64,000 nucleotides of DNA from NCBI RefSeq assembly GCF_004153195.1, contig NZ_SEMC01000003.1, positions 62,001 through 126,000 on the forward strand, read 5' to 3'. Shown one piece after another: positions 1-64,000 of this stretch. The notes under the pieces were generated by a model. The model ran no database searches and was not told where the DNA came from. It worked only from the letters and a program-made list of their open reading frames with translations. The number at the start of each line of letters is the position of its first letter. Position 1 is the first letter of the stretch. The stretch comes from Sporolactobacillus sp. THM19-2 (GTDB lineage Bacteria; Bacillota; Bacilli; Bacillales; Sporolactobacillaceae). The position numbers were made by a program, and so were the translations under genes.

Positions 1-400
1 CAGGCTGAACCGGATATTTCCGGAAAAGCGTTCTGAACTGATCGAGTGACGCCCTGTCGATCGGTTTCTGAAACCACTTTTTCGCCTCCTCGCGTGCATC
101 TTCCGGCAACTGTGCTGTTAAGTGAATCAGCTGCACGGAAAAAGTGACGTAAATCATATCCCAGTTTGCATTCATGCCTCTGGATTTCATAAAGTTTAAT
201 ACATCATCGTTTAGAAAAATGTTCGCGCGAATGTCAGCAATTTCACGGTCGCTGTACCTTGTCTTGAACCCATGCGCCCTGCCGAGTCCAAGATAATGAT
301 CACTTAGCAGCAGCTCCCTGACCGTCAGCGCCGAAGCGTCAAAGTAGCGTTCTTCACTCAGGAAAACCCCGTCGACATCAAATAAAATTGTTTTTATCAT
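1..400 (-). CDS. HAD-family hydrolase, 3' end outside window
   Basis: Reading in from the left edge on the minus strand, an ATG at 398-400 follows an AGGGG ribosome-binding site and opens a protein starting MIKTILFDVDGVFLSEERYF. The DVDGV motif near residue 8 is HAD motif I, whose first Asp is the nucleophile of phosphatases and phosphomutases. About 133 codons are visible without a stop, and the rest lies beyond base 1. The cap-like helical stretch after motif I and the lack of a DxDGT-type Cof signature suggest a YjjG/PGP-like small-molecule phosphatase, but the substrate cannot be told. It lies downstream of, and on the same strand as, the membrane BNR protein. Confidence 0.75.
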   Translation of the reverse strand, partial: MIKTILFDVDGVFLSEERYFDASALTVRELLLSDHYLGLGRAHGFKTRYSDREIADIRANIFLNDDVLNFMKSRGMNANWDMIYVTFSVQLIHLTAQLPEDAREEAKKWFQKPIDRASLDQFRTLFRKYPVQP

Positions 401-535
401 TTTCCCCTGTTCACCAATCCCATCACTCATTTTGAACACTGCACTTCATGTCTTGCTTCAGTCATCGTTGTCCGTCCCGGAGTGGTCTGAAGGGCTCAGA
501 AAAGTGTCAGAAATTGCTGCCGTCCTGTCCGTCGC

Positions 536-1480
536 TCAGTGGAGAGATAAAGCACGGCCGTTTTGAGCGATAATGACCCAGTTTTGACCCCCGTTTTCCG
601 TCATATAAATATTTCCACCTGCTGTGATCAGAACGGCCTCCTGATGACGTACGGGATTCTGCTTTATTTGAATTAGCCGGTCGCTCTCAACCGAGCCGAT
701 ATCCAGATGAATCGCCTTATCCTCATCGGGAATGATGCTGTAGAGCGCCGTTTCATCCCCTGAAGTACCCGCAAGCAGTGTCTGGCGGCTGTTAAATCCG
801 TATGACACACTGGTGACGTTCTCACCTTTCAGCATAGCAATACCCGTCTTTCCGCCATCCGAAGTCAGATAAAGTCCCCGATCTGTTGCTACAGCAAAAT
901 TTCTGTCGTTCCCCGGGTCAATCGCCAGTTGCTGCGGATTTCCTTTGATCCCTTCCAGCTGTTGGTCCTCCCAGGAGTTTCCTGAATCTACGGAGATGGA
1001 CAACTGATCTCGGCTCAGGTGACTGATTGCGTGCGACTTGTAACCGGCAGCCCAGACTCCCTTACCGAGCCCTGCAGGCAACTCATTCTTTGTAATGACC
1101 TTTCCATCCGCTATGTATTCAATCGTTTTTCCAGTGATTCGGAAATAACCGTTATCCACCGGAAGGAAAAAGGTCCCTTTCGTTTTGTTCTCAGAACTCC
1201 TGCTCCATTTCCCGTCATGGTAACCGGCAAGGCCCGAGTCGGATGCGACCCAGAGCTTTCCGTTCTGCGTGTAGCCACTGCCTGTAATATGTTTGAAGTG
1301 AAGACCTGAGTTGTCCCCTGTCACCGCCTGCTTCACCACATAAATCAGCCAGACTGCAAAGCCGGCCAGTAGCAGAATGAGTGCGATTTTAGCAACAAAG
1401 AGCCAGAATACAAGTTTAAAACTCTTCCTGTCTGATCCGTTTCCTGATACCTTTTCTCTGTTTCCCACTTTTTTAGCCAC
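536..1480 (-). CDS. Membrane-anchored BNR/sortilin-like repeat protein
   Basis: A 314-residue protein of unknown function. Residues 1-20 are basic and cytosolic, residues about 22-48 form one strong transmembrane segment, and the rest should face outside. The extracytoplasmic part carries Asp-box-like repeats (SVDSGNSWE near 165, LTSDGGKTG near 206, MTENGGQNW near 291), the signature of BNR/sialidase-type beta-propeller blades. This suggests a propeller that binds a ligand or protein at the cell surface. No sialidase catalytic residues are recognised. The start is a GTG whose GGAG-like ribosome site lies very close, and no better in-frame start was found before the upstream stop, so the N-terminus is uncertain. 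It is read towards the HAD gene and may be cotranscribed with it. Confidence 0.7.
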   Translation of the reverse strand: MAKKVGNREKVSGNGSDRKSFKLVFWLFVAKIALILLLAGFAVWLIYVVKQAVTGDNSGLHFKHITGSGYTQNGKLWVASDSGLAGYHDGKWSRSSENKTKGTFFLPVDNGYFRITGKTIEYIADGKVITKNELPAGLGKGVWAAGYKSHAISHLSRDQLSISVDSGNSWEDQQLEGIKGNPQQLAIDPGNDRNFAVATDRGLYLTSDGGKTGIAMLKGENVTSVSYGFNSRQTLLAGTSGDETALYSIIPDEDKAIHLDIGSVESDRLIQIKQNPVRHQEAVLITAGGNIYMTENGGQNWVIIAQNGRALSLH

Positions 1481-1944
1481 TCCAGTAAAAATTGGTATTC
1501 AATATTTTGCCCTGTATCCATTCTTACATGATCCGGAAGAGATCTCAACTGAATCGTTTTCACCCATCGGCACGGGAGTGATTCTCTGCCGTCAAGCAGG
1601 TCAAAAGAGCCAGCTCTCACCAAAAATCGTCACCCGCTTTTTGCAATCACCGTTTCCCCGGGATCAGGCTCATCCGGACATCCGGCAAGTCCTGCCCTTC
1701 AATCACAGGTGATATCATGGTTATTCACACTTTTTTCCTCCGAATGATCAGGATGATGGATCTATATAGAATTATACTAAATGTGAAGCAGGAAAAGAAT
1801 CATCTGGCACCGGCCCTCGCACAGGTCTGAGGAGGTAAACCCCTTTTTTCATCTGGTGCGACATCTGGCGTTTGACCGTTCAAGGTATAAAAAAGCCCGG
1901 TGTTACCGGGTTTAAATGCATCATCGTTCTGTTTGCGGGCCGAC
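1481..1944. other. Intergenic region with no recognised gene
   Basis: About 460 bases between the BNR protein and alsD. The only clear element is the alsD terminator near 1890-1913. A TATAAT-like sequence is present on the minus strand near 1770-1780 and could belong to a promoter for the BNR gene, but no convincing -35 box was found. Open frames in this stretch lack ribosome-binding sites. Confidence 0.5.
1889..1913 (-). terminator. Rho-independent terminator after alsD
   Basis: Read on the minus strand, a CCCGG/CCGGG stem with a 5-base loop is followed by six T. It lies about 32 bases after the alsD stop codon, so it probably ends the alsSD transcript. Confidence 0.75.
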
Positions 1945-2670
1945 TCAGCCCTCAGTCACCTGAATTTCTTTTTCAAGATCATTTCTTGACAGGTCGGTTT
2001 TAAGGAAGGATTCGGTATCAGGGGTATACAGACTCTGATGCGTCTTCTGATCAATCAGCAACGTGCCATGGTCAAGGACATAATCAAGCACATGTCCTCC
2101 CCCCTGTTTCTCTTCGTCGATGAAATGAAAATGATAACCCGCAACGGCTATGCCCTGGGCGAAAGCAGGCGTCCAGAACCCGACAATCGTCCCCTTTCTG
2201 TTTTCAAAATCAAAAACAGGCTGGGTTTTTACCGCTTCTGTCATCGGCACCGGCTTCTCCTGATAAGCGACGGTCCGTGTCCGTACTTCCCTGAACACAC
2301 CGTCAATCCGGTAGGCATAGAACAGATTATCACTCGGTACCAGCCGGTGCAGTTCCTGCTCAAATTCTGCTTTATTTAAAGGCTTATCGAAATTTTTTTT
2401 GATTTGCGGACGGAAGTGAGTCAGCGAGCAGAAAGGCGTCTTGTCCTCCGGTTTCAGCGGCGTAGCTGTCCCGTCACCACGCAATCGATAAAATTTATTG
2501 TCAAAGCCGATCATTTCACCGTCGAGATGTTCAAATGTTCCAATACCAAAGTCACCGTGTTCCTTAATTTGATTATAGTTCATAGCTCCTTCATAAACAC
2601 CTGCGAGCAGCGATGTCATTGTAGAAAGCTGAAAAACTTCTCCGGTTTCTTTGTTTCCTTCACTTGTCAC
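1945..2670 (-). CDS. alsD: Alpha-acetolactate decarboxylase
   Basis: Converts (S)-alpha-acetolactate to (R)-acetoin and CO2, the second step of the acetoin branch that diverts pyruvate to a neutral product. The 241-residue length fits the family. Family landmarks are the N-terminal FQLSTMTSLLAGVYEG, the RIDGVF stretch near 125, and the zinc-binding GYHFHFID segment near 180 with a second His in GGGHVLDY. The start is a GTG about 8 bases after AAAGGAG. It lies 56 bases downstream of alsS on the same strand and ends at a terminator, so alsS-alsD is an operon. It is expected to be activated by the divergent AlsR, as in Bacillus subtilis. Confidence 0.95.
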   Translation of the reverse strand: MTSEGNKETGEVFQLSTMTSLLAGVYEGAMNYNQIKEHGDFGIGTFEHLDGEMIGFDNKFYRLRGDGTATPLKPEDKTPFCSLTHFRPQIKKNFDKPLNKAEFEQELHRLVPSDNLFYAYRIDGVFREVRTRTVAYQEKPVPMTEAVKTQPVFDFENRKGTIVGFWTPAFAQGIAVAGYHFHFIDEEKQGGGHVLDYVLDHGTLLIDQKTHQSLYTPDTESFLKTDLSRNDLEKEIQVTEG

Positions 2671-2726
2671 AATTAAAATCTCCTTTACAAAAAATGGTCA
2701 CTGCATTTCGAGTGCATGACTCCAGA

Positions 2727-4415
2727 TCAATTCAGCTGATTTGGAATCAAACTCTTTCCAAGTGCAATATTATCACTGTAATCGACCGGAACATCAATGA
2801 TCACCGGTACGTCCTGAATATCAAGCGCTTTACGAAGGACGGATTCCAGATCATCCGGTTTGTCTACGCGCATCCCGATTGCACCAAATGCTTCCGCATA
2901 AGCCACCACATCAATTTTTCCGAAATCCACACCTGAAGTCCGGTTATATTTCATCTTCTGTTGGAAGGCAACCATATCATACGCACCGTCCCGCCAGACA
3001 ATATGGACGATCGGCAGTTTCAGCCGCACCGCCGTTTCAAGCTCCATCGCCGAGAACAGAAAACCACCGTCTCCCGACATCGAGATCGTTTTTGCCTTAT
3101 GATGAATCAGGCTTGCTGCCATGGCCCATGGAAGTGCCACGCCAAGGGTCTGCATCCCATTACTGAACAGCAGCGTTTTGGGTTCATAAGAACGGAAATG
3201 TCTGGCCATCCAGATATAATGGGATCCAACGTCGCAGGTCACTGTTGTCTCATCACTGATCAGACGGCGCAGGGTATGAATCAGCTGCAGCGGATGAACC
3301 AGATGACTCGCCAGGTTTTCCGGCGGTTCATCGTAAGCGTCCAGGCGCAATCTCATCTGCTCCAGATCATTCAGATTTTCCGGTGCGATACTGAGGTGTG
3401 TCAGTTTCTTTTCAATTTCTTTTACCGTCCCCGGTATATCCCCGATCAGCTCTATAGACGGCTGATAAAAGTGGTCAATATCGGCACGTATCTCATCCAG
3501 ATGGATGATCTTCCGGTGACCTGAATGGTTCCAGAATTTTGGATCATATTCTACAGCATCGTATCCGATCGTCAGCACCACATCTGCCTTCTCCAGAATC
3601 AGGTCTCCCGGCTGGTTACGGAAGAGTCCGATACGTCCAAAGAAATGTTCCTCCATGTCGCGTGGAATCAGTCCCGCCGCCTGAAATGTTTCAACGACGG
3701 GTAAGGAGATCTTTCTCAGGAGTGAACGGACGGCGGATACGACAGAATAACGGTTGGCACGCATGCCTGCCAGAATCACAGGCATCTTCGCATTTTTCAA
3801 AGCATCAACGGCTGCATCAACCGCCGCATCAGAAGCCGTCCCGAGTTCAGGGGTCTTTAGTGGCCCGAGCGCGGTGACATCCGTTTCCGCCTGCATGACA
3901 TCCTGAGGGAAACTGACGACACTTGCCCCTGCCGCTGTGGATTCGGCAGCACGAAAGGCATTTGTCACTACTTCGGCGACATTCTTCGGATCGACAACTT
4001 CAGCGCTGAATTTTGAAATCGGATGAAACAGTCCGGCGTTGTCCATTGACTGATGAGTTCTTTTCAGCCGATCCGCCCGCGGTACTGCCCCCACAAGCGC
4101 GACAACCGGATCATTCTCAACGTTCGCCGTAGCGATTCCGGTCGCAAGATTTGAGGCACCGGGTCCTGAAGTGACAAGGCAGACCCCCGGCTTACACGTG
4201 ATGCGCCCCACAGCGGCTGCCATGAATGCGGCGTTCTGCTCATGGCGGCAGACAATCAGTTCCGGACCGCGATCCTGTAACACATCGAACACTGCATCAA
4301 TTTTTGCACCGGGAATACCAAACACATACTGAACACCCTGTCTGATCAGACAATCAACGACCAGCTCTGCACCTGTTGTCCGTGTCTTTTTCTGCTTTTT
4401 CTCAATACGGCTCAT
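2727..4415 (-). CDS. alsS: Catabolic acetolactate synthase
   Basis: Thiamine-diphosphate enzyme that condenses two pyruvates to acetolactate and CO2. At 562 residues it has three domains: an N-terminal pyrimidine-binding domain with the catalytic Glu59 in CRHEQN, a central domain, and a C-terminal pyrophosphate-binding domain with the GDGGFLF...N-type motif around 440-470. No separate regulatory small subunit gene is adjacent, and the downstream partner is alsD, which marks it as the catabolic FAD-independent AlsS type rather than the anabolic IlvB. The upstream region is shared with alsR on the other strand. In relatives the operon responds to acetate and low pH through AlsR; here that is inference from gene arrangement. 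Confidence 0.95.
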
Positions 4416-4501
4416 TGATTCTCACTCCCTTAACTCATCTGAAAAGAGCGCAGATCCCGCCTTTTTCAGATCAATAACTACTCTGTTTAGTATTTACTAT
4501 C

Positions 4502-4530
4502 ATTTTACATGGCATGTTCATTGTTGTGAA
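4502..4530 (-). promoter_or_regulatory. alsS promoter, activator-type
   Basis: Minus strand: -35 TTCACA, 17-base spacer, -10 TAAAAT, about 90 bases before the alsS start. The poor -35 box agrees with a promoter that needs the LysR-type activator encoded next door. Confidence 0.5.
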
Positions 4531-4570
4531 ATATATTATTCTTTTCGTTGTAATATATAATATATATTAA

Positions 4571-4599
4571 TTGAAAATGAAAACGGCAACAATTATAAT
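4571..4599 (+). promoter_or_regulatory. alsR promoter (sigma-A)
   Basis: TTGAAA, 17-base spacer, TATAAT, about 40 bases ahead of the alsR start. The strong match suggests that alsR is expressed constitutively. The stretch between this and the alsS promoter is very AT-rich. Confidence 0.7.
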
Positions 4600-4640
4600 G
4601 AAACTACTTACAGGATTCACGAAAGGGAGCGGCAATACGG

Positions 4641-5531
4641 ATGGAACTCCGTCAATTTATTTATTTCATCACAGTGGCTGAGGAACTGCATTTTGGCCGG
4701 GCTGCTGAACGGCTGCGTATGACCCAGCCGCCACTCAGCAAACAGATTCAGCAATTTGAGGAAGAGATTGGTGTTACCCTGTTTAAGCGAAACAAAAGAC
4801 ATGTGGAACTGACAACGGCCGGAGAATTTTTCCTCCCGGAAGCCCGGCAGGTGCTCGCTCAGGCTGAGCAGGCGGTCAGTACCGCGCAGCGTGCACAGCG
4901 GGGGGAGTTTGGTCGCCTGGTCATCGGATTCGTCGGTTCGGCTACTTATGATATTCTTCCCCGATTTATTCGCGAATATCGAAAGAACTTCCCGGACGTG
5001 GCAGTGGTTCTTCATGAGCTTTCCACTCCCGACCAGATCAGCGCACTGATCGGCAACCGGATCGATATCGGTTTGCTTCACCCTCCGATCAGTTCATCAC
5101 TGATTGAAGCAGAGCCTGTGAAGCAGGGTTTTGCCGCCCTGGCCCTCCCGAAAAATCATCCGCTTGCTGAAAAAAAGAAATTACATATCGAAGATTTACG
5201 TGATCAGTCCTTCATCCTGGTCAGCCGTGAAATCTGGCCCGGTCTGTATGATGAATTTCTATCGCTGTTCCGTGATGTCCCCTTTTCCCCAAACATCGTC
5301 CAGGAAGCAACGGAATATCAAATGGTCGTCGGACTGGTCTCAGCCGGGATCGGTATTGGTGTCGTACCCGCCGGTGCCGAAAAGCTGTTCAATCTTGATG
5401 TCGTCTATCGGGAAATTGCAGGGATTAAACTCCATGCTGTTCTTTCACTGGCCAGACGCAAGACCAACAGTAATCCCGCCATGCACCAGTTTATCAGCCT
5501 GACCCGTAAAATCGGGAAAGTGATCGACTGA
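4641..5531 (+). CDS. alsR: LysR-type activator of the acetoin operon
   Basis: A 296-residue LysR-family regulator. Residues 1-60 hold the winged helix-turn-helix (MELRQFIYFITVAEELHFGR, then AAERLRMTQPPLSKQIQQFE), and residues about 90-290 form the periplasmic-binding-protein-like effector domain. The divergent orientation to alsSD is the arrangement of AlsR in Bacillus species, where it activates alsSD in response to acetate. The 225-base shared intergenic region holds promoters in both directions. The stop codon lies only a few bases from the convergent end of the AI-2E-type permease gene. The effector is not readable from the sequence. Confidence 0.9.
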   Translation: MELRQFIYFITVAEELHFGRAAERLRMTQPPLSKQIQQFEEEIGVTLFKRNKRHVELTTAGEFFLPEARQVLAQAEQAVSTAQRAQRGEFGRLVIGFVGSATYDILPRFIREYRKNFPDVAVVLHELSTPDQISALIGNRIDIGLLHPPISSSLIEAEPVKQGFAALALPKNHPLAEKKKLHIEDLRDQSFILVSREIWPGLYDEFLSLFRDVPFSPNIVQEATEYQMVVGLVSAGIGIGVVPAGAEKLFNLDVVYREIAGIKLHAVLSLARRKTNSNPAMHQFISLTRKIGKVID

Positions 5532-5535
5532 CGGA

Positions 5536-6648
5536 TTACTTATCAATTAAACTGTCATCCTTACTCTTCTTTCTCAGACGGAATAGCCTGACGGCGTGCA
5601 TCACAATCGTTTTGATCATCGCATAGGTGGGTACCGCAAGAATCATCCCGATGGGGCCGAGCCATTTCCCCGAAACCAGGAGAAGAAAAATAATCGTCAG
5701 CGGATGCGTCTGCAGTCTTTTCCCCATGACAAGCGGAGAAATAAGATGACTATCCATCTGCTGCACGGTCACAATGACCGCGAGAACAAGCAGTGCTTTT
5801 GTCGGCGAATCCATCAGTGCGATAATGATCGCCGGTGTCGCGCCGAGTATTGGGCCAAGATAAGGAATGATGTTCGTTATACCGACAACAAGCCCCAGGA
5901 GCAGGCTGTAGGGCAGACCGATGATCGAAAATCCGAGGCTTGAGCTGATGCCTACAAAAGATGCAACGATAATCAGGCCGTGAATGTACGATGAAAGAGT
6001 TGTACTCAGATCTTGCAAAATCTTTGTGACTTCGTGATGATACTGAGAGGGGAAAAAACGTGTGACGGCATGTGGCAGCCTGTCCCCATCTTTCAGCATG
6101 TAGAATAGAATAAAAGGTACAGTCACCACCGTTAATGTAATATTGACCAGAACATTAAAAAAGGTGGAGATACCGGAGCTTGCGTTTTTTGAGTAATCCT
6201 GAATCATTTCAGCAAAATTTTTCTGGATGTTATCTATTGAATAATAATCCTGATGAATCAGCCATTTGAAGCCGCGCGTATCCGCCAGATGCTCGATCCC
6301 TGTTTGCCAGTTTCTGATATAATCCGGGATCTGTGCAAACAGAGACTTGACCTGATTGCCGAGCGGAGGACCGACGGACACCACAAGCAGCACGATTAAG
6401 CCGGCCAGAAGGATGTAGATCAATAGGATCGCCAGTCCTCGGGGGATTTTATAATGCTGAATCAGATTGACAAGTGGACTGAGCAGAAAAAATAAAAAAC
6501 CGGCGACGATGATCGGAAAGAAAAGTGTCGTGATCAGCGTAACAATCGGTACGAAAATGAAGGAAATTTTTGTCAGAACAAAAATCAACAGAGCAAGTGC
6601 AAGCAGTTCAATTGTCCAGAATATCAATTTTGAATGTTTTTTTAGCAC
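5536..6648 (-). CDS. AI-2E/PerM-family membrane protein
   Basis: A 370-residue polytopic membrane protein of the AI-2E transporter family. N-terminal hydrophobic hairpins span residues 10-95, a soluble segment runs from about 100 to 150, and further membrane helices follow. The conserved core GLVVGITNIIPYLGPILGATPA near 265-285 and the late QQMDSHLISPLVMGK motif are family signatures. Members export diverse solutes (AI-2, Na+/H+ exchange), so the name does not fix the substrate. The start is a GTG with an AAAGGTG site upstream. The gene stands alone and converges on alsR. Confidence 0.85.
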   Translation of the reverse strand: MLKKHSKLIFWTIELLALALLIFVLTKISFIFVPIVTLITTLFFPIIVAGFLFFLLSPLVNLIQHYKIPRGLAILLIYILLAGLIVLLVVSVGPPLGNQVKSLFAQIPDYIRNWQTGIEHLADTRGFKWLIHQDYYSIDNIQKNFAEMIQDYSKNASSGISTFFNVLVNITLTVVTVPFILFYMLKDGDRLPHAVTRFFPSQYHHEVTKILQDLSTTLSSYIHGLIIVASFVGISSSLGFSIIGLPYSLLLGLVVGITNIIPYLGPILGATPAIIIALMDSPTKALLVLAVIVTVQQMDSHLISPLVMGKRLQTHPLTIIFLLLVSGKWLGPIGMILAVPTYAMIKTIVMHAVRLFRLRKKSKDDSLIDK

Positions 6649-6891
6649 AGTACGTGATCACACCTTTATCAACTTTCGCCACCGGTCTCAGGACCTTTCG
6701 CTTACTCTATTATAGCGTGTGCAGAATCAACGAATCAACGCAGACACTGGCAGGATACCCTGATTTTCACGATGACGGGCAGCAGTGAAATGAAAAACCT
6801 CCCCTGCTATCATGCAGATGCTGGCAGGGCTGTCTGTTTTTGTTATATAATTTAAACGCCTGCTGGCGCGGGGTAAAGGATGTGTGTTTGA

Positions 6892-8340
6892 ATGACCATT
6901 ACGACTATACTACTGGGCGTCATTATTTTATCTAATATTTTTCTGGGAGCAACAGTTGTCTTTCTGGAAAGAAAAAGCATCAGTTCCACCTGGGCATGGC
7001 TGATGATTCTTAACTTCATGCCGATTGTCGGCTTTATTTTTTATCTGGTTTTCGGGCAGAACCTCAGCCGCCGTAAGATTTTTAAATGGGACCATAACGT
7101 GCACTTGCGTACCCGTGAGCTGGTAAAAAAGCAAATGCTGGCGATCATTAATAACGACCCGCCATTTACCCAACCTGTTCTCAGAGATTATCACGGACTG
7201 ATTTATATGAATCTGAATAATGATGAAGCACCGCTCACGCTGAACAACAGCATGACCCTCTACACAGACGGAGAAGAGAAGTTCAGACAGCTGCTTCAGG
7301 ATATTCGAGCGGCAAAATACCATATTCATATTGAGTATTATATTTTCCGCAGCGATTTTCTCGGTAATGAAATGATCGATACACTGGTGCAGAAAGCCGA
7401 AGAAGGCGTGATCGTCCGTCTGCTCGTTGATGATGAGGGATCACGCCACCTCTCAAAGAAGCTGGTCCGGAGGCTGACTCGTGCGGGAGGCAAGTTTCAG
7501 ACGTTCTTCCCCGGGCGTCTTCCGCTGTTAAACCTGCGAATTAATTATCGCAACCACCGAAAATTAGTCATCATAGACGGAGAAATCGGCTATCTCGGCG
7601 GTTTTAACGTCGGCGATGAGTATTTGGGGCTGAGTGCCAAATACGGTTACTGGCGTGACACGCATCTGCGTATTATGGGTGAAGCAGTGAACAGTATTCA
7701 ATCACGCTTTCTCCTGGACTGGAATCAGGCGTCAGGCGAACAGGTCCCTTTTCAGCAATATTATAAGATTAATAACAGGAAGCATTACGGAGAAGTCGGG
7801 ATTCAGATTGTATCAAGCGGACCGGATAAAAAATGGGAGCAGATAAAAAACGGGTTTATTAAAATGATCCTGTCGGCCAAACAGACCGTCTATATTCAAA
7901 CCCCTTATCTGATTCCTGATGAGAGTCTCTTGACCGCTATTTCTATTGCCTCGCTTTCACAGGTGGATGTCCGGATCATGATTCCGAACAAACCGGATCA
8001 TCCCTTCGTCTACTGGGCGACTCTTTCCAATGTCGGACAGCTGCTTGAAGCAGGCGCACGCGTGTACCTGTATCAAAACGGATTTCTCCATGCCAAGTCT
8101 ATGATCGCAGATGAACGGCTGGCAACGGTGGGTACATCCAATCTCGATTTTCGCAGTTTCAGTCTTAATTTTGAGGTTAATGCTTTTATTTATCATGAGC
8201 AGACGGCGCGAAAACTGGCTGATATCTTCAAGCGGGATATGCGATTGTCACGGGAATTAACGTTGGAAGATTATAAGAAACGCTCAGCACTGATTAAATT
8301 CAAAGAATCGGTCTCGCGCCTACTCTCCCCTGTTCTCTGA
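6892..8340 (+). CDS. cls: Cardiolipin synthase (phospholipase D type)
   Basis: Joins two phosphatidylglycerol molecules to cardiolipin and glycerol at the membrane. Two N-terminal transmembrane helices (residues 1-60) anchor the 482-residue protein, and two PLD domains each carry an HKD motif: HRKLVIID near 225 and HAKSMIAD near 400, each followed by the family G-G/S-x-N context (GGFNVGDE, GTSNLDFRS). Both are intact, so the enzyme should be active. The length matches ClsA-type bacterial enzymes. A TATAAT hexamer lies about 45 bases upstream. The gene is monocistronic, and the tandem array at 8516 follows it. Confidence 0.92.
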   Translation: MTITTILLGVIILSNIFLGATVVFLERKSISSTWAWLMILNFMPIVGFIFYLVFGQNLSRRKIFKWDHNVHLRTRELVKKQMLAIINNDPPFTQPVLRDYHGLIYMNLNNDEAPLTLNNSMTLYTDGEEKFRQLLQDIRAAKYHIHIEYYIFRSDFLGNEMIDTLVQKAEEGVIVRLLVDDEGSRHLSKKLVRRLTRAGGKFQTFFPGRLPLLNLRINYRNHRKLVIIDGEIGYLGGFNVGDEYLGLSAKYGYWRDTHLRIMGEAVNSIQSRFLLDWNQASGEQVPFQQYYKINNRKHYGEVGIQIVSSGPDKKWEQIKNGFIKMILSAKQTVYIQTPYLIPDESLLTAISIASLSQVDVRIMIPNKPDHPFVYWATLSNVGQLLEAGARVYLYQNGFLHAKSMIADERLATVGTSNLDFRSFSLNFEVNAFIYHEQTARKLADIFKRDMRLSRELTLEDYKKRSALIKFKESVSRLLSPVL

Positions 8341-8515
8341 GGCATTCATACAAGTGGCGTGGTCAGCCCGGAAAGGCACAGATCTGCAGGCTTCGGCTGA
8401 AGAAAGGCATCAATCAAAAAAGCAGGGGTTCACACATGCCGCCGGAGTGCTGGAAGATCTGTCTGGAAGTGTTTGATCAGACCCTCTGGAAATTTATCGC
8501 CATAATTCAAGATTT

Positions 8516-9034
8516 ATCAGCCGGGTCGACATGTGATTTCAGCCGGGCTACGACTTATTTCAGCGGGCTACACGTCATTTCAGCCGGCTAGAAAATATAT
8601 CAGCCGATTTCCACGCCATTTCAGCCGGCTAGAAAATATATCAGCCAGTCTCCACGTCATTTCAGCCGGCTAGAAAATATATCAGCGGGTTTCCACGTCA
8701 TTTCAGCCGGCTAGAAAATATATCAGCCGGTTTCCACGTCATTTCAGCGGGCTAGAAAATATATCAGCCGGTTTCCACGTCATTTCAGCCGGGCGGAAAA
8801 TATATCAGCCGGTTTCCACGTCATTTCAGCCGGCTAGAAAATATATCAGCCGGTCTCCACGTCATTTCAGCCGGCTAGAAAATATATCAGCCGATTTCCA
8901 GTTGATTTCAGCCGGCTAGAAAATATATCAGCCGGTCTACACGTCATTTCAGCCGGCTAGAAAATATATCAGCCGGTCTACACGCCATTTCAGCCGGCTA
9001 GAAAATATATCAGCCGGAGGTAACCTCCGGCTGA
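8516..9034. repeat. Tandem array, 41-bp period, 11 core copies
   Basis: Core units start at 8581, 8622, 8663, 8704, 8745, 8786, 8827, 8868, 8909, 8950 and 8991, exactly 41 bases apart. Each unit is two half-units, CAGCCGGCTAGAAAATATAT and a second 21-base half beginning CAGCCGG, running through TTTCCACGTCA or TCTACACGTCA and ending in TTT. Three degenerate half-units (8517, 8539, 8560) precede the core, and the array ends in the inverted repeat CAGCCGGAGG...CCTCCGGCTG at 9011-9033. Each first half contains the palindrome AGCCGGCT. No open reading frame runs through it. It lies between the convergent 3' ends of cls and an araC-type gene. Confidence 0.95.
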
Positions 9035-9086
9035 GTGTTTGCTGTCCATTCATGTCACACCATCTGAATATCCTGTCTGAACAGCT

Positions 9087-9803
9087 TTACGAGAGATGCA
9101 GGGCTGCCCGATATTCGGATGGTGATTTTCGTTCGTACTTTTTAAACATTTTTGTAAAAGAGGCATTATACTCATAGCCGACCTGGTATGAGATGTCCAG
9201 TACACTCATCTTTGAGTCATGAAGCATTTCTTTTGCTCTGTGAATACGTAAAAAATGAATATACGCAAGGGGGGTCATTCCGATTTTCCGCTTAAACCAG
9301 TCACAATAATAAGAAGGGGTATAATGTTCCATCGCAGCTAAAGCTTTGATGTCAATTTTTTCAGCATAATGTTCATGAATAAAAAGGATTGAAGGCGTTA
9401 CCGGTCTCTCGGTAATCTTGTGGAGCAGATAATTGAGAAGAAGTAAGGACTCATCCCGGTGATGTTGAAGTACTTCACGGATCAACAGCTCTTTCACCGA
9501 ACGCAGTACGGTGTCCATCTCCAGAACATCCCCCTCACACTCCGTATATCTGGATTTAAAGTAGTGAACCGCGTAGATTTCATCAATTTCGATGACCAGG
9601 CTCTCGTTCGATCCGTCTGCACAGAAGGTACAGGCATGATGAATTGGAAGCAGACAAATCTGCGTACCGCTGATTCTTTTATTTCCTGCTGATGTGACCA
9701 TGCTGATGCACCCGTGAACAGGCAGCATCAGTGTAAAGCAGGATTGATTCAGACAAGTGACTCGAGAATCAAGCGATGCGAAATGAAATGAGATGTCGTG
9801 CAC
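9087..9803 (-). CDS. AraC-family transcriptional regulator
   Basis: A 238-residue regulator. The N-terminal half (about 1-125) is a cupin-like sensing domain, and residues about 140-235 form the two helix-turn-helix AraC domain, with ISYQVGYEYNASFTKMFKK and the terminal SPSEYR motif. It is divergent from the aquaporin-type channel gene, 308 bases apart, so control of that channel is plausible. The ligand is unknown. The sensing domain contains several Cys and His residues (HDISFHF, CLNQSCF, HHACTFCADG), which could make it redox- or metal-responsive, but this is only a possibility. Confidence 0.85.
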   Translation of the reverse strand: MHDISFHFASLDSRVTCLNQSCFTLMLPVHGCISMVTSAGNKRISGTQICLLPIHHACTFCADGSNESLVIEIDEIYAVHYFKSRYTECEGDVLEMDTVLRSVKELLIREVLQHHRDESLLLLNYLLHKITERPVTPSILFIHEHYAEKIDIKALAAMEHYTPSYYCDWFKRKIGMTPLAYIHFLRIHRAKEMLHDSKMSVLDISYQVGYEYNASFTKMFKKYERKSPSEYRAALHLS

Positions 9804-9983
9804 GTAACAGGTCCTCCCGGTACATCTTAGATGCTCACAACGAGGAGTATATCAGAAAATGGAGCCACGTTTTGTGACGATGTTGTTACATCTGAGCCGC
9901 TCGTTCCAGTCGTCCGGGCATCTTTTTCTCCTGTGGCGCCGGAATTTAAATGTAATCTCTGAATAAGTCGGGAAATTTGCAAT

Positions 9984-9998
9984 TTGGAAACGGATACT
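9984..9998. promoter_or_regulatory. Candidate CcpA cre site
   Basis: TTGGAAACGGATACT matches the degenerate cre consensus WTGNAANCGNWNNCW at every defined position. It lies about 115 bases ahead of the aquaporin-type gene and about 180 bases ahead of the divergent araC gene. If functional it would link the channel to carbon catabolite control. One degenerate match in a 300-base region can arise by chance. Confidence 0.4.
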
Positions 9999-10111
9999 CT
10001 GAAAACTGGATAACAATCTCCTGTAAATCGGAAAAGACAGCCTGTTTTTCTCCCGATATACTCATTCAGGTATAAAAAACAGAAATGATGATTCAGGGGG
10101 AAATGTTGAAC

Positions 10112-10822
10112 ATGCATCAATTAGTCGCGGAATTTCTCGGTACAGCGCTGATGATTGTCTTCGGTGTCGGCGTCCATTGCTGCGAAGTCCTCAACACGTC
10201 GAAATACCAGGGGTCCGGACATCTTTTTGCGATCACAACCTGGGGATTCGGGATCACCATATCCTTATTTATTTTCGGGGAGGTCTGCATTAACCCGGCG
10301 ATGGTTCTCGCGCAGGCCATCCTCGGCAACATTACGTGGGCCCAGGTAATTCCGCTGAGCATCGCTGAAGTCCTTGGCGGTATTTTCGGTTCTATTGTGG
10401 TCTATATTGCTTATGCTGATCAGTTCAAAGCATCTGTCACTATTGATCGAGTGAAAATCAGAAATATCTTTTCAACAAACCCCAATGTACGCAATCTGCC
10501 TCGTAATTTCTTTGTCGAATTTATTGATACGTTCATATTTATTACAGCCATTCTTGCCATCTCCGGAGTCAAAACACCCGGGGTGGTTCCCATTGCGGTC
10601 GGACTGCTTGTCTGGGCCATCGGTATGGGTATGGGCGGACCGACGGGCTTCGCCATGAATCTGGCCCGTGACATGGGACCGCGAATCGCTCATGCTATCC
10701 TGCCGATCCCCGGCGGTAAAGCAGACAATGACTGGCAATACGGCATCATTGTACCAGGTATCGCCCCATTTCTTGGAGCGGCCGCTGCGGCTCTGTTTGC
10801 CAGAGGATTCCTTGGCTTATGA
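10112..10822 (+). CDS. MIP-family channel (aquaglyceroporin type)
   Basis: A roughly 236-residue membrane channel of the major intrinsic protein family, which passes water, glycerol or small neutral acids. The first half carries the canonical NPA box (CINPAMVLAQA). The second box reads NLARD where the family normally has NPARD. The Asp after the Arg, usual in glycerol facilitators (NPARD), is kept. Upstream ATG codons exist (10085, 10088, 10103), but the GGGGGA site at 10097 best serves the ATG at 10112, giving MHQLVAEFLG. In lactic bacteria such channels move glycerol, water or lactic acid, and the substrate here is open. A strong terminator follows. Confidence 0.85.
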   Translation: MHQLVAEFLGTALMIVFGVGVHCCEVLNTSKYQGSGHLFAITTWGFGITISLFIFGEVCINPAMVLAQAILGNITWAQVIPLSIAEVLGGIFGSIVVYIAYADQFKASVTIDRVKIRNIFSTNPNVRNLPRNFFVEFIDTFIFITAILAISGVKTPGVVPIAVGLLVWAIGMGMGGPTGFAMNLARDMGPRIAHAILPIPGGKADNDWQYGIIVPGIAPFLGAAAAALFARGFLGL

Positions 10823-10841
10823 TTTCACCCGTACAGAATGA

Positions 10842-10880
10842 ACCGACAGGTCAGAAAGTCTCTGACCTGTCGGTTTTCAT
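10842..10880 (+). terminator. Terminator after the MIP channel gene
   Basis: A 13-base stem (CCGACAGGTCAGA with its complement) with a very short loop, followed by TTTTCATTTT. It separates the channel gene from convergent rpsN. Confidence 0.85.
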
Positions 10881-10892
10881 TTTACCCGGGAA

Positions 10893-11162
10893 TTACCAGC
10901 TGGATTTCCTGACACCCGGGATCTGACCCTTATGTGCGTATTCACGAAAAGCAATTCGAGACATATGGAATTTTCTCAGATAGCCGCGTGGCCTTCCAGT
11001 CAATTCACAGCGATTGTGCAAACGCGTCGGTGATGAATCACGGGGTAATTTGCGAATGGCTTCATAATTTCCCGCTTTCTTCAATTCCCTTCTCCGTTTT
11101 GCATACTTCGCAACGATCGCTTCCCGTTTTTTCTCCATGACGACTTTTGACTTTTTAGCCAT
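10893..11162 (-). CDS. rpsN: 30S ribosomal protein S14, zinc-free type
   Basis: An 89-residue S14 protein. It contains the S14 signature [18 protein letters not shown] near residues 57-75, but lacks the two CxxC pairs of the zinc-binding S14 usually encoded inside the spc ribosomal operon. Such C-minus S14 copies stand alone on the chromosome and in Bacillus are induced under zinc starvation through Zur. No clear Zur box could be found upstream by eye, so that regulation is not supported here. It follows dedA on the same strand, after a terminator-like hairpin. Confidence 0.93.
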
Positions 11163-11243
11163 ACAAAAGATCTCCTTGTATTAGACTCATCCCTTCTATT
11201 ATTTCACTCATGTTTCATCAGTGCAAATTTCATGATCATAACT

Positions 11244-11281
11244 AAAAAAGCAGGCACCCGCCACAGGAACCCTGCCTTTTT
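11244..11281 (-). terminator. Terminator after dedA-type gene
   Basis: GCAGG/CCTGC inverted repeat flanked by A and T runs on both sides, placed directly after the dedA-type stop codon. It could work in either direction. Confidence 0.6.
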
Positions 11282-11284
11282 CAA

Positions 11285-11944
11285 TCAGTTTTCGGTTTTG
11301 TTACGGAACGTATTGCTCACCCAGACCAGCAGAATGGGTATCACAGAAATGAAAATAATCAGCAGCATGATAATGGAGAAATGTTCACTGATAAATGGAA
11401 TCCGTCCGAAGAAGTACCCGGCAAGAAGTCCGACCAGTGTCCATACCGTTCCGCCCAGAACATTGTAGAAGAAGAAAAACGGGTAATGCATCCGGCTGCC
11501 GCCGGCAATGAAAGGGATGAATGTTCGGATAAACGGAATAAACCGGCCCAGAAAAACAGCAAATCCGCCATATTTATTAAAAAACTGTCTTGCCTTTTCC
11601 ATCTTTTCTTCATTAATCAACCGATGAAAAAGATGATGTCGTTCCAGTGCCTGCCCCAGTTCACGTCCGATCCAGTAGTTGACTGTATCGCCCAGGACCG
11701 CAGCAACAATAATCAGAACGATCAGTAAGAACAGATTCAGACCGGAACTGCTGTTGGCTGCAATCGCCCCCGCGGCAAACAGCAGTGAATCACCGGGGAG
11801 GAACGGGCAAATGACGAGACCGGTTTCAATGAAAATTACGACGAAAAGTATGCCGTAAGTCCAGACTCCATACTGACTTACGATCTGAAGTAAAAACTGA
11901 TCAATGTGAAGAAATACATCGATCACCCAGGATACAGCATCCAT
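11285..11944 (-). CDS. DedA-family membrane protein (VTT domain)
   Basis: A 219-residue integral membrane protein of the DedA/VTT family. It shows the family core FxPGDSLLFAAGAIAA near 48-63, the GDxxNYWIGRxLG segment near 85, and the FLGRFIPFIRTFIPFIAGGSRM motif near 132-153 with its two conserved arginines. DedA proteins act as lipid scramblases or flippases (undecaprenyl phosphate, phosphatidylethanolamine) and affect membrane potential and antibiotic tolerance. Which lipid this one moves is not readable. It has its own terminator. Confidence 0.9.
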   Translation of the reverse strand: MDAVSWVIDVFLHIDQFLLQIVSQYGVWTYGILFVVIFIETGLVICPFLPGDSLLFAAGAIAANSSSGLNLFLLIVLIIVAAVLGDTVNYWIGRELGQALERHHLFHRLINEEKMEKARQFFNKYGGFAVFLGRFIPFIRTFIPFIAGGSRMHYPFFFFYNVLGGTVWTLVGLLAGYFFGRIPFISEHFSIIMLLIIFISVIPILLVWVSNTFRNKTEN

Positions 11945-12028
11945 GCGGATATCTCCTTAAATGAAATGAAAGATCTCTTCCTATCATAACTGAAATGGAG
12001 GCATTAGAAAAGGGATTTATGTGGTGAG

Positions 12029-12587
12029 CTTTTTCGATGTTGATTTTTTTCATCACGCCAACATAAGTGGCGCAACTTTTCCGGATTGTCAAAGGTTTGC
12101 CTTCCTGACGTATTGCGATCCCTTTCAAAGTAGCCACAGGCCATCTCCCAACTTGTGAGGGCCTTCACCTCACTTTCTTTTAAATAGGATGTTTTGTCCT
12201 GAGAGCAAAAAGTAAAATAAGCGGAAATTTTCCGGTTAGGGGCAGAACGGCATTCTTTTCGGGGGGGATATAAGCGGAAACTATCCGATTATGCCAAACA
12301 AAAAGCTCTATTTTCCAGCTTTTCAAAGCAATAGGCGGAAGCTCTCCGTCTATGTTAGCTTATTTTTCATTTTATTTTCTAAATAAGCGAAAGTTTTCCG
12401 CCTATTCATCTGATCAGGCGCTTCACCTGATCCCCACAACCGATAAGAGCGGAACCCAGGTCACCTTCCCCAGTATTTTTCATATTGGGGTAAATCGTCC
12501 CTAACTTTTGACCGTACGAAAATTTGCCTTCTACTTTGGAAGAAAATAATTTCTGAACCCTTAACGACACAAGGGGTTCCCCACATC
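12029..12587 (+). repeat. Dispersed non-coding repeat, copy A (559 bp)
   Basis: Aligns end to end with the reverse complement of 60518-61072 (copy B). Shared exact blocks include TTTTGTCCTGAGAGCAAAAAG, CCGGTTAGGGGCAGAACGG and GACACAAGGGGTTCCCCACATC, with diverged sequence between. Both copies hold several short hairpins of the form AAGCGGAAnnnTTCCGCTT (in this copy near 12218, 12269, 12334 and 12386). The arms differ between copies but mostly still pair. Frames are broken throughout, so it does not encode a protein. No terminal inverted repeats or target-site duplications are evident. It fills the gap between the dedA-type gene and glutaredoxin. Confidence 0.88.
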
Positions 12588-12640
12588 GCAATGAGCTCGT
12601 GATCCTCGTGATCCTATCGTTAAATCCTGAAAAAAAGCTA

Positions 12641-12668
12641 AAAAAAAGACGGATGCTTATCCGCCCGT
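12641..12668 (-). terminator. Terminator after glutaredoxin gene
   Basis: Minus strand: GCGGAT, loop AAGC, ATCCGT, then eight T, starting 15 bases after the stop codon. Confidence 0.7.
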
Positions 12669-12682
12669 ACCTGTTACTCCGC

Positions 12683-12955
12683 TCACTCACCAAACGCCTT
12701 TTTCATAAAGGCGGTAATGGTTTCAGGCTTAGAATCGCTCAGAACATCGCCTGTTTTTTTATCAATGAACGTCGGAACAGTTAGAAAATGATACTTTTCT
12801 CTCAGATCAGAGAAACGCTTTTCATCATCTTCCCGTACAAAAAATTCTATCCGATCATTATATTTGCCTTCGAGTCCTTTATTCAGTACAACCTTTGCCC
12901 GCTCACAGTATGGGCAGACCCTTTTCGTAATCATCAGTACCTTTTTATCAGACAA
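12683..12955 (-). CDS. Glutaredoxin-family thiol protein
   Basis: A 90-residue thioredoxin-fold protein with the glutaredoxin active site CPYC at residues 15-18 and a cis-Pro loop TVPTF near 60. The size fits a single-domain glutaredoxin (YruB/NrdH-like). It would reduce disulfides or deliver electrons to a reductase. In Bacillota lacking glutathione the partner is usually bacillithiol or thioredoxin reductase, which is family knowledge only. There is no operon partner: the dispersed repeat lies downstream and a promoterless 60-base gap upstream. Confidence 0.85.
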   Translation of the reverse strand: MSDKKVLMITKRVCPYCERAKVVLNKGLEGKYNDRIEFFVREDDEKRFSDLREKYHFLTVPTFIDKKTGDVLSDSKPETITAFMKKAFGE

Positions 12956-13034
12956 CTGAAACAGCTCCTTTCATCTTACATAGCGTATTTTATCAGAATC
13001 GAATAGACCTGTCCTCATTTCTGCCTGAGTCTGT

Positions 13035-13063
13035 TTGACAGAACGGACCATTGAGTGTAAAAT
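13035..13063 (+). promoter_or_regulatory. Sigma-A promoter of the ECF S-component gene
   Basis: TTGACA, 17-base spacer, TAAAAT, about 80 bases before the start codon. No known riboswitch fold was recognised in the leader. Confidence 0.75.
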
Positions 13064-13143
13064 AAGCGCAATTCTTATCCATTATCCCTTGTATATTTAT
13101 AGGAATTATTACTTATTTTACTTTTTTTGAGGAGGACATCATT

Positions 13144-13719
13144 ATGAGTCGGACAAAAAACGGTTTTGGCGTAAGTGACATCGTGCTTGTTGCACTGTTC
13201 GCCGCAATCACCTATCTGGGTATTTCCCTGTTTCGCATCCCGCTCCCGGCTGCGATAGGCGCTCCGTTCATTCATTTCGGTAATTCACTGGTCGTTCTTT
13301 CCGCACTGCTTTTAGGCGGTACACGCGGAGGCATTGCCGGCGCAATCGGTTTGGGTCTGTTTGATCTTCTGAACGGATACGCTTCAACGTCACCGGTTAC
13401 AGCACTCATGGCGCTGATTATTGCAGCAATTGTAACCGGGGCTTTTCGCCTTTTCGGACGTCGCGATACCGTGCTTCATATCCTCTTTGTGGCGATTATT
13501 GCCGGGGCATCGAAAATCATTCTGGAATTTATTTATCATGTTATTCTTGCCCTGTTATCAGGAAGTGCATTCGGACCCGCAGTGATTGCTTCAATCACGA
13601 GCCAACTGGCTACTTCCATCAATGCGGTCTCGACTGTCATTATTGTCACCATCCTTTACTTCCCGCTGAAAAAGGGACTCGAAATTTTCGATTCAAATAA
13701 AGGGGTTTCCAAAGTCTGA
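13144..13719 (+). CDS. ECF transporter S component
   Basis: A 191-residue membrane protein with five to six hydrophobic helices, the substrate-binding subunit of an energy-coupling-factor vitamin or micronutrient importer. The segment FIHFGNSLVVLSALLLGG near 40-57 and the Gly-rich GGIAGAIGLGLFDLL after it are typical of the ECF S-component superfamily. The substrate cannot be assigned: no riboswitch is visible and no biosynthetic gene is adjacent. The ATPases and EcfT encoded just downstream provide the energising module. A weak terminator and a long hairpin separate it from ecfA1, so the S component may be expressed at a different level. Confidence 0.85.
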   Translation: MSRTKNGFGVSDIVLVALFAAITYLGISLFRIPLPAAIGAPFIHFGNSLVVLSALLLGGTRGGIAGAIGLGLFDLLNGYASTSPVTALMALIIAAIVTGAFRLFGRRDTVLHILFVAIIAGASKIILEFIYHVILALLSGSAFGPAVIASITSQLATSINAVSTVIIVTILYFPLKKGLEIFDSNKGVSKV

Positions 13720-13734
13720 GGGAATTTGTATGAT

Positions 13735-13768
13735 AAGTTCGGGCAATGAACATCTGTCCGGACTTTTT
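13735..13768 (+). terminator. Terminator after ECF S component
   Basis: An 8-base stem AAGTTCGG/CCGGACTT (one G-T pair) followed by TTTTT. Read-through may still feed ecfA1. Confidence 0.55.
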
Positions 13769-13840
13769 CATTTATAATGGATAAACAAACAGCCCGGGTG
13801 GGGAATCACTGTCCGCAGCAGCCCGATGGGTTCAACGAAC

Positions 13841-13873
13841 AATCAGTGGGGTTGAAGGACTTCCCCACTGATT
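13841..13873 (+). promoter_or_regulatory. Perfect 11-bp hairpin in the ecfA1 leader
   Basis: AATCAGTGGGG at 13841-13851 pairs exactly with CCCCACTGATT at 13863-13873 across an 11-base loop. No T-run follows, so it is not a standard terminator. It sits 36 bases before the ecfA1 start and could be an mRNA processing or regulatory structure. Confidence 0.6.
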
Positions 13874-13908
13874 GGCGGTTCACTTTTTCAGGAAATGGGA
13901 GGCATACC

Positions 13909-14769
13909 ATGGGACACCTGATCGAGGTCAGAAATTTACATTTTCAATATCTGCACCACCACAACGGCAGGCCGTGGATTCTGAATGGAATCAGCCTTGA
14001 TGTGGCGGCCGGTGAATTCGTGGCCGTTCTTGGTCCGAACGGATGCGGGAAATCCACTCTGGCCAGGCATCTGAACGGACTCCTGCAGCCCTCCTCGGGA
14101 GAAGTTCTCATCGACGGCATGGATACAAGGGATGAGGAGAAGAAACAGGCCATCAGGCAGACCGTGGGTTTAATTTTTCAGAACCCGGACAATCAGATCA
14201 TCTCGACTATCGTTGAAGAAGATGTCGCATTTGCTCCTGAAAATCTTGGTATGGAGCGCTCAGAAATCCGCAGACGCGTGGATGAAGCCCTCAAGGCGAC
14301 AGGTATGTTCGATTATCGTCTGCACACCCCCTTTAAGCTCTCGGGAGGTCAGAAACAGCGTATTGCGATAGCCGGCATCCTGGCCATGCGTCCAAAATGT
14401 ATTGTCCTGGATGAACCAACATCGATGCTGGATCCCAAAGGGCGCCGGGATGTCATGAATACCATCAGAAGGCTCAACCGCGACTACGGGATCACGATCA
14501 TACTGATCACGCACAATATGGAAGAAGCAGCTCTTGCGGATCGACTGATCCTGCTTGATGCGGGCAAGGTTTATCGTGAGGGGAAACCGCAGGAAATCCT
14601 GACACAGCCTGAGCAGCTCCGGCATGTGAAGCTTGATGTTCCCCAGATCGTGGAACTGTGCAGTCATTTACGCCGCCACGGCATCTCCATACCTGAAAAA
14701 ATAACAAGTGTCGATGAATGCGCGACATCACTGATCGCCAGTCTGGAGGAAAGTCATGCCGATCATTGA
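13909..14769 (+). CDS. ecfA1: ECF transporter ATPase EcfA1
   Basis: A 286-residue ABC ATPase: Walker A GPNGCGKST near residue 42, Q-loop in FQNPDNQ, signature LSGGQKQRIAIAG, Walker B CIVLDEPTSMLD, and switch His in ITHNMEEA. Together with EcfA2 it powers the ECF vitamin importer. The open frame extends upstream to 13777, but GGGAGG at 13897 places the start at 13909 (MGHLIEVRNL), and the upstream part would cover the leader hairpin. Its last 14 bases overlap ecfA2, so the two are translationally coupled. Confidence 0.93.
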   Translation: MGHLIEVRNLHFQYLHHHNGRPWILNGISLDVAAGEFVAVLGPNGCGKSTLARHLNGLLQPSSGEVLIDGMDTRDEEKKQAIRQTVGLIFQNPDNQIISTIVEEDVAFAPENLGMERSEIRRRVDEALKATGMFDYRLHTPFKLSGGQKQRIAIAGILAMRPKCIVLDEPTSMLDPKGRRDVMNTIRRLNRDYGITIILITHNMEEAALADRLILLDAGKVYREGKPQEILTQPEQLRHVKLDVPQIVELCSHLRRHGISIPEKITSVDECATSLIASLEESHADH

Positions 14770-15619
14770 ACTCAGGAATGTCTCCTATCGATATGGATCC
14801 GGCACGCCTTTTGAAAAACAGGCACTGTCGGATATTTCCCTGTCGGTTTCTGCCGGCGCATACATAGGTATCATCGGCCACACAGGCTCTGGAAAATCAA
14901 CCTTGATCAAACAGATGAACGGACTTTTACGTCCGGAGAGCGGACAGGTACGGGTAGACGGCGAAGATATCTGGCGTACCCCTCATCAAATCCGCTCTGT
15001 CCGGTTCCGTATCGGCCTTGTTTTCCAATATCCGGAAACACAGATCTTTGAGGACACCGTCCAGAAAGAGATCATGTACGGTCCGAAAAACATGGGTCTC
15101 AGCGATCGGGAAACGCAAAGCCGAGTGCTGAATGCCCTGAACTTTGTCGGCCTGGATGCCTCTTATCTTGAACGAAATCCGTTCCGGTTATCCGGTGGTG
15201 AAATGCGGCGAATCGCCATTGCCGGTGTGATCGCCATGCGCCCGCAGGTTCTTATTCTGGATGAACCGACGGCCGGGCTTGATCCTGCAGGAAGGAAAGA
15301 AATTCTGGATCGCCTTGAGTCCTACAGGAAGCAAACCGGAAGTGCCGTCATTCTGGTCTCGCACAGTATGGAAGATATCGCTGAACGCGTAGATCAAGTC
15401 ATCGTTATCGATCAGGGAAGTCTGGTCATGTCCGGCGCGCCAGCTGTTATTTTTTCACAGGCTGATCGCCTCGAATCACTGGGACTGGATATTCCCCCGG
15501 TAACAAAACTCCTGCATCTCTTGAATCAAGCCGGTTATCCTGTGAATACGGCAGCATTGACCGTCAGTCAGGCGGAAGCTGAAATTCTTAAGCTGTTCAG
15601 AGGGAGTGACAGCCTGTGA
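14756..15619 (+). CDS. ecfA2: ECF transporter ATPase EcfA2
   Basis: The second ABC ATPase of the ECF module, 287 residues: Walker A GHTGSGKST near 41, FQYPETQIF Q-loop, LSGGEMRRIAIAG signature (GEM where EcfA1 has GQK), VLILDEPTAGLDP Walker B, and SHSMEDIA switch His. It overlaps ecfA1 at the 5' end and ecfT by four bases at the 3' end, in the canonical A1-A2-T order. In Bacillus this trio usually sits beside ribosomal-protein genes; here it follows an S component instead. Whether a second set exists elsewhere cannot be judged from the window. Confidence 0.93.
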   Translation: MPIIELRNVSYRYGSGTPFEKQALSDISLSVSAGAYIGIIGHTGSGKSTLIKQMNGLLRPESGQVRVDGEDIWRTPHQIRSVRFRIGLVFQYPETQIFEDTVQKEIMYGPKNMGLSDRETQSRVLNALNFVGLDASYLERNPFRLSGGEMRRIAIAGVIAMRPQVLILDEPTAGLDPAGRKEILDRLESYRKQTGSAVILVSHSMEDIAERVDQVIVIDQGSLVMSGAPAVIFSQADRLESLGLDIPPVTKLLHLLNQAGYPVNTAALTVSQAEAEILKLFRGSDSL

Positions 15620-16413
15620 CGCGTGACATCACTGCAGGGCAGTATATTCCGGGTCATTCACTGATGCACCGCCTGGATCCCAGAGTGAAAATAACCCTGA
15701 CCTTTCTTTTCATTATTATGGTCTTCATTTCGCGAAGCCCGGCAAGCCTGGGTTTCATGGTCACTGTTCTTGCCGTCCTGATCGGCCTCTCAGGCGTATC
15801 GATCAGGCAGGTTTTCACAGGCATCCGTCCATTGATTCCTGTCATCATTTTTACAGCACTGATGAACCTGTTTTATGTCAGGGGCGAACCGCTTTTATCT
15901 TTTTATTTTATACACATTTCACGTGAGGGGCTGTTTGTCGGCCTGTCGCTCATGATCCGGCTGACCGCCATGATTGCCGGCAGTTCACTGATCACCTATA
16001 CCACTTCGCTGAATGCCCTGGCAGCGGGCCTGGAGCAAATGCTGCGTCCTTTAAGGAAACTGCATCTCAGAGTCGATGATCTGGCTATGATCGTCACGCT
16101 TTCGCTGCGCTTTATTCCGACACTGGCTGATGAAATCGAACGGATTACCGATGCGCAGAAAGCCCGGGGTGCCGAAATCGGAAGCGGCCACCTTATCCAC
16201 CGGATTCAATCGTATGCTCCGATCATCCTGCCGCTGTTTATGTCTTCCTTCCGCCGCGCTTTCGAGCTGACCAATGCCATCGAGAGCAGATGCTATCACG
16301 GAGGCAGTCAGCGGACGCGTCTGACCGTTCTGAAGCTGAACAGAAACGACATTCTGGCATTGATCCTGTTTCTCATCGCCTTCTGCGCCGGCCTTTTTTT
16401 AAACCTGGTCTGA
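15616..16413 (+). CDS. ecfT: ECF transporter membrane component EcfT
   Basis: A 265-residue membrane coupling protein that joins the two ATPases to the S component. Several helices span residues 25-130 and 240-262. The cytoplasmic coupling helices carry the family Ala-Arg-Gly motifs, DAQKARGAE near 178 and a less canonical IESRCYHGG near 222. The start is a GTG overlapping the ecfA2 stop. It is the last gene of the cluster, and a 90-base gap separates it from the CBS protein. Confidence 0.92.
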   Translation: MTRDITAGQYIPGHSLMHRLDPRVKITLTFLFIIMVFISRSPASLGFMVTVLAVLIGLSGVSIRQVFTGIRPLIPVIIFTALMNLFYVRGEPLLSFYFIHISREGLFVGLSLMIRLTAMIAGSSLITYTTSLNALAAGLEQMLRPLRKLHLRVDDLAMIVTLSLRFIPTLADEIERITDAQKARGAEIGSGHLIHRIQSYAPIILPLFMSSFRRAFELTNAIESRCYHGGSQRTRLTVLKLNRNDILALILFLIAFCAGLFLNLV

Positions 16414-16504
16414 AGATCCGGGGAAGCTCTATAGCAAAAAATCCCTCTTTTTCGCAGTCATGTATTCCCGTTATTAGGGCAAATTATTTAGCGAAAGGGG
16501 ATTG

Positions 16505-16939
16505 ATGAGATTGACACACACACTGAAGGATATTATGTCTCATGACGTCATCTGCTGTCGACCGGGTCAGACACTGAAAGAAGCTGCTGAACTGATGAGC
16601 CATCACCATATCGGTTCGATTCCGGTTGTCGATAACGATCACACTCTTTTGGGAGTGATTACAGACCGCGATATGACGCTTCGCTCCACAGCACGTGGAA
16701 AAGATGGCGATCAGGTCCATGTGGAAAAGTGCATGACGCGTGATCATCTGATTTCAGGAACACCTGATATGGATATCCACGAGGCATCGCGCCTGATGTC
16801 TGAGCATCAGATTCGCCGGCTTCCTGTGGTCGATCAGGGAAAATTGATTGGTTATGTCGCACTTGGCGATCTGGCTGACAGGGATCACTACCGGGATGAA
16901 GCCGAAGCTGCCCTTTCCGGTATTTCATCTTCCCGTTAA
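16505..16939 (+). CDS. Tandem CBS-domain protein
   Basis: About 144 residues made almost entirely of two CBS motifs (residues about 8-65 and 72-130), each with the GxIPVVD or RRLPVVD strand and the ITDRD or ALGDLAD end. Stand-alone CBS pairs bind adenine nucleotides and act as energy sensors; the Bacillus relatives YhcV and YkuL fit in size. The ribosome site AAAGGGG ends at 16500, favouring ATG 16505 over TTG 16502. The last residues SSR are followed directly by a strong terminator. The partner protein is unknown. Confidence 0.88.
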   Translation: MRLTHTLKDIMSHDVICCRPGQTLKEAAELMSHHHIGSIPVVDNDHTLLGVITDRDMTLRSTARGKDGDQVHVEKCMTRDHLISGTPDMDIHEASRLMSEHQIRRLPVVDQGKLIGYVALGDLADRDHYRDEAEAALSGISSSR

Positions 16940-16956
16940 CCGGTCACCATGAAAAA

Positions 16957-16983
16957 GAAGGAGGAAATCCTCCTTCTTTTTTG
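16957..16983 (+). terminator. Terminator after CBS gene
   Basis: GAAGGAGG, loop AAAT, CCTCCTTC, then TTTTTT. Confidence 0.88.
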
Positions 16984-17028
16984 CTTTTGTCCCTACGACT
17001 TTTGCCCATGCCGGAGCGGGCCCTCTTT

Positions 17029-17036
17029 CATACAAT
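17029..17036 (+). promoter_or_regulatory. Sporulation sigma -10 element (SigE/SigK-like)
   Basis: CATACAAT, an exact match to the mother-cell sigma-E -10 hexamer and its extension, 31 bases before the yjcZ-type start. The -35 region is not convincing, so the assignment rests on the -10 match and the sporulation gene it precedes. Confidence 0.45.
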
Positions 17037-17067
17037 GGACTATCTGATGGATGAGGAGGTGTTCTGT

Positions 17068-17178
17068 GTGGGAGCTCCTTATGATAATGTCGGAGGTATT
17101 GGACACGGCAATGGTTTTGCGCTGCTCGTTGTTCTCTTCATTCTGCTGATTATCGTCGGCACCGCATTCTGCTATTAA
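17068..17178 (+). CDS. YjcZ-family sporulation mini-protein
   Basis: The GTG at 17068 follows GAGGAGGT with 7-base spacing and encodes 36 residues: a short Gly-rich head (VGAPYDNVGGIGHGNGF) and one hydrophobic segment ending IIVGTAFCY. This is the pattern of YjcZ/tiny transmembrane proteins seen only in endospore formers and often annotated as sporulation proteins. The open frame continues upstream to 16981, but that part would run through the CBS terminator and has no ribosome site. The molecular role of the family is unknown. Confidence 0.85.
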   Translation: MGAPYDNVGGIGHGNGFALLVVLFILLIIVGTAFCY

Positions 17179-17229
17179 TCAGTCTGCGAAAATAATCTGA
17201 CGGATTCTTCCGTCAATAAATACGAAATC

Positions 17230-17262
17230 GAAGCATCCGAACCTGCGCCGGATGCTTCTCCT
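17230..17262. terminator. Bidirectional terminator between yjcZ-type gene and pip
   Basis: GAAGCATCCG and CGGATGCTTC form a perfect 10-base stem with a 9-base loop. CTCTTTT follows on the plus strand and GATTTCGTATTT on the minus strand. Confidence 0.65.
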
Positions 17263-17266
17263 CTTT

Positions 17267-18178
17267 TCAATCTTTAAAATTCCCGCTCTCGACATCCCTG
17301 ATAAAAGTAGCCAGATGATCAAAATAGACCGGGGCGTTGTCGATCATATGGTGATGACCGCCTTCCGGAGTTGTGGCCAGCCGTGCGTGAGGGATGCTTT
17401 CAGCCATACGCCTGGCTGCCGCAAGTGGCATCGTCTCGTGTTCACCGAATGTAAGGAGCGTCGGCACCTGGATGTTTTTCAGCTGATCCCGCACGTCCCA
17501 TTCTTTCAGCTTTCCTGTCACAACAAATTCGTTATCTCCCTGGAAGTCATTATAGACCGGAGTCGCCATCGTACTGATCAAATGGGAAATGGCCTTCGGG
17601 TGTTTCCGGTCGACATAGCCTTTATTTAATTGATCAACATATCCCTGGTAGCGGTCATTATCGTAATGATTCTCAGCCTCACACTTTTTCATAAAGGCCA
17701 CCGCATCAGGGGACAATTCTTTTTCCCGGATCTGATTAATATGTGCGACATACTCATCAATATTATCGGTCATGGAAGAAATAATAGCGCCTTTCAGGTG
17801 CTGCCCGTATTTCAAAGCGTACAGCTGAACCAGCAGTCCGCCCCAGCTCTGACCAATCAGATAGAAATGATCAAGCCCCAGTTTTCTGCGGACCTCATCA
17901 ACTTCTCCCAGAAAATAATCATACGTCAGATATTTCCCGGCCGTCTCCGGATCAGAGTAATCCGGCTGATCAGAATAAAAAGAACCAAGCTGATCATACA
18001 TATGGACCTGAATATCCAGCCCCTGCCCGGCAAGTTTCTCCGCAAAGTTCTCGTAGTATTCATGGGTGCCCCCCGGCCCACCGTGCAGGCACAGCAGGTG
18101 TATATTGCCGGTTCCCCGCGTATGTGTCCAGAGATGGTAGCCATTGTCAAGCGTAATAATCGTTGTCCCCTGTTTCAC
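17267..18178 (-). CDS. pip: Proline iminopeptidase-like alpha/beta hydrolase
   Basis: Releases N-terminal proline (or other residues) from peptides. At about 303 residues it carries the family HGGPGG oxyanion loop near 34, the nucleophile elbow GQSWGG with Ser near 107, a helical cap around 130-200, the acid in LTFGEHE near 247 and the catalytic His in GGHHHMI near 278. All triad elements are present. The start chosen is the GTG at 18178, spaced from AGGTG; the first GTG (18187) overlaps the ribosome site. The gene is single, with no signal peptide, so it is cytosolic. Its position by a LysR/permease pair appears incidental. Confidence 0.87.
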   Translation of the reverse strand: MKQGTTIITLDNGYHLWTHTRGTGNIHLLCLHGGPGGTHEYYENFAEKLAGQGLDIQVHMYDQLGSFYSDQPDYSDPETAGKYLTYDYFLGEVDEVRRKLGLDHFYLIGQSWGGLLVQLYALKYGQHLKGAIISSMTDNIDEYVAHINQIREKELSPDAVAFMKKCEAENHYDNDRYQGYVDQLNKGYVDRKHPKAISHLISTMATPVYNDFQGDNEFVVTGKLKEWDVRDQLKNIQVPTLLTFGEHETMPLAAARRMAESIPHARLATTPEGGHHHMIDNAPVYFDHLATFIRDVESGNFKD

Positions 18179-18279
18179 TGTTATCACCTGATTTTTATAG
18201 AATCTATCCCTATCATAACACGAATGGGCACAAGCGGAAAAAAATTCCGGTTCTGCCCGGAAACAGGTGAATGTGCCGG

Positions 18280-19158
18280 TTATTCGTATTTTCGGACAAT
18301 ATCCATAAATTTATTCACACGTTCGGTCAGCTCCAGCGTTTTCCGGTAAACCATCATCACGGTCAGAACCGGCTGGTCCTGATCTGTCAGGGGGATGCTG
18401 ACAATCGGATCCCCGGGCAGAATGGACAAATCTGCAATATAACTGATGGCCATGCCACCGCTGACGATCCTTTTCAGTGTGTCGATATTGCTGGTGCGAT
18501 AGATGATTTTCGGTGAAACACCCGCCTGGCGGGAAATATGCGTAAAAGCGACCGGATTGGCATAATGGTTGTCCAGAACAACAAACGGGAAATCACCGAC
18601 TTCACGAAAACTGACCGAACGGCAGGCCGCGAGCGGGCTGCCCGGACCCGCGACGATTTTAAATGGAACCACTTTCAGACTTTCCTCTATTAACTGCTCA
18701 TCCACTGGCGGTGTGACACTGCCAATCAGCCCAATGTCAATTTTCCCTTCCAGGACGGCGTGCAGAAGTTCCCGGGAACCGGCTTCGTACGTGTACAGGT
18801 GATTCAGCAGCCCGGACTTTAATAACTGATTAGTCATACCTGGAAAAAAACGGGCACTGATCGTCGGCGACATCCCAAATCGAATGATCTGCCGGTTAAG
18901 CGCGTAAATCTCCTGATGGGCGAGCCGCCACTCATTCAGCATGGGCTCAACATGATGGTAAAGCTGCCTTCCGCTTTCCGTAATCTGCAGTTCATTATGG
19001 TTATGGTTCCGCTCGACCAGTCTGGTCTGAAATTCTTTCTCCATCCTTTTAAGGGATAGAGTGATGGTCGGCTGACTGACATGATAAAATTCCGCTACCT
19101 TGGTAAAACTCCGTTCCTGGACCAGCCGCTGGAAATATCTCAAATCCTGTAAATTCAT
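18280..19158 (-). CDS. LysR-family regulator (MleR-like)
   Basis: A 292-residue LysR regulator: winged helix-turn-helix at residues 1-60 (FTKVAEFYHVSQPTITLSLK), effector domain from about 90. It is divergent from an AEC permease, 144 bases away, the pattern of a local activator of its neighbour. Sequence style and the AEC partner recall MleR/MleP of malolactic fermentation, but no malolactic enzyme gene is present here, so the inducer could be another organic acid. The ribosome site GAGGACAG precedes the ATG. Confidence 0.85.
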   Translation of the reverse strand: MNLQDLRYFQRLVQERSFTKVAEFYHVSQPTITLSLKRMEKEFQTRLVERNHNHNELQITESGRQLYHHVEPMLNEWRLAHQEIYALNRQIIRFGMSPTISARFFPGMTNQLLKSGLLNHLYTYEAGSRELLHAVLEGKIDIGLIGSVTPPVDEQLIEESLKVVPFKIVAGPGSPLAACRSVSFREVGDFPFVVLDNHYANPVAFTHISRQAGVSPKIIYRTSNIDTLKRIVSGGMAISYIADLSILPGDPIVSIPLTDQDQPVLTVMMVYRKTLELTERVNKFMDIVRKYE

Positions 19159-19302
19159 CTGTCCTCACTGATATAAATATTTTTTATGACCCTATGAACA
19201 TTTGACTATAATTCTAGCATTGTTGTATGCTCGTTGATACTAATTAATAAGTAAATTTTATGACGATTTATGACTTGTCGCACAGTGATGGAGGCCTTTA
19301 TC

Positions 19303-20238
19303 TTGGGAACGTTTTTTCAGGGGATCCAGGGGGTTCTTGTGATCCTTGTCATGATCAGTATCGGCTACGTATTAACCGACCGTGGCTGGTTTGATCGGAA
19401 AACCGGTAAATTAATGGCGCGACTGGTCACTCAGATCGCCCTGCCGGCTTATATGATCAGTACCATTACCGCCGATTTTACCAGTAAGGAATTAATGGTA
19501 TTGCTGCCTGACCTGTTTTTTCCGTTTTTGTCCATGTTTATCCTGTTTGCCCTTTCTTTTTTAGCCGTCAAACTGTTTGCCGTCCCGAATAGTCACAGCG
19601 GTCTGTTTAAATCGATGTTCTGTAATTCGAATACCGTTTTCATCGGTTTGCCGGTTAATATGGCGCTGTTTGGTGATGATAGTCTGCCCTATGTCCTTGT
19701 TTATTATATGGCCAATACTACTTTTTTCTGGACTCTGGGTGTTTATCTGATTCAAAGAGACGGGGACAGCTCTTCACGCCTGAGTCTGAAACAAACGTTA
19801 AGTAAAATCTTCTCACCGCCTCTGATGGGTTTTATTGTCGGCGTGATCCTGATCCTGCTGAATATTCGGCTGCCGAAATTCCTTATGTCGGATCTGAATT
19901 ATATCGGAGGTCTGACCATTCCTCTGTCGATGCTCTTCATCGGTTTCGCCATTCATCAGGCCGGACTGAACAAATTAAGCCTGAACAGGGATAATATTGG
20001 TGTCCTGGTCGGACGATTCATTGCTGCACCTGTCTTGATGACCCTGCTCGTCCTGCCGGCACCGATGCCGCTATTGATGAAACAGGTCTTTATCCTGCAG
20101 TCAGCGATGCCGGTGATGACCAATGCGCCGGTCGTCTCCGAACTTTACCATGCCGATTCGGACTACGCAGCAGTGATGGTGACAGAAACCACGCTTCTCA
20201 GCCTGGTTGAAATTCCTGTCCTGATGACAATGATTTGA
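19303..20238 (+). CDS. AEC-family organic acid permease
   Basis: About 311 residues forming ten hydrophobic helices in two halves of five, the auxin efflux carrier fold used in bacteria for malate, citrate and malonate. Landmarks include ARLVTQIALPAYMIST near 45 (first broken helix), SNTVFIGLPV near 117, and GLTIPLSMLFIGF near 222. The frame opens at 19270, but GGAGG at 19290 points to the TTG at 19303 (MGTFFQGIQG). Control by the divergent LysR gene is likely. The substrate is unassigned. Confidence 0.85.
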   Translation: MGTFFQGIQGVLVILVMISIGYVLTDRGWFDRKTGKLMARLVTQIALPAYMISTITADFTSKELMVLLPDLFFPFLSMFILFALSFLAVKLFAVPNSHSGLFKSMFCNSNTVFIGLPVNMALFGDDSLPYVLVYYMANTTFFWTLGVYLIQRDGDSSSRLSLKQTLSKIFSPPLMGFIVGVILILLNIRLPKFLMSDLNYIGGLTIPLSMLFIGFAIHQAGLNKLSLNRDNIGVLVGRFIAAPVLMTLLVLPAPMPLLMKQVFILQSAMPVMTNAPVVSELYHADSDYAAVMVTETTLLSLVEIPVLMTMI

Positions 20239-20250
20239 CAGTAAAGCAGT

Positions 20251-20294
20251 AAAAAACCGGGATGCCCTGAGCAAAGAGAAATTCCCGGTTTTTT
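20251..20294 (+). terminator. Terminator after AEC permease
   Basis: AAAAACCGGGA and TTCCCGGTTTTTT flank a 20-base loop, starting about 12 bases after the stop codon. Confidence 0.82.
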
Positions 20295-20392
20295 CCTGCG
20301 CCTTGATCCCTGTCATACCCATAGCGTGATATAACTTGTAAAATAGGGCTTGGCAGAACCCTGATCGACGTTTGAGAAGGAAGGCTAAAGAA

Positions 20393-20710
20393 ATGGGAAA
20401 AAGAGCATTAAATAACGGCCCCGTAATCCGCAAAGAAAAAGAAACCGTTACCAAAATGATCGAGATTTTCTGCAGAAAAAAACACCATCAGAAAGAACTG
20501 TGTGATTCGTGTCGCGATTTAAATAATTATGCATTAAAACGACTTTCCTATTGCCGCTTTGGAGAAAATAAAAGTGCCTGCTCCAATTGTAAAGTCCATT
20601 GCTACAGTCCGGTTTATCGAAAAAAAATCAAAGAAGTCATGCGTTTCTCCGGACCTTGGATGCTGCTGTATCATCCCATTTTCTCCATTCGGCATCTTTT
20701 AAAAAGATAA
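20393..20710 (+). CDS. YgbA-like cysteine-rich protein (nitrous-oxide-stimulated promoter family)
   Basis: A 105-residue basic protein with eight Cys arranged around FCRKKH, ELCDSCRDL, YCRFG and ACSNCKVHCY, which suggests a bound metal ion or Fe-S cluster. The pattern, including KVHCYxPxYRKKIKxVMRFSGPWM, is the hallmark of the YgbA family, expressed during nitrosative stress in enterobacteria and of unsolved function. The start at 20393 follows AAGGAAGG with about 9-base spacing; the TTG at 20372 would extend it without a ribosome site. mpg follows after 65 bases and may be cotranscribed. Confidence 0.82.
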   Translation: MGKRALNNGPVIRKEKETVTKMIEIFCRKKHHQKELCDSCRDLNNYALKRLSYCRFGENKSACSNCKVHCYSPVYRKKIKEVMRFSGPWMLLYHPIFSIRHLLKR

Positions 20711-20775
20711 GGATCAGCTGTGCAGTATTCCTCGGGCCATATAAACGTTAAAAACACAGCGGCAGGTGATACAGG

Positions 20776-21441
20776 ATGAACAGGAAGCGACAACTCAGCG
20801 ATTTTTTCAGTCAGCAGTCGACTCCCGATATTGCCCGCTCCGTTCTGGGAAAACGGCTCGTTTATGAGCACCCTGGGGGGATCATGAGCGGATATATCGT
20901 TGAAGCAGAAGCCTATCTGGGGCAAAAAGATTCAGCAGCGCACGCCTATAAAGGACGACGTACACCGGCGAACGAAGCACTGTACGGGCCGCCCGGTACG
21001 ATTTATATTTATTTGCTGCACGGACGGGCCATGCTGGACATTGCCGTGCAGAAGAAAGAAGTTCCCCAGGGGATACTGATTCGTGCCATTGAGCCATTGG
21101 ACGGCAGGGATCTGATGGAAAAGAACCGAAAAAAGCATGGCTTTGAGCTCACAAATGGTCCGGGTAAATTCATGGAAGCACTGGGCATCCACGACAAATC
21201 GTTAAACAGGAAACATATGGGGGACGCCCCTCTGTACATAGATCTGTCTGCAGAAAGGGAACCGGAAGAAATCGGCGTTTCCGCCCGTAAAGGGATCAGC
21301 CGCCGGGGAAGTGGCACCTGCTGGCCATTCCGTTTCTTTGTCAAAGGCAACCCATATGTGTCTGGCATAAAGAAAAGTGAAGTGAATGACCACTCATTTG
21401 GTTGGAAAAAAGCAGGTGAACAGACCCGGATGCATCACTAA
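20776..21441 (+). CDS. mpg: DNA-3-methyladenine glycosylase (AAG/MPG type)
   Basis: Excises alkylated purines in base-excision repair. The 221-residue length and motifs match the AAG family: the N-terminal DIARSVLGKRLVYE, the catalytic Glu in VEAEAYLG near 43, the nucleotide-flipping YGPPGTIYIYLLHGR near 74, the GPGKFMEALGI motif near 130, and the C-terminal PFRFFVKGNPYVSG. All appear intact. Together with the upstream YgbA-like gene (nitrosative stress) and the downstream kinase-like protein-repair gene it makes a loose damage-repair neighbourhood, which is inference. Confidence 0.93.
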   Translation: MNRKRQLSDFFSQQSTPDIARSVLGKRLVYEHPGGIMSGYIVEAEAYLGQKDSAAHAYKGRRTPANEALYGPPGTIYIYLLHGRAMLDIAVQKKEVPQGILIRAIEPLDGRDLMEKNRKKHGFELTNGPGKFMEALGIHDKSLNRKHMGDAPLYIDLSAEREPEEIGVSARKGISRRGSGTCWPFRFFVKGNPYVSGIKKSEVNDHSFGWKKAGEQTRMHH

Positions 21442-21488
21442 GGTTTATAATATAGGGATAGACCTTTTCATGACGAGGAGGATGTAAA

Positions 21489-22346
21489 ATGGACCCTAAC
21501 TGGATAAGCAAGTTGCTGCTTAAGGATATCCGGTCGGTAACACGTATTGGCGGTGGTGATGTGAATCAGGCTTACCGTGTCGATACCGGCAGGGAAAGCT
21601 ATTTTCTTCTGGTTCAGCCAAATCATCCGCAAAGCTTTTACGATAGTGAGATTGCCGGATTAAAAGCATTTAAAGAAGCAGGTGTTCAGGCTCCACAGGT
21701 CATTAAGAGCGGACAGATCCACGGTGATGCCTATCTCCTGCTCAATTACCTTGAGCGTGGAACCGGAAGCCAGTCTGATTTAGGAAAACTGGTTGCCCAT
21801 CTTCACCAACATAGAAGCCCGAACGGCAAATTTGGCTTTGATTACCCCTATTCGGGTACAAGCATTTCATTCAATAATGATTGGACAGATTCATGGACGG
21901 AGCTGTTCGTCACCCGGCGTCTGGACGTACTTGCTTCAGCGCTGCAAAAGAAAGGCCTGTGGACCGGACAGGAAGAAAGATTATATAAAGAAAGTCGTGC
22001 TCGCATCGTCTCCGAACTGGCACGACATCCGAGTCAGCCCGTCTTGCTGCATGGTGATTTATGGGGCGGGAACTATATGTTTACAGCAGACGGGTCCCCT
22101 GCATTAATTGATCCGGCAGCCCTTTACGGCGATCGAGAGCTGGATATTGGCGTGACAACGGTCTTTGGCGGTTTTACTTCTGAATTTTACCGGGCTTATG
22201 CGGCGTCCTGTCCGTTTGATGAAGGATATGAAAAACGTCTGGCGTTTTATCAGCTGTATTATCTGATGGTTCATCTGAATAAATTTGGTCTGGGTTATGC
22301 CGGGAGTGTACTTGCTATGCTGAATAAGATTATTAAAGAAAATTAG
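21489..22346 (+). CDS. Fructosamine/ketosamine-3-kinase family protein
   Basis: A 285-residue aminoglycoside-phosphotransferase-fold kinase. The Brenner-like catalytic loop LLHGDLWGGNYMF near 184 and the metal-binding ALIDPAALYGDRELDI near 203 are those of fructosamine-3-kinases. Such enzymes phosphorylate sugar adducts on protein amines so that they fall off (deglycation). The N-lobe GGGDVNQAYRV resembles the family nucleotide loop. The ribosome site GAGGAGGATG is strong. It is the last gene before the convergent mevalonate operon. Confidence 0.87.
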   Translation: MDPNWISKLLLKDIRSVTRIGGGDVNQAYRVDTGRESYFLLVQPNHPQSFYDSEIAGLKAFKEAGVQAPQVIKSGQIHGDAYLLLNYLERGTGSQSDLGKLVAHLHQHRSPNGKFGFDYPYSGTSISFNNDWTDSWTELFVTRRLDVLASALQKKGLWTGQEERLYKESRARIVSELARHPSQPVLLHGDLWGGNYMFTADGSPALIDPAALYGDRELDIGVTTVFGGFTSEFYRAYAASCPFDEGYEKRLAFYQLYYLMVHLNKFGLGYAGSVLAMLNKIIKEN

Positions 22347-22434
22347 CGTCCGGCTTTGACTCACAGGCCACGTCTTTTCAGGGCGCGGTGGTATACTCAC
22401 TATATACTTAGAACCGTCATGGATGGCTGTCCGA

Positions 22435-23493
22435 CTAATCACTTACGGATGAACGTCTGGCAAGCTTTTCCGGATTTGGTCCCCGAAGCCGTGCCCACTC
22501 CAGTGGAGAACCACTCAGGATCAGGTCTTTTCTGCGAAGAGAGGCCACATCCGGGCAGCCGAGCAGCAGCATCATTTGAGTCAGCTGTTCTTTCCATTCT
22601 TCAATCTGTCTGATCAGTCCATCCGCTCCCTCCGCCAGAGCGGTATGGAGAAACGTACCTGAGATGCCAACTGCACGGGCGCCCAGTGCGAGCGCTTTAA
22701 GGATGTCAAGAGGATGACGCACCCCGCCTGATGCAAAAAAAGTAGTCTGATCAAGATAAGACTGCGCTTCAAGCATGGAAATGACTGTCGACTGACCCCA
22801 ATTCTCCAGATAATCGTATCGCGCCCGGTTCCGGCGGCGATTCTCAATGGAAATAAAATTAACACCGCCTCTGCCGGCAACATCGATCACATCCACGCCT
22901 GCATTCACCAATTTCCGAAACGTTGCCCTGCTCATCCCGAATCCAACCTCTTTGACGACAACCGGTACATCAACCGAACGGACGATTTTCTCCAGATTTT
23001 TCAGCCATGATGAAAAATCCCGGTCTCCTTCCGGCATGACAATTTCCTGAGGTGCATTTAAGTGGATCTGCAGCGCGTTTGCTTCCAGCATATCGACGGC
23101 TCTTTTCGCCTGTTCTGCATCCAGCTCAGCACCTATATTGGCAAAGATAAATCCATCCGGATTGACGCGGCGCAGCACGCGAAATGTACCGCGTAATTCC
23201 GGATCCTTTAAAGCCGCCTTCTGTGAGCCGGAGGCAACTGCTATCCCTGTTGCTGCGGCTGCCCGTGACAGGCTTTCATTGATTTTTTTAGTTTTCTCGC
23301 TTCCTCCGGTCATCCCATTGATAAAAAAGGCATGCGGCCATGAAGTAAACGGCAGTTCCGTGGTACAGTCAATCTGATTAAGGCTCATTTCCGGCAAAGC
23401 ATCATGAATAAATTTTACAGAATCAAAATCGTTCTCGTGTTTCCGGTAGGTTTCCTGAAATAGTCGGACATGCTGATCTTTACGTGACTCCAT
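22435..23493 (-). CDS. fni: Type 2 isopentenyl-diphosphate isomerase (FMN)
   Basis: Interconverts IPP and DMAPP using reduced FMN and Mg2+. About 352 residues in a TIM barrel. Family motifs present are FINGMTGGS near 65, VASGSQKAAL near 103, HLNAPQEIVMPEGDR near 147, VVVKEVGFGMS near 180, AGRGGVNFIS near 208 and the FMN-phosphate GVRHP...GARAVGISG near 260-285. It is the last gene of the mevalonate operon, 19 bases after mvaK2. ATG 23493 is preferred to the GTG at 23496 because it is spaced 7 bases from AAAAGGG. Confidence 0.94.
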   Translation of the reverse strand: MESRKDQHVRLFQETYRKHENDFDSVKFIHDALPEMSLNQIDCTTELPFTSWPHAFFINGMTGGSEKTKKINESLSRAAAATGIAVASGSQKAALKDPELRGTFRVLRRVNPDGFIFANIGAELDAEQAKRAVDMLEANALQIHLNAPQEIVMPEGDRDFSSWLKNLEKIVRSVDVPVVVKEVGFGMSRATFRKLVNAGVDVIDVAGRGGVNFISIENRRRNRARYDYLENWGQSTVISMLEAQSYLDQTTFFASGGVRHPLDILKALALGARAVGISGTFLHTALAEGADGLIRQIEEWKEQLTQMMLLLGCPDVASLRRKDLILSGSPLEWARLRGPNPEKLARRSSVSD

Positions 23494-23512
23494 CACATTA
23501 CCCTTTTCCCTT

Positions 23513-24586
23513 TTAGAATACTTTCTTCGCTACATGCAGATCTAACGGCAGGATGCCATGCTTTTTCCATTCGGCAAAGAGCGCTTCTTTATCGACTTTT
23601 CGATGAGCAAGCGCGATGCCGCAATCTCCTCCGCCGGCACCGGACGTTTTCGCTGCGCCCTGATGGTTTTCAGCAATCCTGCAGAGCTGGTGCAGTCTGT
23701 CGGTTTCAATTAACACGCCGCAAAGCCTCGATAATTGGGCCAGAATCCTTCGATTTTCCCGGATCCCCTCTAATATGGCCGGCGCATGCTGTTTGAGAAA
23801 ACCGCCAATCATCTTTTCTACACAGGCCTTGCTTTGATTTAAAAAGTGCCGGTAACCCTGCTCCCTCGTCCGCCTTGCTTTTTCCACCCGATCAACGAGT
23901 TTGAATGTTGATGCCGGTTTCCCCGTCCAGCCGACCAGCAATCGCAGATCCGGCGGAAGCGCGAGTGAGCGTATCGATAACATGGGCCAGTCTGTATGAA
24001 GCAATCCAAGCCAGTCTGCTCCTGAACGAATCATCTGCGCCAGCCATCGGTGATCAAATGATGTATACGCAATCCAGCCGCCGTAAACACTGGCAGCAAT
24101 ATCTCCGCAGGACCCGTTCCCCTGAATGTGAAGATGGGCGATGGCCGACAGTTTAAAGACGGTTTCCCGGTCCATTTTTACTTCATAAAAAGCAAGGATG
24201 GCCTTCACACAGGCGACTGTTACGGCAGCGCTGGAACCCAGTCCATATTTTTTCCCATCTTTTCTTGTCAAATCACTGCTGATCGTTATTTGATAGGTAT
24301 CAGGCATTTTCCCCAGCGACTGTATGTATTGCTCCGTCCATTCAATCGCCGATAATACAAAGCGAAAGGGACGGGCGTCTCCTTCAGTAATCCAGTGACT
24401 GGCGCCATTGCGTCTCAGAACCAGCGCTGCGTCAGCCCATTGGATCCGCCCGGTTGTTTCGTTATGTTCAATTTGTACCGTCACGTACTTATCGACGGCA
24501 ACAATGATCGCAGGATAACCCGGTTCAACGACCGCATATTCTCCTGCTATATAAAGTTTTCCAGGTGCACATTGTATGAAGGGCAA
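23513..24586 (-). CDS. mvaK2: Phosphomevalonate kinase
   Basis: Phosphorylates phosphomevalonate to diphosphomevalonate. A 357-residue GHMP kinase: N-terminal APGKLYIAGEYAVVEPGYPA (motif 1), ATP-binding KKYGLGSSAAVTVA near 113-126 (motif 2), and C-terminal KTSGAGGGDCGIAL near 313 (motif 3). It sits 15 bases after mvaD. The set of three GHMP kinases plus fni matches the lower mevalonate pathway as organised in Gram-positive cocci and lactobacilli. Confidence 0.94.
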   Translation of the reverse strand: MPFIQCAPGKLYIAGEYAVVEPGYPAIIVAVDKYVTVQIEHNETTGRIQWADAALVLRRNGASHWITEGDARPFRFVLSAIEWTEQYIQSLGKMPDTYQITISSDLTRKDGKKYGLGSSAAVTVACVKAILAFYEVKMDRETVFKLSAIAHLHIQGNGSCGDIAASVYGGWIAYTSFDHRWLAQMIRSGADWLGLLHTDWPMLSIRSLALPPDLRLLVGWTGKPASTFKLVDRVEKARRTREQGYRHFLNQSKACVEKMIGGFLKQHAPAILEGIRENRRILAQLSRLCGVLIETDRLHQLCRIAENHQGAAKTSGAGGGDCGIALAHRKVDKEALFAEWKKHGILPLDLHVAKKVF

Positions 24587-24601
24587 TTAAATCTGTCTCC
24601 T

Positions 24602-25579
24602 TTACTGAACCGGATGATCCAGATACGCAACACCTGGACCCGGTCTGGTCACGATGAGCGCCTCAGAGGGGAAGAACCTGGACAGATCTTCGCGAATCCG
24701 GTTAACATCGGGCTGCAGGCAAAACAGTTTGACATTCGGTCCGGCATCAATCGTGAAATAGCACGGCACCCCCTGGCTGCGCAGATATGCGGCGCGCCGC
24801 ATCACGGTCAGGGTGCCTTCTTCCCAGTACGTAAAAGGCGGATCGGCCGCCAGCATGGCCGCATGCATCCTGAGCGCATTGGCTTCCGCTATTTTGCCAA
24901 GAGATTCAAAATCATGTGCCCGAATCGCCGGCTCTATTCCGGCAAGGTCCTTTTCAGACTGCCGAACCCAGACAGGATAAAAAGGTGAGGTCTCAACTGT
25001 TCGCTTCATCCCCGCACGACTGGAGATCCTTTTCGCTTTTCCATTCACAACAACCGACAGGACGCGAATGGGCCATCTGGCCGGATCCACCGGCAGTGCA
25101 TAAGAACTTGCATCATCCGTTCCCTTCAGCCATTTCACAAAACCGCCGTAAATCGAACGCGAAGCTGATCCCGAACCGCGGCGGGCAAGCCGTGACAGGG
25201 CGGCGGGGGAGCAGTCCATCCCATACGCGCGGGCGGCTGCGGCCGCAAGCGCTGCAAAACCGGAAGCTGAAGAAGCAAAGCCGGCAGCAACCGGAACATG
25301 ATTTCTGGTGACAATGCGTGCGAACAGGTGACTTCCCGATTTTTCACGAATCAGATGCATAAAACGTCTGACTTTTTCAGCAGAAGCGCCGCTCAGAAGC
25401 ACGCCATCCATGACAACTTCATCTTCGTGCAGCGCTTTTAGCGGTTCAACGCCTGTTTCCGTGTAAAACGTATCAAGAGTCAGCGATAAGCTGCTGTTCA
25501 TCGGTAAAATCAGCTGCTCATCCCTCTTTCCCCAATACTTGATCAAAGCAATATTCGTATAGGCTCGTGCAGCATCCAC
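24602..25579 (-). CDS. mvaD: Diphosphomevalonate decarboxylase
   Basis: ATP-dependent decarboxylation of diphosphomevalonate to IPP. About 325 residues with the family start ARAYTNIALIKYWGKRD, MNSSLSLTLD, the ATP loop AAGFASSASGFAALA near 100 with the conserved Ser run, and TIDAGPNVKLFC near 275 carrying the catalytic Asp. The frame opens at 25600, but AAGGGGAG places the start at the GTG 25579, which gives the usual family N-terminus. The neighbours are mvaK1 upstream and mvaK2 downstream with very short gaps. Confidence 0.93.
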   Translation of the reverse strand: MDAARAYTNIALIKYWGKRDEQLILPMNSSLSLTLDTFYTETGVEPLKALHEDEVVMDGVLLSGASAEKVRRFMHLIREKSGSHLFARIVTRNHVPVAAGFASSASGFAALAAAAARAYGMDCSPAALSRLARRGSGSASRSIYGGFVKWLKGTDDASSYALPVDPARWPIRVLSVVVNGKAKRISSRAGMKRTVETSPFYPVWVRQSEKDLAGIEPAIRAHDFESLGKIAEANALRMHAAMLAADPPFTYWEEGTLTVMRRAAYLRSQGVPCYFTIDAGPNVKLFCLQPDVNRIREDLSRFFPSEALIVTRPGPGVAYLDHPVQ

Positions 25580-25618
25580 AGCATTCACTCCCCTTCCCAT
25601 GCCACGCCGGGCATGGAT

Positions 25619-26578
25619 TCAGGTTCTGACTGGAATATATCCATCCTGAAACGGCTGAATCCATGTATTGTGCGCGCCTGCACTCACTAACTTTTTCGCC
25701 AGATGCGACGCCCTTTCTGCATCTTTAACCAGTGCGATGATGCAGCCGCCGCAGCCGCCGCCGGTCAGCTTTGCTCCCATCGCTCCATTAGCCATGGCAG
25801 TATCAACCAGATGATCCAGAGTGGCATGGCTGACGCCAAGTTCTCTGAGAATCAGATGGGCATCGAGCAGGATTGGTCCCAGCGCTTCCTCTTTAGCTGT
25901 TTCCAGTGTTTTTCTTGCCAGTGAAGTCAGCACACCTAACTGTTCTATTTTTCCCTGGAGATGTACGCTTTGCTTCAATCGCTTTTTCAGGCTGGCAACC
26001 GCGTGAAGGGTCTGCCCCTTTAAACCGGTATCGGCAATCACCAGAGTGGCATGCAGCGTATTGTGGATCCATTCTGTTCCCTTTTCCTTCATAAAGAAAA
26101 TCGGATGTGCACTACTGGCTGCAGCCGCATCAATACCGCTCGGATTTCCATGACAGCATTTTTCAGAAATTTCGACGAGACTGAGGAGTCTGTGCCGGTC
26201 AAGCGGCGTATTAAAATAATGAAACAGGCTGCGGACAACCGATATGGCCACAGCTGCACTCGAACCCATGCCCCGCTCTTCCGGTATGCGGCTTTTGATG
26301 GAAATCATAAGACCCCCTTCAGGTTGTTTTAAAGCACGCAGAACGGCCGGAATCATCTTTTTGAGTCCGGCAATGTTGTCATCACCGTTGCTCAAAATCC
26401 CATGATGGAAGGCACACTCCAGCCTCAGCGGTCCGGGGCAGTGCATGGTCCGGGTCACTGCACGCACGACGGGTACGGGCATGGCGATTGCCGGTTGCCC
26501 GTAGACCACCGAATGTTCACCAATCAGAATAATTTTACTGCTGCTTTCTCCAATACCAGTTCTGTATTTTGTCATCAT
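25619..26578 (-). CDS. mvaK1: Mevalonate kinase
   Basis: First enzyme of the lower mevalonate pathway, phosphorylating mevalonate. About 319 residues with GHMP motifs: SSKIILIGEHSVVYGQPAIA near 12-30, the ATP loop PEERGMGSSAAVAISV near 105 and AKLTGGGCGGCIIAL near 265. The start is placed at 26578 or 26575 (MMTKYRTG); the open frame runs to 26653 but the extra residues have no counterpart in the family, and the ribosome site is weak. It is the first gene of the four-gene operon. HMG-CoA synthase and reductase are not in the window. Confidence 0.93.
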   Translation of the reverse strand: MMTKYRTGIGESSSKIILIGEHSVVYGQPAIAMPVPVVRAVTRTMHCPGPLRLECAFHHGILSNGDDNIAGLKKMIPAVLRALKQPEGGLMISIKSRIPEERGMGSSAAVAISVVRSLFHYFNTPLDRHRLLSLVEISEKCCHGNPSGIDAAAASSAHPIFFMKEKGTEWIHNTLHATLVIADTGLKGQTLHAVASLKKRLKQSVHLQGKIEQLGVLTSLARKTLETAKEEALGPILLDAHLILRELGVSHATLDHLVDTAMANGAMGAKLTGGGCGGCIIALVKDAERASHLAKKLVSAGAHNTWIQPFQDGYIPVRT

Positions 26579-26710
26579 CGTATACCAGCTTCTTCTATAT
26601 TCTGTATCGACTCTATCGGAAATAAATTTAGAAAGACCCGAAAAGCAGGACAATTTATCGATGGAACAGGACGTCCCGGCTCCTGAATGGATTCACTCTC
26701 TCCTCTAAAC

Positions 26711-26739
26711 ATTCTATGGGTAATACGTCCTGTTTTCAA
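26711..26739 (-). promoter_or_regulatory. Sigma-A promoter of the mevalonate operon
   Basis: Minus strand: TTGAAA, 17 bases, TAGAAT, about 135 bases before mvaK1. The leader between this and mvaK1 holds a possible 13-codon open frame starting GTG after GAGGAG, with no evidence that it is translated. The rest of the 26579-26927 gap shows nothing else. Confidence 0.6.
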
Positions 26740-26927
26740 GAATAAGATCTGTCCCTGCGACCCGCTCAGAGATGGCACCGACAGAATATTGCCCATACCC
26801 GGCGTGCCTTAATAGCCTGTTTTTCCTTGATCTGGTCGGGCCTGACCCATGTGACAGATGTTTCCTTTTCTCCCCTGGCTGTGTGTTTCGTTCACAAATT
26901 TCCGTTCAAAGCCCAATCCACGGTTTC

Positions 26928-27536
26928 TCATCTGCCCTCCTGCTCTCCCGGCATTCGATTTTGCTTTCTTCTGCCCCCGCGAAAAACCGGCGCACTGCGT
27001 CCATACAAATCCTCTTGTTTATTCAGCCGATAATTAACAACACGGGCAGCAGCAAAAAAGTAATCGGAAAGCCGGTTCAAATAGTGTAAGGGTAATAAGG
27101 ATTGTTTCTGATCCACCTTCACCAGTTTAACCGCACAGCGCTCTGCCCGTCTGGTTACCGCGCGCGCCAGGTGCAGCGAGGCGGCTGGCACTGAACCTCC
27201 CGGTAAAATGAACTGTTCAATATCCGGAGCTTCATCAATCAGCCGATCGATCCGTTTCTCCAGATAATCAATCATTTCCTGATTCACATGTTTTTTACGA
27301 TGTTTCGTGACCGATGCCAGATCGCCACCGCAATCAAACAGCTCATTTTGAATTTTCTTCAAATCGGTAAGTAAATCATGAAAACGCCCGGGATCAAGTT
27401 GTGCGACAGCCTGACCCACAAAACAATTGGCTTCATCAATTGTACCAATGGTTTCGACGTGCAGATCGTCTTTATCTACTCGACCGCCGATAATCGCGGT
27501 TTTCCCCTCGTCACCGGTTCGCGTATAAAGAATCAC
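26928..27536 (-). CDS. PduO/MMAB-type cob(I)alamin adenosyltransferase
   Basis: Transfers the adenosyl group of ATP to cob(I)alamin to make coenzyme B12. About 202 residues with the family N-terminal ATP motif YTRTGDEGKTAI, the RAERxxV helix (ARAVTRRAERCAV near 130) and the NRLSDYFFAAARVVN motif near 160. A hydrophilic, Arg-rich tail (RKQNRMPGEQEGR) follows the usual end. No B12-dependent enzyme or cobalamin riboswitch is nearby. The promoter has a Fur-like box between its -35 and -10 elements, which suggests metal control. Confidence 0.92.
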   Translation of the reverse strand: MILYTRTGDEGKTAIIGGRVDKDDLHVETIGTIDEANCFVGQAVAQLDPGRFHDLLTDLKKIQNELFDCGGDLASVTKHRKKHVNQEMIDYLEKRIDRLIDEAPDIEQFILPGGSVPAASLHLARAVTRRAERCAVKLVKVDQKQSLLPLHYLNRLSDYFFAAARVVNYRLNKQEDLYGRSAPVFRGGRRKQNRMPGEQEGR

Positions 27537-27614
27537 ATTAATTCCTTCTTTCTTTTTAAAGATTCAGGAGCCATTCATTGTATCCTCAGCTAATTCACAT
27601 TCTGCTCTCTATTC

Positions 27615-27643
27615 ATTCTATTGATAACGATTATCAATTTCAA
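27615..27643 (-). promoter_or_regulatory. Sigma-A promoter with embedded Fur-family box
   Basis: Minus strand: TTGAAA (27638-27643), a 17-base spacer, TAGAAT (27615-27620). The spacer contains TGATAATCGTTATCA (27622-27636), a 7-1-7 inverted repeat differing at one base from the Fur-box core TGATAATNATTATCA. A repressor bound there would block RNA polymerase. It lies about 80 bases before the adenosyltransferase gene and points at it; no plus-strand gene starts nearby. Confidence 0.75.
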
Positions 27644-28010
27644 CATCATGTTTACATCTCAATTTTACCAGACAACCGGCAGCAGCATACAAATCCTTAA
27701 CCTTCCTGCCGCAGGCTCCTCACCCGTTTTGCTGCTTAAAAAATGACAATTACGTGACAGACCGGATCATCCTGCCTGTTCGCGTCGATTAGCGTGTATT
27801 TTTTTAAATGCCTAAAAAGCATAAAGCAAAAATTGCCTTCTGACAAGTCGCAGGTAACAAAAAAATCCCATCAGGGAAAGGCTGATGGGACGATCTGACA
27901 AAACAATTTTTAGTTCTTCCAGAGAGGCGCTCTCTTTTTTATTTTCTTAAAATAGAACACGGGCACCGGAATCAAACGGCCGCGCTTCTTTATTTTCAGA
28001 CCTCCATTTC
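27644..28010. other. Intergenic region between adenosyltransferase promoter and Dps-like gene
   Basis: About 370 bases. It contains the terminator of the Dps-like gene (27859-27890) and a small GAGAG/CTCTC repeat with a T-run near 27922-27942. No open frame with a ribosome site and no known RNA were found. Confidence 0.5.
27859..27890 (-). terminator. Terminator after Dps-like gene
   Basis: Minus strand: TCCCATCAG, 7-base loop, CTGATGGGA, then seven T, about 120 bases after the stop codon. Confidence 0.82.
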
Positions 28011-28553
28011 TTAGTCGTCATCCTCTTCTTCTTCTTCTAAGCCCTCTCGAGGCGCATGACCCAGGTAAGCCTGTAATTCACGGATCTGACGATTATTCCA
28101 GCTTAATTGCTGCACCAGAAACGCCTGAAGGGCCGGTTTATCCTCTTTCTCAGCTAATTTTATAGCACGCGTGATAAACAGATTTTGCGTATCAAAGTCT
28201 TTGACTGCAGATGAAAGCCATTCTTTAGCCGAGAGATACTTGAATTTCCCATGTTCCTCCAACATGCTGTAACGGCTGAATTCCTCAGTTGTTGTCGGAA
28301 TCACTTCGTCTTCATCTAACAACAATTGTGCAAGTCCATCAAATAACCTGTTTTCAGTTTGAATGGCCTGGCTGAAGGACTTTTTTAAAAAGGGCCTTTC
28401 GGGTCCTCTGGCATAATAAACAGCCTGAGCCAGCTTCTCCTGATGAATCTTCAGATTGGCTAAAATATGGCCGGTCATCGCTCCGGCAGTCGGGATATGG
28501 TGATCTTTCTCCGTCTGGGCTACTTCTGCTTCATATAATGTATCGATTGACAT
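28011..28553 (-). CDS. Dps/ferritin-like protein with acidic tail
   Basis: A 180-residue, mostly helical protein. Spacing of the helices and the segment VYYARGPERPFLKKSFSQAI (near 43-62) parallel Dps proteins, and TTTEEFSRYSM (near 99-109) resembles the Dps loop before its later helices, but the His/Asp/Glu ferroxidase ligands of Dps are not clearly kept. The C-terminus is unusual: EGLEEEEEDDD. Such a tail could bind metal ions. It is the third gene of a unit with a P1B ATPase and an HMA metallochaperone, so a metal storage or buffering role is the best guess. Function in DNA binding is not supported by a basic tail. Confidence 0.65.
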   Translation of the reverse strand: MSIDTLYEAEVAQTEKDHHIPTAGAMTGHILANLKIHQEKLAQAVYYARGPERPFLKKSFSQAIQTENRLFDGLAQLLLDEDEVIPTTTEEFSRYSMLEEHGKFKYLSAKEWLSSAVKDFDTQNLFITRAIKLAEKEDKPALQAFLVQQLSWNNRQIRELQAYLGHAPREGLEEEEEDDD

Positions 28554-28582
28554 ACGCGTTCCTCCTCTGAATTTGTAAATCC

Positions 28583-28810
28583 TTAAGCTTCTTTTTCTTT
28601 GACCGATTTGACTTCATAGCCAAGTTTCGACACGATCTGCGCCACTTCTTTGGCTGAGATCTTATCTGGATCGATCTCTGTCTTCACCTTGCTGGAATTA
28701 AACAGGACTTTCGACTTTAGAATGCCTTCCTGATGTGCAAGGCCTGATTCAATTTTTTGCAGACATGACGGACAAGTCAGTCCCTCTAATTGTAAAATCA
28801 CTTTTTTCAT
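28583..28810 (-). CDS. HMA-domain metallochaperone (CopZ-like)
   Basis: A 75-residue single heavy-metal-associated domain with the metal site LTCPSCLQKI (CxxC at residues 13-16), in place of the GMTCxxC of copper chaperones. It probably binds a soft metal ion and hands it to the P1B ATPase encoded just upstream, which lacks its own N-terminal HMA domain. Spacing is 98 bases from the ATPase and 29 bases to the Dps-like gene, consistent with one transcript. The metal (Cu, Zn, Cd) cannot be fixed from this motif. Confidence 0.85.
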   Translation of the reverse strand: MKKVILQLEGLTCPSCLQKIESGLAHQEGILKSKVLFNSSKVKTEIDPDKISAKEVAQIVSKLGYEVKSVKEKEA

Positions 28811-28908
28811 CTTGAATTCCCCTTTCTTTTGTTTACATGTTCAGTTTAATGCGGCTCGTTCATTAATAAATTGACAGTTATCAACTTTTAGAAATAAAGA
28901 GCAAAGTG

Positions 28909-30780
28909 TTATGCAGCCTGCTTCGTGTGGTATCTTAACAAACGCATCCCGTTCATGATGACTACTAAAATGCTGAGTTCATGGACGAACATGCCGCTCG
29001 CCATATAAATGTAACCAAGAATCAGACCGACTAATAAGAACGCAACGGTAGCAATGGCAATCACAATATTTTCTTTCATATTTCTTACTGTTTTCTTCGT
29101 TAATCCATAAGCATGGACAAGCTCAGAAAATCTGGATTTCATTAAAACAATATCTGAGGTTTCCACTGCAACATCGGTCCCGCTGCCCATGGCAATGCCG
29201 ATATGTGCCGAGGCAAGGGACGGGCTGTCATTGACGCCATCCCCGATGAAAGCGACATGATGGCCCGCCTGCTTCAGCTTTTCTACATAACCCACTTTAT
29301 CTTCCGGCAATAACTCTGCATGAACTTCATCAATACCCAGTTGCTGGCCAATCGCCTGGGCGGTCCGCGCATTGTCACCCGTCAGCATCACCATTTTTTT
29401 GATGCCCATTGTTTTTAAAGCGGCTAAAGCGGATTTAACGCCGTCTCTTGGCGTATCGGCAATACCCAGCATAAGCGCGGGCTCTTGATCGATCGCAACT
29501 AAAACAGTGGATATTCCTTTCTCTTCCATCTCAGCTAATTTTCGTTCCTGCTCAGGGTGCAGTTGCACCCCGGCTTCAGTCAGCAGGTTACGATTACCAA
29601 CCAGAACGTTCTGATTCTCTACAACCGCCCTGATTCCTTTACCCTTGACCACCTGGGTCTGAGTCACCTTCAGATGACTGTAATCCATGTCATGCGCCTT
29701 GGCATAGGCCAGGATCGCCTTGCCAAGTGGGTGATCGGATTCCTTTTCAATAGCAGCTGTATAGGCTAATCCATGTTGCTGACCAGGCACGGCATGCATT
29801 TCAACGAGCTCAGTCTGCCCCTTCGTCAGCGTGCCCGTTTTGTCAAAGACTAACGTATCCACCTTACTGAACGTATTCATGATCTCGCCGCCTTTGATCA
29901 GAACGCCGCTTTTTGCGCCATTACCGATACCGGCGACATTGGACACCGGAGCACCAATCACTAAGGCTCCCGGGCAGCCCAGGACTAAGATTGTGATGGC
30001 CAGCCGGATGTCCTGCGTGAACGCCCAGACAATCAGTCCCAATAATAGAACGGCCGGCGTATAATAACGGGAAAAATGATCAATAAACTTTTCTGCATGT
30101 GATTTTGTATCCTGAGCTTCTTCAACCAATTCAATGATCTTACCGAATGTGGTATCCTCACCCACACGGGTTGCCTTCATTCGCAGTGTTCCGTTGTCTA
30201 AGATCGTCCCGGCAAAAACGGTCGCGCCCACCGGCTTATCAACAACCTTGGATTCGCCCGTGACACTGGCTTCATTCAGATAGCCGTGACCTGAGGTGAT
30301 CACCCCATCCACCGGAACCTGGGCTCCCGTCTTCACTAAGAGCTCATCACCCTCATTCACTTCATCAATATCCGTTTCCTGCGCCTGACCATTCTTTTGG
30401 TAAACCCAGGCTTTCGTCGGGGCCATTTCGGTCAGGGTTTTAATTGAGTTGCGCGTTTTCTGCAAGGTTTTCTGCTCCAGATAACTCCCGAACAGAAACA
30501 GAAAGACAACGATCGCTGATTCGTTATATTCACCAATAAAAAGGGCACCGATCACAGCGATACTGACTAACAATTCGATACTGATGACCTTCACTTTCAG
30601 GGCCTGCCAGGCATGAATCAAAACTGGTAAGAAGCCGATAATTGTAGCCGCGATAAATGTCACATTATAACCTGTTTCCCAATGGAAAAGTCCTTTACTT
30701 AAAAAGCCAAGTACAATCAAAGCACCGGTCAACCAGGTGATGTGTGTATTATGTTTCTGTAACCATTTCTGGAATTTCAT
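28909..30780 (-). CDS. P1B-type metal-transporting ATPase, CPG variant
   Basis: A 623-residue heavy-metal P-type ATPase. Motifs: actuator TGES near 175, membrane metal motif GCPGAL near 269 (the usual form is CPC, or SPC in P1B-4), phosphorylation site DKTGTLTKG near 313, ESDHPLG (HP motif) near 344, TGDN near 468, GDGVNDSPSL near 516. The last membrane helices hold FVHELSILVV, where P1B-4 pumps have HEGxT. No N-terminal HMA domain is present; a separate HMA gene follows. The substrate metal is uncertain (Zn, Cd, Co or Fe are all possible), and export is the usual direction. Confidence 0.85.
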   Translation of the reverse strand: MKFQKWLQKHNTHITWLTGALIVLGFLSKGLFHWETGYNVTFIAATIIGFLPVLIHAWQALKVKVISIELLVSIAVIGALFIGEYNESAIVVFLFLFGSYLEQKTLQKTRNSIKTLTEMAPTKAWVYQKNGQAQETDIDEVNEGDELLVKTGAQVPVDGVITSGHGYLNEASVTGESKVVDKPVGATVFAGTILDNGTLRMKATRVGEDTTFGKIIELVEEAQDTKSHAEKFIDHFSRYYTPAVLLLGLIVWAFTQDIRLAITILVLGCPGALVIGAPVSNVAGIGNGAKSGVLIKGGEIMNTFSKVDTLVFDKTGTLTKGQTELVEMHAVPGQQHGLAYTAAIEKESDHPLGKAILAYAKAHDMDYSHLKVTQTQVVKGKGIRAVVENQNVLVGNRNLLTEAGVQLHPEQERKLAEMEEKGISTVLVAIDQEPALMLGIADTPRDGVKSALAALKTMGIKKMVMLTGDNARTAQAIGQQLGIDEVHAELLPEDKVGYVEKLKQAGHHVAFIGDGVNDSPSLASAHIGIAMGSGTDVAVETSDIVLMKSRFSELVHAYGLTKKTVRNMKENIVIAIATVAFLLVGLILGYIYMASGMFVHELSILVVIMNGMRLLRYHTKQAA

Positions 30781-31100
30781 ATTGCCTCTCCCTCCTTTTA
30801 TAATTCAAGGATAAGCGGAAACGAAGGATATAAAATTGACAGCAGTCAAGAAAAGAAACTTTTTAACATCCATTCGATATTCGCAATATATTTAATATTC
30901 CAATAATTTTACAACTGACGCAACTGACTCTGTCCTGAGTGGAATCAGACAGAGGATAACTAACCGTCATTTTTTAAAATCTACTCTCTGAAAGGAGGGG
31001 CTTATTATGCTTCCGCACTGTAAAAATATACACACGGGGCAAAAATGGTTTACGAATTTGGGAAGTTCTGGGATGTTTTCATTAAACGATCGAAATGGCC
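30781..31100. other. ATPase upstream region
   Basis: About 320 AT-rich bases between the ATPase start and the ssrA terminator. TTGACAGCAGTCAA at 30836-30849 is a 5-4-5 inverted repeat 55 bases ahead of the ATPase and may be an operator. A related TTGACAGTTATCAA lies at 28871-28884 between the ATPase and HMA genes. No copper-type TACAnnTGTA box was found. A short plus-strand frame from 31007 has a good AGGAGG site but runs into the ssrA terminator. Confidence 0.45.
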
Positions 31101-31150
31101 AAAAGAAAGAGCCCGAAAGCGTTGATAAATCAACGTTTTCGGGCTCTTTC
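31101..31150 (-). terminator. Terminator after ssrA
   Basis: A 22-base stem with one G-T pair and a 2-base loop (GAAAGAGCCCGAAA outer arm), then CTTTTGG on the minus strand. The length is unusual for a terminator. Confidence 0.85.
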
Positions 31151-31173
31151 CAGATTCCATATAATTGTAAATA

Positions 31174-31528
31174 TGGAGACGGTGGGAGTCGAACCCACGT
31201 CCAGAAACATCGCCATTTAAGTTTCTACGAGCGTAGTCGGTATATTAGCAATTCGCCCGCGCGTCGGCCCACCGACAGGCTTTCGCGGAACTATCCCGAT
31301 TAATCTCTTCCCTGGCCCTCAGGATGCGGGCGTCCGGCGTATCCCACTAGAGTGAGTCCCTGACCCTACCACGTGGGCGATGGAGGGAGGAACCGCAAAA
31401 GCTACTTACGCAGCTAAAGCGAGGTTTTCGTTCTTTTTGCCAGTTATGGCTTTGGCGTTTTTACGAGGCCGACCCCCTCGGCTCGCCGCTTAAACTCAAC
31501 CTGCCCCTGTCGAATCCGTAACGTCCCC
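31174..31528 (-). ncRNA. ssrA: Transfer-messenger RNA
   Basis: Rescues stalled ribosomes by trans-translation. The 5' end reads GGGGACGTTACGGATTCGAC and the 3' end has a tRNA-like T arm (GTGGGTTCGACTCCCAC) pairing back to the 5' acceptor strand. The tag frame reads GKKNENLALAA followed by TAA (near 31401-31434), with resume codon GGC by position. The ALAA end is the usual ClpXP degradation signal. The CCA end is not encoded: the gene ends at the discriminator A at 31174. smpB, its protein partner, lies 85 bases upstream on the same strand. Confidence 0.95.
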
Positions 31529-31612
31529 GTTTGGTAAAACGGGCGTGCGAATAAATCAGCCATAACTTTGATGACAGGACATAGTATATCAGTAAAACTG
31601 CAAAAAATCAAA

Positions 31613-32080
31613 TTACATTTTCTGCCTGCCTCTGAAAGCTCTGGCCATTTCACGCTCAGCCGTTTTTTTCTTCATGGTTTCACGTTTATCATACATCTTT
31701 TTGCCTCGTCCTAATCCAATCAGTACTTTGGCAAATCCGTTCTTTACATAAATTTTAAGTGGGATCAGGGCATAACCTGTCTTATCCGCTTCTGCACCAA
31801 ACCTGGCAATTTCTTTTCGATGCATCAGCAGTTTACGTGTTCTCAGCGGATCATGGTTATATCTGTTTCCCTGTTCATACATGCTGATATTCATATTGTA
31901 AAGATAGGCTTCTTCGCCTTCAACTCTGGCAAAGGCATCCTGAATACTGACCTTTCCCCGACGAATGGATTTAATTTCCGTTCCCTGCAGGACGATCCCT
32001 GCTTCGACCGTCTGCTCAATAAAATAATCATGTCTTGCCCGGCGATTCTGAGCGAGTACACGGCTTTCCTTTTTTGTCAC
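31613..32080 (-). CDS. smpB: SsrA-binding protein SmpB
   Basis: A 155-residue small basic protein that carries tmRNA to stalled ribosomes. Family motifs: [11 protein letters not shown] near 14, GTEIKSIR near 34, the KLLMHRKEI segment near 82, LIPLKIY near 104, and the C-terminal tail [16 protein letters not shown] that enters the mRNA channel. The GTG at 32080 is spaced 7 bases from GGCAGGTG; a GTG at 32089 is the site itself. Adjacent to ssrA and downstream of rnr, as in Bacillus. Confidence 0.96.
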
Positions 32081-32160
32081 TGTGAACACCTGCCTGACTT
32101 ATCCATCATTTCATTATAAGCTACGCGGGCAGCAGCCGGCAAGCCGGACTGTCTTCCTGC

Positions 32161-32340
32161 TTATTTCATCCGTCTGTGCTGAGCCAGATCAAGAAGCATC
32201 AGGATGACAATGAAAACGATGGAAGCAAGGAGCATATCCATCAGGCTTTTATCCGGACGCGGCATCATATAGGTAAACCAAAGCCATTGTATGATCAGGC
32301 TGGCAGCAAACAGGCCGGCATAGCTGATAAACTTTTTCAT
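32161..32340 (-). CDS. Small two-helix membrane protein of unknown function
   Basis: The ATG at 32340 follows GGGAGG and encodes 59 residues: helix one about 5-25 (YAGLFAASLIIQWLWF) and helix two about 35-53 (LLASIVFIVILMLLDLA), ending in QHRRMK. The longer frame upstream overlaps the HAD gene and lacks a ribosome site. I do not recognise the family. It lies between the Cof-type phosphatase and smpB on the same strand. Confidence 0.6.
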   Translation of the reverse strand: MKKFISYAGLFAASLIIQWLWFTYMMPRPDKSLMDMLLASIVFIVILMLLDLAQHRRMK

Positions 32341-32365
32341 ACGTGTCCTCCCTGTCCCTGTGCCC

Positions 32366-33211
32366 TTACTTTTTTCCCAGTTCATGATAGATAGCGTGGG
32401 CCACGCCATCTTCCGCACAGGTCAGTGTCACGCGATTACATCGATCCTTAATTTCCTGATCTGCATTCCCCATGGCAACGGAGATACCGGCGACGGCAAA
32501 CATCGACAGATCATTATAGTTGTCGCCAATCGCCATGACCTCGCTCAGAGGTATATCAAGATAGGACGCCAGATGATACAGGGCATTTCCTTTGGATACG
32601 TTACGGGCCATGATTTCAAAGTTCCCGCTGCCACTTGAAACGATGGCGTATTTATGTTTTGCTTCATATTTTTCCCGGGCCCTGCTCAGTTTCTGATCAT
32701 CAAATGAAAAAACAAGTAGTTTATAGATCCCCTCTCCGCTCGCCTCAATATCTTTCGGGCTGCTGTAATTTCTGTGATAGGTCTGCTTTGCGGAACGCTG
32801 ATAGCCTTCTCCACGCTCATCAGGCTTATGAAGCCGTTCAAGTTCCTGACGAAGCCACAGCTCCCCGTTTTCCGGATGGTAAATACCATGTTCCGTACTG
32901 ACACTGACAAAATACTTCTTCGCTGTCAGATCGCCGACAATCTCAAGCGCTTCTTTTGTGTCCAGAAAATCGGCACCTAACAATTTTCCGTCGAGCGTAT
33001 GGAGCGTGGAACCGTTACCACCAATGACATGCGCTTCGATATCCGCTTCTTTCAGGAGATTCATCACATCGAAGGGTGCTCTTCCTGATGCAATGGTTAG
33101 CGATACACCTTTTGACCGGGCATAGCGCATGGCCTTCAGATTCTCCCAGCCGATCTCGTTGTGACTGTTGAGCAGAGTTCCGTCCATATCCATCGCAATA
33201 AGTTTAATCAT
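32366..33211 (-). CDS. Cof-type HAD phosphatase
   Basis: A 281-residue HAD IIB phosphatase. Motif I is DMDGTLLN near 8, motif II SGR near 42, motif III Lys in NVSKGNAL near 210, and motif IV GDNYNDLSMF near 235. A large C2B cap occupies about 85-190. Relatives such as YwpJ and YkrA dephosphorylate sugar phosphates, FMN-type cofactors or PLP; the exact substrate is unknown. Ribosome site GGGAGG. Confidence 0.9.
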   Translation of the reverse strand: MIKLIAMDMDGTLLNSHNEIGWENLKAMRYARSKGVSLTIASGRAPFDVMNLLKEADIEAHVIGGNGSTLHTLDGKLLGADFLDTKEALEIVGDLTAKKYFVSVSTEHGIYHPENGELWLRQELERLHKPDERGEGYQRSAKQTYHRNYSSPKDIEASGEGIYKLLVFSFDDQKLSRAREKYEAKHKYAIVSSGSGNFEIMARNVSKGNALYHLASYLDIPLSEVMAIGDNYNDLSMFAVAGISVAMGNADQEIKDRCNRVTLTCAEDGVAHAIYHELGKK

Positions 33212-33350
33212 AAATGCCTCCCAATTTGCCTGCTGTGTATTGTGGTGTGGAGCAGACTGGCGGCCGGACTCCCCTTTTCTGTTCAGGGAACCGGCGTCCT
33301 CATTATATCAGATTCTCAGGCTGTATTTTTTTACATTAACCCGAAAAATT

Positions 33351-33376
33351 GAAAAAAGAACCCCGCCCGGAGTTCT
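33351..33376 (-). terminator. Terminator after rnr
   Basis: Minus strand: GAACTCC, short loop, GGGGTTC, then TTTTTT, directly after the rnr stop codon. Confidence 0.7.
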
Positions 33377-33390
33377 CTTGTCTCGTTCTG

Positions 33391-35721
33391 TCATTTACTT
33401 CTTCCTTTATTTTTTGCATAGGGTCGATTTTTACTGTCGTACCCGCCTCTGTGTCCGGATCCGCGATGATCTGAAGCTTTGCCGCCCGGTTTTCCTCCGA
33501 AGCGTCTCTTCCCTTTGTCATCTTTGCCATTGCGATTTCCCTGAATGATCGTTGGGCGGGATTTACGCACACGTGGTTTCTGCGGTTTCATACCCTCAAC
33601 TTCAAAGTCCACAGCACTCTCGTCAAGATTCACATCAAGCACGCGGACCCGGATCTCGTCGCCAATTCGATACAGATGACCTGTCCGTTCACCGATCAAA
33701 GCCATATTTTCTTCACTGTAACGGTAGTAATCATCCGTCAGGTAGCTGATATGAACCAGACCTTCAATCGTATTCGGCAGTTCAACAAAAAGACCGAAGT
33801 TGGTGACCCCGCTGACCACGCCGTCAAAGGTCTGCCCGACCTTATCCTGCATGAATTCAGCCTTTTTCAGATCATCGGTATCGCGTTCCGCCTCAACTGC
33901 ACGCTGTTCGCAGGCGGATGTGCGCTGAGCGATGTCCGGAAGCTGCTCTTTCCAGACTGCCTGCGTCTTTCCATCGGTATGCCCTTCAAACAGATATTTG
34001 CGAATCAGTCTGTGCACGGTGAGGTCGGGATAGCGGCGGATTGGAGAAGTAAAATGGGTATAATACTCCGTCGACAGGCCGAAATGTCCGAGACATTTAT
34101 CATCATATTTTGCTTTTGCCATTGATCGCAGCATCACCGTACTGATCAACGTTTCTTCAGGCTGTCCCTTGACTTTTTCCAGCAGGGACTGAAGCGTACG
34201 AGGATGAACATGATCTTTCGAGCCTTTGACCACATAACCGAAGTTTACAACGAAATCGAAAAACTTCTCGAGCTTATCCGGGCTCGGTTCTTCGTGTACC
34301 CGATATAAAAAGGGAAGATGCAGCTTTTCAAAATGCTCCGCCACTGTCTCATTGGCAGCGAGCATAAAGGATTCAATCAGGCGCTCCGCTTCCGTGCGTT
34401 CACGAACCACGACATCAGTCGGTTTGCCCTGCTCATCAACAATAATTTTTGCCTCTGTAAAGTCAAAGTCAATAGCACCACGTTCCTTGCGGTGTTTCTC
34501 GAGAATCTCAGCCAGTTCTTCCATCAGGTCAAAAAACGGGATCAGATTATGATAACGTTCAAGGACCGCATCGTCTTCTCTTCTCAGGATCTTGCGGACA
34601 TTGGTATAGGTCATCCGTTCTGTGGAGCGAATTACACTCGGGAAAATCTCATGTCCGACAACCTCGCCCTTTGGCGTGATTTCCATGACACAACTGATGG
34701 CCAGTCTGTCCACATGAGGATTCAGACTGCATATCCCGTTCGAGAGCCGGTGCGGAATCATCGGGATCACCCGGTCGACAAGGTACACACTTGTTCCGCG
34801 TTCATAGGCTTCTGCATCCATTGGTGATCCTTCCGTTACATAGTAGCTGACATCGGCGATATGTACACCCAGCTGATAATTGCCATTATCCAGTCTGATG
34901 ACATTGACCGCATCGTCAAGGTCCTTGGAGTCCTCACCATCAATCGTCACAATCGTTTTATTGCGCAGATCTCGGCGGCCCCTGCGATCCTGATCCGTGA
35001 TTTCATCCGGTATCGCTTCTGCCTGGGCAAGCACTTCGGGAGGATATTCAAGCGGAAGGCCGTGCTTATAGATAATGGAGAGAATATCGACGCCCGGATC
35101 ATTTTTATGTCCCAGGATCTGGGTAATCATGCCTTCAGCATTTTTCCTGCCTTCAGGATATTTCGTAATCTCGGCAACCACTTTGTGCCCTTCCATCGCC
35201 CCATGTTCCGCATGTTCAGGGATGAATATATCACTTGTAATGCGGTTATCATCCGGAATCACAAAGCCGAAGTGTCTGCCGGCATTAAACGTTCCGACAA
35301 CCTGCTTCACGGCACGCTCAAGAACACGGATGATTGTCCCTTCTGCCCGGTCACCACGATCTGACTGCTTGTATGATACACGAACGATGACAGTATCTCC
35401 GTTCATCGCGCCGCCCATATCGTTCGGGCTGACAAATACGTCATCCATTCTGTCATCCTCAGGGATAATAAATGCAAACCCTTTGGCATGGGCCTGTACG
35501 CGGCCTTTCATCAGATTCATTTTTTCAGGAAGCCCGTACCGTTCCGAACGTGTTCGGATGACCAGCCCCTGTTTTTCCATCTCAGTCAGTGTCCTGACAA
35601 ACTCCGGCAATTGATCCGCCTGATCCTCTCCAAAAGCTGTTTCAAGCTCCTGAAGGGTCATTGGACGGTACGTTTTATCCCTCATGTAATCAAGGATTTT
35701 CTGAATGCGTTCTTCTGCCAT
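33391..35721 (-). CDS. rnr: Ribonuclease R
   Basis: Processive 3'-5' exoribonuclease of the RNB family that degrades structured RNA and works with tmRNA on non-stop mRNA. At 776 residues: N-terminal winged helix (1-65), cold-shock domains (about 70-230), RNB catalytic domain from about 245 with [14 protein letters not shown] carrying the metal-binding Asp cluster, the conserved [22 protein letters not shown] near 570, an S1 domain about 640-725, and a Lys/Arg/Gly-rich tail rich in RGG-like repeats. It is a complete gene upstream of smpB and ssrA, in the Bacillus order secG-est-rnr-smpB. Confidence 0.96.
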
Positions 35722-35739
35722 AAATAAACCTCCCTGTCC

Positions 35740-36489
35740 TCAGGAAACAGACCAGTCCAGGCTTTCGAGAAACGCATAGACATCCTGGTTTAACTGCATT
35801 TTTTCTGCTCCCAGCGTTATTACGTGTGTTGCCTGTTCATACCATTTCAATGTTTTTCTTTCCGATTGCAGTGCGTCATACATCTTCTGTGCATCATCCG
35901 TATTAATCATTTCATCCTGCCGTGCCTGAACAATAAAAACGGGCACCCGGATCTGTGGCAGATGATGCCGTGTCTCGTCAATCATCCGGCTGAGTCCTGT
36001 AAGCATGGCCGGAATTTTCTTCCGAATATCCGCCATATCCGCGGCAATTTCCTGCTTATTTTTCCCCTGCATGGCCATATAATTCTCAGCATAGCGAAGA
36101 ACACCTGCATGAATCCGTTCCTGTGCACCGGACCGGATCGGAGCGCACATCGGAATCAGTCCCTTTACTGGAAAAGTGTATCCACATCTCAGAGAAAATA
36201 CCCCTCCCAGGGACAAACCGCATACCGCAAGTTCCTGATATCCGAGCCGCATCATGTACCGGTAAGCTTCCTGCACATCATGCCACCAGTCCGCAGCAGT
36301 TGTCCGAACGAGTTCCTCAGGAGGTACGGCATGTCCTGAATAGTGCGGCCCGTAACAGGTGTATCCCCGTTTATTGAGATATCTGCCCAGCTGCCGGACA
36401 TCTGCCGAGTTGCCTGTAAATGCATGCAGAAGTAAAACGGCACGGGCACCGCCTTCAAACAGAAACGGTTTTGGCGGCCTCACCTTCAT
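35740..36489 (-). CDS. est: Carboxylesterase (YvaK/Est30 type)
   Basis: A 249-residue alpha/beta hydrolase. N-terminal LLHAFTGNSADVRQLG oxyanion region near 20, nucleophile GLSLGG with Ser near 94, acid in VQARQDEMI near 193, catalytic His in ATHVITLG near 223. The fold and motifs match the thermophilic esterase Est30 and Bacillus YvaK, which hydrolyse short-chain esters. It lies 18 bases upstream of rnr and downstream of secG, as in Bacillus. Confidence 0.92.
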   Translation of the reverse strand: MKVRPPKPFLFEGGARAVLLLHAFTGNSADVRQLGRYLNKRGYTCYGPHYSGHAVPPEELVRTTAADWWHDVQEAYRYMMRLGYQELAVCGLSLGGVFSLRCGYTFPVKGLIPMCAPIRSGAQERIHAGVLRYAENYMAMQGKNKQEIAADMADIRKKIPAMLTGLSRMIDETRHHLPQIRVPVFIVQARQDEMINTDDAQKMYDALQSERKTLKWYEQATHVITLGAEKMQLNQDVYAFLESLDWSVS

Positions 36490-36626
36490 GTTTCCGTCAT
36501 CCCCCCGTTAAACAGTCATCAATTGTTGAATCAGATAACTGGCAGTTCTTCCCTTTTCTATTCATTTATTATACGCTATATTCACTGTTTGGTCTAAGAG
36601 ATCGGGTATTCCCGGAACAGAGGTAT

Positions 36627-36672
36627 AAAAAACCGGAGCGACAGCTGCTGTTGTTCAGCCACCCTTCCGGTT
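36627..36672 (-). terminator. Terminator after secG
   Basis: Minus strand: AACCGGA and TCCGGTT with T-run, 19 bases after the secG stop codon. Confidence 0.75.
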
Positions 36673-36690
36673 CGTCACTCAGCATGAAAT

Positions 36691-36921
36691 TCAAAAATAG
36701 TAACCAAGCAGGAACGCGCAGAGAAAAAAGAGAACAGAAAAAAAGATGGTCAGGCGGCTCAGGCCAACTTCAATGCCTCTTGCTTTCTGTTTACTGAATA
36801 ATTGTTCTGCTCCGCCTGTAATCGCCTCTGATAATCCGTCGCCACGACTTCTCTGCATCAGAATCAGGACAACCATAATCAATGCGGAAACAAGCATCAC
36901 GATCATTAAAAATGTATGCAT
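36691..36921 (-). CDS. secG: Preprotein translocase subunit SecG
   Basis: A 76-residue membrane protein of the SecYEG channel. Two helices (about 5-22 and 52-75) flank a cytosolic loop with the family stretch LMQRSRGDGLSEAITGGAEQLF. It is at the boundary between the conserved rnr/est block and the hydrogenase-tat island; tatC ends 83 bases upstream with no clear terminator between, so some read-through is possible. Confidence 0.95.
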   Translation of the reverse strand: MHTFLMIVMLVSALIMVVLILMQRSRGDGLSEAITGGAEQLFSKQKARGIEVGLSRLTIFFSVLFFLCAFLLGYYF

Positions 36922-37003
36922 GAAATAACGCTCCTATCTTCAAATAAACGTACCCTTCTCAATAGATTTAATGTACCATACGGGACGGGGCATCGCAACT
37001 TTT

Positions 37004-37780
37004 TCAGAGGTTATGTTCATGAGTCTGTTCCGCAGCTGCCGAAAGCTCCCCTTCTGATTGCGCTCTTCTTTTCAGCTTCCTGCGCCAGGTGATCGCGGAC
37101 AGGGTCACACATATTTCATAAAGGAGAAGAAGCGGTACAGACATCACCGTATCCGAAACAAAATCCGGTGGGGACAGAGCAACCCCCAGAATAATCAGGA
37201 CAAAATAGGAGATTTTTCTCATTTTTCTCATTCGGACCGGATTCAGAATCCCGAGATTCGTCAGGAAAACGACGATCACCGGAAGTTCAAAAATCAGCCC
37301 AAACGGCAGGACGACCTGCATCATGAAGCGAAAATAGCGTTCAGCCGTAAAGACCAGCTGGAACATGCCATCATTCATTGACATCAGAAAGTGAAAAATG
37401 TTTGGGAACACAATGAAATAGCCAAATGCAATCCCACCCAGGAAAAGCAGAAAAAGGGCCGGAATGTAAGAGAGCGCAATCCGCCGTTCTTTCCGGGTCA
37501 GTGCAGGCGCAACGAAAAGCCAGAGCTGCCAGGCGGCAAAAGGGATGGTCACAGCAATTGCCGCAACGCCGGCAATCATGAAATACACCGTGACAATATC
37601 TGCCGGACTGAGCACGGCCAGCTGGCCGTCGACATGCAGGTCACGAATCAGCCACAGGTACAGCCGTTTCGTGAAAAAAAGCATGACGGCAGCACTGAGG
37701 ATGAAGACGACGAAAACGGCGATCAGCCTTCTGCGCAGTTCATTTAGATGATTCAGCAGACTCATATTTTTTCCCGTCAT
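37004..37780 (-). CDS. tatC: Twin-arginine translocase subunit TatC
   Basis: Receptor of the Tat exporter for folded proteins. About 258 residues with six membrane helices, N-terminal LLNHLNELRRRL motif (receptor site), the FMSLNEP-like region and the conserved Glu-Pro pair in FGLIFELPVIVVFL near 165. The ATG at 37780 is spaced from AGGTG; a GTG at 37801 overlaps the tatA stop and is an alternative. It closes the hydrogenase island. The hydrogenase small subunit carries a Tat signal, so tatAC here probably serves the hydrogenase. Confidence 0.92.
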   Translation of the reverse strand: MTGKNMSLLNHLNELRRRLIAVFVVFILSAAVMLFFTKRLYLWLIRDLHVDGQLAVLSPADIVTVYFMIAGVAAIAVTIPFAAWQLWLFVAPALTRKERRIALSYIPALFLLFLGGIAFGYFIVFPNIFHFLMSMNDGMFQLVFTAERYFRFMMQVVLPFGLIFELPVIVVFLTNLGILNPVRMRKMRKISYFVLIILGVALSPPDFVSDTVMSVPLLLLYEICVTLSAITWRRKLKRRAQSEGELSAAAEQTHEHNL

Positions 37781-37797
37781 ACCCGCACCTGGATTCT

Positions 37798-38016
37798 TCA
37801 CGCATTTTTACCGTCATCTGTATGGTTCTTTTCCTTGCGAACTTTCTGCGGGGATTCATGGGATTCATCATCAACGAGATTGTTGGTTTCCTTCTTGAAT
37901 TCCCTGAGCGTTTTACCGAATGCTTTCCCAATTTCAGGGAGCTTGGACGGACCGAAAATGACAAGAGCAATCACTAAAATCAGGATCAGACCGGGAATAC
38001 CGATTGATTGAAACAT
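37798..38016 (-). CDS. tatA: Twin-arginine translocase pore subunit TatA
   Basis: About 72 residues: N-terminal helix [20 protein letters not shown], the FGP hinge ([11 protein letters not shown]), an amphipathic helix ([10 protein letters not shown]) and a charged tail. This is the classic TatA/TatE layout. The ATG at 38016 follows GAGGTG; the GTG at 38025 lies inside that site. It sits between hypE and tatC in the hydrogenase operon. Co-location of Tat with hydrogenase genes supports export of the enzyme to the outer face of the membrane. Confidence 0.93.
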
Positions 38017-38037
38017 AGCAGGCACCTCTTTTCTAAT

Positions 38038-39042
38038 TTAGCAGATCCGCGGCAGCATCATGCCGGACAAGCGATGCAACCGCCGTTTACTCCCGAGCGG
38101 CGTTTCAAGAACTAATTGACCATGACCCCTGCCGGTTACTTTCCCGATGAGCGTTGCCTGTGACCCTTCCGGAGTGGCATGCAGGACCTCGAGTGCACGA
38201 CCCCGGTCCTTATCTGCAACAATCAGGAGGACTTTTCCTTCGTTAGCCAGGTACAGTGGATCAAAACCGAGAATATCACACGCGCCTTTTACTTCATTTC
38301 TGATCGGAATCCGGGATTCGGTAAGTTCAATCTGCGCACCGAAGTCTTCGGCAATCTCAACGAGTGTGGTGGCCACACCACCGCGCGTCGGATCCCGCAT
38401 CATTTTGATATCAATACCGTCCTGAAACAGGCGGTCAATCATCTGGTTGAGCGGTGCGCAGTCACTTTTGAGATCGGTGATCAGACCCAGCTCGCCTCTG
38501 GCGGCAAGGATCGCGATGCCGTGATCTCCCGCGGTACCGCTGAGAATCACCGCATCACCTGCCTCCATGCGTTCAGGGGCGATCCCGGTCTCTTTTCTCT
38601 TCAGACCGATACCCGTTGTATTAATATAGAGGCCGTCAGTTCCTCCTTTTTCAACAACCTTGGTATCCCCCGCAACGACATGCACACCGGCCTGTTCCGC
38701 TTCGCGCGCCAGTGAACGGACGATGGTACGCAGATCAGACAGCGGGAAGCCTTCCTCAATAATAAATCCGGCTGTCAGAAAGAGGGGGCTCGCCCCCGCG
38801 ACACTCAGGTCATTAACCGTTCCTGATACGGCGAGTTTCCCGATATCCCCGCCGGGAAAGAACAGGGGATGAACAACAAAGCTGTCTGTGGTCACGGCGA
38901 TTTCCCCGCTCCCGACTGAGAGAAAGGCAGAATCAAAATGTGAAGCCGTCTCATTACCAAAGGCGGAGACAAAAATCTGCTGGATCAGTTTATGAGCCAG
39001 TTCCCCGCCATCTCCGTGAGCTAAAGTAACTTTACGATCCAT
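38038..39042 (-). CDS. hypE: Hydrogenase maturation protein HypE
   Basis: Dehydrates the carbamoyl group received from HypF to thiocyanate on its C-terminal Cys, the source of the CN- ligands of the Fe in [NiFe] hydrogenase. At 334 residues it is a PurM-fold ATPase with the N-terminal LAHGDGG, GDTKVVEKG near 125, MRDPTRGGVATTL near 218, and the essential C-terminal PRIC, with Cys as the last residue. Follows hypD by 6 bases and precedes tatA. Confidence 0.96.
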   Translation of the reverse strand: MDRKVTLAHGDGGELAHKLIQQIFVSAFGNETASHFDSAFLSVGSGEIAVTTDSFVVHPLFFPGGDIGKLAVSGTVNDLSVAGASPLFLTAGFIIEEGFPLSDLRTIVRSLAREAEQAGVHVVAGDTKVVEKGGTDGLYINTTGIGLKRKETGIAPERMEAGDAVILSGTAGDHGIAILAARGELGLITDLKSDCAPLNQMIDRLFQDGIDIKMMRDPTRGGVATTLVEIAEDFGAQIELTESRIPIRNEVKGACDILGFDPLYLANEGKVLLIVADKDRGRALEVLHATPEGSQATLIGKVTGRGHGQLVLETPLGSKRRLHRLSGMMLPRIC

Positions 39043-39048
39043 AAGGAG

Positions 39049-40158
39049 TCATCCTTCCTCTCTCAAATAGGCGTAATGTGCCGCGCAGCTGCCTTCTGTC
39101 GATACCATGCAGGGGCCGACAGGATGAAGGGGCGTACAGGCTTTACCAAACAGGATGCATTCATCGGGCGCGGCGAGTCCGCAGATCATGTCCCCGCACC
39201 GGCAGCGCGTTTTCTTCGGCTGACCGACATGGATATGAAATTTCTTTTTCGCATCAAACCGGCTGTATTCCCGGCGAATAGCCAGTCCGCTTTGCGGAAT
39301 GATCCCCATTCCGCGCCACGCCGCGTCTGCCGGTTCAAAATATCTGAACATCATATTCCGGGCCGCTTCATTCCCGTCAGTACGAACGACACTTTTATAA
39401 TTGTTCAGAATAGCCGGTCGCCCCTCCAGCGTCATCTGAAGCAGCTGATAAATGGCGCTCAGCATCTCAACAGGCTCAAAACCGCTGATGACCCCGGGCA
39501 TCCGATAGTCATCCACAAGGAACTGATAGGCTTTCGCGCCGAGCACGATCGATACATGGCCGGGCAGCAAAAAGCCATTGATTTTGACCTTCTTTACAGA
39601 AAGCAGCGTACGCAGTACCGGCTGGACAAGCTTTGCCTGAGTCCACATCGAGAAATTTGCGACCTGTTTCTCGTTTGCCAGCTGCAGGGCAGCCGCCAGG
39701 ACAGGTACGGTGGTTTCAAATCCGACACCGAGAAAAACAACTTCCTTATCCGGGTTTTCTTCAGCGATCCGCACCGCATCCAGTGGTGAATAAACAATGC
39801 GGACGTCGCGCCCTTCGGTTTTTGCACTGAGAAGACTTCGTTTCGATCCGGGGACGCGCATCATATCGCCAAACGTACAGACAATCCGCTCCTCAGACTC
39901 GGCGAGTTCAATCATCGCATCAATTTGCTTCTGGTCAGTGACGCAGACCGGACAGCCCGGCCCTGAGATCATCCGGACATGTCCCTTTAAAATCAGTTTA
40001 ACCCCTGTTCGCGCGAGCGCCATCGTGTGTGACCCGCAGACTTCCATAAAGGCCGGCAGCTCACCGGTCTTTTCCCGGCATCGATCTGCCAGACGGTTGA
40101 CTTTTTCCGCCAGTTCTTTTGCAACTTGCGGATCCGCCGGTTCAAATAACGTTTGCAT
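39049..40158 (-). CDS. hypD: Hydrogenase maturation protein HypD
   Basis: Fe-S scaffold on which Fe(CN)2CO is assembled with HypC. About 369 residues. Key motifs: FMEVCGSHT near 38 (Fe-binding Cys), GPGCPVCVT near 66 (redox Cys pair), GFETTVP near 145, and the 4Fe-4S ligands in CRCGDMICG and the later Cys-rich C-terminus (AACTPLHPVGPCMVSTEGSC-like). The frame opens at 40239, but the ATG at 40158 (MQTLFEPADP) overlaps the 3' end of hypC, which fits translational coupling. No unusual deviation was seen. Confidence 0.95.
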   Translation of the reverse strand: MQTLFEPADPQVAKELAEKVNRLADRCREKTGELPAFMEVCGSHTMALARTGVKLILKGHVRMISGPGCPVCVTDQKQIDAMIELAESEERIVCTFGDMMRVPGSKRSLLSAKTEGRDVRIVYSPLDAVRIAEENPDKEVVFLGVGFETTVPVLAAALQLANEKQVANFSMWTQAKLVQPVLRTLLSVKKVKINGFLLPGHVSIVLGAKAYQFLVDDYRMPGVISGFEPVEMLSAIYQLLQMTLEGRPAILNNYKSVVRTDGNEAARNMMFRYFEPADAAWRGMGIIPQSGLAIRREYSRFDAKKKFHIHVGQPKKTRCRCGDMICGLAAPDECILFGKACTPLHPVGPCMVSTEGSCAAHYAYLREEG

Positions 40159-40366
40159 GGGCCATCTTCTCCCACTCATTGATGCTTGCCCTGGCAAAAT
40201 CACGATCAACGATGGACATCCCCTGACCGGCGTGAACAATCACATATTCACCTGTCTGAACTTCAGGGACAAACAGAATACCGACTTCCATTCGCGTGCC
40301 CATCACATCAACAAGCGCCGTATAATCTTTCTTTTCAATAACTTTTGCCGGAACGCCTACACACAC
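40142..40366 (-). CDS. hypC: Hydrogenase maturation chaperone HypC
   Basis: About 74 residues. HypC must begin Met-Cys, the Cys being exposed after Met removal and used to bind the Fe complex. The GTG at 40366 gives M-C-V-G-V-P-A-K-V, so this start is chosen over the ATG at 40384; AGGAGAG is well placed. Later conserved stretches are VDVMGTRMEVGILFVPE and GEYVIVHAG. It overlaps hypD by 17 bases. HypC carries the Fe ligand set from HypD to the large subunit. Confidence 0.94.
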   Translation of the reverse strand: MCVGVPAKVIEKKDYTALVDVMGTRMEVGILFVPEVQTGEYVIVHAGQGMSIVDRDFARASINEWEKMAHANVI

Positions 40367-40441
40367 CGGAATCACTCTCCTCATTTAATCTCTCTTAATT
40401 TCATCTCTCTTACGGTCATCATGATTCTGCAAAATTATTTT

Positions 40442-42772
40442 TCACCTGACAGCGGACGATCTGCGCGCCCTCGCAATCATCAGTTGCCCGAGGCTCAGGC
40501 CTCCATCTCCGCAGGGGACATGCTGATGCCTGAATACAGTGAAACCGAACCGGCACAGCGTCTGATCCATCTGTTCTGACAGATACGGATTGTTAAAACT
40601 CCCTCCGGACAAAACGACACGCCGGCCATATTCCGGGTGAGCGCGGTGGATCTGATTCAGAACCGTGCAGCAGGCCACTTTTACCGTTTCATGGAAGCGC
40701 TGACTGATCGCTTCGGAAGCTGCGCCCCTGAGATGATCTACGGCAATTTCCTGCAGCATCTCGGCCGGATCAATCACCAGCATGTGATCCTGCTCTCTGA
40801 TTGTAAACGGATAAGATTGCGCCCTCTTCCCGCTTTCCGCGAGCTCTGAAAGTAGAACAGCCGCCTCTCCTTCATATGTGGATCGCCGGCAGACGCCGAG
40901 TATTGCGCTCACGGCATCAAATAATCGGCCGCAGGTACCGGCTGACGGGCTGTTCACTTTCCTTTCTGTCATACGCTGAATGACCGGAAGCAGCTGCTTT
41001 TTCTCGGGAAACAGGCGTTCCGCCAGCTGCATGCCTTCATCGCCATGCAGGCTGATCAGCATCGCGGCAGCGTTGCGCCAGGGCTCAATGACCGCCCTGT
41101 CACCACCCGGAAGCGGCGTATAGCGCAAGTGAGCGAGCCGCCGGAACCCGGCTGCCCCGCCATACAGCACTTCAAAGCCCCATATCGCACCATCTTCTCC
41201 GTATCCCGTCCCGTCAAGGATAATCCCGAGGCAGGAGCCATCCAGATGATTGTCTGCCATACACGAAACAAGATGCGCATGATGATGCTGGACTTCGGTG
41301 ACCGGCTGACCCAGTCCGGCAGCTGTTTCTCTGGTGCTGTAGAGAGGATGGAGATCTGCAGCAACCGTCTCGATTCGGCTCCCTGTCCATGCGATAAATC
41401 GTCTGAGCGTCCGTTCATAATGTCTGATACTTTGATCAGACGATAAGTCTCCCAGATGCGGGCTGATAAAAATCTGATGGCCGCAGCCAAGAGCGAATGT
41501 ATTATTCAGCTGACTGCCAAGCGCAACGATCCCGCTCACATCGCCTGGGGCAGCGACAGGCTCCGGGGCATACCCTCTCGCCCGTCGTAAAAAGAAAGGG
41601 GCTTTTCCGTCTGCCCGGACCACCGAGTCGTCAATGGCGTTCTGTATCGGACGGTTATGCGTCAGAATGGCCTCGGCGATCCCTTTCAGTCCGGAGAGCA
41701 CCTGCCCGTCCTCGTACAGGATCGGAAGGCCCGAATGATTCGCACTCGTCATCACCAGACAGGAATACCGGCCCATGTCAAACAGCAGGTGATGAAGCGG
41801 CGTGTACGGCAGCATGATGCCCACAGTCCGGATGCCTGGAGCGATGCCACGCGCAATCGGAAGTGACGGACTGTCCTTTTTCCCGAGCAGGACGATCGGC
41901 GCTTCCGGCGAGCGCAGGACTGCGGCTTCTGTATCGGATACTGCGGCCATCTTCCCGGCCGCCTCAACCGTGGGAACCATAACCGCCAGCGGTTTGTCCG
42001 GCCTTCCCTTGCGCTTTCTCAGCCGGGCAACAGCCGTTTCATTCGCTGCATCACAGGCCAGGTGATAACCGCCAATCCCCTTGATGGCAACGATCTTTCC
42101 CTCTTCGAGCTGGCGAACAGCCACGCGAAGCGCCTGCTCCCGTTCGCTGATCGCGCGCCCATCCGGATCCAGCAGGGATAGATGCGGTCCGCAGGAGGCG
42201 CAGGCAATGGGCTGTGCATGATATCTCCTGTCGGCCGGATGATGATATTCATCGGCGCAGGGCCGGCACATGATGAAGTTTTTCATCGAGGTATATGTCC
42301 GGTCGTAAGGGAGCGCATCAATAATGGTGTACCGCGGACCACATTGCGTGCAGTTAATAAACGGATAGTGGTAACGCCGGTTTGCCGGATCGCGCATCTC
42401 ACGCAGACAGTCATCGCACACCGCCGAGTCGACCGGAATGATCAGCGACGAACAGCCACTGCGGTCACTCGGAATGATCGTAAAACAGGACGCACCGGAA
42501 AGGGCGGTCTTCACTGTTTCCACGTGATCAATCCGCGCCATTGCCGGTTTTTCATCAATCAGCCGGTCCAGACCGGTCCGAATCGCCTCCTCTTTCCCCT
42601 CCCAGAGAATATGAACACCGTCCATATTATTCTGAACCGTCCCTTTTAGATCAAGCGCCTGTGACAGGCGATAAACAAACGGACGGAATCCGACTCCCTG
42701 TACACGTCCGCGGACGGTGATGCTCAGTCCTTCACGCCATCCTGATAAGCTTTTCTGATCCAGTTGAGCCAT
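40442..42772 (-). CDS. hypF: Carbamoyltransferase HypF
   Basis: Makes the carbamoyl-adenylate precursor of the cyanide ligands from carbamoyl phosphate. At 776 residues the full domain order is present: acylphosphatase-like domain with VRGRVQGVGFRPFVYR (near 18-33), two zinc-finger motifs with CxxC pairs (CDDC...CTQC, CRPC...CASC, about 115-200), YrdC-like domain (about 215-400), and Kae1-like domain with VQHHHAHLVSC near 490 and the GGSFNNPYLSE near 725. The start at 42772 overlaps hypB by 49 bases and follows AGAAGG. A 75-base gap separates it from hypC. Confidence 0.95.
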   Translation of the reverse strand: MAQLDQKSLSGWREGLSITVRGRVQGVGFRPFVYRLSQALDLKGTVQNNMDGVHILWEGKEEAIRTGLDRLIDEKPAMARIDHVETVKTALSGASCFTIIPSDRSGCSSLIIPVDSAVCDDCLREMRDPANRRYHYPFINCTQCGPRYTIIDALPYDRTYTSMKNFIMCRPCADEYHHPADRRYHAQPIACASCGPHLSLLDPDGRAISEREQALRVAVRQLEEGKIVAIKGIGGYHLACDAANETAVARLRKRKGRPDKPLAVMVPTVEAAGKMAAVSDTEAAVLRSPEAPIVLLGKKDSPSLPIARGIAPGIRTVGIMLPYTPLHHLLFDMGRYSCLVMTSANHSGLPILYEDGQVLSGLKGIAEAILTHNRPIQNAIDDSVVRADGKAPFFLRRARGYAPEPVAAPGDVSGIVALGSQLNNTFALGCGHQIFISPHLGDLSSDQSIRHYERTLRRFIAWTGSRIETVAADLHPLYSTRETAAGLGQPVTEVQHHHAHLVSCMADNHLDGSCLGIILDGTGYGEDGAIWGFEVLYGGAAGFRRLAHLRYTPLPGGDRAVIEPWRNAAAMLISLHGDEGMQLAERLFPEKKQLLPVIQRMTERKVNSPSAGTCGRLFDAVSAILGVCRRSTYEGEAAVLLSELAESGKRAQSYPFTIREQDHMLVIDPAEMLQEIAVDHLRGAASEAISQRFHETVKVACCTVLNQIHRAHPEYGRRVVLSGGSFNNPYLSEQMDQTLCRFGFTVFRHQHVPCGDGGLSLGQLMIARARRSSAVR

Positions 42773-43383
42773 ACATCAAAACCTTCTCCGCTTCTGGCTG
42801 AGAGCGGCATCAGACGGGAATGGGGATTAATGCCTCTCAGATCCTTTTTTGCCTGATCCAGATCAAAGGACAGATAGGGTAACAGGTCGATCTTGTTAAT
42901 CAATGCCAGATCAGTGACATGAAACATCAGGGGATATTTTGTCATTTTATCATTGCCCTCCGGGGTACTGAGCACGACAATCCGGTAGTTCTGACCGAGA
43001 TCGAATTCAGAGGGGCAGACCAGATTTCCGACGTTTTCGATGAAGAGAATGTCGGTCGTATCCAGATCGATCTCAGGAAGGACTTTTGCCACCATTCTCG
43101 GATCAAGGTGACATTCTCCTTCTGTTGCAATCTGAACGGCCTTCACCCCGTTTCTGCGGATCCGTTCTGCATCACGCTCTGTCGCGATATCGCCCTCAAT
43201 TACTGCAATCCGAAATTCACCTGCAAGAGCGGACACCGTTTTTTCCAGTATGGCTGTCTTCCCGGCACCCGGCGAACTCATCATATTGATCACAAGCGTC
43301 CCTGTCCTCCGGAACAAATCCCGGTTATAGGACGCTGCATGATCATTGCTGTCCATGACATTCTTGTCCAACGTGATTTTCAT
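42724..43383 (-). CDS. hypB: Hydrogenase nickel-insertion GTPase HypB
   Basis: SIMIBI-class GTPase that loads Ni into the large subunit with HypA. About 219 residues: P-loop MSSPGAGKTAILEKT near 41, EGDIATERDAERI near 69, the metal-site ECHLDPRMV near 96, ENVGNLVCPSEFDLG near 120 and NKIDLLPYL near 167. No His-rich N-terminal stretch is present, so it does not store nickel. The start at 43383 follows GAGCTGAGG; the longer frame to 43473 has no counterpart. Directly downstream of hypA. Confidence 0.95.
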   Translation of the reverse strand: MKITLDKNVMDSNDHAASYNRDLFRRTGTLVINMMSSPGAGKTAILEKTVSALAGEFRIAVIEGDIATERDAERIRRNGVKAVQIATEGECHLDPRMVAKVLPEIDLDTTDILFIENVGNLVCPSEFDLGQNYRIVVLSTPEGNDKMTKYPLMFHVTDLALINKIDLLPYLSFDLDQAKKDLRGINPHSRLMPLSARSGEGFDVWLNWIRKAYQDGVKD

Positions 43384-43387
43384 AACC

Positions 43388-43741
43388 TCAGCTCCCCTCG
43401 TATGATTGAATTTTAAACGTTTCTCCTTCAAGCAGGACACCGAAAGGCATGCCGCATTTCGGACAGGTGGCAATCAGCTCATCCGGTTCATATTCCGTAT
43501 GGCAGACGGCGCAGCGTGCCCGCCCCCGCTCGCGGATAATGGTCAGGGACGCCGACGGATCCAGCAGCGGGACCTCTCCCGTTCTGCGGAACGCGTCAAA
43601 AGCAAAACGCAGGGCGTCGGGAAGTACATTGCTCAGATCACCGACAATCAGGGAAATTTTCTCAACTGAGGACATGCCCCGTTTTTCAGCATCCGCGGCA
43701 ACAGCTTCCAGAGCGTCGGCCATCAGACCCATTTCATGCAT
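43388..43741 (-). CDS. hypA: Hydrogenase nickel chaperone HypA
   Basis: Delivers Ni with HypB. About 117 residues beginning MHEMGLMADALE; His2 is the Ni ligand and fixes the start at 43741 although the frame is open to 43792. A zinc-ribbon CAVCHTEYEPDELIATCPKCG lies near 74-94 with the two CxxC pairs. It overlaps the preceding Rieske-like gene by 8 bases and ends 4 bases before hypB. Confidence 0.95.
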   Translation of the reverse strand: MHEMGLMADALEAVAADAEKRGMSSVEKISLIVGDLSNVLPDALRFAFDAFRRTGEVPLLDPSASLTIIRERGRARCAVCHTEYEPDELIATCPKCGMPFGVLLEGETFKIQSYEGS

Positions 43742-44162
43742 GGTCCCCCGCCCCTTTATTGGGAAGTGCCGCCCATACCTGATCCCCTTCATGCTTCAAT
43801 TGAATAAATTCAGGGTGAAGGGAACCTTCCTGTTTCGCAAACGTATAAAATTGGTCGCAGGACAGGCAGGTCAGCCGCTGAAGCGGGGCGATCCATTGCA
43901 GCATACCCCGGCAATCCGGACAGATCTTCCGGCAGGCCGTGATTTTTTCACCTGCTTTATACAGACAGACAGCCTGCCCGGCACGAAATGACTCGCTGTA
44001 CCCGTCCGGCACCCTGTCGAGCCGATACCAGTGCATGTCCTGAAGCAGATCGGCAGCCTGAGTGATTTTCCTTACATCTTCATCAATAAACGGGGAGGCG
44101 ATTTGCTTCGCCGTCTCTGTCAGGCTGCCGGCGAGTTCTTTTAGAAATGAACGGCGATTCAT
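43734..44162 (-). CDS. Rieske-like cysteine protein of the hydrogenase operon
   Basis: 142 residues. I do not recognise an exact named family. Residues 2-8 (NRRSFLK) mimic a twin-arginine motif, but the following segment is not hydrophobic, so export is doubtful. The central part (about 58-110) reads like a Rieske domain: a beta-rich start, then CPDC near 81-84 and CLSCDQFYTF near 100-109 where Rieske proteins have CTH and CPCH...F. The His ligands are thus replaced by Cys, giving a rubredoxin- or zinc-like four-Cys site. It overlaps the cytochrome/protease gene by ATGA and hypA by 8 bases, so coupled expression is certain in form. A role as electron carrier or assembly scaffold, like HupI-type rubredoxins, is inference. 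Confidence 0.65.
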   Translation of the reverse strand: MNRRSFLKELAGSLTETAKQIASPFIDEDVRKITQAADLLQDMHWYRLDRVPDGYSESFRAGQAVCLYKAGEKITACRKICPDCRGMLQWIAPLQRLTCLSCDQFYTFAKQEGSLHPEFIQLKHEGDQVWAALPNKGAGDHA

Positions 44163-45439
44163 TGGCCCTCACGCCAGTCTCTGATCTGTTTTTTTATTCT
44201 TTCAATCAGTTCCGGAAGCAGCTGTTCCACCGTTTTGCTCAACTCTGTTCCCAATTTTAATGACGCGGGCTGAATACCGAACATAACCATTTTCTCCGGC
44301 AGTCGGTCACGGAGCTGAGCCGCCGATACCACTTCCTGAAAACCGATCTGATGAACGGACATCTTGATTCCGGAAAAGGAGGGAATCTGATTTTTATTCA
44401 GGGTAATCAGGGTCCCCGGCTCTTCCCCGGCATTAATGGCATCAATGATAATCAGCTGATCGGTGTCTTCAACCGGTCCGAGCAGCTGCATGCCTTCCGT
44501 TGACCCGTCGACCAGTTCCAGATTCGGCACATCCTGAAGCGCCGTCCGGAGTCTGTTCAGCACATGAATCCCTGTCCCTTCATCTGAGTGCAGCGTGTTG
44601 CCAATACCGAGCACGGTGATTTTTTTTACCCCATCCAGAGATGATGGAGCTGCGTCGGCCGCGCCTTTCTGACGTTCTTCCGCTCTGCGGGCCGGTTCAA
44701 ATTTATACCCGGAAAAAATCGAAGACATCGTCCCGTTTTTACTCAGCCAGTCCTCACGGAACGCCATATAGACATGGATGACAATAAAAATCATAAAGGC
44801 CCAGGCGACCAGATGGTGCCATGAACGGACCGTGAAATCGGACCCTCCGAAGAGGAAAACCACCCAGTCAAACGCTTTCGCATACCACGCATCCGGCTGC
44901 GGCTGAAACAGCATATAGTAGCCGGTAAAAACCATGATCACGGAACCAAGCCCGATAAAAATCCAGTAACTGAGCTGAGCAAGCGGATTATGGCCGATGT
45001 AGTGCTTCTTGTGGTTCGGCAGAAAAAGGTATCCCTTGAGCGTTTCAATCAGACCGGTCCAGAAACTTTTCTGCAGAATCTGCGATTTGGCATAATGATT
45101 GCCCTTAAAGGTCCAGTACGCGCGGAAAATCAGGTTAGCCGTGAAAACAAAAGCTGTGATAAAATGAATGATCCGCACCCAGCCCATCAGATAATCATAA
45201 TAGGCTTCGCCGTTTGAAGCCGGCGTGATGAACGGGTGACCAATGTAAATGCCGGTAAGCATCAGAATCATGATTGACGCTGCATTGACCCAGTGAAAGA
45301 TCCGGATCGGAAGTTCCCATACATAAACAGAATGTTGTTCACGCAGCTGCGCAGAGCGGCGTTCACTGATCTTTGCTCTCAGATTTTCTTCGGCATGTTT
45401 GCGGCGGAGCGCCGGTTTTGTCTCCGTAAGTGTTCTCAT
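44159..45439 (-). CDS. Cytochrome b subunit fused to hydrogenase maturation protease
   Basis: One 426-residue frame joins two usually separate genes. Residues about 35-245 are the HyaC-type di-heme cytochrome b: His pairs in IFHWVNA, RIIHFITA, WHHLVAWAFMIFIVIHVYM, four helices. A charged linker (about 246-272, EPARRAEERQKGAADAAPSS) leads to residues 273-426, a HyaD/HycI endopeptidase with VLGIGNTLHSDEGTG, DAINAGEEPG and SVHQIGF, which supply the Glu, Asp and His nickel ligands. The cytochrome anchors the hydrogenase and passes electrons to quinone, while the protease trims the large-subunit tail in the cytosol. ATG 45439 follows AAGGGGG. Confidence 0.9.
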   Translation of the reverse strand: MRTLTETKPALRRKHAEENLRAKISERRSAQLREQHSVYVWELPIRIFHWVNAASIMILMLTGIYIGHPFITPASNGEAYYDYLMGWVRIIHFITAFVFTANLIFRAYWTFKGNHYAKSQILQKSFWTGLIETLKGYLFLPNHKKHYIGHNPLAQLSYWIFIGLGSVIMVFTGYYMLFQPQPDAWYAKAFDWVVFLFGGSDFTVRSWHHLVAWAFMIFIVIHVYMAFREDWLSKNGTMSSIFSGYKFEPARRAEERQKGAADAAPSSLDGVKKITVLGIGNTLHSDEGTGIHVLNRLRTALQDVPNLELVDGSTEGMQLLGPVEDTDQLIIIDAINAGEEPGTLITLNKNQIPSFSGIKMSVHQIGFQEVVSAAQLRDRLPEKMVMFGIQPASLKLGTELSKTVEQLLPELIERIKKQIRDWREGQ

Positions 45440-45451
45440 CACGCTACCCCC

Positions 45452-47176
45452 TTACTCCACATGGACGGAAGTCAACGTCCGGCTTTCCGTATCGGTCAGA
45501 TGAACGGCGCAGGCGAGACAGGGATCGAAGGAATGAACGACGCGCAGGATCTCCAGCGGCTGTTTCAGATCAGCAACCGGCACGCCTTTAAGCGATGATT
45601 CATAGGCGCCGATATTCCCCTGACTGTCCCGGGGTGAGGCGTTCCATGTCGTTGGGACAACGGCCTGATAATTTTTCGTTTTACCATTTTCAATCTCAAT
45701 CCAGTGACCGAGCGCGCCACGCGGTGCCTCGCTGGTCCCGGCACCAAAAGCATGCTTCGGCCAGGACTTCGGTTCCCACTTCGTCTTATCGAACGTGGTC
45801 TGGTCTCCATTTTTAATATTCTGAATCAAACTGTTGAAATCCTCACGCATCCATCCGACGATCATGCCGGCGTCGAGACCTCTGGCCACCGTGCGTCCAA
45901 GTGCGGAGTGCAGGGCAGTAAGCGGAAGGCCCAGTTTTTTTAACGTGTCATCAACAATCGGTCTGTAATCCCCTTTATCTGCCGCATAGCCGACGATCAT
46001 CCGGGCAAGCGGACCGGTTTCCATCGGCTGCCCTCTCCAGCGCGGCGCCTTGATCCAGCTGTACTTCTCATTCGTGTTCAGGTGCTCATACGGCGGCTTC
46101 GGGCCTGTATAATTCAGCTCGGTCGACCCTTTCCACGGATGCCGGCTTCCGGTTTGCGATCCGCCGTAGGTGTACCAGGCATGATCGATTCCTTCGGTAA
46201 TCTGCTTCGGATCGTGCAGATCGACATCCTGAATGTCGTTCATGTTTCCGTTCATGATGATTCCTCTCGGCACGCGGTACAGCCGGGTATCACGGATGTC
46301 CCCTGTTGAAAAATCACCGTAGCACAGATAGTTCCGCAGCCCGCCGCCGATTTCAGCACTGCCCCAGTCTTTATAATAAGAACCGATAGCCAAAAGATCA
46401 GGCAGGTAAACCTGATGAATGAACTGATCGGCCTGCGTGATCAGCTGATCGATCTGCTGCAGACGTTCTGAATGAATTCCGTTATCCATATTGATGTCAA
46501 GCGGCGTCGCCATACCGCCGACCAGATAGTGCGGGTGCGGGTTCTTCCCGCCCAGAATCGTCTGGATCTTCACGATCTCCTTCTGCCAGTCCAGAGCTTC
46601 CAGATAGTGAGCGACAGCCAGCAGATTGACCTCCGGAGGCAACTTATAGGCGGGGTGCCCCCAGTAGCCATTGGCGAAAACACCCAGTTGTCCGCTGTCA
46701 GCCACTTTTTTGATTTTATCCTGAACACTCTTAAAATAGCCGGGTGAGGAATTCGGCCAGGCGGAAATGGACTGAGCAATCCGGCTTGTCTCTTTCGGAT
46801 CTGCTTTCAGAATGCTTAGCGCATCCACCCAGTCAAAAGCGTGCAGGTGGTAGAAATGGACCACGTGATCATGCAGGTTGAGGGTGCCGTTCATGATATT
46901 TCTGATCAGGCTGGCATTCTTCGGCACGCGGATGTCCAGTGCATCTTCCACAGCGCGAATGCTTGCCAGTGCGTGTGACGACGTACAGACACCGCAGATT
47001 CGCTGGACATAGCCCCAGACATCGCGCGGATCCCTGTTTCGGACCACCAGTTCAATCCCGCGAATGGCTGTTCCGGAACTGAATGCATCGGTGATCTTTC
47101 CATTCTGAACATCTGCTTCAATCCTCAGATGTCCTTCGATCCGGGTGACCGGATCGACAACGACTCGTTTACTCAT
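45452..47176 (-). CDS. [NiFe] hydrogenase large subunit
   Basis: Holds the Ni-Fe active site. About 574 residues. L1 motif RICGVCTSSHAL at Cys61/Cys64 and L2 motif DPCLACAVH at Cys553/Cys556 supply all four Cys ligands. After His559 a 15-residue tail (LTDTESRTLTSVHVE) remains, the piece cut off by the maturation protease once Ni is in. The start at 47176 overlaps the small-subunit stop by 8 bases, with AAAGGTGA in place. It has no signal and is exported bound to the small subunit. Confidence 0.96.
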   Translation of the reverse strand: MSKRVVVDPVTRIEGHLRIEADVQNGKITDAFSSGTAIRGIELVVRNRDPRDVWGYVQRICGVCTSSHALASIRAVEDALDIRVPKNASLIRNIMNGTLNLHDHVVHFYHLHAFDWVDALSILKADPKETSRIAQSISAWPNSSPGYFKSVQDKIKKVADSGQLGVFANGYWGHPAYKLPPEVNLLAVAHYLEALDWQKEIVKIQTILGGKNPHPHYLVGGMATPLDINMDNGIHSERLQQIDQLITQADQFIHQVYLPDLLAIGSYYKDWGSAEIGGGLRNYLCYGDFSTGDIRDTRLYRVPRGIIMNGNMNDIQDVDLHDPKQITEGIDHAWYTYGGSQTGSRHPWKGSTELNYTGPKPPYEHLNTNEKYSWIKAPRWRGQPMETGPLARMIVGYAADKGDYRPIVDDTLKKLGLPLTALHSALGRTVARGLDAGMIVGWMREDFNSLIQNIKNGDQTTFDKTKWEPKSWPKHAFGAGTSEAPRGALGHWIEIENGKTKNYQAVVPTTWNASPRDSQGNIGAYESSLKGVPVADLKQPLEILRVVHSFDPCLACAVHLTDTESRTLTSVHVE

Positions 47177-48260
47177 TCTGATCACCTTTATTTTCTGACT
47201 TCTTCTGATGGTGCTTTACTGCGGCCGTAATGCCCGCATGAGCACCCACGCCGACAACAGCAGCACCGGTCAGCGCAGCACCCCATTTTTCCGGATTGAT
47301 TGTCGTTTGAGTCAGCGGTATTTTGGCGTGACGCGTGTAAAACGGTCCATTATCCCAGAAATCAGCTTCGGAACAGCCGATACATGGGTTGCCTGACTGA
47401 ATCGGATAACTGACGCCGCCGTTCCAGCGCAGTTCCGCGCAGGCATTATATGTCGTCGGACCCTTGCACCCTAATTTATACAGACAATATCCGGCTTTGA
47501 GATTCGGATCGTCAAACGACTCGGCAAACAGTCCGGCGTCAAAGTAAGCCCTGCGGTTGCATTTATCATGGATCCGATGACGGTAAAAGGCTTTCGGACG
47601 ACCGAGTGAATCCGTTTCCGGCAATTGATCAAACGTCACGATATGTGCCAGCACACCGGTCATGACTTCTGCAATCGGCGGGCACCCGGGGACACGAATA
47701 ATCGGAATGCCGCTGAGAACGGCAGAAATCGGCCGGGCACCTGTCGGATTCGGTTTGGCTTTGGCAATGCCGCCCCAGGATGCACACGTACCAAATGCCA
47801 GTACGGCTTTTGCATTTTCCGCCGCTTCCCGGAGCAGATCTTCACCCGATCGGCCGCCGATAGTCAGATAACCGGCCTGTTCCGGTACACTTCCTTCAAC
47901 GACCAGCACATATTCACCCTTGTTTTTTTTCAATACGTTCTGTTCTGCCGCCTCAGTCTGAAACCCGGCTGCTGCGGTCAGCAGTTCCATATATTCCAGA
48001 GAAATCATGTTGAATATAACACTCTCAACTTTTGGATAAGATGACCTGATAAATGATTCCGAACAACCGGTGCAATCCTGCATCTGCAGCCAGATCACCG
48101 GAATACGTTTCTTGTTCTCCAAAGCATGTACGACTTTATCGGTTTTCGAGAATTCCAGTCCCATCGTCGCTGCAAGAGCTGCGCATATTTTTAAAAAGGT
48201 ACGTCGTGAATAGCCTTTTTGTAAAACGCTTTCATAAATGGTTGGTTCCCCTGACGTCAT
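47169..48260 (-). CDS. [NiFe] hydrogenase small subunit, Tat-exported and membrane-anchored
   Basis: 363 residues. A Tat signal YSRRTFLKICAALAATMG occupies residues 17-34. The proximal cluster begins CTGCSESF at Cys63/Cys66; medial and distal clusters use HDKCNRRAYFDAG, GYCLYKLGCKGP and NPCIGCSEADFWDNG. A C-terminal hydrophobic anchor (about 326-346) fits a group 1 membrane-bound uptake enzyme. The extra Cys pair of oxygen-tolerant enzymes (CTCC and a Cys before IGG) is absent: here CTGC and LTIGG. First gene of the island; GGGGGAGG site. Overlaps the large subunit. Confidence 0.95.
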   Translation of the reverse strand: MTSGEPTIYESVLQKGYSRRTFLKICAALAATMGLEFSKTDKVVHALENKKRIPVIWLQMQDCTGCSESFIRSSYPKVESVIFNMISLEYMELLTAAAGFQTEAAEQNVLKKNKGEYVLVVEGSVPEQAGYLTIGGRSGEDLLREAAENAKAVLAFGTCASWGGIAKAKPNPTGARPISAVLSGIPIIRVPGCPPIAEVMTGVLAHIVTFDQLPETDSLGRPKAFYRHRIHDKCNRRAYFDAGLFAESFDDPNLKAGYCLYKLGCKGPTTYNACAELRWNGGVSYPIQSGNPCIGCSEADFWDNGPFYTRHAKIPLTQTTINPEKWGAALTGAAVVGVGAHAGITAAVKHHQKKSENKGDQNE

Positions 48261-48356
48261 ACCGCTGCCTCCCCCTGTCCCGTTTTTAATACATATTCCT
48301 GTCAGAAATTTTAAAAATCTTTTTCAAAGTATGTGATCAATGTTACTGATCGGATT

Positions 48357-48400
48357 AATAATAGACAAATATAATTCAAATATCTATGACTTATATCACA
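48357..48400 (-). promoter_or_regulatory. Hydrogenase operon promoter with FNR/Crp-like box
   Basis: Minus strand: TGTGATATAAGTCATA at 48385-48400 fits TGTGA-N6-TCACA at 8 of 10 positions, and TATTAT at 48357-48362 is a plausible -10. With a start near 48350 the box centre is at about -42, the class II position. No good -35 hexamer exists, as expected for an activated promoter. Confidence 0.5.
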
Positions 48401-48463
48401 GACATTTTGTTTTTCTTTTTTATATAGCCTCAGATAAGTGACAGAATTGTGGAGAGAAGCTAT

Positions 48464-48494
48464 GGAAAAACCTGCCGACTGTTGGGCCACAGGA
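48464..48494 (-). repeat. 30-bp sequence shared with 50621-50651, upstream of hydrogenase operon
   Basis: Minus strand CCTGTGGCCCAACAGTCGGC continuing AGGTTTTTC; the second copy differs at one base (A for G). It can form a weak CCTG/CAGG-closed hairpin followed by TTTTT. It sits directly after the terminator of the DUF2231-type gene and about 205 bases before the small subunit gene. Confidence 0.8.
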
Positions 48495-48496
48495 AT

Positions 48497-48527
48497 GAAA
48501 AAAAGAAAGTCCATGATACAGACTTTC
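48497..48527 (-). terminator. Terminator after the DUF2231-type gene
   Basis: Minus strand: GAAAGTC, 9-base loop, GACTTTC, then seven T, about 22 bases after the stop codon. Confidence 0.8.
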
Positions 48528-48548
48528 TCACAGCCAGGTTTCACAAAA

Positions 48549-49403
48549 TTATTTGAAAAGCGCCGGGAAAAGATGAACCTCCCCACCCAGGTGCGATGCC
48601 CAGGAAATGATGGCGATGCCGGCAATGAGGGCAACTACATAGATGCCCTGCCCTTTCAGAATAATTTTTGCCCGGTCAGCTTTGAAAAAGAAAACGGAAC
48701 GGACCGCACTGAGCAGAATAAAGAAACCCATCGTGATCAGGCCAAACAGTTCATGTGCCTGTAATGCCGTCTCGTCATAAACTCTTGGCGGATTCAGTGT
48801 TGGCATGGCAGCTGCACGCATGTAACCCGAAATGACCGTACCGATGATGGCCACCGTGCCGAGAATCAGGAAGTAATACCCCATTCTTTTGAAATCCTCC
48901 GCATAGTTCTTATTTCTTCCGACCATGGCAATTATATCGGCAATAAATCCGGAAATGATCAATGGCACCGTAAACTGGAGCAGAGCAAAATGCGAGAAGC
49001 GATAAACCTTGAATTGTGTGAATACCAGCAGAATCCCGGCAAAAGCAGCGACAAGATAGAAAATATGATCACTAATGTCTTTCTTCAGTTTCCAAACAAA
49101 ATAGCAGCGGATAAAACTGAGAAAAATGGCATAGCTGGTCACGAAAACGGCTTTTGATGCGTGGACAATGATTGGTGCACCGACGCCAAGCATCTGTGCA
49201 GCAATAAATCCGGACAGTACAGTAATGATCGACATAAATGTACCAAACAGCAAAGTGAGGAATCCTGCTTTGTGCAACAGGTCGTGCGCTTTACTTCTCT
49301 TCCAGATTGCTGCGATCAGATCAAGGACAAAACTGAGAATCAGCAGAGCAATAGGAAAATGCAAAACAAGGAAATGCAACGTATTAAACAAATTAGGACT
49401 CAT
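48549..49403 (-). CDS. DUF2231-like membrane protein, duplicated domain
   Basis: 284 residues, about eight membrane helices. Residues 8-130 (LHFLVLHFPIALLILSFVLD ... GFLTLLFGTFMSIITVLSGF) and residues 145-280 (FTVPLIISGFIADIIAMV ... YYFLILGTVAIIGTVISGY) are two copies of the same four-helix pattern. His residues at helix ends (LHF, LHFP, VHAS, AHEL, SHLG) could bind heme, as proposed for DUF2231 proteins. It is next to the hydrogenase operon but has its own terminator. A quinone or electron-transfer role is inference. The ribosome site is GAGGGGGGAGAG. Confidence 0.7.
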   Translation of the reverse strand: MSPNLFNTLHFLVLHFPIALLILSFVLDLIAAIWKRSKAHDLLHKAGFLTLLFGTFMSIITVLSGFIAAQMLGVGAPIIVHASKAVFVTSYAIFLSFIRCYFVWKLKKDISDHIFYLVAAFAGILLVFTQFKVYRFSHFALLQFTVPLIISGFIADIIAMVGRNKNYAEDFKRMGYYFLILGTVAIIGTVISGYMRAAAMPTLNPPRVYDETALQAHELFGLITMGFFILLSAVRSVFFFKADRAKIILKGQGIYVVALIAGIAIISWASHLGGEVHLFPALFK

Positions 49404-49636
49404 GATCTCTCCCCCTCAGATAAACAGAATAGCTTTTTTATTTTTTATCTGTCTTGCAGGGATAATCATAGTTTTTCTCAGGCGCTGTGACTTTGCATAT
49501 CTGACGCTTTTTTTTGCGCATTTGCCACAAATCAGGCATTCGTGGTCAATAGTGTGGATGATGATAATAGTTCTCATTCATCCTGCAGGTAGACTCCCAC
49601 CTCAAGGTAATGAGGAGAGCATCGTTTGGCTGCCCG

Positions 49637-50518
49637 TCATCTGCAACCGGGAGTTATTCTGTTTCGGTATGCTTTCGGGGTAATTCCTGCACATTTTTTA
49701 AATGTCCGGTTAAAATGGCTGATGTCATCGAACCCGACATCATGGGCCACCTCAATAATTTTTTTGTCAGAAGTACCCAGTATATCCTTTGCCGCATTAA
49801 TTCTGATTCTATTTCGATAGTCGATAAACGTCCGTCCGGTTACCTTCTTAAACCGGGCTGTGAATGCAGACTGACTCATCCCACACATTTCAGCGATCTG
49901 CCCCAGAGTCAGATTCAGTTTATAATGCTGTCTGATAAAGAGTGTTAGATCTTTGATGATGTTCTTCGTGTTTCCGGCAGAGTGATTTTCCTTCCCTTTT
50001 TTTTCTGACCACCTGCCCAAATATAGAAACATTTCCGTCAACAGCATGCGAACCATACAATGATAAGCCCAGGGTTTCTGGTTGTACTCGGCCATCATCC
50101 GGTCTATGAGTACAGTAAATTCTATCTGTTCCTCGGGATTTAAAGAAATATGAGATGGAAATGACTCGTTGCTGCTGTAATGAGGATCGATGAAATAAGG
50201 GTCAATAAATGGTGTCGCATGATTCAGTGACGACCATTCCCGGCTAAGCAGCTTCTGATGAAACATGATCCGGCAGACGCGAAGGAAACCTTGAGATTGA
50301 ACACGATACGCATGCACTTTCCCGGGCTGGATAATGAAGACATCTCCCCGTGCAACGTCTGAAATGGAACCGTTGTAATTATGTATGCCTCTGCCTTCCG
50401 CAAAATAAATGACTTCGGAAAAAGCATGAGTATGAGGATGAATCATTTCCGTCTGATGAAGATTTTCAATGCTGATTTGAAAGGGAAATTTAAAGTCTTC
50501 AATATGTAAATGCCGCAT
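49637..50518 (-). CDS. AraC-family regulator near the hydrogenase operon
   Basis: About 293 residues. An N-terminal cupin with His-rich strand MIHPHTHAFSEVIYFAEG (about 25-42) and IIQPGKVHAYRV near 64; the C-terminal pair of helix-turn-helices (about 190-290) has LTLGQIAEMCGMSQSAFTARFKK and IIEVAHDVGFDDISHFNRTFKK. The frame opens at 50551, but AAAAAGG before 50518 (MRHLHIED) is the better start. The 30-bp element in its leader recurs upstream of the hydrogenase operon, so it may control both. The inducer is unknown. Confidence 0.82.
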   Translation of the reverse strand: MRHLHIEDFKFPFQISIENLHQTEMIHPHTHAFSEVIYFAEGRGIHNYNGSISDVARGDVFIIQPGKVHAYRVQSQGFLRVCRIMFHQKLLSREWSSLNHATPFIDPYFIDPHYSSNESFPSHISLNPEEQIEFTVLIDRMMAEYNQKPWAYHCMVRMLLTEMFLYLGRWSEKKGKENHSAGNTKNIIKDLTLFIRQHYKLNLTLGQIAEMCGMSQSAFTARFKKVTGRTFIDYRNRIRINAAKDILGTSDKKIIEVAHDVGFDDISHFNRTFKKCAGITPKAYRNRITPGCR

Positions 50519-50620
50519 ATTTGCCTTTTTATTCTCGGCCAATAAAATCATCCTCTGTTTTCCGATCTATATTGTGAGAATAACATGAAAGAGACAGGTG
50601 AACAACCATTCTGTAAAGAA

Positions 50621-50651
50621 AAACCTGCCGACTGTTGGGCTACAGGAGCCA
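50621..50651 (-). repeat. 30-bp sequence shared with 48464-48494, upstream of araC-type gene
   Basis: Minus strand CCTGTAGCCCAACAGTCGGC continuing AGGTTTTTC. It lies about 100 bases before the regulator start and just downstream of the eno terminator. The flanking sequence is unrelated to the other copy, so only this block is conserved. Confidence 0.8.
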
Positions 50652-50684
50652 CCAGAGACGCAGTCTTTCTGAACCTTTTTTCGC

Positions 50685-50722
50685 AAAAAAACGGACTCCG
50701 CAATATGCGAAGCCCGTTTTTT
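50685..50722 (-). terminator. Terminator after eno
   Basis: Minus strand: ACGGGCTTCGCA, short loop, TGCGGAGTCCGT (two mismatches), then seven T. Confidence 0.83.
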
Positions 50723-50739
50723 ACAAATTCTGCTCATCC

Positions 50740-52914
<2,175 letters not shown>

Positions 52915-52938
52915 TCATCCTTTCTTGCGGTTATCGTA

Positions 52939-54126
52939 TTATTCAGCGTCATCCAGAGCAGCAACGCCAGGAAGTACTTTGCCTTCCATCAGCTCAAGGG
53001 ATGCCCCGCCGCCTGTCGAGATATGGCTCATCTTATCGGCGAGATGGAACTTTTCAACAGCTGCAGCAGAATCTCCGCCGCCGATGATCGTCGTTGCGTC
53101 GGTAGCTTCAGCGAGGGCCTTGGCCACTGCTTCGGTACCTTTTGCGAACGGATCCATTTCAAAGACGCCCATCGGTCCGTTCCAGACCACGAGTTTCGAT
53201 TTTTTGATGGCGTCCGCATAGAGGGCAACCGTCTTCGGTCCGATATCAACGCCGAGCCATCCGTCAGGAATCTTGTCGATATCAACCGTATCAACGTTAG
53301 CAGTTTCCTTGAACTCATCAGCAATTACGGTGTCAACAGGTGTCAGGAAATTGACGCCCTTTTCTTTTGCAGCTTCCATGAATTTCTTTGCCAGATCCAG
53401 TTTATCTGCATCAAGCAATGATTTACCGATGCCATAGCCCTGAGCCTTTACAAAGGTATAGGAAAGTCCGCCGCCGACAATCAGATTATCGACTTTGTCC
53501 AGCAGATTTTCGATGACACCGATTTTATCAGTAACTTTGGCACCGCCGATAATAGCTGTGAAAGGATGTTTCGGATGATCAAGAGAAGCAGCCATGACCG
53601 TGAGTTCTTTCTCCATGAGGAAGCCTGCAACGGCCGGCAGATAGTTTGCGATACCCTCAGTTGAGGCATGTGCACGGTGTGCAGAACCGAACGCGTCGTT
53701 GACGTAAACATCAGCGAGTGCGGCAAAAGCCTTGGCCAGTTCCGGATCGTTTTTCTTTTCACCCTTTTCAAAACGCACGTTTTCAAGCAGAAGGACGTCA
53801 CCGTCATTCAATTTGGCAACTGCAGCTTCCACTTCCGGTCCGACAACCTCATCGGTCTTGGCAACCGGTTTGCCAAGCAGTTCACTCAGCCGTTCAGCTA
53901 CCGGATTCATCCGGAGGGATTCTTTGTTTTCAGGAGTAGGACGACCAAGGTGTGAAGCAAGAATCACTTTTGCACCGTTTTCAATCAGGTACTTGATCGT
54001 CGGCAGTGCCGCACGGATACGTGTATCATCCGTTACAGTTGTACCGCTCAGCGGAACGTTGAAGTCAACGCGGCAAAAAACTTTTTTGCCTTTAACATCA
54101 ATGTCGCGGATGGTCTTTTTTGCCAT
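52939..54126 (-). CDS. pgk: Phosphoglycerate kinase
   Basis: Makes ATP from 1,3-bisphosphoglycerate. About 395 residues: [11 protein letters not shown] near 17, SHLGRP near 60, [11 protein letters not shown] near 166, [12 protein letters not shown] near 207, WNGPMGVFE near 330, and the Gly-rich nucleotide loop [14 protein letters not shown] near 350. The start at 54126 follows AAAGAGGG; the longer frame to 54201 would cover the hairpin region behind gapA. Middle gene of the glycolytic operon. Confidence 0.97.
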
Positions 54127-54202
54127 GTTAAAACCCTCTTTCCACTTAATTGACGGGGACGGAGCAGCATCCTGAAGGGATCCTGTCCCGTTACTCATCA
54201 TG

Positions 54203-54240
54203 ATAAAATAGCGGAAACAACAATGCTGTTTCCGCTATTC
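54203..54240 (-). terminator. Strong hairpin between gapA and pgk
   Basis: Minus strand: AATAGCGGAAACA, 7-base loop, TGTTTCCGCTATT, then TTATC. The 13-base perfect stem with a weak T-run could be a partial terminator or an mRNA processing/stability element, giving more gapA than pgk mRNA. Its arms resemble the hairpins of the dispersed repeat. Confidence 0.7.
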
Positions 54241-54269
54241 AGGTTCTATTCAGGAATCGCTTTTCTAAC

Positions 54270-55277
54270 TTATTTAGTCAGCTTAGCGAAGTATTCCAGA
54301 GTTCTTACAAGCTGAGAAGTATAGGACATTTCATTGTCGTACCATGCAACAACCTGAACGAGCTGCTTGCCGTCAACATCGAGGATCTTCGTCTGAGTAG
54401 CATCGAACAGTGAGCCGTAAGTAATGCCGATAACATCAGAAGATACGATTGGATCTTCGTTGTAGCCAAGTGTTTCGTTTGCAGCAGCTTTAACCGCTTC
54501 GTTGATTTCTTCAACTGAAGTTCTCTTAGCCAGAGTTGCATAAAGCAAGGTGACAGAACCGGATTTAACAGGAACACGCTGAGCGGATCCGTCGAATTTG
54601 CCCTTCAGTTCAGGAATAACAAGGGCAACTGCCTTTGCTGCACCGGATGAAGCCGGGACGATGTTTTCAGCAGCGGCACGGGCACGGCGCAGATCGCCTT
54701 TTCTGTGCGGGCCGTCAAGTGTCATCTGGTCACCGGTATAAGCGTGAACCGTAGTCATCAGGCCTTTTTCAATACCGAATTTATCATTCAGAACTTTAGC
54801 TACAGGAGCCAGAGAGTTGGTTGTGCAGGATGCACCGGAAATAACTGTTTCAGAACCGTCCAGTGTATCATGGTTAACGTTGTATACGATCGTCTTCAGA
54901 TCGCCCTTTGCAGGAGCGGAGATAACGACTTTCTTAGCGCCGCCCTTGAGGTGAGCTTCTGCTTTGTCTTTGGAGGTAAAGAAGCCTGTGCATTCAAGAA
55001 CGATGTCAACGCCAAGTTCGCCCCATGGCAACTGTGCCGGATCAGGATTTGCGAGAACTTTTACTTTCTTGCCGTTAACAACGAAGTAGCCTTCTTCAAC
55101 TTTAACTTCGCCGTTGAAACGGCCCTGAGTCGTATCATATTTCAGAAGGTTTGCGAGCATTGCCGGATCTGTCAGGTCGTTAACTGCAACAACTTCAAGC
55201 CCCGGAACATCCTGAATTCTTCTGAAAGCGAGACGACCGATACGTCCGAATCCGTTAATACCAACTTTTACTGTCAT
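54270..55277 (-). CDS. gapA: Glyceraldehyde-3-phosphate dehydrogenase, glycolytic
   Basis: Oxidises glyceraldehyde 3-phosphate with NAD+. 335 residues: Rossmann [26 protein letters not shown] (Asp34 typical of NAD use), catalytic Cys151 in [12 protein letters not shown], catalytic His near 178 in TVHAYTGDQ, and WYDNEMSYT near the end. Ribosome site TAGGAGGTC. Lies 24 bases after cggR, which represses this operon when fructose-1,6-bisphosphate is low, as in Bacillus subtilis. Confidence 0.97.
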
Positions 55278-55301
55278 TCGAGAATGACCTCCTAGAATAA
55301 T

Positions 55302-56327
55302 TTAGAATTTTGTTAAAATCTCTTGCGCGGCGCCCTCATCCGTAATCAATACGGAATCCGGACCCCTTCTGAAATAAGCCTTAATTGCCTCAGCCTTAGA
55401 CCTGCCACCGGCTACGGCAATGACCGACCGCGCCCCGAATAGGTCTTCCCATTGAAGGCCTATCGTCTGAACCTTGTGGATCACACGGCCTGTCTGATCA
55501 AAGAAATACCCAAAAGCCTCAGCCACAGCGTGTTCCGCACTGACCTTTCTGAGAATATCGGCACCGGAATGACGGCGGATGGCCATCGATCTGGCATCGC
55601 CGATCCCGTGTACGATAATGGTCGCCCGGTGAATCAGCTGCAGCACCCGGTGAATACTGGGCTCTTCCATCAGGCTGTGATAAGATTCGTCACTGAGCTG
55701 GTCGGGAACATGGAGCAGATGATAGCGTCCTTCAGCTTTCTCGGCCATTTTTGCACAGATCGTGTTTGCCTGATTTTCCACCTTTTCACCAAGGCCGCCC
55801 CTGGCAGACACGAACAGAATATCCTGATGTGTCTTTTTCAGCGGGTGCATCATTTCTGCAGCTGCCGCAAGGGTGGAGCCCCCGGTAACCGCAATGATGT
55901 TCTCACCGTCCAGGCTATGTTCAATCTCCCGGACGCAGGCGAGCCCAATCTCACTTTTGACCAACGCGTACTGATCACTGTCGCCCGAAACAATTACTGC
56001 CCGGGAGACCCCTAAGGCGTCCTCCAGGTTTTTCTCCATCTCTTTCAGTCCCGAAACGTTCTTCATGACGTTACCCAGTTGTTTTACAAGGGCCTCACCA
56101 TGATCTGTCAGATGCATGCCGCTTGACGCCATATGAATCAGGCCCTGCTGACTGAGAAACGTCACCTCTCCGCGCAGCACGCGCTCTGTCATCCCAAGAT
56201 GGGAGGACAGGCTGCGTCTGCCGATGGGCTGAAGAAAGAATAAAGACTGGAGAATACGGTAGCGGCTGGACATTATGTCTAAGACATCAGGGATGAGCTT
56301 TTTCTGAAGATCAAGCAAATGTTCCAC
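55302..56327 (-). CDS. cggR: Central glycolytic genes regulator CggR
   Basis: SorC/DeoR-family repressor of the gapA operon. About 341 residues, matching the Bacillus protein. N-terminal winged helix LQPIGRRSLSSHLGMTERVLRGEVTFL near 31-57; the C-terminal sugar-phosphate domain from about 95 contains ITGGSTLAAAAEMM near 145 and AGGRSKAEAIKAY near 309. The frame opens at 56399, but GAGGGGG spaced 7 bases before the GTG at 56327 gives VEHLLDLQKKLIPDVLD, which aligns with the known N-terminus and leaves the operator in the leader. Confidence 0.93.
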   Translation of the reverse strand: MEHLLDLQKKLIPDVLDIMSSRYRILQSLFFLQPIGRRSLSSHLGMTERVLRGEVTFLSQQGLIHMASSGMHLTDHGEALVKQLGNVMKNVSGLKEMEKNLEDALGVSRAVIVSGDSDQYALVKSEIGLACVREIEHSLDGENIIAVTGGSTLAAAAEMMHPLKKTHQDILFVSARGGLGEKVENQANTICAKMAEKAEGRYHLLHVPDQLSDESYHSLMEEPSIHRVLQLIHRATIIVHGIGDARSMAIRRHSGADILRKVSAEHAVAEAFGYFFDQTGRVIHKVQTIGLQWEDLFGARSVIAVAGGRSKAEAIKAYFRRGPDSVLITDEGAAQEILTKF

Positions 56328-56353
56328 AGCGTCCCCCTCGATCAGCCAACACG

Positions 56354-56389
56354 GCCTGAAAATGTCCCACATAGTCATTTCATGTCCCA
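56354..56389 (-). promoter_or_regulatory. CggR operator
   Basis: Minus strand: TGGGAC-N6-TGAC-N4-TGGGAC-N6-AGGC, the same spacing as the Bacillus operator CGGGAC-N6-TGTC repeated after N4. It lies between the promoter and the chosen cggR start, so autoregulation is expected. Confidence 0.8.
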
Positions 56390-56404
56390 TCTGCTCCACG
56401 TTTC

Positions 56405-56433
56405 ATGTTATCAACTTTCAACATGGTTTTCAA
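56405..56433 (-). promoter_or_regulatory. Sigma-A promoter of the cggR-gapA operon
   Basis: Minus strand: TTGAAA (56428-56433), 17 bases, TAACAT (56405-56410). The CggR operator begins about 16 bases downstream of the -10 box, so the repressor would act as a block just after the start site. Confidence 0.7.
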
Positions 56434-56719
56434 GCAAAAAAATGTAAATCTTTTGTGTGATCCATGCATTGACGTAGAATTGTCACATCTGACAGAAAAG
56501 CCGACAGTCATGGATTTATTGCACTATTCCAACTATCTGCAAATTCGGAATTAAATCTGCACCTCCATCGTTTCAGACCTTCTTCATCTGACGATATTCA
56601 TATTAAGTATTTCCTTTTTCGTCAAAAAAAAACATAAAAAAATTTCGCCCGGACGCCTTCTTTTCAGGCGATACAGGGACTTATTATGTCCATCAAATGG
56701 CTTATGGACGTCTCCTGTC
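56434..56719. other. AT-rich spacer between cggR promoter and rpoN
   Basis: About 290 bases. Near 56635-56672 (minus strand) a GC-rich inverted repeat with seven T may terminate rpoN. Nothing else was recognised. Confidence 0.45.
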
Positions 56720-58024
56720 TTACCTCTTTCTTCTCAGGATGGTCGACCCGATACCACTGGCCTCACGATATTTGGCCACCGTCCTCCGGCTCAGCCGGTA
56801 ACCGCTTTCGCTAATGCGGCGGGCGAGCTCCTGGTCAGAATACGGTTTACCCGGATCCTCTTCATCAATCAGGGCTTTAATCCGGCTGATAATCTGGTGA
56901 GAGGAAATCTCCTGTCTGTTTTTCTTCATCGGCCGGACAAAAAATGTTTTTATTGGAAACAGCCCATACGGCGTCTGCAGATATTTATTGGCAACCGCAC
57001 GACTGATTGTGGATTCATTGACTGACATCGCCTGTGCAGCTTCTTTCATCATAAATGGACGGAGCGTGCCCATGTCTCCGGTTCTAAAGAAGTCGGCCTG
57101 TTTATCAACCAGCAGGGTAGAAAGCTGCAAGACCGTCTTTTTTCTTCTTGACAGACCATTAAGCAGCCACTGGGCTTCTGCCTTCTTTTGCTTCAGATAG
57201 CGCTTTGTTTCCCGGTCAGCCTGCGTCATATACGCCCTGTAGACACCGGTTTCCAGAGTAATTTTTGGCAGCAGCCGGTCTTCCAGTTCACAAACGAGTC
57301 CGTTCTCCGTCCGGCGCACGACAACATCCGGAAAAACATACGGTGTCTGCTGACCCGTATGATCATGAACAGGTGCGGGATCAAGGGTACGAATCAGCGC
57401 CACCGCTTCCTTGACCTGCTTTTCACTGATTCCGAGTTTGCCCGCCAGCTCCTGCCAGCTTCCGGAAAGAAAATAATCGCTGAAGTCAGAAATAATCTTT
57501 TCGGCCAGAGGACTGCGCGGCTCCATTCTCTCCAGCTGAAGTCTGAGACACTCCTGCAGGGTACGCGCACCCACTCCTGCCGGCTCCAGGGTCTGCACAA
57601 CCTGAAGTGCCTGTTCAGCCAGATCCGAATCCATCCCGAAACGATCCAGAATCTCTGCCGGATTTTCCGTCAGATAACCGTTCTGATCAAGACAGTCGAT
57701 GAGAAGATCTGCTGCAGCGATGCCGTTCTTGCTGAGTGAGAGCTGATGAAGGTCCATATGAAGCTGATCACGAAAACTGCCGGGGCTCTGTACCGTTTCC
57801 TCAATGACATCCGTTGTACTCCGGGCTTCTTCCCCTGCAACCGAATGCGCAGGGGTATAGCCGAAGTCTGTTTCCCCGACATGCAGAAGCGGATTACCCG
57901 TTGCCTTTTCTTTAATATAGTCGGACAACTGTTCATGGTTAAACTGAAGCAGGGTCACAGACTGGAAGAGTGCCGGCGTCAGTTTCTGCTTCAGCGACTG
58001 ATTTTGTACAAGAGCCAGGCCCAT
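56720..58024 (-). CDS. rpoN: RNA polymerase sigma-54 factor
   Basis: Sigma factor for enhancer-dependent promoters (SigL in Bacillus). About 434 residues: N-terminal Gln-rich activator-interacting region (LVQNQSLKQKLTPALFQSVTLLQF), core-binding domain (about 75-270), helix-turn-helix (about 325-355: MSVNESTISRAVANKYLQTPYG) and the C-terminal RpoN box SRRTVAKYRE. All regions are intact. ATG 58024 is spaced 7 bases from GGGAGGTGA. No bacterial enhancer-binding protein is encoded in the window, so its regulon is elsewhere. The location next to cggR follows Bacillus gene order. Confidence 0.95.
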   Translation of the reverse strand: MGLALVQNQSLKQKLTPALFQSVTLLQFNHEQLSDYIKEKATGNPLLHVGETDFGYTPAHSVAGEEARSTTDVIEETVQSPGSFRDQLHMDLHQLSLSKNGIAAADLLIDCLDQNGYLTENPAEILDRFGMDSDLAEQALQVVQTLEPAGVGARTLQECLRLQLERMEPRSPLAEKIISDFSDYFLSGSWQELAGKLGISEKQVKEAVALIRTLDPAPVHDHTGQQTPYVFPDVVVRRTENGLVCELEDRLLPKITLETGVYRAYMTQADRETKRYLKQKKAEAQWLLNGLSRRKKTVLQLSTLLVDKQADFFRTGDMGTLRPFMMKEAAQAMSVNESTISRAVANKYLQTPYGLFPIKTFFVRPMKKNRQEISSHQIISRIKALIDEEDPGKPYSDQELARRISESGYRLSRRTVAKYREASGIGSTILRRKR

Positions 58025-58184
58025 CACGCTCACCTCCCTGATCTTTATTATATCAGGGAAGCGATGAAATGACTACGCTTTCATGAATGATTTTTGTCGT
58101 TTCTGATCGAAATCGAACGAAAAAAGCGGGTAAAGAAGCTCCACTCCCGGCATCGGCTGAACCTTTGTCCGTGACCCTGTAACT

Positions 58185-58213
58185 AAAAAACTTCAGCCGG
58201 ATTTCGGCTGAAG
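58185..58213 (-). terminator. Terminator after corA
   Basis: Minus strand: CTTCAGCCG, loop, CCGGCTGAAG, then TTTTTT, about 10 bases after the corA stop. Confidence 0.88.
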
Positions 58214-58222
58214 CCAGGTCCT

Positions 58223-59161
58223 TCAGAAATATTTCTTTTTCCAGAAAAACAGTGCCGCAATGCCTGAGATGGAAACAGCCATGACCAGCGGTATCACATA
58301 CGCATGGCGAATGCTCGCCCACGGGATATCAACATTCATGCCGTACAGACTGAACACCATCGTCGGGATGGAAAGCACAATCGTAATGGTGGTCAGAAAC
58401 TTCATGACCACGTTGACATTGTTCGAAATGACGGAAGCATACGCATCCATCATCCCGCTCAGGATATTACTGTGCACTTCCGACATTTCAATAGCCTGTT
58501 TGATTTCGATGATCACATCTTCCAGTAAATCCTGATCGTCCTCATACATCCTCAGGAAACGCTGCTTCGTCATTTTTTCCATCACGATACTATTTGATTT
58601 CAATGAAGTTGTAAAATAGACGAGCGTTTTTTCCAGACTCAGCAGATCGAATAATTCCTTATTTCGCATCGATTCATGCAGTTCCCGTTCAATAGCGGCC
58701 GTCCTCCGGTCAATTGTGCGCAGATATCTCAGATAATATCTTGCGATCGCGTAGAGGATCTGCAGAGTAAAACGTGTTTTTTTATAAGTGAAAAAATTTT
58801 TGATTTTATTATTGATAAAATCCTCGACAACCGGGTTGCTCTGCAGGCAGACGGTGACAAAGTAAAGCGGTGTGACAATGATACCAAGCGGGATCGTATC
58901 ATAAGGAGCCGAATCTGACTCATCCTGCACCAGCACAGGAAAATCAACGATAATCAGCACCGTATCGTCTTCCTTTTCAATTCGGGACCGTTCATCATCA
59001 TCCAGTGAGTCACGGATGAAGTCCGATGGAATGCCGGTTCCCTTAACAACCTTACCTACTTCAAATTCCGAGGGCCGGGTGAGGTTGATCCAGCACCCTT
59101 TGGCCAGTTCATCTTTCTGTACCAGATTATCCTGTTCATCTGTTAAATAAATATCAATCAT
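58223..59161 (-). CDS. corA: CorA-family magnesium/divalent cation channel
   Basis: 312 residues: a large N-terminal cytosolic funnel (1-245) and two C-terminal membrane helices. The selectivity motif YGMNVDIPW near 273 is the CorA GMN signature, followed by the last helix and the basic tail FFWKKKYF. Family members conduct Mg2+, some Co2+ or Ni2+; import of Ni for the hydrogenase cannot be excluded but is not supported. The leader (59162-59300) is highly structured, described separately. Confidence 0.92.
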   Translation of the reverse strand: MIDIYLTDEQDNLVQKDELAKGCWINLTRPSEFEVGKVVKGTGIPSDFIRDSLDDDERSRIEKEDDTVLIIVDFPVLVQDESDSAPYDTIPLGIIVTPLYFVTVCLQSNPVVEDFINNKIKNFFTYKKTRFTLQILYAIARYYLRYLRTIDRRTAAIERELHESMRNKELFDLLSLEKTLVYFTTSLKSNSIVMEKMTKQRFLRMYEDDQDLLEDVIIEIKQAIEMSEVHSNILSGMMDAYASVISNNVNVVMKFLTTITIVLSIPTMVFSLYGMNVDIPWASIRHAYVIPLVMAVSISGIAALFFWKKKYF

Positions 59162-59165
59162 GATG

Positions 59166-59262
59166 CCACCTCCTCATTTTTGAGGAAGCTTTCAGTTACC
59201 CGACCGGCAGGGATAATGGATCAATTAACGAATGCCGGTATTCAGCTGGTATGAAAGCTTCC
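59166..59262 (-). promoter_or_regulatory. Structured leader of corA with hairpin over the ribosome site
   Basis: On the minus strand GGAAGCTTTCA (59252-59262) pairs with TGAAAGCTTCC (59184-59194), enclosing a second stem CCGGCA/TGCCGG (59233-59238 with 59204-59209). The 3' arm overlaps CCTCA, which can pair with TGAGG inside the ribosome site GAGGAGG. The two pairings exclude each other at the shared CC, as in translational riboswitches. It does not resemble the M-box by eye. Confidence 0.5.
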
Positions 59263-59450
59263 CTCTGCCATCCTGGGCCGGGGTTCGGCCTGGGCGAACT
59301 GTCGGAACTCATTCAATGATCATCTCCCTGCACCTTTCGGGGTTATTTTTGGCTGTCGAAAACGTTTCAGCAGACATTCTTAATAATACATGTGCGAAGC
59401 AAATAAAACAAATAAAGTGATGTGTCAATCTTTTGAAAATCTACCCTGTC

Positions 59451-59493
59451 AAAAAAAAGATCTGACCGCTGCTTTCGGGCAGCAATCAGATTC
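59451..59493 (-). terminator. Terminator after cotD-like gene
   Basis: Minus strand: GAATCTGATTGCTGC, loop, GCAGCGGTCAGATC, then eight T. Confidence 0.85.
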
Positions 59494-59509
59494 TGTGTCT
59501 GTCTTTTCT

Positions 59510-59992
59510 TTAGCAATGCGGCCTTGGGAAGCAGGGTTTGCCGCACTGCACATCAAAATGGCGTTCATCGCATGTATGGGAAACCGACTGTGGGTAAAAA
59601 TGCTGGTGCTCATAAACAAAATGCGTTCTGATCTGTGTGTGCATAGGATGGATATGCCGGACAACAACCGGTTTATAAACGTCTGTCACATTGACGGACT
59701 GTGGATCAAAAAATGATCCACCCTGTGTCGGCGGGCAGTGTAGTGGTTTCCCGTGAGTCACAGGACCCGTAGCCGGAGACATCGCTCCCGGATGCATGCC
59801 CATCCCTCCAACCGGGGATTTTCCAGCTGGACTCATCACCGGCATGTTCCCGCATTTTCCCTTTGACGCAGGTGAAGCGGCAGGTTTGTTCACTGGTTTC
59901 ATTTCCGGTTTCATAACAGGGTATTTATTCTCGTGATGTGCATAAGGATTGACCGGCATCGGGTGTTGATTCGAATAAGGCGAGACCTCCAT
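59510..59992 (-). CDS. CotD-like spore coat protein
   Basis: 160 residues, rich in Pro, His, Met and Gly. The C-terminal third (VRHIHPMHTQIRTHFVYEH, then QHFYPQSVSHTCDERHFDVQCG) matches the His-rich pattern PHIHPxHTxxxxHxxxxHxHxFP of the inner coat protein CotD, ending in Cys-containing KPCFPRPHC. The first 90 residues are a low-complexity Met/Pro/Gly extension not present in the short Bacillus CotD. Ribosome site GAGGAGG. Expected to be made in the mother cell and deposited on the forespore. Confidence 0.8.
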   Translation of the reverse strand: MEVSPYSNQHPMPVNPYAHHENKYPVMKPEMKPVNKPAASPASKGKCGNMPVMSPAGKSPVGGMGMHPGAMSPATGPVTHGKPLHCPPTQGGSFFDPQSVNVTDVYKPVVVRHIHPMHTQIRTHFVYEHQHFYPQSVSHTCDERHFDVQCGKPCFPRPHC

Positions 59993-60025
59993 GATTTTTC
60001 CTCCTCATCGATTTGAATACACTTA

Positions 60026-60034
60026 TAGCCTATG
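60026..60034 (-). promoter_or_regulatory. SigK-type -10 element of cotD-like gene
   Basis: Minus strand CATAGGCTA fits the sigma-K -10 consensus CATAnnnTA, about 33 bases before the start codon. The AC -35 element is not at the ideal distance. Confidence 0.4.
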
Positions 60035-60228
60035 AACCGGGGATTTGCCTTGCCTGGTATGAATACCCAGTTTTCCGTGATCTGATAAAAATAGGCATTC
60101 GATTCTGACGGGCAGCTGCCTTCCCCCCTTTTTTTCTGCTCCTGAGAAGAAATAACCTTTTTTTATACTTGCAAAAAAAGTCGGTATCGCTTAAAATAGA
60201 CAATTGTCAGCAGTAGAAATTCGGTTAT

Positions 60229-60302
60229 GCGCTCGTAGCTCAGCTGGACAGAGCAATGGTTTCCGGTACCATGTGTCGGGGGTTCGAATCCCTTCGAGCG
60301 CA
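60229..60302 (+). tRNA. tRNA-Arg (anticodon CCG)
   Basis: A 74-base cloverleaf: acceptor GCGCTCG/CGAGCGC, D arm GCTC-AGCTGGACA-GAGC, anticodon arm ATGGT-TTCCGGT-ACCAT with CCG at the decoding position, T arm GGGGG-TTCGAAT-CCCTT (one G-T pair), discriminator A. CCA is not encoded. It reads CGG codons. It stands alone. Confidence 0.95.
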
Positions 60303-60314
60303 TTTTATTTCAGG

Positions 60315-60348
60315 AGATCAGCCATCGGGTATATGGCTGATCTTTTTA
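60315..60348 (+). terminator. Terminator after tRNA-Arg
   Basis: AGATCAGCCAT, 7-base loop, ATGGCTGATCT, then TTTTATTT. Confidence 0.88.
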
Positions 60349-60517
60349 TTTATACTATAAGGAAAGTACAAATTTTGTCAGGTTACAGGATCAGACTGAA
60401 CTCCGGCAACTCGCCTCCCGGCAAATTTTCTTCAGTATACCCCTGCTTCCCGCGAAACTCCCTCTTTGGCAGGATCAGCTTGCCTGATCGCCGTTTTCGT
60501 GTAAAAGAGCCTTTTAG

Positions 60518-61072
60518 GATGTGGGGAACCCCTTGTGTCAGAGGGGATGATCAGGAGTTTTGAAGTGATCTTCTGCCAAAACAGGGGCAAATCTAAAGTC
60601 GCAGGGTCAAAAATAAGGAAGGAGAGTACCCGGGATCCACTCTTGTCGGTTGGGGATCAGGTTCGTGCATGATCAGATGAATAGGCGGAAAAATTCCGCT
60701 TACTTAAGAAATTCGATCTAAAAACAGTTAAAATAGACGGAGAGATTCCGCTTATTGACTGGAGAAATGGAAAATGGAGCTTTTTTCCTGGCATAATCGG
60801 AAAATTTCCGATTATATACACTCGGAAAGATTTCCGTTCTGCCCCTAACCGGAAAATATCCGCTTATTTTCCTTTTTGCTCTCAGGACAAAACATCTGAT
60901 GACAAGTTAAGTGAGATGAAAACCCCTGCAAGATGGAAGATAGTCTGCGGCAGCCTCGAAAAGGATCACAAACCGCTGAAGAAGATTTGCCCGGCCAGGA
61001 GGGCAAACCTTTGGCAATCTGGTAAAGTTGCACCCCTTAGATTGGCGCGAAAAAAAATGAACATCGTCAAAA
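60518..61072 (-). repeat. Dispersed non-coding repeat, copy B (555 bp), inverted
   Basis: Reverse complement matches copy A at 12029-12587 along its whole length, with blocks of perfect identity up to 22 bases and diverged hairpins between. Copy B hairpins include CGGAAAATTTCCG-type palindromes near 60690, 60745, 60797 and 60850. The element stops about ten bases before the clpP promoter and CtsR box. It contains short open frames (for example from 60916), but these are not kept in copy A. Confidence 0.88.
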
Positions 61073-61082
61073 GCCCAAAATA

Positions 61083-61112
61083 TTTGACCTATATTGACCA
61101 TTACGGTATGAT
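61083..61112 (+). promoter_or_regulatory. clpP promoter with CtsR box
   Basis: -35 TTGACC (61084-61089), 17 bases, -10 TATGAT (61107-61112). On the minus strand GGTCAATATAGGTCAAA at 61083-61099 fits the CtsR heptad repeat (A/G)GTCAAA-NAN-(A/G)GTCAAA with one change, and covers the -35 box. CtsR would repress clpP until heat or protein stress. Confidence 0.85.
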
Positions 61113-61162
61113 TGATTCTGGTTAAAGAAAGTCACACACTTGATTGAATGGAGGTCAGTATC

Positions 61163-61747
61163 ATGCCTTTAATACCGACAGTTATTGAACAGACAAACCG
61201 TGGTGAGCGTGCTTACGACATTTATTCCCGGCTGCTGAAGGACCGAATCATCATGCTGGGAACAGCTATTGATGATAATGTGGCAAATGCTGTAGTCGCT
61301 CAGTTGCTGTTTCTTGCTGCTGAAGATTCCGAAAAAGATATTTCGCTTTACATTAACAGCCCTGGTGGATCAATTACCGCAGGGATGGCGATCTATGATA
61401 CGATGCAGTACGTCAAACCCAATGTTTCCACAATCTGCATCGGGATGGCGGCATCCATGGGCAGTTTCCTGCTGACAGCAGGAGAGAAAGGGAAACGTTT
61501 CGCCCTTCCGAACAGTGAAATCATGATTCACCAGCCGCTCGGCGGCATGCAGGGACAGGCATCGGACATGGAAATTCATGCCAAACGGATTCTGAAAATC
61601 CGTGAGAAGCTGAATCATATCTATTCCGAACGGACCGGACAGCCTTATGAAGTCATTGCGCGGGATACGGACCGCGACAACTTCATGTCAGCTGAAGATG
61701 CTAAAAAATATGGTCTGATCGATGAGATTCTGACGACGTCCCGATAA
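61163..61747 (+). CDS. clpP: ATP-dependent Clp protease proteolytic subunit
   Basis: Tetradecameric serine protease working with ClpC/ClpX. About 194 residues: [20 protein letters not shown] start, catalytic Ser98 in GMAASMGS, His123 in MIHQPLGG, Asp near 172 in [14 protein letters not shown] 61163 is spaced 9 bases from GGAGG; an in-frame ATG at 61148 overlaps the site. It degrades SsrA-tagged products of the tmRNA system encoded in this window. A strong terminator follows. Confidence 0.97.
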
Positions 61748-61764
61748 AGAAGGCAAAAAAAGGA

Positions 61765-61804
61765 AACCCGGAATACAGCTTACAGGCTGCATTCCGGGTT
61801 TTTT
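61765..61804 (+). terminator. Terminator after clpP
   Basis: AACCCGGAAT-A-CAGC, loop, GCTG-C-ATTCCGGGTT, then TTTT. Confidence 0.9.
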
Positions 61805-61970
61805 ACTTATACTCAGGCCGTCTCGCTTATCTCGCCTGTCTCTGATAACATCAATCAGCTGGGGCTCCTGCGGGCAGTGATCGCCCAGCCGGGCATGTTT
61901 ATGTACCCTCCCTGAGGGGTACAGCCCGTTCCTGAAGGATAACGCTTACAAAACAAGCCGCAATAAAATA

Positions 61971-62231
61971 TTATCCCCTCTGATTTTCAATAAAAGATGA
62001 CAGGGTGTCCAGCGCTTCCTGTTCATCCGGCCCATCCGCCGCGAGGACGATCTCTTCACCGAAAGCCGGAGCGACGCTCATGACGCCCATAATGCTTTTT
62101 ACATTGGCGACCTTCCCGTCTTTCTCAAGTGTCACGTGCGAATGAAAACGTCCGGCTTCCTGGACAAAAAGCGCTGCCGGGCGGGCCTGAAGACCTTCCC
62201 GCAACTGAACGGTGACCCTTTTGTTCACCAT
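61971..62231 (-). CDS. crh: Catabolite-repression HPr-like protein Crh
   Basis: 86 residues, HPr fold. Position 15 is Gln (GLQARPA) where HPr has the PTS His, and Ser46 (VKSIMG), the HPr kinase site, is kept. That is the definition of Crh, which cannot take part in sugar uptake but, as P-Ser-Crh, assists CcpA and binds methylglyoxal synthase and YvcK. It follows whiA and yvcK on the same strand as in Bacillus. Confidence 0.95.
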   Translation of the reverse strand: MVNKRVTVQLREGLQARPAALFVQEAGRFHSHVTLEKDGKVANVKSIMGVMSVAPAFGEEIVLAADGPDEQEALDTLSSFIENQRG

Positions 62232-62250
62232 ATGCTTTCCCCCCTTTCAT

Positions 62251-63183
62251 TTATTTCTGCCCTTGTCTGATTCTGTTTGCAATGGTATCCAGTTTCCTGA
62301 AACGGTGGTTGATTCCTGATTTGCTGATCGGTTCGCCGAGCAATTCACCCAGTTCTTTCAGTGTAATATCCGGATGCTTGAGACGGAGCTCAGCGATTTC
62401 ACGCAGTTTATGCGGAAGCTCATCCAGACCGATGCTCTTTTCAATCAGACGGATATTCTCCGTCTGACGTATGGCTGCCCCAACCGTTTTATTCAGATTT
62501 GCTGTTTCACAGTTAACCAGACGATTGACGGAGTTACGCATATCTTTCACGATCCGGATGTCTTCAAAGTAGAAGAGTGCCCGGTTCGCTCCGATGATGC
62601 TCAGAAAATCGGTAATCTTCTCGCCTTCTTTCATATAAATAATATACCCGTTTTTTCTTGGGAGTACTTTGACATTCAGTTCGAATGTATTCATCAGTTT
62701 AGCCAAAGAACGGATATGATCTTCATAATTTGAGAAAATTTCCAGATGATAGGAAGATTCCGGATGATTCAGCGAGCCTCCTGCCAGAAAAGCACCGCGC
62801 AGATACGATCTGCGGCAGCATTTCTGCTTAACCAGATCCGGAGCAATTTCTCTGGTAAACTGTCCCTGGTCGTCGATAATCTCCAGATCCCGCAGAAACG
62901 GACGGGCCGACTCTTTCAGTCTGACAATATAAACATTATTCTTTTTCAGTCGCATTTTTCTACGGACAAGGATCTCAATCTGGTAATGATAGACCTGCTT
63001 GATCAGACGGTAGATGCGTCGGGATATCGCTGCATTTTCCGTTGCAATGTCCAGTTCAACGCGTTTGCTGCGAATGGTGATAAATCCATTCATTCGCGTC
63101 AGAGCGGCAAGTTCTGCTCTGGCGCAGCAATCCTTAACTTCAAGCATGGTCAGCTCTTTTTTTGTATCTGCAGCGAATGACAT
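62251..63183 (-). CDS. whiA: DNA-binding protein WhiA
   Basis: 310 residues: N-terminal LAGLIDADG-like homing-endonuclease fold (about 20-210) that has lost catalysis, and a C-terminal helix-turn-helix (about 250-300: [29 protein letters not shown]). Needed for chromosome segregation and division control in Bacillus and for sporulation in Streptomyces. The [19 protein letters not shown] segment near 128 is typical. Ends 19 bases before crh. Confidence 0.96.
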
Positions 63184-63207
63184 CGGCAGTCCTCCCGCAA
63201 CTTTAAC

Positions 63208-64000
63208 TTATTCCCCGGAAAACAAAGTCATCAGAAGCTGCGCAATCGCCGCTTCGTTATGTCGTATGACCCCACCTGTCGTCCGGATCACAGGCGCACT
63301 GATCACTCTCAGGCCCTCTGCTTCCAGCTTATCACGGTCAACGGAAACCGGTTCTGCCTTTTCAGCAGCATAACGCTTCAGGATATCCGGCGCAATCGGT
63401 TGATTGTTTACGATAATCGTATCAAGAAAAGGGGCGCCCACATGCTGATTCATCACGGCCACATGATCCGATGCAGAAAATCCATCCGTCTCCCCCATCT
63501 GGGTCATCACATTACACACATATACTTTTTGCGCTTTTGACCGGGCAATCTCTCCGGCCAGTCCAGGTACGAGCAGGTTAGGTAACACACTTGTATAAAG
63601 ACTCCCTGGTCCGAGCGTAATCAGATCAGCTTCCCTGATCGCTTTGACGCTTTCCGGCAGCGGCCGTATATGATCCGGTTTTAAAAAGACCTTTTTGATC
63701 TTTTTTTTAACCTTTGGAATGCTGGACTCACCTTCAACGATCGTTCCGTCATGCATCACTGCTCCGAGAATGATGCTCTGATCGGCCGCCGGGAGGACTT
63801 CTCCATGTACATTCAGAATGTGGCTCATTTCCCTGACTCCCTTAACGAAGTCGCCGGTGATCGAAGTCAGTGCGGCGATCAGGAGATTCCCCAGAGAATG
63901 GCCGTTCAGCCCGCTCTCTGTCTTAAAGCGGTGCTGAAGCAGCTTTTCAAATATCGGTTCTACGTCAGACAACGAAACGAGCACATTGCGGATGTCGCCA
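63208..64000 (-). CDS. yvcK: Gluconeogenesis factor YvcK (CofD-like), 5' end outside window
   Basis: The right-hand edge holds about 264 C-terminal codons. Reading in from base 64000, GDIRNVLVSLSDVEPIFEKLLQHRF matches the YvcK nucleotide-binding segment, and later TLGPGSLYTSVLPNLLV, KVYVCNVMTQMGETDGFSASDHV and DTIIVNNQPI are family motifs. YvcK binds UDP-sugars, is required for growth on gluconeogenic carbon sources and for cell shape. The yvcK-whiA-crh order is conserved in Bacillota; the gap to whiA is 24 bases. Confidence 0.95.
   Translation of the reverse strand, partial: GDIRNVLVSLSDVEPIFEKLLQHRFKTESGLNGHSLGNLLIAALTSITGDFVKGVREMSHILNVHGEVLPAADQSIILGAVMHDGTIVEGESSIPKVKKKIKKVFLKPDHIRPLPESVKAIREADLITLGPGSLYTSVLPNLLVPGLAGEIARSKAQKVYVCNVMTQMGETDGFSASDHVAVMNQHVGAPFLDTIIVNNQPIAPDILKRYAAEKAEPVSVDRDKLEAEGLRVISAPVIRTTGGVIRHNEAAIAQLLMTLFSGE

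What the first reader, a model, noticed from the sequence alone, without database searches (positions are those of the whole stretch)
12029..12587. Two 555-559-bp non-coding elements in inverted orientation 48 kb apart
Copy A (12029-12587, plus) and copy B (60518-61072, minus) align over their whole length. Exact blocks up to 22 bases alternate with diverged stretches that still form AAGCGGAA/TTCCGCTT-type hairpins. Frames are not kept, and no transposase, terminal inverted repeat or target duplication is visible. Similar length, whole-length conservation and paired changes in hairpin arms suggest a structured RNA or a protein-binding, chromosome-organising element rather than a decayed gene. 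Both copies lie beside redox or proteolysis genes (glutaredoxin, clpP) with little spacing.
Basis: seen in the sequence. Interest (0 to 1): 0.75.

Follow-up and report, generated by a model that had tools for sequence, protein, structure and literature searches.

The report
Nuclease-paired four-site repeat arrays
The two sequences are old copies of a repeat family found in many Bacillus-like bacteria, built around four evenly spaced palindromic sites that elsewhere sit beside a partner DNA-cutting enzyme, which points to a possibly undescribed kind of selfish DNA.

Summary
The repeat is real: copies A (12026-12598, +) and B (60507-61076, -) are 76% identical, two of about 35 places in this 3.0-Mb Sporolactobacillus genome. 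Each holds a ~193-bp core of four near-palindromic sites, two per orientation, centres mostly 51-52/61.5/51 bp apart in 174 arrays.

The core occurs across Bacillales. In 25 of 25 fetched loci it lies at the 3' end of a ~230-codon gene predicted to encode a Vsr-like homing-endonuclease fold plus a winged helix. Distant homologues (33-40% identical) often carry arrays of the same geometry but other sequence. All 24 sampled genomes with the close gene have the core, against 36 of 373 without (genus-stratified p about 1.5e-5). The window copies keep ~50 bp of that gene's end; the gene was not found in two genomes of this species.

Hairpin arms do not covary: a protein-binding array, not an RNA. 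Best reading: non-autonomous selfish arrays spread in trans by a dedicated nuclease, analogous to REPIN-RAYT with an unrelated enzyme. Mobilisation is inferred.

The parts
12026..12598 (+). copy A, full long element (573 bp)
   Evidence: ends from the terminal inverted repeats and cross-copy alignment
12026..12042 (+). left terminal inverted repeat of copy A (one base shorter than the consensus)
12581..12598 (-). right terminal inverted repeat of copy A
   Evidence: 0 mismatches to the right-end consensus; exact hit at G000:C50:74581-74598
12214..12406 (+). four-site core array of copy A
   Evidence: nhmmer hit 12211-12417, E 1e-46, with a profile of 114 arrays loci
12218..12238 (+). site 1 TAAGCGGAAATTTTCCGGTTA
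   Evidence: read directly
12271..12291 (+). site 2
   Evidence: read directly
12330..12353 (-). site 3 (opposite orientation)
   Evidence: read directly; orientation by comparison with the consensus
12383..12406 (-). site 4 (opposite orientation)
   Evidence: read directly; orientation by comparison with the consensus
12407..12456 (-). fossil 3' end of the partner nuclease gene (about the last 16 codons, frame broken)
   Evidence: array-plus-gene profile matches to model position 251 of 883
60507..61076 (-). copy B, full long element (570 bp)
61059..61076 (-). left terminal inverted repeat of copy B
   Evidence: L010
60507..60524 (+). right terminal inverted repeat of copy B
   Evidence: L010
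60680..60870 (-). four-site core array of copy B (sites about 60846-60866, 60794-60814, 60733-60756, 60680-60703)
   Evidence: nhmmer hit 60873-60671, E 9.4e-46; sites read directly
60632..60679 (+). fossil 3' end of the partner nuclease gene in copy B
   Evidence: array-plus-gene profile matches to model position 252 of 883

Best explanation
Copies A and B are fossil, non-autonomous members of a dispersed repeat family. Its unit is a ~193-bp array of four near-palindromic ~21-24-bp protein-binding sites, two in one orientation and two in the other, centres about 51/62/51 bp apart. A dedicated nuclease, encoded beside one array in genomes that still have it, is proposed to bind the array through its C-terminal winged helix; its Vsr-like homing-endonuclease domain would then nick or cut, so that array-sized DNA is copied to new intergenic sites by repair, without a fixed target duplication. 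SHOWN: the family, its geometry, the gene-array junction, the co-occurrence of gene and arrays across genomes, purifying selection on the gene, one lineage-specific gain, and fossil gene ends in the window copies. INFERRED: binding, cutting, and that this causes the dispersal. In this Sporolactobacillus the gene appears lost, and about 19 arrays belong to a longer ~570-bp type that has its own terminal inverted repeats where the ends survive.
For: Junction: one locus per genome was fetched for the 24 genomes with a close homologue (>=74% identical over the match); 24 of 24 have the array at the gene's 3' end (~170 bp away in L183), 25 of 25 with the Sporolactobacillus locus L293; 0 of 26 distant-homologue loci have this array type. 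Distant homologues: 15 of 26 loci show the N7-type geometry on the 3' side, 0 of 25 close loci; 78 sites in 3' flanks against 26 in 5' flanks; regular arrays are spaced 51/56/51 by site start, equal to centres 51/62/51. Association: core in 24 of 24 close-gene genomes against 36 of 373 others (Fisher p 1.9e-22); within 14 genera 22 of 22 against 22 of 63, p about 1.5e-5, and with >=5 hits 19 of 22 against 12 of 63. General site pattern >=8 hits in 34 of 47 genomes with any homologue, 18 of 350 without. Gene remnants: among 101 arrays found by a site-1 word scan that did not use the gene, 4 run through the gene, 96 end within ~95 bp of the array, 1 slightly further. Gain: 0 of 29 sister loci have a site where G249 has two arrays; ~420 bp of the unit recurs at 90% at two other G249 places. 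Selection: median dN/dS 0.126, 153 pairs. Fold.
Against: No movement or activity was observed. No target-duplication signal in 174 arrays. 18 of 350 genomes without a homologue at E 1e-10 have >=8 sites, this one included, and 13 of 47 with one have <8. Of 7 dispersed arrays only 1 matched its own genome's gene-linked array best, so cognate pairing is shown only between the two lineages. By the strict rule 11 of 26 distant loci lack the geometry on the 3' side and 6 of 26 have it on the 5' side. Several close homologues are truncated or carry in-frame stops, and second copies in some genomes (for example G085, G326) were not fetched. Foldseek gave no PDB match below E 0.001 for either model; DUF559 scores under its cut-off for the first member (18.6 against 20.6 bits).
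Confidence: 0.7

Rival explanations
1. The nuclease and arrays form a host system (DNA repair, replication or chromosome-organising sites) in which arrays are kept by selection for host function, not by selfish spread.
For: Regular geometry, purifying selection on the gene, arrays nearly always outside reading frames: 1 of 75 inside.
Against: Patchy presence within genera; apparent movement of the gene between lineages; gene not found in this species while arrays are diverged; gain at a locus empty in 29 of 29 sister loci examined.
Confidence: 0.15
2. The window copies are ordinary MITEs of a conventional insertion sequence with matching terminal inverted repeats; the four-site core is a passenger.
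For: Long copies in this genome have terminal inverted repeats, 15 of 18 matching; a left end was recognised in 10 loci, a right end in 9, both in 5. One copy (L007) is flanked by a direct repeat ATTCAGGATTTT, by my reading.
Against: No insertion sequence with these ends was found; only one family (ISL3) was searched, and its single fragment has no such end nearby. Among 57 other relative genomes, 8 had hits, covering only about query 147-440 of 581 (at most 10 candidates scored per genome). It cannot explain the core in other genera or its tie to the nuclease gene. It may still hold for the outer shell.
Confidence: 0.12
3. A structured non-coding RNA family.
For: Four near-palindromes that can be drawn as hairpins; slight excess of double changes at a few pairs (for example 4 seen against 1.8 expected).
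Against: Pairing fractions match independence over 174 arrays and over the 73 not chosen by a site-1 word; a G/G mismatch in 60 of those 73 at one site-1 position; no Rfam match beyond a chance one; the same 51-bp spacing in two lineages with different site sequence.
Confidence: 0.02

Closest known systems
REPIN-RAYT (REP doublets with REP-associated tyrosine transposase), PMC3116915
   Same: Short dispersed intergenic palindromic units in inverted arrangement; a repeat cluster beside each gene of a low-copy enzyme; enzyme lineages with their own repeat type (passages read).
   Different: The linked gene here is a Vsr-like/DUF559-like nuclease with a winged helix, not a tyrosine transposase; four sites at fixed spacing rather than a doublet; no covariation of arms.
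Vsr-like homing endonucleases such as I-Bth0305I (PDB 3r3p)
   Different: Linked to a repeated intergenic array; an added C-terminal winged helix; arrays at many non-allelic sites.
MITEs of Bacilli such as bcr1
   Same: Non-coding, intergenic, multi-copy.
   [quoted passage not shown] the paper was not held); no linked nuclease is known to me (recalled). Sequences were not compared.
Stem-loop repeat families of PMC2267715
   Same: Unnamed intergenic repeat families exist in Bacilli (Bant-1, Bhal-1, Bhal-2; passages seen).
   Different: Listed sizes are 72, 74 and 76 bp; no enzyme link in the passages seen; sequences were not compared.

Membership tests
REPIN-RAYT | linked enzyme is an IS200/IS605-like tyrosine transposase (RAYT) | tested here: not met
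   The gene at the array in 25 of 25 loci matches DUF559 and winged-helix families weakly and no tyrosine transposase at E 0.1; its nuclease-domain model resembles I-Bth0305I. RAYTs elsewhere in these genomes were not searched.
REPIN-RAYT | repeats dispersed in intergenic space, with a copy beside the enzyme gene | tested here: met
   1 of 75 arrays inside an ORF of 120+ codons; junction in 25 of 25 loci.
REPIN-RAYT | palindromes recognised as single-strand hairpins | tested here: inconclusive
   No covariation of arms; recognition itself could not be tested.
Vsr-like homing endonuclease | Vsr-like PD-(D/E)XK catalytic fold | tested here: met
Vsr-like homing endonuclease | encoded within an intron, intein or split gene and homing to the allelic site | tested here: inconclusive
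   By my reading of ORF translations the fetched genes stand between ordinary genes, and arrays occupy many sites; introns and inteins were not searched for.
MITE of a DDE insertion sequence | terminal inverted repeats shared with a transposase-encoding element, and target duplication | tested here: inconclusive
   Terminal inverted repeats in the long G000 copies; no partner element found in a search of one family; no clear duplication except perhaps L007.
structured RNA family | covarying base pairs | tested here: not met
   Paired fraction within 0.05 (174 arrays) or 0.07 (73 arrays) of the independence expectation at 48 pairs.

The most novel reading that the evidence does not exclude
A convergent counterpart of REPIN-RAYT in Bacillales: a homing-endonuclease-type nuclease with a winged helix disperses strictly spaced four-site DNA arrays through the chromosome in trans, separate nuclease lineages each carrying their own array sequence, the gene moving between genera and the arrays outliving it as fossils.
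Probability: 0.6. Interest if true: 0.9.

Novelty: categorically new. Interest (0 to 1): 0.82.

Why it matters
The one well-studied pairing of a dedicated enzyme with short dispersed palindromic repeats that I know of in bacteria is REP/REPIN with RAYT (recalled; passages of PMC3116915 read). A second, unrelated solution using a homing-endonuclease-type nuclease in many Bacillales genomes would show that such within-genome repeat populations evolved more than once, would explain a widespread class of intergenic repeats in Bacillus-like genera, and would offer a testable system with defined sites.

Tried and rejected
Rejected: structured RNA; Rfam families; plasmid or phage cargo: no DNA match with the window element or a Bacillaceae array, no nuclease in phages, one distant match in the plasmid collection, whose 3' flank has no array of the two types here but does show a tandem repeat of another near-palindrome. 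Fold search with the whole protein showed mainly the winged helix, and with viral models one match under E 0.001, an uncharacterised phage protein, so the nuclease part was predicted alone. Paper searches by site sequence found 0 papers; topic searches listed nothing that describes this pairing. Only open-licence PMC papers are held.

Full report
What was checked. Copies A and B are a real repeat: 346/457 identities plus an exact 22-base block, E 1.7e-86 in the window-against-itself search. The ends are 12026-12598 (+) and 60507-61076 (-), taken from terminal inverted repeats seen on comparing copies. In one search a left end was recognised in 10 distinct loci, a right end in 9, both in 5; the consensus ends match at 15 of 18. 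The window lies in a 3.0-Mb draft genome. The genus is Sporolactobacillus: same-genus genome G011 and the genome of locus L087, titled Sporolactobacillus sp. STSJ-5, give one match at identical coordinates.

The family in this genome. DNA searches with A and with B find about 35 places plus two short fragments, my count after merging rows: about 19 of the long type, some partial, and about 16 shorter and more diverged. In the window a profile search finds only A and B. Of 57 other relative genomes 8 have hits, covering about query 147-440 of 581, with at most 10 candidates scored per genome. At the site of copy A, 12 other species of the genus have both flanking genes and no core at E 0.01; a second genome of this species, G406, has it.

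Anatomy of the core. The core (12214-12406 in A, 60680-60870 in B) is four near-palindromes of 21-24 bases, the first two opposite in orientation to the last two. In 174 arrays the centre distances are 51 or 52 in 158, 61.5 in 152, and 51 in 140. Of these arrays 101 come from an exact-word scan on site 1, 23 from loci fetched with the nuclease and 50 from other fetches. The main left boundary is at AAAATAAGCGG; a second class of copies stays similar about 60 bp further out.

Not an RNA. Over the 174 arrays the fraction that can pair is within 0.05 of the independence expectation at all 48 pairs scored, with no correction for relatedness. Site 1 was partly fixed by the search word, so I repeated this with the 73 arrays not found by it: largest difference 0.07; a G/G mismatch at one site-1 position in 60 of 73; at one site-2 position 39 G/G against 26 C/G. 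A few pairs show a slight excess of double changes (4 against 1.8 or 1.9 expected). Rfam gives one chance match (E 0.54) for A and none for a Bacillaceae array. Half-sites conserved independently fit DNA read by a protein.

The partner gene. The scan stopped at 120 stretches; the 80 named rows include Neobacillus, Cytobacillus, Mesobacillus, Rossellomorea, Sporolactobacillus and Ammoniphilus. In four of the 120 (L115, L126, L138, L163) and in one relative (L037) the core is followed, on the other strand, by a gene of about 230 codons whose 3' end meets site 4. Five further copies keep only its last 24-36 codons. Of the 101 scan-found arrays 4 run through the gene, 96 end within about 95 bp past the array and 1 slightly further; the 23 arrays from nuclease-fetched loci are full by selection in 17 cases. 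Both window copies keep about 50 bp of the gene end (model positions 251 and 252 of 883), with the frame broken in A.

Association. A protein search of 397 genomes of the order found homologues at E 1e-10 in 47; in 24 a close one (74% or more identical over the match) is present, several of them truncated or with in-frame stops. One locus for each of the 24 was fetched, and all 24 have the array at the gene's 3' end, in L183 with about 170 bp between. With the intact STSJ-5 gene it is 25 of 25; none of 26 distant-homologue loci has this type. Second copies in some genomes were not fetched. The core pattern (up to 3 mismatches) occurs in 60 of 397 genomes: all 24 with the close gene, 36 of 373 without (Fisher p 1.9e-22). 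Stratified by 14 genera with both kinds it is 22 of 22 against 22 of 63, p about 1.5e-5; with 5 or more hits, 19 of 22 against 12 of 63. Two of the 24 were left out as the only sampled members of their genus.

A second lineage, same geometry. Distant homologues (33-40% identical) have arrays of CGGA-N7-TCCG-N-TATTT sites. With up to 2 mismatches I count 78 sites in 3' flanks and 26 in 5' flanks of 26 loci; regular arrays are spaced 51/56/51 by start, equal to 51/62/51 between centres because the pairs face each other. By a strict rule 15 of 26 have the geometry on the 3' side, 6 of 26 on the 5' side, 0 of 25 close loci on the 3' side. The central bases differ: TCCTCRT in the listed G383 sites, CAT-start centres in several others. 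The general pattern reaches 337 hits in one genome; 34 of 47 homologue-bearing genomes have 8 or more against 18 of 350 others, with the backward control at 0-3 per strand (p 1.7e-25). Thirteen positive genomes fall below 8. Of the 18 negative ones above it, 15 carry the near-type core (5 or more hits), perhaps arrays outliving the gene, which is not shown. Five genomes (G022, G145, G159, G172, G196) carry both lineages.

Movement. In G249 an intergenic gap holds two tandem arrays; the orthologous gap in 29 of 29 sister loci examined (of 35 other genomes searched) has no site within 2 mismatches, and about 420 bp of the unit recurs at 90% identity at two other G249 places. No target duplication emerged over 174 arrays. 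Of 75 arrays with enough context, from 120 loci, 1 lay in an ORF of 120+ codons; flanking ORFs were convergent in 21, codirectional in 43, divergent in 9, and 1 was at an edge. Of 7 dispersed arrays compared with all gene-linked ones, 1 matched its own genome's best.

In this species. The nuclease was not found in the window's genome (E 1) nor in the one-contig genome G406 of the species, nor in seven other genomes of the eleven searched; G011 and G429, evidently the same STSJ-5 genome, have it intact and G006 has fragments. Copy A differs between G000 and G406 at 2 of 191 array sites, 27 of 375 other element sites and 8 of 622 flanking sites, perhaps through exchange between copies.

Interpretation. 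The array with its nuclease works like a REPIN with its RAYT (passages of PMC3116915), but the enzyme is unrelated, so it is not a member. That the nuclease disperses the arrays is inference from linkage, co-occurrence, shared geometry and one clear gain. The outer ~570-bp shell in this species is a separate, unsolved matter.

Literature. Searches by site sequence and topic listed no description of this pairing in the open-licence library. Of six papers I read passages only.

Noticed in passing
window 8509-9030: Tandem repeat of a ~41-bp unit (CAGCCGGCTAGAAAATATATCAGCCGG-like, about 12 units) ending in a terminator-like hairpin.
   Followed up: partly
L180, L184, L186, L188, L189, L197: An ORF with CxxC pairs (zinc-ribbon-like by my reading) lies upstream of the nuclease in these 6 of the 28 loci printed; its link to the system is unknown.
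   Followed up: no
L187, L188, L189, L191, L197: In 5 of the 28 loci the nuclease lies next to an rlmH-like gene (named by recall), recalled as the SCC integration site in staphylococci.
   Followed up: partly
L229 (G022 distant nuclease, 3' flank): The gene is followed by a tandem expansion, period 82 bp, of a different palindromic unit, possibly a third array type.
   Followed up: partly
L292 (Paenibacillus cellulosilyticus), 3' flank of the homologue: The distant homologue is followed by a tandem repeat of yet another near-palindrome (GGAGCGAAAAATCGCC-like), perhaps a further array type.
   Followed up: no
L014, L018 (G000), L032, L042, L045: A second kind of left flank (ACTTAYGATACGGTTCACCGTAACGCAGCAAAATGAG-like) next to the core in several genomes.
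   Followed up: no
window 12026-12598 against L209 (G406): Between two genomes of the species, differences cluster in the non-array parts of copy A: 27 of 375, against 2 of 191 in the array and 8 of 622 in the flanks.
   Followed up: partly
G093, G230, G074: Genomes with 65, 15 and 11 general site hits but no nuclease match at E 1e-10 and no near-type core hit; they may hold a more distant partner.
   Followed up: no
G000 C62:39443-39574 (L177): A fragment of an ISL3-family transposase with a stop, the only match to that family in this genome.
   Followed up: partly
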